Shown here piece after piece: positions 1 through 37,272 of a stretch of DNA of 37,272 nucleotides; the stretch's first letter is position 1, and each line of letters begins with the position of its first letter. Under the pieces are notes generated by a model. The model was not told the DNA's origin. It did not search any database and was given only the letters and a program-made list of their open reading frames with translations. A program made the translations under genes and the position numbers. The DNA is from Gemmatimonadota bacterium (lineage in GTDB: Bacteria > Gemmatimonadota > Gemmatimonadetes > Longimicrobiales > Gaopeijiaceae), in contig SLFU01000235.1 of assembly GCA_007124095.1 (NCBI GenBank), forward strand, positions 1 through 37,272, given 5' to 3'.

Positions 1-207
1 GACGCTGCCTCCGATGAGCTGCGCGCTGTCGCCATCGAGGCGGACAACGTGTGGGGAACGGAGCTGCTGCTGAATCACGCGGTCCTCGATGCGCGCACCT
101 GCACGGGGTACGGTCCCGTCGGGGGCCCCACCAGTCAAGATGAACCCGGAAACTCGAGGAGGGATGGAAAGATGTGGACAGCCCTAGGAACGGACTTCGA
201 TGCCTGA
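1..207 (+). CDS. C-terminal fragment of an unidentified protein
   Basis: An open frame enters from the left edge and stops with TGA at 205-207, overlapping the next start codon by eight bases (ATG at 200). The first 40 codons have the strong G/C third-position bias of the neighbouring genes and read as plausible protein; the last 25 or so are less convincing. I do not recognise a family in the 68 visible residues. The overlap suggests co-transcription with the flavoprotein gene that follows. It could instead be a chance open frame in high-GC DNA, since no start is visible. Confidence 0.4.
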   Translation, partial: DAASDELRAVAIEADNVWGTELLLNHAVLDARTCTGYGPVGGPTSQDEPGNSRRDGKMWTALGTDFDA

Positions 208-1579
208 GCGGCTGCTCGTCGTAGGGGGCGATGCGGCTGGGATGAGCGCCGCCTCCCAGGCGCGACGGCGGCGCCCCGCGGCGGCGTTGGAGGTGATTGC
301 CTTCGAGCGGGGTGGGCACACCTCCTACTCGGCTTGCGGGATCCCCTACCTGATCGGAGGGCTCGTGGAGGAGTTGGACGACCTCGTGGCTCGCACTCCC
401 GAGGTTTTCAGGGACCGGTTCCAGATCGACGCGCGAATCGGGCACGAGGTCATCGGGATAGATACGAAGAATCGAAGGGTGCGGGTGCGGGAGATTCAAT
501 CCGGTACCGAGTACCAGGAAGCTTACGACCAGTTGGTGGTGGCGACCGGTGCCGAGCCCAGGCGCCCACCGATTCCCGGCATCGAGGCAGAGGGGATCCA
601 CGGTGTGCAGACGTTGGATGACGCGGTCTCGGTCGAGCGTTCTCTGGAAGGGGGTGCCCGGCGCGCGGTGATCGTGGGTGCGGGATACATCGGGCTGGAG
701 ATGGCCGAAGCCTTCGTGCTCCGCGGTCTCGACGTCACCCTGGTCGAACAGGCGCCCCAGCCCATGACAACGCTCGATCTCGAGATGGGTGAGCTCGTCG
801 CCGACGCGCTTCGGGAGATCGGGGTCGGCCTCCGCTTGGGGGAGGAGGTGGAGGGGTTCGACGTCGTGGAGGGTCGGGTCCGATCCGTAGAGGCAGGGGG
901 GGGCTCGATCCCGGCGGATCTGGTGGTACTGGGAACCGGGACCCGGCCCGCGTCCGGACTTGCCGAGGAAGCCGGAATCCCGATCGGGCCGACGGGAGGC
1001 GTCCGGACGGATGCGAGGATGAGGACTGAAGTGCCCGGCGTGTGGGCCGCGGGTGACTGCGTCGAGACCTTCCACCGCGTCTCGAGGAAACCTGTGGCCA
1101 TCGCTCTCGGGACGCATGCGAACAAGCAGGGCCGGGTGGCGGGGATCAACCTTGGGGGTGGGTATGCGACCTTTCCGGGTGTGGTGGGAACGGCGGTGTC
1201 CAAGATCTGTTCCGTGGAAGTCGCGCGCACGGGGCTGAACGAATCCGAAGCCGAGGCCGCCGGGTTCGCCTTCGGGTCCGTGGTCGTCGAGTCGTCCACT
1301 CGGGCCGGCTACTACCCGGGGGCCGAGAAGATGACGGTCAAGCTCATCGCCGAGCTCCAGACGGGTCGCCTGCTTGGGGCTCAGATCGTCGGTGCGGAGG
1401 GGGCGGCGAAGCGGATCGACGTCATCGCCACGGCTCTCTGGAACGAGATGACCGTGGACGAGATCCAGGGGATGGATCTCTCGTACGCGCCCCCCTTTTC
1501 CCCGGTATGGGATCCGGTTCTCATCGCCGCTCGTAAGGCTCAAGAGCGAGCTGAAGATGGATGGACCGACGCCCCGTAG
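200..1579 (+). CDS. CoA-disulfide reductase / NADH oxidase-type flavoprotein
   Basis: A 459-aa FAD- and NAD(P)H-binding oxidoreductase of the pyridine nucleotide-disulfide family. The FAD-binding Rossmann motif VVGGDAAGMSAA starts at about residue 7. A single redox cysteine, Cys46, lies in SACGIPY, the arrangement of CoA-disulfide reductases and of NADH oxidases/persulfide reductases that cycle a Cys-SH or Cys-S-S-CoA instead of a CxxxxC pair. The second nucleotide-binding motif, VGAGYIGLE, is near residue 158, and the C-terminal dimerisation domain ends with the family-typical YAPPFSPVWDP. There is no rhodanese domain, so it is the short form. It ends 16 bases before the metal ATPase gene and is probably in one operon with it, which suggests a role in thiol or redox balance during metal stress. 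The exact substrate cannot be told from sequence. Confidence 0.88.
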   Translation: MPERLLVVGGDAAGMSAASQARRRRPAAALEVIAFERGGHTSYSACGIPYLIGGLVEELDDLVARTPEVFRDRFQIDARIGHEVIGIDTKNRRVRVREIQSGTEYQEAYDQLVVATGAEPRRPPIPGIEAEGIHGVQTLDDAVSVERSLEGGARRAVIVGAGYIGLEMAEAFVLRGLDVTLVEQAPQPMTTLDLEMGELVADALREIGVGLRLGEEVEGFDVVEGRVRSVEAGGGSIPADLVVLGTGTRPASGLAEEAGIPIGPTGGVRTDARMRTEVPGVWAAGDCVETFHRVSRKPVAIALGTHANKQGRVAGINLGGGYATFPGVVGTAVSKICSVEVARTGLNESEAEAAGFAFGSVVVESSTRAGYYPGAEKMTVKLIAELQTGRLLGAQIVGAEGAAKRIDVIATALWNEMTVDEIQGMDLSYAPPFSPVWDPVLIAARKAQERAEDGWTDAP

Positions 1580-1595
1580 GGGTTGAGGTCAACCT

Positions 1596-3548
1596 ATGGC
1601 TCATTTCCGAATCACCTTGTGGGTCGGGATGGCTCTGGTCGCGGGGGCCCTCCTCCAGTGGGTGCCACCCGATCCCTCCCCCTTGCGGTGGGTACCCTTC
1701 GGCCTGGCTTACGTGGTTGGGGGTGGGCCCATTCTCCGCGACACCTGGGCCAGCCTTCGGCGGGGACGGCTCTCGATCGACTTCCTGATGGGTGCCGCAG
1801 CATTGGGGGCCGCGGTGGTGGGAGAGCCTTTCGAGGGGGTCGTCCTGATCTTCCTCTTCTCGCTCTCCAACGCCCTGGAAGCCAGGGCTCTCGGAAAGAC
1901 GCGGATGGCCGTGGAGGCCTTGTTGGAGCTCCGTCCCGACGAGGCGACGCTTCTCGGGCCCGATGGGACGGAGACGGGGCGTGTTTCCGTGGAGTCCCTT
2001 TCCCCGGGCGACCGGATCCGGGTTCGCCCGGGCGAGCGGATCGCAGTCGACGGGAGTGTGGTCGAGGGGGCCGGGGATGTGGACCAGTCCGCGATCACCG
2101 GGGAGGCCCTTCCGGTTCGGAAAGCAGAGGGATCGGACGTCTTCGCTGCCACGATCCTTTCGGGCGGCTCGCTCGTCGTGGAGGCGACTCGGGCCCCCCA
2201 CGACACGCTCCTCGCACGGATCATCGCCCTGGTGGAGGAGGCAAGGGAGAGCCGTGCCCCAGCCCAGCACTTTATCGACCGGTTCGCCCACCCGTACACG
2301 CTCGGAGTGGTGGGGGCAACCATCCTCTATGCGGTGGTGCCTCCACTCCTTCTGGGCTGGGAGTGGTCGGACGCCTTCTACCGAGCGATGACCCTTCTGG
2401 TTGTCGCCAGCCCTTGCGCCCTCATTATTTCCACCCCGGCCGCGATCCTCTCGGGGATCGCCAATGGGGCTCGCCACGGGATTCTCTTCAAGGGAGGAGC
2501 CGTCCTGGATCGGGCGGGATTGATCGACACTCTGGCCTTCGACAAGACGGGAACCCTCACCGAAGGCCGCCCCCGGCTCCTGGATCGGATCGTGGTCCGG
2601 TCGGAGGAGGGTGACGAGAGCGAGGCGGAAGTCGAGCTCCTCCGCCTCGCCGCTGGTTTGGAACGCGACTCGGAGCATCACCTGGCTCGAGCGGTGCTGG
2701 CCGCGGCCGAGGCGGAGGGGATCTCGCTCCCTTCGCCCCAGGAGTTCCGGGCGCTCCCGGGGGAAGGGGTTTCGGGCCGCGTGGAGGGGCGCACCGTCTG
2801 GGTCGGAAATGAGGTGCTCGCGGAGCGGATGGGCCGCCGCATCGAACCCCTCCTGCGAGGTTGGACGGCCGAGGCCACATCCCGGGGCCGATCGGTAGTT
2901 TACGTGGGGGACGGGGAAGGCGTTCTGGGGGCGTTCGCCTTCGGGGACCGGCTGAAGCCCGATGCGGCTGCCACGATCCGGCATCTCAAGTACGAAGGGG
3001 TACGGTGGATCACGATCCTGTCTGGGGATCACCCGGACGCCGTGCGGGCGGTAGCGGCCGAGTTGGGAGTCGATGAGGTTCAGGCGGGCCTACTCCCCCA
3101 TGAGAAGGTGGAGGCTGTGCGGGCGTTGGCCGGTCGGTCCAGGGGCGTAGCAATGGTCGGAGACGGGGTGAACGACGCTCCTGCGATGGCCGCCTCCTCT
3201 CTCGGAATCGCCATGGGGGCCGCCGGAACCGATGTGGCAATCGAGACCGCGGACGTGGTTCTGATGGGGGAGGAGGTCTCGAAGGTGGATTACGTGCTCC
3301 ATCTCGGACGGAGGACGCGACGTGTCGTCCGGGAGAACGTGTTCTTCTCCATTGGCTGGATGCTGATGTTGGTGGCTGTCGCCTCTACCGTGGGACTTCC
3401 CTTGTCCCTGGCGGTGGTCGCCCATGAGGGAAGCACCCTCCTGGTCGCGCTCAACGGTCTCCGTCTGCTGCGGGGCGGTCCCCATCCCCCCCGGGTTCCC
3501 ACGGGCGGAGCTGTCCCCCGTGGGAACGCGGAGGCCTCTATTCGCTGA
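1596..3548 (+). CDS. P1B-4-type heavy-metal exporting ATPase
   Basis: A 650-aa inner-membrane P-type ATPase. Visible motifs are TGE (168-170) in the actuator domain, SPC (272-274) in the metal-binding membrane helix, DKTGT with the phosphorylated Asp316, GDGVNDAPA near 521, and HEGST (610-614) in the last conserved helix before ALNGLRLL. SPC together with HEG[GS]T marks the P1B-4 subfamily (CtpD, CoaT, PfeT), which exports Co(II), Fe(II) or related ions, rather than the CPC-type Cu or Zn/Cd pumps. There is no N-terminal HMA domain or His-rich tail, as usual for this subfamily. The start at 1596 lies 16 bases after the flavoprotein stop, so translation is probably coupled. Metal specificity between cobalt and iron remains open. 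Confidence 0.9.
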   Translation: MAHFRITLWVGMALVAGALLQWVPPDPSPLRWVPFGLAYVVGGGPILRDTWASLRRGRLSIDFLMGAAALGAAVVGEPFEGVVLIFLFSLSNALEARALGKTRMAVEALLELRPDEATLLGPDGTETGRVSVESLSPGDRIRVRPGERIAVDGSVVEGAGDVDQSAITGEALPVRKAEGSDVFAATILSGGSLVVEATRAPHDTLLARIIALVEEARESRAPAQHFIDRFAHPYTLGVVGATILYAVVPPLLLGWEWSDAFYRAMTLLVVASPCALIISTPAAILSGIANGARHGILFKGGAVLDRAGLIDTLAFDKTGTLTEGRPRLLDRIVVRSEEGDESEAEVELLRLAAGLERDSEHHLARAVLAAAEAEGISLPSPQEFRALPGEGVSGRVEGRTVWVGNEVLAERMGRRIEPLLRGWTAEATSRGRSVVYVGDGEGVLGAFAFGDRLKPDAAATIRHLKYEGVRWITILSGDHPDAVRAVAAELGVDEVQAGLLPHEKVEAVRALAGRSRGVAMVGDGVNDAPAMAASSLGIAMGAAGTDVAIETADVVLMGEEVSKVDYVLHLGRRTRRVVRENVFFSIGWMLMLVAVASTVGLPLSLAVVAHEGSTLLVALNGLRLLRGGPHPPRVPTGGAVPRGNAEASIR

Positions 3549-3634
3549 AAGGCTGTTGAAGTCGGGTTCAGCGACTCCTCGGCCTTCGGCGACTCTGCGG
3601 CCGAGCCCCTACCTCGCACGCCGGAATCCAGTAC

Positions 3635-3677
3635 CTACATTTTCGTAGGCCTTGCCCCCGAAGGCACCTTCCGGAAG
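3635..3677 (+). promoter_or_regulatory. Paired activator site (UAS) of the 165-aa gene
   Basis: The distal box CTACATTTTCGTAG (3635-3648) is the exact reverse complement of the distal box upstream of amtB (28053-28066), so it has the same orientation relative to its promoter. A degenerate proximal box, GCACCTTCCGGAAG (3664-3677), has its centre 29 bp further on. It keeps the positions shared by the other two proximal boxes: ACC, GG and AG at positions 3-5, 10-11 and 13-14. The pair sits about 115 and 145 bp upstream of the predicted start point, a normal place for an enhancer of a sigma-54 promoter. That the NifA-like protein binds here is inference. Confidence 0.7.
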
Positions 3678-3758
3678 GGCGGCCACTCGATGGCGCTTCC
3701 GTTGCCAGGGTCCCTTATCCTAATGCCCATTAATGAGATACAAGGTCGGGATCAGGTC

Positions 3759-3774
3759 TGGCACGGGGCTCGCA
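3759..3774 (+). promoter_or_regulatory. Sigma-54 promoter of the 165-aa gene
   Basis: TGGCACGGGGCTCGCA matches the sigma-54 consensus TGGCACG-N4-TTGC with one change in the -12 block, and has the obligatory 10 bases between GG (-24) and GC (-12). Transcription should start near 3785, giving a leader of about 150 bases before the start codon at 3937. Confidence 0.75.
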
Positions 3775-3832
3775 ACAGGTTCGAGTGACACCGATGTTGT
3801 CGAAGAATCGGTGGAGTAGGGAAATCGAAATT

Positions 3833-3901
3833 CATGAGGGGCCGTCGTCCGGAAGAGACTCAGTCCTTCGCGACTCCGAACCGGGAACGTCGGCCCCCAT
3901 G
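3833..3901 (+). promoter_or_regulatory. Long stem-loop in the leader of the 165-aa gene
   Basis: CATGAGGGGCCG (3833-3844) pairs with CGGCCCCCATG (3891-3901) with a single bulged A. Inside, TCCGG and CCGGGA can extend the helix, and AGTC/GACT around a CUUCGC loop can cap it. The structure ends 25 bases before the Shine-Dalgarno GGGAGG (3927-3932). It does not look like a terminator of the gene ahead, because no T-run follows; a translational or RNA-stability role is possible but unproven. Confidence 0.5.
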
Positions 3902-3936
3902 AGAGCTCAAAAAAAATAGATAATACGGGAGGACAA

Positions 3937-4434
3937 ATGTTTACGAAGCCAAGCGTTCTCTTCATTCGGGAATCAGAGCCGCCGAGCACCGGGATCCTCG
4001 AAACCCTGAGGGGGAGCCCCGAGGGTGGGAGAGCCAACGATCCACTCAGCTTCCGTGCCAGGGCGAGAATGGAGTCGATGGGTCCCCTCTACCGGACGCT
4101 CCGGCACCGATTCGGGGAGGAAGTGACCCTGGAAGTGGTCGATTCGGCGAGCCCCTTGAGTGCGGTGATTTCGGTCCTGCGAGCCACGACTGGACACGGA
4201 CTCGAGCCGATCGAAGTCGCCCGGGCCCTTGCACGGATCCCGAGCTGTGGGATCATGCTCAACGGACGGCTGATATCCCAGGGGGAGTGGCCTTCGCCGT
4301 GGGAGATGGTCGTACGGCTTGAGGAACTCCTCGGGGCGGGAAGGACTCCATTCTCCGGCGGGCGGGTGATGGGTCCACGCGCTCCGTCACAGGGACTTCA
4401 CAGTCCGGGATCGGCCTCCGCCGTGCAGGTGTAG
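3937..4434 (+). CDS. Unrecognised 165-aa protein, putative sigma-54-controlled gene
   Basis: I do not recognise the family. The protein has no signal peptide or membrane segment. Secondary structure by eye is strand 5-10, helix about 44-59, strand 62-69, helices 73-101, strand 104-114, helix 120-132, then a Pro/Gly/Ser-rich tail. The segment around Cys104, IPSCGIMLNGRLISQGEWPS, followed by a helix, resembles the end of a thioredoxin-like fold (Pro, strand, NG turn, strand, GxxPS, helix). However, there is no CxxC and Cys104 is the only cysteine, so it would not be a classical redox protein. GGGAGG lies four bases before the ATG. The gene stands alone, facing the ABC transporter genes, behind a sigma-54-type promoter and an enhancer pair shared with amtB; its role is therefore probably linked to nitrogen status (inference). 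Confidence 0.72.
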   Translation: MFTKPSVLFIRESEPPSTGILETLRGSPEGGRANDPLSFRARARMESMGPLYRTLRHRFGEEVTLEVVDSASPLSAVISVLRATTGHGLEPIEVARALARIPSCGIMLNGRLISQGEWPSPWEMVVRLEELLGAGRTPFSGGRVMGPRAPSQGLHSPGSASAVQV

Positions 4435-4449
4435 CTCGAAGCCGGTCCG

Positions 4450-5256
4450 TCAGGGAGGCGACGCCCCGGCCACCCGTTCCCGTGAGACCGCCTCCAGAAG
4501 TGCGCGGGTTTCGGGGTGCCGGGGCGCTTCCCCGACCTCTCGAGCTGGACCCATCTCCACGATCCGTCCGTCCACCATGACCCCGATCCGGTCGCTGATG
4601 TACTGGACGAGGTTCAAATCGTGGCTGATGAAGAGGTATGTCAGTCGGTCCTCTTCCTTGAGGTCCAGGAGGAGGTTGATGATCTGGGCCTGGATCGAGA
4701 CGTCGAGGGCGCTGGTCGGTTCGTCGAGGATCACCAAGCGGGGCTTGAGCACGAGGGCCCTCGCGATCCCTACCCTTTGCCGCTGTCCACCCGAGAGCTG
4801 ATGGGGGTAGCGGTCGGCGATGGCGGGTGGAAGCCCGACCCGGTCCATCCCCTCGTGAACTCGCCGGATGATGTCTCCCCTCGACAGGGAGGTCAGGTGC
4901 CGGAGCCCCTCTCCGATCGAATCGCCGATGGTGAAGCGGGGATTCAGGGATTCCGATGGATCCTGGAAGACGGCCTGAATCTTCGGACGCAGCCGCCGGA
5001 ACCGCTTCGCGGGAAGGTGATCGATTCGGTCCCCTTCCAGGTGGATCTCCCCTCGGGTGGGTCGAAGAATGCCCAGGAGGAGTCTGGCCAAGGTCGTCTT
5101 TCCGCATCCGCTTTCCCCGACCAGTCCCAGAATCTCGTTGTCCTCGAGCGTCAGGTCGACCCCGTCTACGGCTCGCTCCACCTCGGTGGGGCGTCCAAGA
5201 AAATCCTTCTCCAGCACAAAGTGCTTGGCGAGCTTCGTCGTGCGCAGGAGGCTCAT
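4450..5256 (-). CDS. oppF: Peptide/nickel-type ABC transporter ATPase (OppF/DppF)
   Basis: A 268-aa ATP-binding subunit at the cytoplasmic face of an Opp/Dpp-type importer. It shows Walker A GESGCGKTT, the signature LSGGQRQRVGIARAL and Walker B LVILDEPTSALD, and ends with the family's extension (VEMGPAREV...HPETRALLEAV). The start at 5256 is chosen because its ATGA overlaps the stop of the preceding ATPase gene and GAGAGG lies seven bases upstream; an in-frame ATG at 5280 would add eight residues. It is the last gene of a five-gene minus-strand operon. Confidence 0.88.
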   Translation of the reverse strand: MSLLRTTKLAKHFVLEKDFLGRPTEVERAVDGVDLTLEDNEILGLVGESGCGKTTLARLLLGILRPTRGEIHLEGDRIDHLPAKRFRRLRPKIQAVFQDPSESLNPRFTIGDSIGEGLRHLTSLSRGDIIRRVHEGMDRVGLPPAIADRYPHQLSGGQRQRVGIARALVLKPRLVILDEPTSALDVSIQAQIINLLLDLKEEDRLTYLFISHDLNLVQYISDRIGVMVDGRIVEMGPAREVGEAPRHPETRALLEAVSRERVAGASPP

Positions 5257-6275
5257 CCGTCGGCCTCTCTTGCCCAGCATGCCGTCCGGAGTCCGCTCAC
5301 CGGTTCGAAGTCCGGGGGGAAATCGCGGTCACAGCGAGCCTCTCTCTCAGGACAGCGGGGATGGAAGGGGCAACCGGAGGGGCGGTGTTCCGGGGACGGG
5401 ACTTCCCCTGGAATGACGGGAAGTCGTCCCCTCTCTCGGGAGAAGATCGCCGAGGCGGAGGCTAACAGCCCCCGAGTGTAGGGATGCTGTGGGGTTTCCG
5501 TCAGTCGAATTGCCGGTCCGGTTTCCACGGTGTAGCCCGAGTACATGACCACGATGCGATCACTCACCTCGGCCACGAGCGGCAAATCGTGGGAGATCAT
5601 GAGAATGCCCAGCCCTTCATTGGCGAGTTCCCGGAAGAGGTCCATTATCCGCCTCTCGAGCGTGGCGTCCAGCGCGGTCGTCGGCTCGTCCGCGACCAAA
5701 ATGTCGGGCTCACCGGCCAACGCGAGTGCGATCATCGCCCTTTGGCGTTGGCCACCCGAGAGTTGATGGGGGAACTGAGCGAGCCTTCGCTCGGGCCGCT
5801 CCAGACCGACTCGGTCCAGAAGCTCAACGCTGACGGTGTGGGCCTTCCTACGGTCGTGGATCCCGCGGAGGTAGCGGAGCGCTTCGCGGAACTGTCGGTC
5901 GAGGGAAAACACCGGGTTCAATGCCGTCATCGGCTCCTGGAAGATCATCCCGATCTGCCGGCCCCGGAGTTTCTTCAGCGCACGGGAGTCGGCCTGAAAG
6001 GCGTTGGAACGGTACTCGATCGTGCCCCCGCAACGAGCAGCGGGCGGGGTCAGCCCCAGGAGCGCCAGGGCGGAGAGCGTCTTCCCGCATCCGCTCTCCC
6101 CAACCATGCCGACCATTTCTCCACTTCCGACCGATACGTTCGCGTCGACGACCGCATGGAAAGCCCGGGTAGAGCCCTGGTAGAACTCCACCGAGAGGTT
6201 TCTGACGTTCAGGATCTGATCGGATTGCCCGACCGTCTCGGGGACTCCTCGCGACTTCGCGTCGGCACGGCTCAT
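5253..6275 (-). CDS. oppD: Peptide/nickel-type ABC transporter ATPase (OppD/DppD)
   Basis: A 340-aa ATP-binding subunit that pairs with the OppF-type protein. It has Walker A GESGCGKTLSALALLG, the signature LSGGQRQRAMIALALA, Walker B ILVADEPTTALD and a C-terminal region with cysteines (CPFHPRCPEREARC), the usual oligopeptide-permease ATPase tail where OppD/DppD proteins bind an iron-sulfur cluster. The open frame extends further upstream, but the start at 6275 gives an ATGA overlap with the permease stop and places the conserved ABC core directly after a short N-terminus. It was probably translated in step with its neighbours. Confidence 0.88.
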   Translation of the reverse strand: MSRADAKSRGVPETVGQSDQILNVRNLSVEFYQGSTRAFHAVVDANVSVGSGEMVGMVGESGCGKTLSALALLGLTPPAARCGGTIEYRSNAFQADSRALKKLRGRQIGMIFQEPMTALNPVFSLDRQFREALRYLRGIHDRRKAHTVSVELLDRVGLERPERRLAQFPHQLSGGQRQRAMIALALAGEPDILVADEPTTALDATLERRIMDLFRELANEGLGILMISHDLPLVAEVSDRIVVMYSGYTVETGPAIRLTETPQHPYTRGLLASASAIFSRERGRLPVIPGEVPSPEHRPSGCPFHPRCPEREARCDRDFPPDFEPVSGLRTACWAREADG

Positions 6276-7354
6276 AGCGACGTCGTGACCTCCTGTTGTG
6301 GATCCAGAAGATCCCTCAGCGCGTCGCCGACGATGTTGTAGCTCATCACCGCGGCGAAGATGAAGAAGCCGGGAATCAGGATCCAGGGGTGGAGCTGGAT
6401 CTGGGTGATGCTCATCGCTTCCTGCAAGAGGTTGCCCCAACTGGCATGTGGATCCTGGATGCCCAAGCCGAGCAGACTCAATGCCGACTCTCCGAGGATG
6501 TAACCCGGAATCGAAATACTGGCGTAGACGACGAAGTAGGAAGCGGTGTTGGGGATCAGGTGGCGGGTGATGATGAACCGATCCGAGGCTCCCAGGACCT
6601 TGGCCGCCGCCACGAATTCCTTCTCGCGCAGGGACAGGACCATTCCCCGGATGACCCGGGCCAGGGAGGCCCATCCGATGAAGCTGAGGATCACGATGAT
6701 GAAGAAGTAGACCCGGATCGAGTCCCAATCCGGAGGGAAGGCCGCGCGCAGGGCGAGGAGGAGAAAAAAGCCCGGGATGATCATCACGATCTCCGTCGAT
6801 CGCTGGATCAGGGTATCGATCCATCCGCCGTAGTATCCGGAGATTCCGCCGATCAGGAGCCCGAAGAGGAGCGCGATCGCCACCCCCACCAGCCCGATCG
6901 TCATCGAGACCTGTGCCCCGTATGCAATCCGGCTGAAAAGGTCCCGCCCGCGGCTGTCGGCGCCCAGGAGGTAGATGCGTCCCTCATCCCCCACTCCGAA
7001 CAAGTGCAGCTCAGCCTCCAGAAGGCCCAGGAAGGAATAGGAATCCCCCCGCACGAAGAGCCTGAGGTCGTGCCGCACTCCCTCCACCGGAGTGAACACG
7101 CGCCGAAAATCCTCATCGAACTCGAGCTCGTACTCGCGGACGTGGGGCCGGGTGAGCCGACCATCGTCGAACAGGTGGATACGGGTGGGTGGATGGTACG
7201 ATCTGGTGCGGTCCTCGTTGTCGTAGTGGTAGGGGCTCACGAACCCTGCGAAGAGGGCGGTGAAATAGAGCATCGCGAGACAGGCTACCGCGGCGAGAAG
7301 AAGCCCGTTTCTGCGGCACATGCCTCCGAACTGGCGCAGGCGTCTCCACAGCAT
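6272..7354 (-). CDS. oppC: Peptide/nickel-type ABC transporter permease (OppC/DppC)
   Basis: A 360-aa inner-membrane permease. After one N-terminal helix (about 20-40) comes a periplasmic segment of about 100 residues, then five helices with the EAA loop EKEFVAAAKVLGASDRFI, which contacts an ATPase subunit. The phrase LGADSRGRDLFSRIAYGAQVS is the typical OppC/DppC entry to the membrane domain. The periplasmic segment is longer than in E. coli OppC. The start lies one base after the OppB-type stop (TGAGATG). Confidence 0.88.
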   Translation of the reverse strand: MLWRRLRQFGGMCRRNGLLLAAVACLAMLYFTALFAGFVSPYHYDNEDRTRSYHPPTRIHLFDDGRLTRPHVREYELEFDEDFRRVFTPVEGVRHDLRLFVRGDSYSFLGLLEAELHLFGVGDEGRIYLLGADSRGRDLFSRIAYGAQVSMTIGLVGVAIALLFGLLIGGISGYYGGWIDTLIQRSTEIVMIIPGFFLLLALRAAFPPDWDSIRVYFFIIVILSFIGWASLARVIRGMVLSLREKEFVAAAKVLGASDRFIITRHLIPNTASYFVVYASISIPGYILGESALSLLGLGIQDPHASWGNLLQEAMSITQIQLHPWILIPGFFIFAAVMSYNIVGDALRDLLDPQQEVTTSL

Positions 7355-7355
7355 C

Positions 7356-8336
7356 TCAGCCAGCTCCCCGCTCGCCGAACTTTATCCGCGGATCGTTCAT
7401 TCCCAGAAGGATGTCCGCGACGAGGTTGCCCAGGATGAGCATGAAGCCGCTCCCAAGCACCACGCCGACCACCAGGTACAGGTCCTGCGAGAGGACCGCC
7501 TCCAGGATCAACTGACCCATGCCCGGCCAGCTGTAAATGATCTCCACGAGCGCTGCCCCGCTCACGAGGAGCGCGAATTGGTATCCGAAGATCGTGATCA
7601 ACGGGTTGATCGCGTTCCTCAACGCGTGGACATAGATCACCCGGTGCTCCGGCAGACCCCGGGCCCGGGCCGTGGTGACGTACTGATGCCGAAGGACCTC
7701 GAGCATATTCCCCCGGGTGACCCGCTGGAGACCGGCCATCGCCCCGGTCGCGATGACGAAGACAGGGATTGCCATATGCAAAGCGATGTCCACAATCCGG
7801 CCCCACCAGGAGAGGTACTCGTGGTGTGCTGATGTCATACCACCCACCGGTATTCCCCCGATCTCGGCGGCGATCCACATGACGACGAGGCAGAGGAAGA
7901 AGTTCGGGATCGATAGCCCGACGAAGGCCAGGGTCGAGAGCACGCGGTCTGCCAGCTGATTCTGCTTGATTGCGCAGTAAATTCCCATGGGCAAGGCCAT
8001 CAGCCAGGTGAAGAGAATCACCATCGTCATGAGAAAGATCGTGTTCCGGAGGTGCTCCCAGACCAGCCCGGCGACCGGGCGCTCGTGGACGAAGGAGAAG
8101 CCCATGTCGCCTCGCGCCAGGTTCGCGAGCCAGCGGCCGTACTGGACGAGAATCGGGTCATCGAGGCCGTATCGCGCCGACATCTGGTCGACGACGTCGT
8201 CACCGATCTGGGGGTTCATCCGGAGTTGGGCGAGATAGTCTCCCGGCGCGAGCTGGATCATCATGAAGGTCAGAAACGATGCCGCCAGGAGGAGGACCGA
8301 GGCGATCAGAAGTCTTCGGATCGTGAACCCGATCAT
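7356..8336 (-). CDS. oppB: Peptide/nickel-type ABC transporter permease (OppB/DppB)
   Basis: A 326-aa inner-membrane permease with six expected helices. The N-terminus MIGFTIRRLLIASVLLLAAS and the following FLTFMMIQLAPGD are classic for OppB/DppB. The EAA-type loop is LRHQYVTTARARGLPEHRVIYVHALRNAI. It begins three bases after the stop of the binding-protein gene, and the whole importer is clearly one transcription unit. Confidence 0.9.
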   Translation of the reverse strand: MIGFTIRRLLIASVLLLAASFLTFMMIQLAPGDYLAQLRMNPQIGDDVVDQMSARYGLDDPILVQYGRWLANLARGDMGFSFVHERPVAGLVWEHLRNTIFLMTMVILFTWLMALPMGIYCAIKQNQLADRVLSTLAFVGLSIPNFFLCLVVMWIAAEIGGIPVGGMTSAHHEYLSWWGRIVDIALHMAIPVFVIATGAMAGLQRVTRGNMLEVLRHQYVTTARARGLPEHRVIYVHALRNAINPLITIFGYQFALLVSGAALVEIIYSWPGMGQLILEAVLSQDLYLVVGVVLGSGFMLILGNLVADILLGMNDPRIKFGERGAG

Positions 8337-8339
8337 CCC

Positions 8340-10154
8340 CTACTCGCTCCGCACTGCGATGCGCTCGAGGTTGTGCAGGGAGCCGCCGAGGGGTGCGGGC
8401 TCCACGTTTTCAAGACGGTTTCGGACGGCGAAGATCATCTCCTCGTTCGGGAGGAAGATCAAAGGGAGTTGCTCCGCGACGAGCTCCTGCCAGTGGAAGT
8501 AGAGCTCCCGCCGCCGATCCTCATCCACCTCCCGCACCGCGTCCACGAAGATCTGATCGATCTCGGCTTCCCAGGGCCGCTCCGGCTCGTCCTGGAAGGG
8601 ATGCCACATGTGTAGCCCGCCGGATGAGACCCAGACGTTGCTTCCGAAGTGGGGATCGGGGCCTCCCGTCAGGCCCATCACTACCACCTCCCAGTCGAAG
8701 GTGAAGCTCAACTGGTTGACGAGGGCATTGAAGTCGATCTGGTTGAAGCCCACGTCGAGGCCGATGTCGGAGAGGTCGCGACGGACCATCTGCGCCATCC
8801 GGACCCGCGTGTCCGAGCCTGCGTTTGTCACGATGATGAAGCGGATCGGGTTCCCGTCGGAGTCCTGCCGGATCCCGTCTCCGATGCGGTCAACGTATCC
8901 GGCTTCGTCGAGGATCTCCCTCGCACGGTCGGGATCGTAGTGATAGCGACGCACTTCCGGATGGTGAAAAGGCCCCTGGGAGGGACTGAGCGGCCCCCAC
9001 ATCGGGATCCCCAACCCGTTCATGACGATGCGGATGATCTCCTCCCGGTCGATCGCATACGAGACGGCTCGGCGGAAGTCCACATCGTTGAACCAGGCTG
9101 CCTTGACCGGATCGAGAAAGGGCTCTCCGGTTTCGGGATTCACCCCAGTGTTCTGGTTCAACGCGAGAAAGGTGATGCCGGTAGCGGGCCCGACTCGTTT
9201 AAGGCGGAAGTCGAACCGCTCGCGTTCAGGGCTCAGGAGGGGGTAGTACTGGGCAGGTACCGCGATCAGATCCAGCTCTCCCAGACGGAACTTCTGGATC
9301 TGGACGTCGAGGTTTTGCACGATCTCGAACTGAACACGCTCCAGGTACGGGAGGGGCGCTCCGTCCTCGTCCCGCTCGAAGTAGTGCGGGTTCCTCTGGA
9401 GGACCACCCGCTGCCCGGGGCGGTACTCCTCCAGAGTGAACGGGCCGTTCACCACGATCGAACTCGGGTCGGTCCCAACCCCCCACTCGGATTCGAAGGT
9501 TCCGGCATCGACCCGGTCCTCGAGGACGTGGCGCGGAAGGATCCCCAGCGCGGCCGCCCTGGGAAAGGGGGCGTAGGGTTGGGAGAATTCGAATCGGACG
9601 CGGGTGTCGGAGAGGACCGTGACCTCGGGAGTCTCCCCCTCCACGGTCAAGATGTCCCGGCCCGATGCCGCGATGTCGGGGTTCAGGTAGAGCCGGTCGT
9701 AGGTGAACTTCACATCGTCCGCGGAAAGCGGCTCCCCATCCGACCATCGGAGATTGTCCCGGAGGGTGAACTCCCAGGCCCGTCCTCCATCCAGGGATTT
9801 CCAGTCAGTAGCGAGATGGGGGAGGACTTCCCCCGTTACACCGTCACTCCGGGTGAGCCCGATGAACAATTGGTCCGTAATGGCCGTGCTGGAAGTTTCC
9901 CTTGCGACCACGGGATTGAAGGTCCGTGGAGGAGTGACCGATGAGACGACCAGCCGGTTTCGGTGGTCACCGGAGGGTTCAGGGAGACCGCACCCGGATG
10001 CCATGACCGCAACGAGGGCGAGGAGCGGCCCGATAGCGGCGGGCTGGGATCGGCCCCAACGGTCTCCCGGCACGCGAGCCCGGCTCTCGGCGAGGGGGCC
10101 GAACGCGCCGAATTTGCAACGGAAGAGGAAGTTCGGCCGGAATGCAGGTTTCAT
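8340..10154 (-). CDS. Lipoprotein solute-binding protein of the peptide/nickel ABC importer (SBP family 5)
   Basis: A 604-aa extracellular binding protein of the family that includes OppA, DppA and NikA. From the chosen ATG there is a basic N-terminal stretch, then a hydrophobic segment ending in VMASGC, a lipobox whose Cys would be lipidated. The rest has the SBP_bac_5 pattern: TFNPVVARETSS, the DNLRWSDGEPLSADDVKFTYDR motif and VDFRRAVSYAIDREEI. The open frame runs further upstream, but those extra residues look like antisense of the neighbouring methyltransferase gene, so 10154 is preferred. The 50-residue stretch before the lipobox is long, and the true start may be internal. The ligand, probably a peptide, cannot be named. 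Confidence 0.85.
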   Translation of the reverse strand: MKPAFRPNFLFRCKFGAFGPLAESRARVPGDRWGRSQPAAIGPLLALVAVMASGCGLPEPSGDHRNRLVVSSVTPPRTFNPVVARETSSTAITDQLFIGLTRSDGVTGEVLPHLATDWKSLDGGRAWEFTLRDNLRWSDGEPLSADDVKFTYDRLYLNPDIAASGRDILTVEGETPEVTVLSDTRVRFEFSQPYAPFPRAAALGILPRHVLEDRVDAGTFESEWGVGTDPSSIVVNGPFTLEEYRPGQRVVLQRNPHYFERDEDGAPLPYLERVQFEIVQNLDVQIQKFRLGELDLIAVPAQYYPLLSPERERFDFRLKRVGPATGITFLALNQNTGVNPETGEPFLDPVKAAWFNDVDFRRAVSYAIDREEIIRIVMNGLGIPMWGPLSPSQGPFHHPEVRRYHYDPDRAREILDEAGYVDRIGDGIRQDSDGNPIRFIIVTNAGSDTRVRMAQMVRRDLSDIGLDVGFNQIDFNALVNQLSFTFDWEVVVMGLTGGPDPHFGSNVWVSSGGLHMWHPFQDEPERPWEAEIDQIFVDAVREVDEDRRRELYFHWQELVAEQLPLIFLPNEEMIFAVRNRLENVEPAPLGGSLHNLERIAVRSE

Positions 10155-10289
10155 ACGAGGGCGCTGGGGGCTCGTTTCCGGGTTGGCCGGGTTAGCGGGG
10201 TGGAGTGGTACCCATGAAAGTGCGAAGATATTCCGCGAGGACATCCTATAGGCTCCGGGGTGGGATGCACCAGAGGAGGATCCCCAGGT

Positions 10290-10868
10290 ATGGAGGAGGG
10301 TCGGAGCTCCCGCTGGGACGAGAGGTATGCCGAAGGGGACTGGGTCGACGGAAGCGAACCGGCGGCGATCCTCATCGATGCGGAAGTATCGCTTCCCGCC
10401 GGGGGGATCGCATTCGATGCCGCCTGCGGCGCGGGGCGAAACGCCCTCTGGCTCGCGGAGCGGGGCTGGAAGGTCCTGGCCGCCGACCTCTCGCTCGAGG
10501 GACTGCGCCGTCTCCGGTCCCGGATTCGGGTCGGGGTGCACCGCATCCAGCCCGTGCTGGCCGACCTGTCCAACCCTCCCCTGGGTCCCGGGACGGTCGA
10601 TCTGGTGGTGAACAGCTACTTCCTGCTTCGCCCCCTCCTCCCGGTCCTCCTTGGGGCCCTCCGGCCCGGAGGGCTCCTCCTCTTCGAGACCTTCAGCGTC
10701 CTGGAGATCGACGAGCTGGGAGGTGACATTCGCCGGGACTTCGCGGTTAGGCGCGGAGAGCTCCTCGAAGTGGCCCGGGGGTTCGAAGTGCTCCTTCACG
10801 AAGAGGGGGTGTTCGACCGCGGGGAGGGCGAGAGGGGCCTCGCCAGGTTGGTCGCCCGCAAGCCATAG
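10290..10868 (+). CDS. Class I SAM-dependent methyltransferase (TehB-like)
   Basis: A 192-aa cytoplasmic methyltransferase. It opens with SRWDERYAEGDW, common in small TehB/YjhP-like enzymes, followed by the SAM-binding motif AFDAACGAGRNALWLAERG (about 40-58), the acidic end of strand 2 (LAADLS) and the post-motif VDLVVNSYFLLRPLLP. GAGGAGGA nine bases upstream supports the start at 10290; a GTG at 10260 in the same frame is less likely. It is divergent from the peptide importer and convergent with argG. The substrate is unknown. Confidence 0.82.
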   Translation: MEEGRSSRWDERYAEGDWVDGSEPAAILIDAEVSLPAGGIAFDAACGAGRNALWLAERGWKVLAADLSLEGLRRLRSRIRVGVHRIQPVLADLSNPPLGPGTVDLVVNSYFLLRPLLPVLLGALRPGGLLLFETFSVLEIDELGGDIRRDFAVRRGELLEVARGFEVLLHEEGVFDRGEGERGLARLVARKP

Positions 10869-10907
10869 CTCCCACTTCTCGTAACCGACTTCGTAACCGG
10901 GCCCGCC

Positions 10908-12155
10908 TCACTCCGGGTGGTCGTCCTCGCCGGCCCTCCCAAGGATCAGCTTGTGCGCCCTGAGGCGGAGAGCATTGATGCGGATGAAGCCCCGGGCGTC
11001 CTCCTGATCGTAACCCCCGGCTACGTCCATGGAAGAGAGCTCCTGATCGTAGAGGGAGCTCGAGGACTGCCGCCCTTTGGGGATGACGTTTCCCTTGTAG
11101 AGTTCGATCCGGACACTCCCATCGATCAAGTGTTCCGACTGTCGAAAAGCGGCCTGAATGAAATCCATTTCGGGGGAGAACCAGAAGCCGTTGTAGATCA
11201 CCTTCGCGAAGCGGGGAGAGAGCATGTCGCGGAGGCGCAGAACCTCACGATCCATCGCGATCCCCTCGAGGTCCCGGAGCGCGTGATGAAGGATCGTCCC
11301 ACCCGGCGTCTCATACACGCCCCGTGACTTGATCCCGACGTATCGGTTCTCGACCATGTCGACCCGACCGATTCCGTGGCGGCCTCCCACCTCATTCAGG
11401 TACTCGAAGAGCTCGACCGGTTCGGAAAAGAGGGTGCCGTCGTCCAGGTTCTCGACCTGAATCGGGATCGCGTTCTTGAAGTGGATTTCGAGGGTGGTGC
11501 CCTCTGCCGGAGCGTCCTTGGGGGAAGCCGTCAGCTTGAAGATGTCGTCCGGAGGCGACCAGGAGGGGTCCTCCAACGCACCGGCTTCGTAGGATCGGTG
11601 CATCAGGTTCTCGTCGCTCGAGTAGGGCTTGTCGGCGGAGGCTTCGACCGGGATTCCTGCCGCCCGGGCGAAGGCAAGGAGGTCGGCTCGTCCCTGAAAG
11701 CGCTCCAGGAACTCCCGTTCCTTCCACGGGGCGATCACTCCGAGCTGCGGGGCCAGGGCGGCGAACGCCAGCTCGAAGCGTACCTGATCGTTTCCCTTTC
11801 CAGTCGCTCCGTGCGCGAGGTACCCGGCGCCCTCGTCGAGGGCGATCTCGACCTGCCGCTTCGCGATCACGGGTCGGGCGAGCGCGGTTCCCAGGAGATA
11901 GCGATTCTCGTAGATCGCGTTGCCTGCGATGGCGGGAAAGATGAAGTCGCGGACGAACTCCTCCTTGAGGTCCTCCACAAAGACCTTGCTTGCCCCGGTG
12001 GCCTTCGCGCGCTCGGCGACTTCCTCGAATTCCTCCTTCTGCCCCACGTCGGCCACATACGCGATCACCTCGTACCCTCGCTGCATGAGGATCTTGAGGA
12101 TGCACGCCGTGTCGAGTCCTCCGCTGTATGCCAGCACCACTTTCTTGTCGCTCAA
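10908..12155 (-). CDS. argG: Argininosuccinate synthase
   Basis: Catalyses ATP-dependent condensation of citrulline and aspartate in arginine biosynthesis. The 415-aa protein has the N-terminal P-loop-like motif [15 protein letters not shown] (DTS is usual; here DTA), [32 protein letters not shown], and a C-terminal tail with IELYKGNV and [11 protein letters not shown] chose a TTG start at 12155 ([13 protein letters not shown]) because GGAGAGG lies just upstream and family members begin at this point; the open frame continues upstream without homology. It follows the membrane/flavoprotein fusion gene by 37 bases on the same strand and may share its transcript. Confidence 0.92.
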
Positions 12156-12192
12156 TTTCCCTCTCCCCGAAGTTGATGGGGTGTGCGTGTGA

Positions 12193-14328
12193 TCACCCGG
12201 TCCGCCACGCGTGATAGCGCTCCAGGAGCCGCAGTGCCCGCTCGGGTGCATTGGCCCGTTTCCACTCGCCCGCCACGAACTTGTTGGCCTCGGCCAGCGT
12301 CGGGTAGGTGTGGATCGTACCCAGAATCTTGTTCAGACCGAGACCGTGCTTGATGGCGAGGGTGAATTCCGCAATGAGGTCCCCCGCATGCTCACCGACG
12401 ATCACGGCGCCCAGAATCCGATCCTTGCCGGGTTTCGTCAGGACTTTGACGAAACCGTGCGCCTCCTCGTCGGTAATCGCCCGATCCAACCCGCTAAGGT
12501 CGTATCGCGCGACCGCATATTCCACCCCTCGCTCCTTCGCCTCTTCTTCGCTGAGGCCGACGCGGGCCACTTCCGGATCGGTGAAGGTCGCGTGAGGGAG
12601 GGCCGAATAGTCGACCTTGAAGCGCTTGAAGGGATTGCTGAAGAGAGAGTTCACCGCGGCATGCCATGCCTGATGGCTGGCAGCGTGCGTGAACTGGTAG
12701 GGCCCGACACAGTCGCCGCAGGCGTAGATCGTCGGTACGCGTGTCCGGAGATAGTCGTCCGTTTCGATCCGCCCGTTCTTGAGGGTCACCCCGACCTCGT
12801 CGAGACCGAACCCTTCGGTCCTCGCCTCCCTGCCAACCGCGACGAGAAGGGTGTCGAAGGGAAGTCGTACGGTCTCCTCTCCGCACTGGGCCACGGCGTA
12901 CCTCTCAGTGCCGTCAACTTCGAAGGCGGCCACTCGGTGGTTGGTACGCACCTCGACCCCCTCCTTACGGAGCCTCTTCTCGATCACCTCCGAAACCTCG
13001 GGGTCCTCGATGCTGAGGAGTCGGGGCAGCATCTCGACCTGCGTCACTTCGGCTCCAAGGCGCTGGAAGCTCTGCGCGAGCTCGCATCCGATCGGGCCGC
13101 CTCCCAGGACCAGGAGCCTTCCGGGATTCTCCGTGATCGACCAGATCGTGTCGGAGGTGTGGTATTCGACCCCTTCGATTCCCGGGATCGGGGGCACGAA
13201 AGGGCGTGCACCCGTGGCGACCACGATGTGGCGGGTCGTCAGGGAGCGGCCGTCGACCTCCACCGACCAAGGACCGGTGATCTTGGCCTCGCCCTTGATT
13301 ACCTCCACTCCGAGTCTCTCGTAGCGCTCGGGCGAGTCATGGGGTTCGATCTGAGCGACGATACGTCTCACACGGGCCATGATGTCCGCGAACTCATGCC
13401 GGGAGTTGGCCTCCCTGATGCCGAACTCCTCGTGACGCTCCACCTGAGAGACGAACTTCGCCGAGCGAATGAACGCCTTGGACGGAACGCACCCAGTGTT
13501 GAGACAGTCGCCTCCCATCTCGTGTTTCTCGATGAGGGTCACGTTCGCCTTGACCATCGCCGCGATGTAGGAAGTCACCAGCCCGGCCGCTCCCGCTCCA
13601 ATCACCACGAGGTTCCGGTCGAAGCTCTTCGGCTTCGGCCACCCGCGGAGTGCCCGCCGTCGCTGGATGCCTCGGGCGATCCATCGGGCCACGAGTGGAA
13701 AGATGCCCAGCAGGGCGAAGGCCCCGATGAGTTGTGGCGAAAGGATCCCCGCGACCGAGTCGATCTGTGCGAGCTGCGTGCCGGCGTTGACATAGACCAC
13801 GGTGCCCGGGAGCATCCCGATCTGACTCACCACGAAGAAGGTGAGGAGCTTCATCGGGGTGAGCGCCATCACCAGGTTGATCACAAAGAAGGGGAACGCG
13901 GGCACCAGTCGCAGTAGGAAGAGGTAGAGCGCGCCGTCCCGCTCCACACCCTCGTTCACCGCCTCCAGGTGCTTCGCGAACCGGGCTTGCACCGCATCGC
14001 GGAAGAGGAAGCGAGCGACCAGAAAGGCCAGGGCCGCGCCGATCGTGGAGGCGAAGGAGACGATCACCGTTCCCCAGAGAAGCCCGAAAATCGCGCCTCC
14101 GACCAGGGTCATGATTGCCGCGCCCGGGAGGGAGAGCGCGGTAACGAGCACGTAGATGCCCGCGAAGAGTCCCATGGTGAGTGAGGTGTTTTCTGTGTAG
14201 AAGGCCTCGATGGTGGCCTGTTGGGCCCTGAAGGACTCCAGGGTCAGGAACCGACCGAGGTCGGCCGCGAAGAAGGCGACGACCATTGCGATCAGCGTTG
14301 CGGCGATGAGGAACTTGCTGAGCTTCAT
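12193..14328 (-). CDS. TVP38/VTT membrane domain fused to a lipoamide dehydrogenase/MerA-like flavoprotein
   Basis: A 711-aa fusion. Residues 1-225 form a TVP38/TMEM64 (VTT/SNARE-associated) domain with about six hydrophobic segments and the family motif around [17 protein letters not shown]. Residues 239-711 form a complete disulfide-type flavoprotein: FAD motif GAGAAG (244-249), redox pair Cys275/Cys280 in [13 protein letters not shown], second nucleotide motif [13 protein letters not shown], and a C-terminal dimerisation domain. In HTYPTLAE (673-680) the position of the lipoamide dehydrogenase base His is Tyr675, as in mercuric-reductase-like relatives; the MerA C-terminal Cys pair is absent. 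The start at 14328 (MKLSKF) is preferred over 14373. The membrane domain probably holds the reductase at the inner membrane; the electron acceptor is unknown. Confidence 0.87.
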
Positions 14329-14424
14329 CGGGGCGTTTCCCTTTGAGTGACGGGTCTGAGGTCCCTCTGGCATCCGGGCGTCCTGGAAAAGTCATGAGCC
14401 AGCCCGCCGGTTCCCCGGCGGACC

Positions 14425-14466
14425 GGATGCACGGCATCGTATCCGCTGGATGCACGGCATCGTATC
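14425..14466. repeat. Tandem palindromic operator-like repeats
   Basis: GGATGCACGGCATCGTATC occurs at 14425-14443 and again, unchanged, at 14448-14466. Each copy contains the perfect palindrome GATGC-ACG-GCATC. The palindrome centres are 23 bp apart, about two turns of DNA, so two dimers could bind on the same face. Position in a divergent promoter region suggests an operator for metYX, for the fusion gene, or for both. Confidence 0.6.
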
Positions 14467-14589
14467 TGAATGGGCCCCGGCATGGCGAATTCGGCTGGAC
14501 AGGCGCGCGCGGTGCGCGATACCTTCGGGGGTGCCTCCAAGCCGCACTCGTGCGTTCGAGACACGAAAACTCGCAAGACTCCGGAACTT

Positions 14590-14629
14590 GCAAGCTCCTC
14601 CGGCGAGGAAGCTCCTTGCTGCGCCGGAG
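14590..14629 (+). promoter_or_regulatory. Mutually exclusive hairpins upstream of metY (possible attenuator or riboswitch)
   Basis: Hairpin 1: TCCTC (14596-14600) pairs with GAGGA (14605-14609), optionally extended by GCAAG (14590-14594) with CTTGC (14615-14619). Hairpin 2: CTCCGGCG (14598-14605) pairs with CGCCGGAG (14622-14629). The left arm of hairpin 2 lies inside hairpin 1, so they exclude each other. Downstream, the Shine-Dalgarno sequence itself sits in GGGA-GAGC-TCCC. This may be a genuine switch or only GC-rich coincidence. Confidence 0.35.
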
Positions 14630-14640
14630 CGCATCCGTGA

Positions 14641-15963
<1,323 letters not shown>

Positions 15964-15973
15964 CCTGCGCGCA

Positions 15974-16012
15974 CCGGAGGGGAGCGTCTCGGACCGGGAT
16001 GCTCCCCTCCGG
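15974..16012 (+). promoter_or_regulatory. Strong intra-operon hairpin between metY and metX
   Basis: CCGGAGGGGAGC (15974-15985) pairs perfectly with GCTCCCCTCCGG (16001-16012) around a 15-base loop. No T-run follows and metX starts 21 bases later, so it is more likely an RNA-stability or partial attenuation element than a full terminator. Confidence 0.55.
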
Positions 16013-16032
16013 CGTGTGGACCGGAGACGTCC

Positions 16033-17112
16033 ATGCCGAACATCCAGAGTCGAACGCATCGAGCCTCGGTCGGAGCGCTCAGCCTGAGGGCCGGCGACCG
16101 GCTGCCGGAAGTGGAGGTGGCCTATGAGCAATACGGGGAGCTGTCTCCCGTCGGAGACAATGCCGTAGTTGTTTGCCACGCACTTACCGGGAGTGCTCGC
16201 GCCGCCGGTGAGACGGGTTGGTGGGATCCGATGATCGGGCCCGGCGCTCCGCTCGATACGGACCGCTATGCGGTCTTTTGCGCCAACATCCTGGGGAGCT
16301 GCTACGGCACGACCGGCCCCCTTTCCGCCGACCCGAGCACGGGGGAGGCGTATGGCCCGGCCTTCCCTCGGATCAACGTACGGGACATGGTCGAGGTCCA
16401 ACGTCGGCTCCTCGATCAGCTCGGGGTCCGGTCGATCGTGACTGTGGTCGGGGGCTCGCTGGGAGGCCTCCAGGTGCTCGAGTGGGCGGCCCAGGCACCG
16501 GAGGAGGTGCGCTCGATCATTCCGATCGGCTGCTCGCTCTCCCACTCGGCCTGGGCGATCGGGTTCAACGAGACGGCTCGGCAGGCCATCCGCGCGGATG
16601 TGGACTGGCATGGCGGGGACTACCTCCGGAAGGGAACGAAACCGGAGGCCGGGCTCGCTCTCGCCCGTATGATCGCGATGCTCAGCTACCGTTCCGAGCG
16701 ATCGTTTCGCGCCCGCTTCGGCCGGGACCGCCGGGCTCGGGGGGACGAGGGGGCGGGAACCTACGAGGTCGAATCCTATCTCCACTATCAAGGTGAGAAG
16801 TTCGTCGAGCGGTTCGACGCCAATTGCTACGTCCACATCACCCACGCGATGGATGATTTCGACGTCGCCGAGGGCAGGGGGACCGCGGCGGTCGCGCTCC
16901 AACGGTTTCGGGGCTCCGCCCTCGTGCTCGGGATCGACTCGGACGTGCTCTATCCCCCGCACGAGCAGCATGAGATCGTCGAAGTGCTCCGCGGGAACGG
17001 AAACGCGGCGGAGTATCGCGAGATCGAATCGCCCCACGGCCACGACGCCTTCCTCATCGAGTGGGAGCAGCTCGGGGATCACCTGCGAGATTTCCTCTCG
17101 ACCGTCGAGTAG
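16033..17112 (+). CDS. metX: Homoserine O-acetyltransferase
   Basis: A 359-aa alpha/beta-hydrolase-fold enzyme that acetylates homoserine for MetY. The nucleophile Ser142 is in GGSLGGLQ (GGSMGGMQ in most members). The acid Asp304 is in GIDSDVLYPP and His337 in SPHGHDAFL completes the triad. CANILGSCYGTTGP and YLHYQGEKFVERFDANCY are family signatures; the latter belongs to acetyl- rather than succinyl-transferring members by general position, though specificity can switch. CGGAG lies seven bases before the ATG. It sits between metY and a phospholipase C-like gene. Confidence 0.92.
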   Translation: MPNIQSRTHRASVGALSLRAGDRLPEVEVAYEQYGELSPVGDNAVVVCHALTGSARAAGETGWWDPMIGPGAPLDTDRYAVFCANILGSCYGTTGPLSADPSTGEAYGPAFPRINVRDMVEVQRRLLDQLGVRSIVTVVGGSLGGLQVLEWAAQAPEEVRSIIPIGCSLSHSAWAIGFNETARQAIRADVDWHGGDYLRKGTKPEAGLALARMIAMLSYRSERSFRARFGRDRRARGDEGAGTYEVESYLHYQGEKFVERFDANCYVHITHAMDDFDVAEGRGTAAVALQRFRGSALVLGIDSDVLYPPHEQHEIVEVLRGNGNAAEYREIESPHGHDAFLIEWEQLGDHLRDFLSTVE

Positions 17113-17122
17113 GCACGGAACC

Positions 17123-18073
17123 ATGCCCTGCGCCACCATCCACCTCGTTCTCGCCGGAAAGGTTCTCGACGGTTGGGAGACCCACTCCGACCGCGCCCCG
17201 GTGCCGGTCCGGCGCCCGGAGATCCGAAACGCCTTCCTTCACGGAGCTCTGGCCCCGGATATGGGGTTCGTCCCCGGGGCCGATCGGCTCGTCTCGGAGG
17301 TGGCGCATTATCTTCAGCCCGCCGACCTGACTCGCGCCCTCCTCGACTCGGCGGAGTCGGGAGAGGAGCGGGCCTTCGCCTGGGGCTGGGCGTCGCACGT
17401 CCTGGGCGATATCGAGATCCATCCGCTCGTCGGCCGGGCCGTGGGGGAACGGCTCTACGGCGACCCGGATCGGCGGGTGGACGCGCTCGAGGACGTCGCG
17501 ACCCACGTCAGCCTGGAGGTCGGCCTGGACATCGCGGTTCTGGAGGCGGCTTCAGGAGTGCCCACCCCTCCGGCCCTCCCGCATTTCGACGATCGAACGA
17601 TTCACCATCTCGAGGGGGCTCTGTGCTGGACCTACGGGGTGTCGTGGGATGCGGCAGACCTTCTGACCTACCACCGGAGGGCGGTCTGGCTGACGCGTTG
17701 GTGGCCCCGAGTGCTTCGGATCCTCTCCGCAGGCCTGCAGGCGTCGAACTTGGAAAGGGAGTCTACCCTCGGCCGGCAGATCGTGGGAAGGTCCGTCGCA
17801 GCGGCCCGGAAGGTGGCGAGGCCGGGAAGCCCTGCAGCTGGACTCTTCTCCGCCCGGGTGCCGCCAACGTGGGTGATCCAGGCGGTGCACGAAGGAGTCG
17901 GTGGGTTTCCGGATCGGTTCCAGGCCTGGGTGGACGAGGAGATGGACAGCGCTCCGAACCGGAACCTGGAAACAGGAGGGGCCGCCGGACCCGGACTGGG
18001 CCATCCTGCCTCGGACGCCGTGGCTCGGAAGGTGCGAGAGATGAGACGCACCGCGGGACGGGCGCTTCGGTAG
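17123..18073 (+). CDS. Zinc-dependent phospholipase C-like protein
   Basis: A 316-aa protein that fits the zinc-dependent phospholipase C family. The N-terminal part has HLVLAGKVL, then FLHGALAPDMGF, VAHYL and AFAWGWASHVLGDIEIHPLVGR, which supply the spaced His and Asp residues used to bind zinc. The rest is helical, with TWVIQAVHEGV and a basic C-terminus. No signal peptide is evident, so it may act in the cytoplasm or be a non-lytic relative. The start at 17123 is ten bases after the metX stop; the open frame extends upstream only as metX antiframe. It is probably a passenger of the met operon; the link in function is not obvious. Confidence 0.75.
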   Translation: MPCATIHLVLAGKVLDGWETHSDRAPVPVRRPEIRNAFLHGALAPDMGFVPGADRLVSEVAHYLQPADLTRALLDSAESGEERAFAWGWASHVLGDIEIHPLVGRAVGERLYGDPDRRVDALEDVATHVSLEVGLDIAVLEAASGVPTPPALPHFDDRTIHHLEGALCWTYGVSWDAADLLTYHRRAVWLTRWWPRVLRILSAGLQASNLERESTLGRQIVGRSVAAARKVARPGSPAAGLFSARVPPTWVIQAVHEGVGGFPDRFQAWVDEEMDSAPNRNLETGGAAGPGLGHPASDAVARKVREMRRTAGRALR

Positions 18074-18075
18074 CC

Positions 18076-18104
18076 TTGGTCCGGAACTTCGTGATATGTT
18101 ATAC
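18076..18104 (+). promoter_or_regulatory. Candidate sigma-70-type promoter of gltA
   Basis: TTGGTC (18076-18081) and TTATAC (18099-18104) are separated by 17 bases, with a locally AT-rich stretch around the -10. This would give a leader of about 140 bases. TTCCGGAAC-like segments near 18080 and 18110 repeat around it. The match is moderate and other start points are possible. Confidence 0.35.
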
Positions 18105-18250
18105 CTCTTTCCGGAACGCGGGGTCGTCAGTGGTGTTGTTCTCAGCGGCCGGCCGCGGGACCAGTATACGGGGGTGAGCAGCGAGCGCCAGCGCCCTTAG
18201 ATGGCTTGAAATAACGTCGCTTCAACAATGTCGAATGAGGGAGGAGGAAT

Positions 18251-19561
18251 ATGGGTGAGAGCGGGGCCGGTTCCAAGAACACCCTTTCGGTCCGGGATAA
18301 CCGCACGGGAGAGGAGTACGAGCTCGAGATTCACGAGGGGAACGTGATTCGGGCGATGGATCTGCGACAAATCAAGCAGGATCCCGACGAGTTCGGGATG
18401 ATGTCGTATGACCCCGCATTCACCAATACCGCTTCTACCCGAAGCACGATCACAGAGATCGATGGCGGGAAGGGAATCCTCCGCTATCGTGGATACCCGA
18501 TCGAGCAGCTGGCCGCAAAGAGCTCGTTCCTCGAGGTCGCCTACCTCATCCTGAAGGGGGAGTTGCCGACCCGTGACGAACTGGATCACTTCGTCCACGA
18601 AGTGACGTTCCACACTTACATCCACAAGAATATCAACAAGCTTCTGGGTGGGTTTCGCTACGATGCCCACTCCATGGGCATGGTGATCTCGTCGGTCGCG
18701 GCTCTCTCGACCTTCTACCCCGAGGCGAAGGAAATCCACGATCCCGATCAGCGCTGGAACCAAATTATACGGCTGATCGCGAAGATGCCGACGCTGGCCG
18801 CCTTTTCATACCGGCATCACCGGGGCCTCCCGTTCATTTACCCCGAAAATGAGCTTTCCTATACGGCCAACTTCCTCAACATGCTCTTCCGGATCGGGGT
18901 GAAGGAGTATCGTCCCAGCCCCGTCCTCGAGAGGGCCTTGGACATCCTCTTCATCCTGCATGCGGATCACGAGCAGAACTGCTCGACTACAGCGATGAGG
19001 GTGATCGGAAGCTCCCAATCCGATCCGTTCTCCGCGCTGTCTGGTGCGATGGCTGCCCTCTACGGGCCCCTGCACGGGGGTGCGAACGAGGCCGTGCTCC
19101 GGATGCTCGCCGAGATCGGCGACGTGAAGAACATCCCGGACTTCATGGAGAGCGTGAAGCGTGGTGAGCGGCGTCTGATGGGCTTCGGCCACCGAGTCTA
19201 CAAGGCCTACGATCCGCGAGCCAGCATTATCAAGGAGGCTGCACACGACGTCTTCGAGGTGACGGGAAAGAATCCTCTACTCGACATCGCGCTCGAGCTC
19301 GAGACGATTGCTCTGAACGAGGACTACTTCGTCTCCCGGAACCTGTATCCCAACGTCGACTTTTACTCAGGCTTGATCTATCAAGCGTTGGGCTTCCCGG
19401 TGCAAATGTTTCCCGTCCTCTTCGCGATCCCCCGCACCGTGGGATGGCTCGCCCAGTGGCAGGAAATGCTGGAGGACCGGGAGCAGAGGATTGCTCGGCC
19501 GAGGCAGCTCTACGAGGGAGAGGGGGAGCGAGACTTCGTGTCGATCGACCGGCGGAGCTGA
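18251..19561 (+). CDS. gltA: Citrate synthase
   Basis: A 436-aa type II citrate synthase that condenses oxaloacetate and acetyl-CoA at the entry of the TCA cycle. The N-terminal beta-rich domain (YELEIHEGNVIRAMDLRQI) marks the hexameric, Gram-negative GltA type. Catalytic residues fit His240 in ADHEQNCSTT, His275 in GPLHGGANE and Asp370 in NVDFYSGL; GFGHRVYKAYDPR is also present. GGGAGGAGG lies four bases before the ATG. It is followed after two bases by the metallo-hydrolase gene, suggesting an operon. Confidence 0.95.
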   Translation: MGESGAGSKNTLSVRDNRTGEEYELEIHEGNVIRAMDLRQIKQDPDEFGMMSYDPAFTNTASTRSTITEIDGGKGILRYRGYPIEQLAAKSSFLEVAYLILKGELPTRDELDHFVHEVTFHTYIHKNINKLLGGFRYDAHSMGMVISSVAALSTFYPEAKEIHDPDQRWNQIIRLIAKMPTLAAFSYRHHRGLPFIYPENELSYTANFLNMLFRIGVKEYRPSPVLERALDILFILHADHEQNCSTTAMRVIGSSQSDPFSALSGAMAALYGPLHGGANEAVLRMLAEIGDVKNIPDFMESVKRGERRLMGFGHRVYKAYDPRASIIKEAAHDVFEVTGKNPLLDIALELETIALNEDYFVSRNLYPNVDFYSGLIYQALGFPVQMFPVLFAIPRTVGWLAQWQEMLEDREQRIARPRQLYEGEGERDFVSIDRRS

Positions 19562-19563
19562 AC

Positions 19564-20538
19564 GTGCCTCAGCGCCCCGAGAACCTTGGGGCGGTTCCGC
19601 TCGACGTCGAGCACGACGGGCTGACCGGGGTGATTTGCGCGTACTTCCTCGAAACGCCGGAGCCCACGCTCGTGGACCCCGGGCCGTCCACGTCACTGCC
19701 AATGCTAGGTCGGAGGTTGGCCGAGCTCGATGTCGGCCTCGAAGATCTCAGGCATCTTCTCCTCACGCACATCCATCTCGACCATGCGGGCGCGGTGGGA
19801 CACCTGGTGAAGGAGAATCCTCGGCTGACCGTGCACGTGCACGAGAAGGGCGCTCTCCATCTGATCGAGCCGGATCGCCTCGTCGCTTCGACGAGGCGGA
19901 CGTTCGGGGATGCCCACGAACGTCTGTGGGGTGACGTGATTCCCGTTCCCGGGGACCAGATCCGAGCCTGGAGTCCAGGGGATTCCTGGCCCCTGCCTGG
20001 AATCCGCCCGCTTCCGACACCCGGGCACATCGACCACCATCTCGCGTGGGAGGCCGAACGGATCGGCGTGCTCTTCACCGGGGATGTGATGGGCGTCATC
20101 CTGGCCCCGGAAACGTCCGCTCACCCCCCCACGCCCCCTCCGGCGGTGGATCTCCCCGCCTGGCGCCGCACCCTCGATGAGACGCTCGCACCGGTGGAGG
20201 TGGAGGCGTTTGCGCCGACGCACTTCGGCTTCCATGGAGAGTTTCACGCACGTCGCCGAGAGCTGCGCGCGTGTCTGGACGAAGTCGCGGATCGCGTGCG
20301 GAGAGCGATGCGAGAAGGTGAGGGCGCGGAGAAGGAGGACCAGGCGGCCTATCACAGGGAAACCACCGACGAGCTGGAGCGCCACTTTCCTCCTGAGTGG
20401 GTGGAGCGGTACCTGGCGACGTTTTCCCCCCGCACCGACTGGAAGGGCGTGCGGTTTCACCTCTCGCGCACCGAGTTTACCGGTGAGGTCGGGCGAGACT
20501 CGAGTGGGGCCCTCCCGGGCGGGGAAGGTGGCTCGTGA
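19564..20538 (+). CDS. Metallo-beta-lactamase-fold hydrolase
   Basis: A 324-aa cytoplasmic MBL-fold protein. The zinc-binding HIHLDHAG (His69, His71, Asp73, His74) follows a core that reads TLVDPGPS, and the later ligands fit PTPGHIDHH, LFTGDVMG and the His in APTHFG. This is the glyoxalase II/SoxH-like pattern, with a C-terminal helical extension from about 225. The GTG start at 19564 lies two bases after the gltA stop. The stop overlaps the ketosynthase start (GTGA), so the two are probably translated together. The substrate could be a thioester, given its ketosynthase partner, but this is inference. Confidence 0.85.
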   Translation: MPQRPENLGAVPLDVEHDGLTGVICAYFLETPEPTLVDPGPSTSLPMLGRRLAELDVGLEDLRHLLLTHIHLDHAGAVGHLVKENPRLTVHVHEKGALHLIEPDRLVASTRRTFGDAHERLWGDVIPVPGDQIRAWSPGDSWPLPGIRPLPTPGHIDHHLAWEAERIGVLFTGDVMGVILAPETSAHPPTPPPAVDLPAWRRTLDETLAPVEVEAFAPTHFGFHGEFHARRRELRACLDEVADRVRRAMREGEGAEKEDQAAYHRETTDELERHFPPEWVERYLATFSPRTDWKGVRFHLSRTEFTGEVGRDSSGALPGGEGGS

Positions 20539-22151
20539 AACGGGTCGGGATTTACGGATGGGGAATCGTAGCGCCCCGGTCTCCGAATGTGGAGGTGTTC
20601 GAGCGCAATCTCGAGTCCTCGGAGAGCTGGCTTGCGGCCTTCGACGGGTTCGGCCAGGACCCTTTTCTGGTCGGTCGTCCGGAGTTCGACTTCGAGGACT
20701 ATCGTGAGTGGGTGGAATCCCGGTTTCCGCCGAACCGGTTCCGGCAGCTGACCACCAAGATGGATCTCACCACCCTCTATGCCGTGGGTGCCTTCATCCA
20801 GTCGCTTCAGCAGAACCCCGGAATCGAGTCGGTGCTTCAGGAGCTTGGTTCGAAGGCGCACGTTTACTTGGGCACCGGACTCGGGGCCTTGGGCACCCTG
20901 CACGACGCCACTCTCGATCTGGATCGTGCGCGGCGGAGATGGGATCGCTTCTGGGCCGCCGAGGAGCGGTGTGAACCGAGGCGGCGGTACCATGAGGCGC
21001 CCGAGGAGACGCGCGAGGAGCTGGGGGACGTGCCTCGCGACCCTGCCGAGTTGGAGGATGAAGACGATCGTCTGGAGGCCCTTCGGGTCTGGAACGCTTA
21101 CTGGGCGAGCCAATCCGCCAGCTTACAGGAGTACGTTCTCGAACTGACACGCATCGAGGCTGTCTCGGTGGGCGAGGACGTGGAAGCGGACAAGCTGAAA
21201 GCGCTGCGTGAAAAGGAGCGACTGCGGGCCAGGCTCCAGGAGCGGTGGGGTGCACCCGAACCACCGTGGGAGAGCGTCTCCTCCAATGTCCTCTGGAATA
21301 TCCCCAACACCCCGGCCTCGCAGGTTTCGATGTTGGGGCGCGTGACCGGACTGGCCTTCGCACCCATCGCCGCCTGTGCCACCTTCGGCGTCTGTCTGAA
21401 GGTCGGTATCGACGCGATCCAGCGGGGAGAAGCGCGGGCGGTGGTCGTGGGAGCCACCGACCCTCCACCCCATCCTCTGATGGTGGCTGCCTTCTATCGA
21501 GGACGTGTCCTCTCGGCGGACCGAAGGGTGTCGAAGCCTCTCACGGGGCTTCGGGGAACCCATGTCTCGGGCGGGTCGGCGGTCTGGATCGTCGGGGAGC
21601 GCTCCTTCATGGAGGAAAAGGGCTTTCATCCCCTGGGAATGGAGCCGGTCGCGGTCGGGGTCTCGTCGGACGCCGATCATATCATCACCCCCTCGAGAGA
21701 AGGCCCCCTGGTCGCAGTCCGCCAGGCGATGGCTCAAGCGGGGATCAAGCCCGAGGAGATGGCCGGTTGGGACCTCCACGCCACCGCGACGCCGGGAGAC
21801 TTTCTGGAGGTCGAGAACATCCGAAGCATCCTCCCGGAGCACGTTCTGGTGACGGCCCGCAAGGGGACATTCGGGCACGGGATGGGCGCCGGTGGTGGAT
21901 GGGAGCTCACGGCCCAGTATCTCGGGGTGGAACGTGGGGCGTTCTTTCCGACGTCCCTCGCCCGGGAGGAGCTGAATCCGGCGATTGCCCGAGTGCACGG
22001 GGCCTTCGTCTACGACACTCCTGTTCCGGCGTCCCGCGGCCCGGTGGGGAAGCTCTCCATGGGGGTGGGAGGGGTGAACTCCTGCGTCATCTCCCGGCCC
22101 CTCGCACCGCCCCCCCCGAGCCCTTCGGGGGGAGGCGGTGCCGAGGAATAG
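20535..22151 (+). CDS. Ketosynthase-fold protein (beta-ketoacyl synthase) with a charged insertion
   Basis: A 538-aa thiolase-fold condensing-enzyme homologue. The catalytic set is intact: Cys281 in IAACATFG, His415 in LHATATPGD, Lys443 and His448 in RKGTFGHGMGAGGG, and the C-terminal GVGGVNSCV. Two things are unusual. Residues about 131-248 form a highly charged, helical insertion absent from FabF-type enzymes, and the HGTGT motif is HATAT. No acyl carrier protein, acyltransferase or reductase lies nearby. The start is a GTG at 20535 overlapping the hydrolase stop. It may act in a specialised lipid or polyketide-like step; the exact role is unknown. Confidence 0.82.
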   Translation: MKRVGIYGWGIVAPRSPNVEVFERNLESSESWLAAFDGFGQDPFLVGRPEFDFEDYREWVESRFPPNRFRQLTTKMDLTTLYAVGAFIQSLQQNPGIESVLQELGSKAHVYLGTGLGALGTLHDATLDLDRARRRWDRFWAAEERCEPRRRYHEAPEETREELGDVPRDPAELEDEDDRLEALRVWNAYWASQSASLQEYVLELTRIEAVSVGEDVEADKLKALREKERLRARLQERWGAPEPPWESVSSNVLWNIPNTPASQVSMLGRVTGLAFAPIAACATFGVCLKVGIDAIQRGEARAVVVGATDPPPHPLMVAAFYRGRVLSADRRVSKPLTGLRGTHVSGGSAVWIVGERSFMEEKGFHPLGMEPVAVGVSSDADHIITPSREGPLVAVRQAMAQAGIKPEEMAGWDLHATATPGDFLEVENIRSILPEHVLVTARKGTFGHGMGAGGGWELTAQYLGVERGAFFPTSLAREELNPAIARVHGAFVYDTPVPASRGPVGKLSMGVGGVNSCVISRPLAPPPPSPSGGGGAEE

Positions 22152-22208
22152 GCCGGCGGTGGGCTGTTTTCCGGCCGCCGGCCCGGGTGGCGTGGCCCGG
22201 GCCACGCC
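22151..22208. terminator. Bidirectional GC-rich hairpins between convergent genes
   Basis: GGCCGGCGG (22151-22159) pairs with CCGCCGGCC (22175-22183) around a loop containing TTTT, and a perfect 20-base palindrome follows at 22189-22208 (centre CCCGGG). They occupy the gap between the ketosynthase and glutamine synthetase stops, where a terminator is needed for both strands. Neither has a T-run. Confidence 0.5.
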
Positions 22209-22220
22209 CTGGTGGTAGGG

Positions 22221-24416
<2,196 letters not shown>

Positions 24417-24460
24417 CGGATGCTCCTCGAACGAAATAATTGGGGAAGGACGTAAGTCGA

Positions 24461-24490
24461 ACTATAGCGGGTCGTGAGGAGTTCTTTCAA
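24461..24490 (-). promoter_or_regulatory. Sigma-70-type promoter of the GSIII gene
   Basis: Read on the minus strand, TTGAAA (24490-24485) and TATAGT (24466-24461) are 18 bases apart, close to the -35/-10 consensus. The start point would lie about 35-40 bases before the ATG at 24416. No paired CTAC/GTAG site or sigma-54 motif is seen here, so GSIII is probably not part of the NifA-like regulon. Confidence 0.6.
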
Positions 24491-24549
24491 CGGGCCGTGC
24501 ACCGATGGGACGCATGGTAGGGTGCTGGCCCCGGGCGATGGAGTGAGAA

Positions 24550-24642
24550 GGGGTCAGCCACCACGGCCTGTCCCTCTCATGCACCCGCAACGTCGCGAGG
24601 CATGAGAGGGACAGGTGCGGTGCTCCAGAAGTGGCTCACCCC
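24550..24642. repeat. Nested palindromic element between glnA and glnN
   Basis: An inner perfect 16-base inverted repeat, CCTGTCCCTCTCATGC (24567-24582) with its complement at 24600-24615, surrounds a 17-base spacer. An outer 12-base pair, GGGGTCAGCCAC (24550-24561) with GTGGCTCACCCC (24631-24642), has one mismatch. On the plus strand ATTTTTGT follows. This resembles a REP/BIME- or MITE-like unit and may also end transcription; no transposase is present. Confidence 0.65.
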
Positions 24643-24662
24643 ATTTTTGTCTGAATGCTCTC

Positions 24663-26081
24663 TTAGCTGTCGTAGTAGAGGTAGAACTCGTGAGGATGGG
24701 GCCGGAGGCGCAGGGGCAGCACCTCGTTCTCCATCTTGTAGTCGATCCAGGTCTCGATCAGGTCATCAGTGAAAACGTCGCCCTTGGTGAGGAAGTCGTG
24801 ATCGTCGGCCAGCGCTTCGAGCGCTTCATTCAGGTCGGCCGGGGTCTTTTCGGTCTGGTCGAGCTCTTCCTTGCTCATTTCATAGATGTCCCGATCCAGC
24901 GGCTCGCCGGGATCGATCTCGTTCTCGATCCCATCCATGATCGCCATGAGCATGGCCGAGAACATGAGGTAGCCGTTGCAGGTCGGGTCCGGGCAGCGGA
25001 ATTCGAGTCGCTTCGCCTTGGGGCTTGCGGTGTACATCGGGATCCGCACGGAGGCCGAACGATTCCGCTTGGACATTGCCAGGTTTACCGGAGCTTCGTA
25101 CCCTGGGACCAGGCGCCGATAAGAGTTGGCCGTGGGTGCGGCGAAGGCCAAGACGGCCCGGGCGTGCTTGAGAAGTCCGCCGATGGCATGGAGTGCCATG
25201 TCGCTGAGCCCCGCGTAGCCGTCACCTGCAAAGAGAGGCTGGCCGTCCTTCCAGAGCGACATGTGGGTATGCATCCCGCTCCCGTTGTCCTCGAAGATCG
25301 GCTTTGGCATGAACGTGACCGTCTTCCCATGCGCCTTCGCCACGTTCCGGATGATGTACTTGTACCACATGAAGTGGTCCGCCATCTGGAGTAGCGGTTC
25401 GTACTGCAAATCAATCTCGGACTGGCCGCCGGTGCCCACCTCGTGGTGGTGCGCCTCCACCGTGATTCCCACCTTCTGCAGCATGAGGCTCATCTCGGTG
25501 CGGAGGTTGTGGTAGGTGTCGGAGGGGCTGACTGGAAAGTACCCGCCCTTGTAGCTGGGCTTGTAGCCCAGGTTCGGCTCTTCGAAGCGAGCCGTGTTCC
25601 AGGCGCCTTCCACGGAGTCGATCTCGTAGAAGCCCCGATTCTGAGTCTGCTCGTAACGGACCTGGTCGAAGATGAAGAACTCCGGCTCGGGACCGACGTA
25701 GCAGACATCGGCGATCCCGCTCTTCCTGAGATACTCGTCCGCCTTGCGGGCGACATGCCGGGGGTCACGCGTATAGTCCTCGCGTGACTCGGGATCCTTG
25801 ATGTTCGAGATCACGCTCACGGTAGGCGTGTCGAAGAAGGGATCCACCTGGACGGTGGCCGGGTCCGGGACCGCCACCATGTCCGAGACATTGATGGCCT
25901 GCCACCCTCGAACCGACGAACCGTCGAATCCGACGCCGTCCTCGAAGGTGCCCTCATCCCAGGTTTCGATCGGGAAGGTGCAGTGCTGCCATGTCCCGAG
26001 GAGGTCGGTGAACTTGAGGTCCACCATCTTCGCATCGTGCTCCTTCGCATACTTGAAAAACTCATCCGGTGTCATGGTCAT
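24663..26081 (-). CDS. glnA: Type I glutamine synthetase
   Basis: A 472-aa dodecameric GSI. It has [25 protein letters not shown] in the beta-grasp domain, [51 protein letters not shown] and the C-terminal [13 protein letters not shown]. Tyr400 in [10 protein letters not shown] sits where GSI-beta enzymes are adenylylated (NLYDLP), so adenylylation by a GlnE-type enzyme is possible; none is in the window. The start is either ATG at 26081 or six bases later; the ribosome-binding site is weak. It follows the PII gene by 57 bases and is probably read from the amtB promoter. Confidence 0.95.
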
Positions 26082-26138
26082 TCCATTGGATTGTGATGGA
26101 CGTTCTTGTTTCGTTCCCGGCGTTCGGGCCGGTTCAGC

Positions 26139-26480
26139 TCAACCGACGGCCGGGGCGCCGGATTCCCCGGTCCGGATCCGGTAGCACTCGGCCAGCTCGA
26201 CGACGAAGATCACCCCGTCCCCAAAGTTGCCGGTACGAGCGCCCTCGGTGATCGCCTCCCGGGTGCGCACCAGGTACTCGTCGTTCACGGCGATCTCCAA
26301 GCGAACCTTCTTGAGGAGCTGTACCTCGAACTCCGCTCCTCGGTAAGTCTCGGTAAAGCCCTTCTGCTGGCCGCAGCCAAGGGCATTGCTCACTGACATC
26401 CGGGTCACTCCCACATCGGTGAGGGCCTGTTTCACATGGTGAAGCCGCTCGGGCTGGATGTACGCGATCACTAGTTTCAT
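26139..26480 (-). CDS. glnK: PII nitrogen-regulatory protein (GlnK/GlnB) with Phe at position 51
   Basis: A 113-aa PII signal protein. PII trimers sense ATP/ADP and 2-oxoglutarate, and in GlnK bind AmtB. MKLVIAYIQPERL, the T-loop GCGQQKGFTETYRGAEF, Gln39, Lys58 and the C-terminal YRIRTGE are conserved. The T-loop residue that is uridylylated (Tyr51, in GAEY) is Phe51 here, and Arg38 is Gln38. Tyr46 is kept. The protein should therefore still bind effectors but cannot be modified at residue 51. It lies directly downstream of amtB (42 bases), the usual glnK position. GGGAG six bases before the ATG supports the start. Confidence 0.93.
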   Translation of the reverse strand: MKLVIAYIQPERLHHVKQALTDVGVTRMSVSNALGCGQQKGFTETYRGAEFEVQLLKKVRLEIAVNDEYLVRTREAITEGARTGNFGDGVIFVVELAECYRIRTGESGAPAVG

Positions 26481-26522
26481 TGGTCACTCCCTATCGGGTT
26501 GGCAAGTGTCTCGATCGGTCCG

Positions 26523-27833
26523 TCAGCGAGCGGTGAAGATCTGGAAATCCGCGTAGGCTTCCATGTTGTGCTCGGAGAGGTCGAGGCCCCTGCGTTCGTC
26601 ATCGGCGGAAACCCTCAGTCCGATCGTCTTCTTGATCAGCCAGAAGAGGATGAAGGCGGAGCCGAAGGCGACGGCCCCGTAGCTCAGCACCCCAATCAAC
26701 TGGGTCACCAAGCTGAACTCCGCGGCGAAGAGGCCGACGGCAAGAGTTCCCCATACGCCGCAGGTAAGGTGCACCGAGATAGCGCCGACCGGGTCGTCGA
26801 GTTTCCATCGGTCGAGCATCATGACGGAGAAGACCACGATCACTCCCGCGATCAGCCCGATGATCACCGAGGAAAGGACACTGACTACGTCCGCGCCCGC
26901 TGTGATCCCTACGAGACCGGCAAGTGCTCCGTTGAGGATCATTGAGGCGTCCGGGTGCTTATGCACGGTCCAGGTCGTGGCGAGCGCACCGGTGATGCCG
27001 GCTGCCGCTGCGATTGCCGTGGTGACGAAGACGAAGGAGATCTCACCGGGATCGGCGCTCAACACGGATCCCCCGTTGAACCCGAACCACCCGAACCAGA
27101 GAAGGAACATCCCGAACACTGCGAAGGGGAGGTTGTGACCCAGGATCGGCTGGATCCGGCCGTTCACGTATTTTCCGAGCCGGGGTCCGAGCAGGATGAC
27201 TCCCGCAAGGGCCGCCCATCCTCCCACGGAGTGGACGATGGTGGAGCCCGCGAAGTCGTAGAATCCCGCCTGGTCCAACCAGCCACCTCCCCACTGCCAC
27301 GAACCGAGGGCGGGGTAGACGAAGGCAACGTACACTGCCGAGAAGATGAGGAAGGCTTCGAGCTTGATTCGTTCGGCGACCGCGCCGGACACGATGGTGG
27401 CGGCCGTTGCGGCGAACATTGCCTGGAAGATGAAGTCGGCCCAGTAGGTGAAGCCCGGATCGTACGCCGCGGTGAGTCCCTCGGCGTCGGTGCCCACACC
27501 GAACCCTGCAAAGCCGAAGAGGCCCCCGAGACCGAACTCCCCCGGGTACATCAAATTGAATCCCACGATCGCGTAGGTCAGAATCCCGATCGCGATGATG
27601 CTCATGTTTTTGACGAGAATATTGACGGTGTTCTTCGCCTGGGTGAGCCCCGCCTCCAGGGCGGTAAACCCGAGATGCATGACGAAGACCAGGAAGGTCG
27701 CAACCAGGAGCCACAGGTTGTTAACGGTAAAGAGTACGTCAGCGGCAGTGGCTTCCTGGGCTGCTGCGAGAGAAGGAGTTCCTACCAGAAATAGGAGCGA
27801 AAATGCTGGAAGAATTGTTCGCAAGGGCCGCAT
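26523..27833 (-). CDS. amtB: Ammonium transporter
   Basis: A 436-aa Amt-family ammonium channel of the inner membrane, with a cleavable-looking signal peptide (MRPLRTILPAFSLLFLVGTPSLAAAQ) followed by about 11 helices. The pore's twin histidines fit His201 (STIVHSVGGW) and His355 (VHLTCGVWG); GFNLMYPG and ALEAGLTQAKNTVNIL are family motifs. The C-terminal tail GLDLSEHNMEAY is the region that communicates with PII. The ATG at 27833 has GGAGG upstream and gives a leader of about 60 bases from the predicted sigma-54 promoter; an in-frame ATG at 27875 would leave almost no leader. It is first in the likely amtB-PII-glnA operon. Confidence 0.94.
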   Translation of the reverse strand: MRPLRTILPAFSLLFLVGTPSLAAAQEATAADVLFTVNNLWLLVATFLVFVMHLGFTALEAGLTQAKNTVNILVKNMSIIAIGILTYAIVGFNLMYPGEFGLGGLFGFAGFGVGTDAEGLTAAYDPGFTYWADFIFQAMFAATAATIVSGAVAERIKLEAFLIFSAVYVAFVYPALGSWQWGGGWLDQAGFYDFAGSTIVHSVGGWAALAGVILLGPRLGKYVNGRIQPILGHNLPFAVFGMFLLWFGWFGFNGGSVLSADPGEISFVFVTTAIAAAAGITGALATTWTVHKHPDASMILNGALAGLVGITAGADVVSVLSSVIIGLIAGVIVVFSVMMLDRWKLDDPVGAISVHLTCGVWGTLAVGLFAAEFSLVTQLIGVLSYGAVAFGSAFILFWLIKKTIGLRVSADDERRGLDLSEHNMEAYADFQIFTAR

Positions 27834-27904
27834 GAGTAGTTTTCCTCCGAAGTCGGTCCATTGTGGACGGCACATCGCTCATTCGCGACGATACCGGAGG
27901 AGTT

Positions 27905-27920
27905 GGCAAGGCCCATGCCA
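27905..27920 (-). promoter_or_regulatory. Sigma-54 promoter of amtB
   Basis: Read on the minus strand, TGGCATGGGCCTTGCC matches TGGCAYG-N4-TTGC with exactly ten bases between GG and GC. Transcription should start near 27895. Together with the paired enhancer-like boxes upstream, it makes a complete sigma-54 module. Confidence 0.85.
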
Positions 27921-28023
27921 TCCGGACGATTCCAGGGCGGGGCACCCGGGGATTGCCCGTATGAAGCCAAAAAGAAGGGGTCTGAGGGGGGGAAAGAGAT
28001 CGCCTACCCGAGGGGGAAGGGGG

Positions 28024-28066
28024 CTACCAAATGGTAGGACGCGCGGCGGAGGCTACGAAAATGTAG
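28024..28066 (-). promoter_or_regulatory. Paired activator site (UAS) of amtB
   Basis: The proximal box CTACCAAATGGTAG (28024-28037) has perfect CTACCA/TGGTAG arms. The distal box is CTACGAAAATGTAG (28053-28066). Their centres are 29 bp apart, so both should face the same side of the helix. They lie about 135 and 165 bp upstream of the predicted amtB start point and just after the activator gene's stop. Neither the NtrC (TGCACC-N5-GGTGCA) nor the NifA (TGT-N10-ACA) consensus fits. Confidence 0.75.
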
Positions 28067-28081
28067 GCCCCTCGGAGATCC

Positions 28082-29617
28082 TCAATCCAACCCGTACTTC
28101 TTCACCCGAAGGCCCATCACTCGCTCGGTGATCCCGAGCTCCCGGGCCGCCGCGGCCCGGTTGCCCCGATGGGCCTTGAGGGCGTCGATGAGGAGTTCCC
28201 TCTCCAATGCCTCGAGCTGGGCGTTGAGCGGCCCGGACGGGGTGTCCTCGGGCCGGGCCATCTGGAGGCTGGGTGGGAGGAGGCGGGCGTGGAGCACGTC
28301 CCCGTCCGCCACCAGCACCGCCCGTTCGATCGCGTTCTCCAGCTCCCGAACGTTGCCTGGCCAGTGGTACGACATCAGGAGGTCGATGGCGGGCGTCGAA
28401 AGGCGCACTATGGAGCGATCGTGGCGTTCGTTGTACTTCTCGATGAAGTGATCCGCCAGCAAGGTGATGTCGGTGCGGCGGTCCCGCAGCGGAGGTACGT
28501 GGATCGGGAATACATTCAGCCGGTAGTAAAGATCGGTTCGAAACCGGCCTTCCTCCATATCCTTTTCGAGGGGTCGGTTCGTCGCCGCTACTACGCGGAC
28601 GTCAGTGGGGAGGGTCTCGGTTCCACCCACCCTCTCGAACTCTCGTTCCTGGAGGATTCGGAGGAGCCTGACCTGCACGGATGGGCTCAGTTCTCCGATC
28701 TCATCCAGGAAGATCGTCCCCCCGGCAGCCCGCTCGAAGCGGCCTGGGCGCTGCTGTACGGCCCCCGTGAAGGCTCCCTTTTCGTGGCCGAAGAGCTCGC
28801 TTTCGATGAGACCTTCCGGCAGCGCGGCGCAGTTCACCCGCACGAAGGGGCCCTCCGATCGTGGGCTTGCATAATGGACGGCCTGGGCGATGAGCTCCTT
28901 TCCGGTTCCGCTTTCTCCCCGAATGAGCACGGTCGCATCACTTCCCGCCACCTGGCCGATCATCTCGTATACGGGCGCCATCTCCCGTGAGCGTCCGATG
29001 ATGTTGGCGGGGCGGTAGCGGTCGGCCAGCTCCCGCTGGAGGCGCTGGTTCTCGGCGAGGAGCACCTTCTCCTCCTCGGAGAACTGGCGCAGGCGAACTG
29101 CGTGGGCGATCAGCGAGGAGAGGATCGAGAGGATTCGGATGTCCTCGTCGAAGGAGTTTTCCTTACCGTAGGATCGCTCTGCGCTCAAGGCCCCGATCGT
29201 CTCGCTTCCGGACCGGACCGGGACGCAGACGAAGGCCATCTCGGGGGGGCGGTCGCCCTGCGGCTGAATCCGGTTCAGGAAGGCCGGCTCCATGGCAATC
29301 GACGGGACCACCACTGGTGCGCCGGTCTCTACGACTCGCCCGGTTATCCCCTCCCCAAGCCGGTAGCGGGCCCTCTCCCGTTCGTCCTCGGTGAGTCCAA
29401 TCGCTTCGTGCAGGAGGATCTCGGAGGTCCTCCGGTTCAGAACCGTGAGGGTCGCCCGCGCCACTTCCATGTGATGGAAGAGGGCTTCCAGGATGGGCTT
29501 CACCGCCTTCCGGACATCCGTGGCCTCATCTAGCAGCCTGCTGGCTTCGTGAAGAAGCGCCAGCGGTCCGGACTGTTCGTTTGAACTGCCCACATTCACC
29601 TCGCAGTTGGTCGGCAT
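28082..29617 (-). CDS. NifA-like sigma-54-dependent transcriptional activator
   Basis: A 511-aa enhancer-binding protein. Residues about 20-175 form a GAF sensor domain; [19 protein letters not shown] and AFLNR read very much like NifA/VnfA-type GAF domains. The central AAA+ domain has Walker A GESGTGKE (Lys240) and the sigma-54 contact loop GAFTGA (281-286). The C-terminus is a Fis-type helix-turn-helix ([24 protein letters not shown]). There is no Cys-rich linker of the oxygen-sensing NifA kind, and no receiver domain. It lies directly upstream of amtB on the same strand, so its job is probably ammonium-starvation control rather than nitrogen fixation; no nif gene is in the window. The start at 29617 is the longest plausible; an internal GTG near residue 7 is possible. 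Confidence 0.9.
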
Positions 29618-30001
29618 GCACTTCGAAACCTCCCACCCCTTCCCCGGATCGCGAGTCGCCGGGACAAGCCGGGGAAGACCGTGCGATCGGTTTCCGCCCG
29701 GCCCGAAAGCTCGGCGTCGCTCACTACCCAGGCAATGCTCATGTCGGACCCTTCGAGCTCGGAGCCAAAACGAGCCCCGAGGTACTCTGCGCTGACCGCC
29801 TCCCCAATGGTGTCACCGGTGGTTTAGGTACCCAGGTGTTCGGCGATCAGACCGGAAGAGGAAGGGGAGACCACCCGCAGTCAGCCTGCTCCCTACTGCG
29901 TTTCATGTCGCCCGTGCTCCTAGAGGTGATACTTCATTGGGAGTGGGGCCTTCCCCAAGATTCCGGCGACCACCCTGTGGTGGGGGTCAAGCTTTTGAGC
30001 T

Positions 30002-30017
30002 TGCGACTTTCGTGCCA
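30002..30017 (-). promoter_or_regulatory. Sigma-54 promoter upstream of the NifA-like gene
   Basis: Read on the minus strand, TGGCACGAAAGTCGCA matches the sigma-54 consensus with one change in the -12 block and the correct ten bases between GG and GC. Transcription would start near 29991, about 370 bases before the activator's start codon. It could drive the activator (autoregulation) or a small RNA in the leader. Confidence 0.72.
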
Positions 30018-30097
30018 GGATTCAAGCATCGCCCCCGATGCGTTGTATCAGAAGGCCTTTCCCGGCCCTCGCACCACCGCGAACCAAGCAAGCGGTC

Positions 30098-30140
30098 CTA
30101 CCCCGAGGTGGGATCACGCGACCGACATACTGGAATGTAG
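30098..30140 (-). promoter_or_regulatory. Paired activator site (UAS) upstream of the NifA-like gene
   Basis: CTACCCCGAGGTGG (30098-30111, proximal) and ATACTGGAATGTAG (30127-30140, distal) have centres 29 bp apart, as at amtB, and in the same order and orientation relative to their promoter. The proximal box keeps CTACC and GGT; the distal one keeps TAC and AATGTAG. They are weaker copies than those at amtB. Confidence 0.6.
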
Positions 30141-30180
30141 CCAACCCACCCTTTGGTCGGACCCTTCGTCGGACGAACGG

Positions 30181-31494
30181 TCAGCGAGCCAAAGAACCGG
30201 TAACGCGGAGGAGAGCCCAGGCCACACTCAGGTTGATCGGGAGTGCGACGGCCACAACCTCGGCGTTACCCTGATGGAGGAGCGGGGTGAGCTGAAGGAG
30301 CGCGGTGGCGAGGGAGAGTCCGGCGATCAGAACCGCGAGTCGGGCTGCCATCCGTCCGGGCGCTCCGGTCCGCCACCCCTGATGGAGGAGCACAGGAAGC
30401 CCGACGGCCGCAAGCAGGAGTCCCAACGGGTTCATGTAGAGGATATTCAGGTTCCAGTGGATGAACTCGTGATCCGTGAACCAGGCCATCGCGAGGATTC
30501 CGCCCAAGGCAGCGGAGGCCAGCCCCCATCCGCCGACCACGAGCCCGAGGAAGGCGAGCCTCCATCGGTGGGCCGCCGATCCGGCGGGCGCCAAGGCCGT
30601 GAAGGCCGCGGCTCCCACGAGGCCGAGGAGAATCCAGAGGGGAGAGAACCCGGTCGGGCTCACGGGTGCCGGCTCGCGATCGGCCGAGAAGAGGACCTCC
30701 CGGGGTCCGAGGAGCGGAGTCGACCCGCCCGCTCCATCGGGGCGCTCCACTCCCTCCAGAAGCTGCATCAGCTCCATCGGCACGAACATGGATTCCCACT
30801 CGGTCCGCGGTGGGTCTCCACGCATCCCGAGGAGGAAGGAGAGGCCCTGGTCGACCCAGAGCGTTTCCTGCACGAGCCGTCGCGAGTGCCAGCGGAAGCT
30901 GTACGGGGTCTCGGTGTCCGCGAAGGTCTCCTGGAGGAGTCCTCCGAGCACCAGATCGAGGACGTCGCGAATCCGGGTCGAGCAGTTGTCCAGGTAGTAG
31001 TGGTAGACGTACGCCCGGTTCTCGGGTTGGTAGTTCCACTGGACGAACTCGTCCAGTTGCCGAGCCTCCTCCTGGGTCAGAAAGACTTCGTTGGCGTAGA
31101 CGCTCCGGTTCGACGCGACATAAGCGTTGACGAGAGGATCCACCTCCGAGGGTCCCATGCGGTAGAGCATGGTTCCGCGGAGGAACCTCGGGATGAAGTC
31201 CACGTCTTCGAAGTCGAAGAGGCCCCAGTTCCAGGCCAGGTCCCGGCCCTCCTCCAGGTCCCGGATCACCAGGGCGTTGTGGCCGAACCGCTCCCAGACC
31301 TCGTCTCCCTGGTCCATCGTGAGGAGGAAGACCTGGTAGCGTGACTCCTCCGGGCCTACCTGTGCCTCCGGACCCGTCTGTGCATAGGGCAGGAGGTCGA
31401 CCTTCCGCTCCGGACCGGGGTGCGGCCCCGGCGCGGTGGCTGATCCGGATCCCAGCCCCGTCAGTAGGGCGGAAAGGAGAGCGAGCGGCCACAT
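30181..31494 (-). CDS. DUF4105 envelope protein
   Basis: A 437-aa protein with an N-terminal signal-type hydrophobic segment (MWPLALLSALLTGLGS) and a DUF4105 domain (about 45-200). The typical markers are LLTMDQGDEVWERFGHNALVIRD, WNWGLFDF, the basic RGTMLYRMG and YYLDNCSTRIRDVLD with the conserved Asn-Cys-Ser. After about 285, several hydrophobic segments form a membrane domain. DUF4105 is a papain-like/NlpC-related fold in periplasmic proteins; the Cys and His residues suggest an enzyme, but activity is not established. AGAGG six bases upstream supports the start. It is divergent from sppA. Confidence 0.85.
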   Translation of the reverse strand: MWPLALLSALLTGLGSGSATAPGPHPGPERKVDLLPYAQTGPEAQVGPEESRYQVFLLTMDQGDEVWERFGHNALVIRDLEEGRDLAWNWGLFDFEDVDFIPRFLRGTMLYRMGPSEVDPLVNAYVASNRSVYANEVFLTQEEARQLDEFVQWNYQPENRAYVYHYYLDNCSTRIRDVLDLVLGGLLQETFADTETPYSFRWHSRRLVQETLWVDQGLSFLLGMRGDPPRTEWESMFVPMELMQLLEGVERPDGAGGSTPLLGPREVLFSADREPAPVSPTGFSPLWILLGLVGAAAFTALAPAGSAAHRWRLAFLGLVVGGWGLASAALGGILAMAWFTDHEFIHWNLNILYMNPLGLLLAAVGLPVLLHQGWRTGAPGRMAARLAVLIAGLSLATALLQLTPLLHQGNAEVVAVALPINLSVAWALLRVTGSLAR

Positions 31495-31731
31495 GTGAAT
31501 CCTCTGGATCTGGGGCGGAGCGAAGCCATGCGTGCATGATGCTCGGCCCGCCTGCCTTTCCGGTCAAGGAGGGTAGGAGGTGGGTGTCCTCGCGAAGGGC
31601 TCCGAAGAGACTCGGAGGCTCGCGCTACTCGGGTTGCCCGGGATTGAGATCCTTGGTCCGCACGACGATGTTCAAGGTTCGCCCCGGCCCCATGGCCGGT
31701 GGCACCGTGTCAGGTGAATCGTGCGTTTCTC

Positions 31732-31745
31732 CCTCCTGGAGGAGG
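31732..31745 (+). promoter_or_regulatory. Hairpin covering the sppA ribosome-binding site
   Basis: CCTCC (31732-31736) pairs perfectly with GGAGG (31741-31745) around TGGA. The 3' arm is the Shine-Dalgarno sequence, eight bases before the GTG start, so folding would hide it. Confidence 0.45.
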
Positions 31746-31752
31746 TCTTCCT

Positions 31753-33516
31753 GTGAAGCGTCTCATCCTCGTCTTCTTCGCGACTCTGGGTGGGCTCGTG
31801 TTCCTCACCCTGGCCCTGCTCCTGGTCTTGAACCGGGCGTTTTTTTCGCCCGCTGCCCTCCCCGGGGAGCTGGTCCTGGAGGTGAATATCGAGGACGGGT
31901 TGGTGGAGGCCTTCCCGCAGGATCCATTCCTCATGACCCTGGAGCGTCGCCGCCTCCGGACCAGAGATGTGGTCGAGGCGATCGACGAAGCGGCCCGGGA
32001 CGATCGGGTGCTGGGCGTTCTCGTCCGAGGCTCCGGGGGCCTGCCGGGTTGGGGAACCGCAGAGGAGCTGCGTGAGGCTCTGGAGCGCTTTCGGGGAATG
32101 GAGAAGCCAGTGGCCTTCTTCGCCGAGACCTTCGGGGAGTTGTCGCCGGGACAGCTTTCCTACCACCTCGCCACAGCCGCGGACCAGATCTATCTCCAAC
32201 CCTCGGGAGAGGTGGGTCTCGCTCCACTCGTTCTCGAAGCTCCCTTCCTGCGAGGGCTTCTGGATCGCTTCGATATCGAGCCGCGCTTCGATCGGCGAGG
32301 AGAATACAAGGAGGCGTCGGAGCTGTTCACGGAGCGGGAGTTCACCCCCCAGTCCCGCGAGGCGGCGACGCAACTCCTCACCTCCCTCGAAGCTTCCCTC
32401 CTGGAAGGGCTCGTGGCCGGCCGAGGGGTGTCCGTAGACCGAGCCCTGGAACTGCTCTCCGCTGGCCCCTACCCGGCTCGAGAGGCGCGCGAGCTGGGGC
32501 TGGTGGACGAACTCCTGTACCTGGACGAGGCGCGCAGTGCGCTCCATGATCGGGTCGGTGGGTCGCCTGAGTCGGTGGGGGTGGAATCCTACCTGGAGCG
32601 CGGAAGGAGGGGCTGGGATCGCGGTCCACGGGTGGCTCTGGTCTACGGGGTCGGCTCGATTCACCGGGGGAGGAGCGGATACGATCCTCTTAGCGGGAGC
32701 GGCTCGCTCGGAGCTTCCACCGTTGCAGCTCATCTTCGGGAAGCGGTTGCGGATCCCGCCGTGGAGGCGATCCTCTTCCGGGTCAACTCCCCCGGAGGGT
32801 CGTGGGTCGCCTCCGACCAGGTGCGGCGGGAGATCCGGCGCGCCCGGGAGGAAGGGATCCCGGTGGTGGTTTCGATGTCCGATGTGGCGGCCTCCGGAGG
32901 GTATGTGATCTCGATGGACGCGGACCGGATCGTGGCCCATCCCTCTACCTTCACCGGTTCGATCGGGGTAGTCGCCGGACGATTCGTGACGCGCGAGGGG
33001 TTCGAGTCGGCAGGAATCGACTGGGACCGGGTGCAGAACACCGAGGGGATGAATTTCTACTCTGCCGTCGATGACTTCTCCCCCGAGGGCTGGGAACGCT
33101 TCCAGGAGTTCCTGGATCGGATATACGAGGACTTCGTCGACGGGGTGGCCGAAGGACGAGGGATGAGCGTCGAGGAGGTGGATCGTGTGGCAAGGGGACG
33201 AGTCTGGTCCGGCCGGGACGCCCTTGAACTGGGATTGGTGGACGGACTCGGGGGCTTCGGGACTGCCCTGGACCAAGTACGAGAGCTACTCGAACTCGAG
33301 TCGGATGCCGAGTTGGATGTAGCCGTCTACCCGGAGGAGCGCACCCTCCTTCAGGTGCTTCTGGAGGAAGGTAAGGGGCGTGAGTGGGCGGGCACTAGCG
33401 CCGCCGCCGAGGCGTTCGCCCTCCTGCGTCCGGTTCTGCGGTGGGCCGCGGAGGCCGGGATCACCGAGGTGCCGGGACCCGTCCGAACGCCCCTTCCCAA
33501 GGTGCCCGGCCGATGA
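31753..33516 (+). CDS. sppA: Signal peptide peptidase SppA, 67-kDa type
   Basis: A 587-aa membrane-bound serine protease that degrades cleaved signal peptides. One N-terminal membrane anchor (KRLILVFFATLGGLVFLTLALLLVL) is followed by two tandem SppA/ClpP-fold domains, as in the long E. coli form. The general base Lys186 lies in the first domain (GEYKEASELF), and the nucleophile Ser381 in the second (DVAASGGYVISM), the split dyad of this type. The start is GTG at 31753 behind GGAGG; residues encoded upstream in the same frame are not conserved. The stop overlaps the ABC-F start (ATGA). Confidence 0.9.
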   Translation: MKRLILVFFATLGGLVFLTLALLLVLNRAFFSPAALPGELVLEVNIEDGLVEAFPQDPFLMTLERRRLRTRDVVEAIDEAARDDRVLGVLVRGSGGLPGWGTAEELREALERFRGMEKPVAFFAETFGELSPGQLSYHLATAADQIYLQPSGEVGLAPLVLEAPFLRGLLDRFDIEPRFDRRGEYKEASELFTEREFTPQSREAATQLLTSLEASLLEGLVAGRGVSVDRALELLSAGPYPAREARELGLVDELLYLDEARSALHDRVGGSPESVGVESYLERGRRGWDRGPRVALVYGVGSIHRGRSGYDPLSGSGSLGASTVAAHLREAVADPAVEAILFRVNSPGGSWVASDQVRREIRRAREEGIPVVVSMSDVAASGGYVISMDADRIVAHPSTFTGSIGVVAGRFVTREGFESAGIDWDRVQNTEGMNFYSAVDDFSPEGWERFQEFLDRIYEDFVDGVAEGRGMSVEEVDRVARGRVWSGRDALELGLVDGLGGFGTALDQVRELLELESDAELDVAVYPEERTLLQVLLEEGKGREWAGTSAAAEAFALLRPVLRWAAEAGITEVPGPVRTPLPKVPGR

Positions 33517-35456
33517 GCGTCGTCCTCGACGCGCGGGGGCTGCGGAAGAGCTACGGGGCCGGAGTCCTTCTCGACGGGGTTGATCTGTCGGTCTCCCGGG
33601 GGGAGAAGGTCGGTGTGATTGGTCGCAACGGCTCGGGGAAGACGACGCTTTTCCGGATCCTGGCCGGGGTGGAGGGCTACGAGGAAGGGACGATCGCTCG
33701 GAAGCGGGGAGTGACGATCGGATACCTCCCCCAGGATCCGGAAATGGACCCGAATCGAACCATTTTCGAAACCGCGGGCGAATCACGTGGCGAGCTTCAG
33801 GCCATACTGGCGGAGTATCACGCCGTGGCGACGGAGCTCGGAGCGACCTCGGACTCCGCCAGCGTGGACGACCTCCTCGCGCGACAATCCACACTCTCGG
33901 CCCGGATTGACGAGGCGGATGGGTGGGACTGGGGGCACCGAGTGGAGGCGGTCCTCACGCGCGTGGGTGTGGACGGATGGGAGCGGACGATGGAAAACCT
34001 CTCCGGAGGGGAGCGCAGACGGGTGGCGCTTGCCCGGGCCCTCCTCTCCGATCCCGACCTCCTCCTCCTCGACGAGCCAACGAACCACCTGGATGCGGAG
34101 ACGGTGCTGTGGCTCGAGGAAACCCTATTCGACTTCGCGGGCGCGGTCGTGGTGATTACCCACGACCGGTACTTCCTGGACCGAGTGGTCGACCGGATGG
34201 TGGAGGTCTCCGACGGCCGTCTCACCTCTTACGAGGGTGGCTACACCGAGTATCTGGAAGCTCGTGCCGAGCGGGAGGCCCGCGAACGGGTCGAGGAAGA
34301 GAAGCGGAGCAAGCTCCTCGAGAAGGAGCTTGCCTGGGCCCGCCGCTCTCCTCCCGCTCGCACCGGGAAACAGAAGGCCCGAAGGGGCCGTGCAGAGGAG
34401 TTGGCCGAGGCGCAGCGCGAGGCAGAGCTGAGCCGGACGGGCCGGGTGGCCTTCGAGATGGACCACACCCCCCGCCTCGGGCGAAAGGTTCTCGAACTCC
34501 ACGACATTCAAAAGGGGTATGGAGAAAAGCCCCTCATCCGCGGGTTCTCGGACCGACTCCTGGTGGGGGAGCGGATCGGGGTCGTGGGGCCCAACGGGGT
34601 GGGGAAGACCACTCTCCTCCGCCTGCTGGTCGGGGAGGAGGAGCCGGATTCAGGGGAGGTGGTGCTGGGAGAGAACACCCGCGTCGGGTACTTCGACCAG
34701 AACCGCGAGATCGACGGGAATCTGACGGTGGAGCGGGTGGTGTCGACCTCGGACTGGGTGGAGGTGGCCGACACCCGCATGCATCTTCGGGCCTATCTGA
34801 GCCGGTTCCTCTTCCCGCCGCATGTGCAGCGACAGAAAGTGAGCGCCCTTTCGGGAGGGGAGCGGAACCGGCTCCTCCTGGCGCGGCTCTTCCTCGAGGA
34901 GTTCAACCTCCTCGTGTTGGATGAGCCCACCAACGACCTGGACCTTGACACGCTGCAAGTGCTCGAGGACACGCTCGAATCCTTTCCGGGGTGTGTGGTC
35001 CTGGTGACCCACGATCGCTATCTCCTCGACAAGCTGGCCACCTCCCTCTGGGTCTTCGAAGGCGATGGGCGAATTCATCGTCACCATGGGCGCTGGGATG
35101 CCTATCTTGCCCATCGGGAAGGGACACGGGCGGAGGCGACTAGGGAGCGGACGGAGGCGGAGCGGGCTCGAAGGGATCAGCGGGCTCGAGGCGCCAGGGA
35201 ACAGGCCCGGAGGGCGAGATCGGATGGGAACCGGATCTCCTACAAGGAAAGGCGAGAGCTCGAGGGGATGGAGGCACGGATCGCGGAATTGGAGGAGGAG
35301 AAGGAAGAGCTCGGGGAATTCATGGCCGATCCGGCCTTCTATCGGGAGGAGTCGTCCGCGAAGGTGAGCGAAGTGACCCGACGGTACCAGGAACTCGAAG
35401 GAGAGCTGGAGGCCCTCTACGAGCGTTGGATGGAGCTGGAGACCCGAGTCTCATGA
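33513..35456 (+). CDS. uup: ABC-F family ATPase (Uup-like)
   Basis: A 647-aa soluble protein with two ABC domains and no membrane domain, the ABC-F layout of ribosome-associated ATPases. Domain 1 has GRNGSGKTT, NLSGGERRRVALARAL and LLLLDEPTNHLD; domain 2 has GPNGVGKTT, ALSGGERNRLLLARL and LLVLDEPTNDLD. Between them lies a charged helical linker (about 245-325), and the C-terminus has ISYKERRELEGMEARIAELEEE, a coiled coil characteristic of Uup. Uup is linked to ribosome and replication-related stress; the role here is inferred from family. The start at 33513 overlaps the sppA stop. Confidence 0.88.
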   Translation: MSVVLDARGLRKSYGAGVLLDGVDLSVSRGEKVGVIGRNGSGKTTLFRILAGVEGYEEGTIARKRGVTIGYLPQDPEMDPNRTIFETAGESRGELQAILAEYHAVATELGATSDSASVDDLLARQSTLSARIDEADGWDWGHRVEAVLTRVGVDGWERTMENLSGGERRRVALARALLSDPDLLLLDEPTNHLDAETVLWLEETLFDFAGAVVVITHDRYFLDRVVDRMVEVSDGRLTSYEGGYTEYLEARAEREARERVEEEKRSKLLEKELAWARRSPPARTGKQKARRGRAEELAEAQREAELSRTGRVAFEMDHTPRLGRKVLELHDIQKGYGEKPLIRGFSDRLLVGERIGVVGPNGVGKTTLLRLLVGEEEPDSGEVVLGENTRVGYFDQNREIDGNLTVERVVSTSDWVEVADTRMHLRAYLSRFLFPPHVQRQKVSALSGGERNRLLLARLFLEEFNLLVLDEPTNDLDLDTLQVLEDTLESFPGCVVLVTHDRYLLDKLATSLWVFEGDGRIHRHHGRWDAYLAHREGTRAEATRERTEAERARRDQRARGAREQARRARSDGNRISYKERRELEGMEARIAELEEEKEELGEFMADPAFYREESSAKVSEVTRRYQELEGELEALYERWMELETRVS

Positions 35457-35468
35457 GTCGGTGGGTGA

Positions 35469-35482
35469 CCGCCTTCGGGCGG
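35469..35482 (+). terminator. Short hairpin after the ABC-F gene
   Basis: CCGCC-TTCG-GGCGG is a perfect five-base-pair stem with a stable UUCG loop, 13 bases after the stop. A second palindrome (CCCGGCCGGG, 35485-35494) follows. There is no T-run, so its strength as a terminator is uncertain. Confidence 0.4.
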
Positions 35483-35631
35483 ATGCCCGGCCGGGTGAGA
35501 TCTATCCGGTGTGGTGTGAGCTACCTGCCGGGGGAATTAGGTTTCTCGAGATGAATACCGTGACGTACGACGTCGCGCTGTTTGGTTGCCCTGCCGGCAC
35601 CTGAGATCCATACTGACCGGACGAACCGGTG

Positions 35632-36201
35632 ATGATGAACAGATCCAACCCTTCGATGCCCGCCCTCGAGAGGCTTAGCGAGAGGGCGCTGGCGATCCTG
35701 ATTTACGGACTTGCTGCGATCGTCTGTGGGCTCGTCGTGATCCTAATCACGTTTCCTCGCCTGGTTGCGATCGATGGACTCGACGTCTCCGCTCTGCCGG
35801 CCTTTCATGCCACCCTGAACGGGGCTGCCGGGCTCCTGCTGGCTATGGGATTCGTTCTGATCAAGCGCGGGAATGTCGTGTGGCACCAGAGGGTCATGGT
35901 GACCGCCTTCACCCTCTCCTGTGTCTTTCTCCTGTCCTACGTGGTCTACCACTCCCAGGCTCCGGCAGCGCACTTCGGGGGAGAGGGGTGGGTTCGCCCC
36001 CTCTACTTCTTTATCCTGATCACGCACATCGTGCTTGCACCCGTCGTCGTTCCCCTCGCCCTCTACGCCGTAGCGCGTGCTCTGCGCGGGGAGTTCGGTC
36101 GGCACCGCCGGGTGGCACGTTGGACCTTTCCGGTCTGGATGTATGTGACGGTCACGGGTGTCTTGGTCTACCTCATGATGGCGCCCTACTACGGGACGTG
36201 A
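35632..36201 (+). CDS. DUF420 membrane protein (CtaM/YozB-like)
   Basis: A 189-aa integral membrane protein with five expected helices. LPAFHATLNGAAGLLLAMGFVLIKRGNVVWHQRVM, SYVVYHSQ, YFFILITHIVLAPVVVPL and RHRRVARWTFPVWMYVTVTGVLVYLMM are hallmarks of DUF420. Conserved His residues in several helices could bind heme. Relatives (CtaM, YozB) are needed for function of heme A-dependent oxidases; no oxidase gene is nearby here. The start is ATG at 35632, one codon after an in-frame GTG; the ribosome-binding site is weak. Confidence 0.85.
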   Translation: MMNRSNPSMPALERLSERALAILIYGLAAIVCGLVVILITFPRLVAIDGLDVSALPAFHATLNGAAGLLLAMGFVLIKRGNVVWHQRVMVTAFTLSCVFLLSYVVYHSQAPAAHFGGEGWVRPLYFFILITHIVLAPVVVPLALYAVARALRGEFGRHRRVARWTFPVWMYVTVTGVLVYLMMAPYYGT

Positions 36202-36349
36202 TGAGGGATAGGCCGGGGCACCTCGTCCAGTGGGCCGGGTGACCCAAAGCATCCCGCCGAGTCCATCCGGATGGCGTGTTCCGCCTGTCACCCATACTCT
36301 AGGGCGTTAAGTGTCGATCGATGCGACCTCCCTTCGACGAGGATGAAAT

Positions 36350-36775
36350 ATGACCGAGCCCGACGCCTTCACCCCCCCCGCCTCCGGCTCCCCCCCTCCG
36401 AGCACGGAGTCCTCCACCGGACTGGCGCCCAACGTCGCGGGCGCTCTCGCCTATCTCCTTGGTCCCATCACGGGAATTCTCTTTCTCGTTCTGGAGAAGA
36501 GGAGTCCCTTCGTGCGCTTTCATGCGGCTCAGAGCATCGGCATCAGCGTAGCCTGGATCGTCTTCTGGGTGGTCTACTCTATTGTGAGCACGGTCCTGTC
36601 GTTGATTCCCGTCCTGGGATGGATCGTGGCCATCATCTTCCTCCTTTTCTCGATCGTCGTGGGGTTCGCCGGACTCTTCCTCTGGCTCTTCTTGATGTAC
36701 AAGGCGTGGAACGGGACCGAGTGGGAGTTCCCCTGGGTTGGGGAGCAATCCCGGAGGTTGTTGACGGGGGCGTGA
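36350..36775 (+). CDS. DUF4870 membrane protein
   Basis: A 141-aa protein with a Pro/Ser-rich N-terminus (about 1-25) and then three hydrophobic segments. LAYLLGPITGILFLVLEKRSPFVRFHAAQSI and the final MYKAWNGTEWEFPWVGE are the DUF4870 signature (Tic20-like fold). Its biochemical role is unknown. GAGG eight bases before the ATG supports the start. It is followed after 28 bases by the WYL-type regulator. Confidence 0.87.
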   Translation: MTEPDAFTPPASGSPPPSTESSTGLAPNVAGALAYLLGPITGILFLVLEKRSPFVRFHAAQSIGISVAWIVFWVVYSIVSTVLSLIPVLGWIVAIIFLLFSIVVGFAGLFLWLFLMYKAWNGTEWEFPWVGEQSRRLLTGA

Positions 36776-36803
36776 GCGCTGGTGAGCACGCTGTCCTCTT
36801 CAT

Positions 36804-37272
36804 ATGACTCCGTCCAAGACGCAACGGTGGCTCGATCTGCTGGCGCTCCTCGTGGGCAACCGCCAGCCGATCTCGATCGACCAGATCATGGAGCAGGTGC
36901 CGGCCTATCGGGTGCGCTGGACCGAAGGGAGCGCGACGGAGCGCTCGTCCGCCCGCCGGATGTTCGAGCGGGACAAGGATGAGCTTCGGCGCCTGGGGAT
37001 CCCGATCGACACCCGCCGCTACCGGGTGGACGGACTCGCGGAGTCCGAAGGGTACCTCATCCTCCGAGGAAATTTCTACCTCCCCTACCTCGAGCTTCTC
37101 CGGGAGGCGGAAGAGGAGGAGATTGAGGGTCGGGCCCATTCATCACCGACGTCCGGCTCACCGCATGTCGTGGGCCGGGTCAGCCTCCTGGAGACGGATG
37201 CCCGTGCCGCGATCCTCGCGCTGCGCGAAGTCCTCACCCTCCCTTCCTTCCCCTTCGAGCAGGATGCGCGGA
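36804..37272 (+). CDS. PafC-like WYL-domain transcriptional regulator, N-terminal part
   Basis: An open frame of 156 codons runs off the right edge without a stop. It starts MTPSKTQRWLDLLALLVGN; the winged-helix part includes ISIDQIMEQVPAYRVRW and SSARRMFERDKDELRRLGI, then YLILRGNFYLPYLELLREAE, as in PafB/PafC-type proteins whose WYL domain follows. In actinobacteria such regulators control the DNA-damage response, but the role here is open. The WYL domain itself lies outside the window, and the ribosome-binding site is not clear. Confidence 0.75.
   Translation, partial: MTPSKTQRWLDLLALLVGNRQPISIDQIMEQVPAYRVRWTEGSATERSSARRMFERDKDELRRLGIPIDTRRYRVDGLAESEGYLILRGNFYLPYLELLREAEEEEIEGRAHSSPTSGSPHVVGRVSLLETDARAAILALREVLTLPSFPFEQDAR

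Follow-up and report, generated by a model that had tools for sequence, protein, structure and literature searches.

How is the gene for a previously unrecognised thioredoxin-like protein of 165 amino acids controlled, and what does this control suggest about the protein? The gene lies in a 37,272-nucleotide stretch of Gemmatimonadota DNA (contig C34 of the genome), here called the window; members of the genus are known to occur in the sediment of soda lakes. A preliminary description had proposed that a pair of activator boxes and a sigma-54 promoter, arranged as upstream of the ammonium transporter gene amtB, place the 165-aa protein in the nitrogen regulon of a NifA-like activator. The features upstream of the gene are:

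3634..3649, plus strand: activator box 1, CCTACATTTTCGTAGG, a perfect CTAC-N6-GTAG palindrome (CCTAC-N6-GTAGG), kept in the orthologue (L010/L085)
3663..3678, plus strand: activator box 2, weaker, GGCACCTTCCGGAAGG, starting 29 bp after box 1
3759..3774, plus strand: sigma-54 (-24/-12) promoter, TGGCACGGGGCTCGCA, 124 bp from the start of box 1
3786..3936, plus strand: untranslated leader, 150 nt
3937..4434, plus strand: 165-aa gene, a paralogue of the GCCG thioredoxin-fold family without the cysteine pair

Judged by its sequence, the segment 3634-3774 very probably serves as a sigma-54-dependent promoter preceded by two activator boxes. The element TGGCACGGGGCTCGCA was found at 3759-3774 as described and fits GG-N10-GC with a TGGCAC-N5-TTGCA-like sequence. 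Sigma-54 promoters need an upstream-bound activator, and the box pair is located 95-124 bp upstream of the promoter, helically phased and within the expected range of about 80-150 bp. Box 2 deviates from the consensus at 3 of the 8 specified bases. From the -12 element the transcript is predicted to start near 3785, and a ribosome-binding site, GGGAGGA, precedes the gene at 3927-3933. A second sigma-54-like site at 3691, TGGCGCTTCCGTTGCC, was rejected because of its poorer score and wrong distance (+56), and a search for a sigma-70-type promoter before the gene found none.

Comparison with the amtB box confirmed and slightly extended the 14-base identity claimed for 3635-3648, as 15 bases (3634-3648) equal the minus strand at 28067-28053. 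The weaker second box likewise has the spacing of the amtB pair. The claim of a shared box direction stood in part: both boxes point to their own promoter, but the box is a palindrome and its orientation therefore amounts only to the asymmetry of the N6 core. The nitrogen genes of the window are arranged as follows:

24663..26081, minus strand: glnA, type I glutamine synthetase
26139..26480, minus strand: glnK, P-II protein (PF00543)
26523..27875, minus strand: amtB, ammonium transporter (PF00909)
27905..27920, minus strand: sigma-54 promoter of amtB-glnK-glnA, TGGCATGGGCCTTGCC, 146 bp from the start of box 1
28023..28067, minus strand: amtB box pair, CCTACATTTTCGTAGC / CCTACCATTTGGTAGC, 29-bp spacing
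28082..29617, minus strand: NifA-like sigma-54 activator with GAF domain, AAA+ domain with GAFTGA, and Fis-type HTH
29641..29844, minus strand: decayed remnant of a TorF-type porin with an in-frame stop, intact at the same place in relatives
30002..30017, minus strand: sigma-54 promoter of the porin remnant and the NifA-like gene, TGGCACGAAAGTCGCA
30097..30141, minus strand: third box pair of the window, GCTACATTCCAGTATG / CCCACCTCGGGGTAGG, upstream of the NifA-like gene

Just downstream of the type I glnA lies the gene of a type III glutamine synthetase (22221-26081 for both, minus strand). The module before the NifA-like gene is additional to those described earlier. The porin remnant is recognisable by comparison with the porin of a second genome of the genus, G001 (tblastn E 1.4e-8), and the promoter at 30017 now leads to the regulator alone. 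In G001 the porin at this place is also decayed, and an intact copy with its own module is found elsewhere. The NifA-like protein has the hallmarks of a sigma-54 activator (PF00158, E 4.8e-73; HTH_8, E 4.8e-11; GAFTGA in the translation). Its best NCBIfam match is TIGR01817 with 520.3 bits, below the curated cut-off of 528.85, and the match stops before the C-terminal DNA-binding part of the profile. No nifH over cut-off was found in the genome, and the regulon is therefore best read as an assimilation regulon.

Could such modules arise by chance? Allowing up to 3 mismatches, the 14-mer box matched 4 times in the window, against 0.72 matches expected from dinucleotide shuffles. As a full module we counted any two boxes with a spacing of 29 bp and no more than 3 mismatches over the 16 specified bases, provided that a sigma-54 site scoring at least 11 followed at +115 to +150. 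By this definition the window holds 3 modules, while 60 Mb of Markov-simulated sequence held none on either strand. A genome-wide pattern search for the box pair, followed by sigma-54 promoter scoring, revealed five modules in the 2.8-Mb genome:

C34, about 3634, plus strand: 165-aa gene, promoter at +124
C34, about 28067, minus strand: amtB, promoter at +146
C34, about 30141, minus strand: NifA-like gene, promoter at +123
C68, 6235, minus strand: SusC/RagA receptor (TIGR04056), promoter at +124
C155, 13529, plus strand: operon of ECF sigma factor, FecR-like gene and SusC, promoter at +123

On C68 the SusC/RagA receptor gene (L079, 2932-6235, minus strand) stands directly behind the box pair and sigma-54 promoter. 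On C155 (L078, 9530-15483) the same arrangement precedes the genes for an ECF sigma factor, a FecR-like protein and a SusC receptor, and this locus possibly represents a cascade from sigma-54 to an ECF sigma factor under nitrogen control. Three other box pairs in the genome, each with 3 mismatches, lacked a promoter of similar quality; as a control, the reversed pattern yielded 3 pairs, none at 2 mismatches or fewer. Isolated perfect boxes at other places in the genome were rejected for want of a second box and a good promoter, except for one on C142, which has a sigma-54-like site at +105 and may be a candidate.

We then surveyed 121 genomes of the family for box pairs and 154 genomes of the order for the regulator. 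Close orthologues of the NifA-like protein (78-89% identity) were present in 21 genomes from 6 genera, its own included, where they adjoin amtB-glnK and in many cases glnA as well. In each of the 21, amtB is preceded, downstream of the regulator, by a box pair and a sigma-54 promoter, with a box spacing of 29 bp (28 bp in genus g12). Most family genomes without a close orthologue have no box pair; in G033 a box pair and sigma-54 promoter precede amtB, though no close orthologue was found there. In total, 37 modules were collected across the family, all with CTAC-N6-GTAG boxes. Box 1 lies 121-124, 131-135 or 145-146 bp from its promoter and never at another distance; no probability is put on these classes because the genomes are related and not independent. 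Classes about 11 bp apart, one helical turn, are as expected if the activators have to face the polymerase. A second module stands before a TorF-type porin gene (TIGR02001) upstream of the regulator in no fewer than four further genomes (G030, G032, G004 and G142), and the order module-porin-regulator is repeated in G099 on a short contig. In G136 a distant NifA-like gene (51%) and a different amtB (34%) flank a perfect CCTAC-N6-GTAGG box with a sigma-54-like site (L127, around 4837, minus strand).

The 165-aa protein itself matched no family in Pfam and NCBIfam, and a PDB sequence search gave chance matches only. Homologue searches recovered one orthologue, in G001, and about 30 more distant relatives; a contig scan of other genomes with the protein added no relative. 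The orthologue is 57% identical and syntenic: the ABC-transporter genes beside it show 79% and 91% identity. Loss of the boxes and promoter in homologues had been named beforehand as the outcome that would speak against nitrogen control. The sole true orthologue keeps both: box 1 (CCTACAATTTCGTAGG), at +29 a second box that is again weak (CGCACCTGCGGGAAGG), and at +122 the promoter (TGGCACGGGACTCGCA), while the remaining upstream DNA has diverged. With a single orthologue in the searched genomes, this conservation is that of two sequences from one genus. Together with the amtB modules in 21/21 genomes, it supports the proposed membership of the 165-aa protein in the nitrogen regulon of the NifA-like activator. 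Within the family circuit, this predicted membership is unique to the genus. The two genes differ by dN 0.38 and dS 1.19 (dN/dS about 0.32), which indicates that the 165-aa protein is under purifying selection. The proteins share the identity blocks RARARMES.GPLYRT.R.RFG and GEWPSPWE.VVR.EEL.

Where does this protein come from? It aligns over the whole domain with a paralogue in its own genome (44%, E 1.9e-25). In this genome and in G001, one such paralogue each (L022, L023) has the cysteines, within the family-wide SSSGCCGRL motif. The vicinal cysteines of SGCCGR are replaced by IL in the 165-aa protein and by LL in its orthologue, and among the relatives examined the Cys-Cys pair is missing only in these two. 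The VVDPRN motif has become VVDSAS and VVDSSS, respectively. In the tree the two proteins form a fully supported pair on a long branch (1.67), and their attachment near the cysteine-bearing proteins of the genus is weakly supported. The duplication probably occurred in this genus. No module was found upstream of the more distant cysteine-bearing relatives, and thus nitrogen control appears confined to the branch of the 165-aa gene. These relatives belong to an undescribed thioredoxin-like SSSGCCGRLEGDF family without a Pfam or NCBIfam model (L027, L033, L034, L036, L042 and others), which also occurs in Melghirimyces (Bacillota, L167).

The genes of cysteine-bearing relatives often lie in a cluster with cstA, cory-CC-star (NF041419) and a GET3/ArsA-type ATPase gene (E 1.7e-62, 1.9e-38 and 1.7e-79, respectively). 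In the genome studied here, the ArsA-like ATPase is encoded on contig C131 and CstA on C31. In the part of their article considered here, Castillo and Saier (2010, PMC2963123) proposed that ArsA homologues energise CstA together with CstX of about 90 aa, and mentioned possible peptide uptake by CstA. The parent family thus resembles these CstA-CstX-ArsA clusters in its position between cstA, an approximately 90-aa gene and an approximately 340-aa ArsA-like gene, and the approximately 90-aa cory-CC-star gene is probably their CstX. It differs in having a thioredoxin-like component, which that part of the article does not describe, and the 165-aa copy has left the cluster. Both structure models show a thioredoxin-like beta-alpha-beta-alpha-beta-beta-alpha order, the model of the 165-aa protein being modest (mean pLDDT 65.6). 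Foldseek returned thioredoxins and ArsD with probabilities up to 0.99, but with weak E values of 0.02-0.1, the best being 0.02-0.03, and rmsd of 5-8 A. The ArsD / VcpD profile (NF047871) did not match the 165-aa protein and matched the relatives at E 0.03-0.09, far below the cut-off. Likeness to ArsD / VcpD lies in the predicted fold and, for the parent family, in the CC pair and the genetic link to an ArsA-like ATPase; the 165-aa protein, in contrast, has neither the Cys pair nor an ArsA neighbour.

Several other readings have to be weighed. The boxes are short, and their likeness might reflect chance or a recent local duplication within the window; the empty simulated sequence and the modules with different flanks on other contigs and in other genera already refute this, and we give it practically no weight. 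A better case can be made that the promoter is real but its boxes serve a different sigma-54 activator such as an NtrC-type response regulator, with the NifA-like gene merely a target. The genome holds about ten further full-length sigma-54 activation domains, and the box is unlike the classical NifA site TGT-N10-ACA. Yet the boxes adjoin the NifA-like gene wherever a close orthologue occurs (21/21 genomes) and are absent from most family genomes without one. Furthermore, the HTH is nearly invariant among the close orthologues, and even the distant NifA-like gene of G136 is accompanied by a perfect box before amtB. We therefore regard another activator as improbable. With about ten candidates in the genome, the boxes are assigned to the NifA-like protein by gene linkage.

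As to the product of the promoter, the 150-nt leader with its strong-looking GC stem and the missing family match of the protein could suggest that a small RNA or leader (3786-3936) is the real product and the 165-aa frame a passenger. A riboswitch or small RNA was rejected, since the leader has no Rfam match, a hairpin potential not above shuffles (z -1.17), and neither conservation nor equal length in G001; purifying selection on the protein speaks against this reading as well, which we consider highly improbable. That the gene is a decaying duplicate, a pseudogene in the making with its promoter merely retained, deserves more attention: the invariant Cys-Cys and PRN motifs are lost, the branch is long, copies are few and dN/dS is 0.32, compared with 0.06 for the regulator. 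Nevertheless, both species have an intact reading frame although dS has reached about 1.2, clear identity blocks persist between the proteins, and the promoter is kept too. Decay is thus unlikely.

The preferred explanation, which we hold to be likely as a whole, joins a sigma-54 promoter, a NifA-like activator acting on paired boxes, a nitrogen regulon and a recruited cysteine-less paralogue. Throughout the family the module accompanies amtB-glnK and the gene of the regulator itself, from which we infer that the NifA-like protein (28082-29617) recognises the boxes and acts as activator when nitrogen is limiting. Most likely the activator, together with the genetically linked P-II/AmtB pair, would respond to nitrogen shortage by binding as dimers to the paired CTAC-N6-GTAG boxes, on the same side of the helix, and would loop to the sigma-54 RNA polymerase. 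It would then switch on amtB-glnK-glnA, its own gene (positive feedback), the SusC locus, the ECF sigma-FecR-SusC locus and the 165-aa gene. The last of these arose by duplication of a vicinal-cysteine ArsD-like family member, with loss of Cys-Cys and gain of the predicted nitrogen promoter.

This scheme resembles the proteobacterial NtrC/NifA-sigma-54 control of glnK-amtB and glnA in its enhancer-like upstream sites, -24/-12 promoter and AAA+ activator with GAFTGA, in the activator gene lying within its own regulon, and in the control of ammonium uptake and glutamine synthetase. It differs in its operator of CTAC-N6-GTAG pairs at 28-29 bp, which is unlike the NtrC site as well as TGT-N10-ACA, in an activator with GAF-AAA-HTH architecture without a receiver domain in a genome without nifH, and in targets that include SusC receptors, an ECF sigma factor and, in relatives, a TorF porin. 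With NifA (TIGR01817) the activator shares the GAF and central AAA+ domains; it differs in profile score, operator (TGT-N10-ACA in NifA) and nitrogenase targets. Sequence comparison thus speaks for a real module and a real regulon that would work like classical NtrC/NifA-sigma-54 nitrogen regulons, with an activator other than NifA proper.

For the 165-aa protein, our best, speculative guess is that it serves the ArsA-like ATPase/CstA system as adaptor or competitor when nitrogen is limiting. It might bind the ArsA-like ATPase or a CstA complex with neither metal nor thiol chemistry involved, and such binding might adjust uptake to nitrogen status. In its sharpest form, which we consider doubtful, the protein would be a cysteine-less decoy of an ArsD-like chaperone, induced by nitrogen starvation and competing with the metal/thiol-binding paralogue for the ArsA-like ATPase. 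If true, a transport-energising ATPase would be tied to nitrogen status via the NifA-like regulon and a previously undescribed operator.

Nitrogen control in Gemmatimonadota appears to be little described, and a literature search for the phylum together with NifA and amtB yielded nothing relevant. Surprising features are the operator, a set of targets that includes SusC receptors, ECF sigma factor and porin, and the fact that a cysteine-less paralogue was recruited. The result provides a concrete operator, regulator and target list for cultured relatives that have them, and this list connects nitrogen limitation with outer-membrane import (SusC, TorF porin) and an ECF-sigma cascade. The regulation also gives a first hint at the function of an orphan protein that descends from the CstA/cory-CC-star/ArsA-like system, itself poorly understood.
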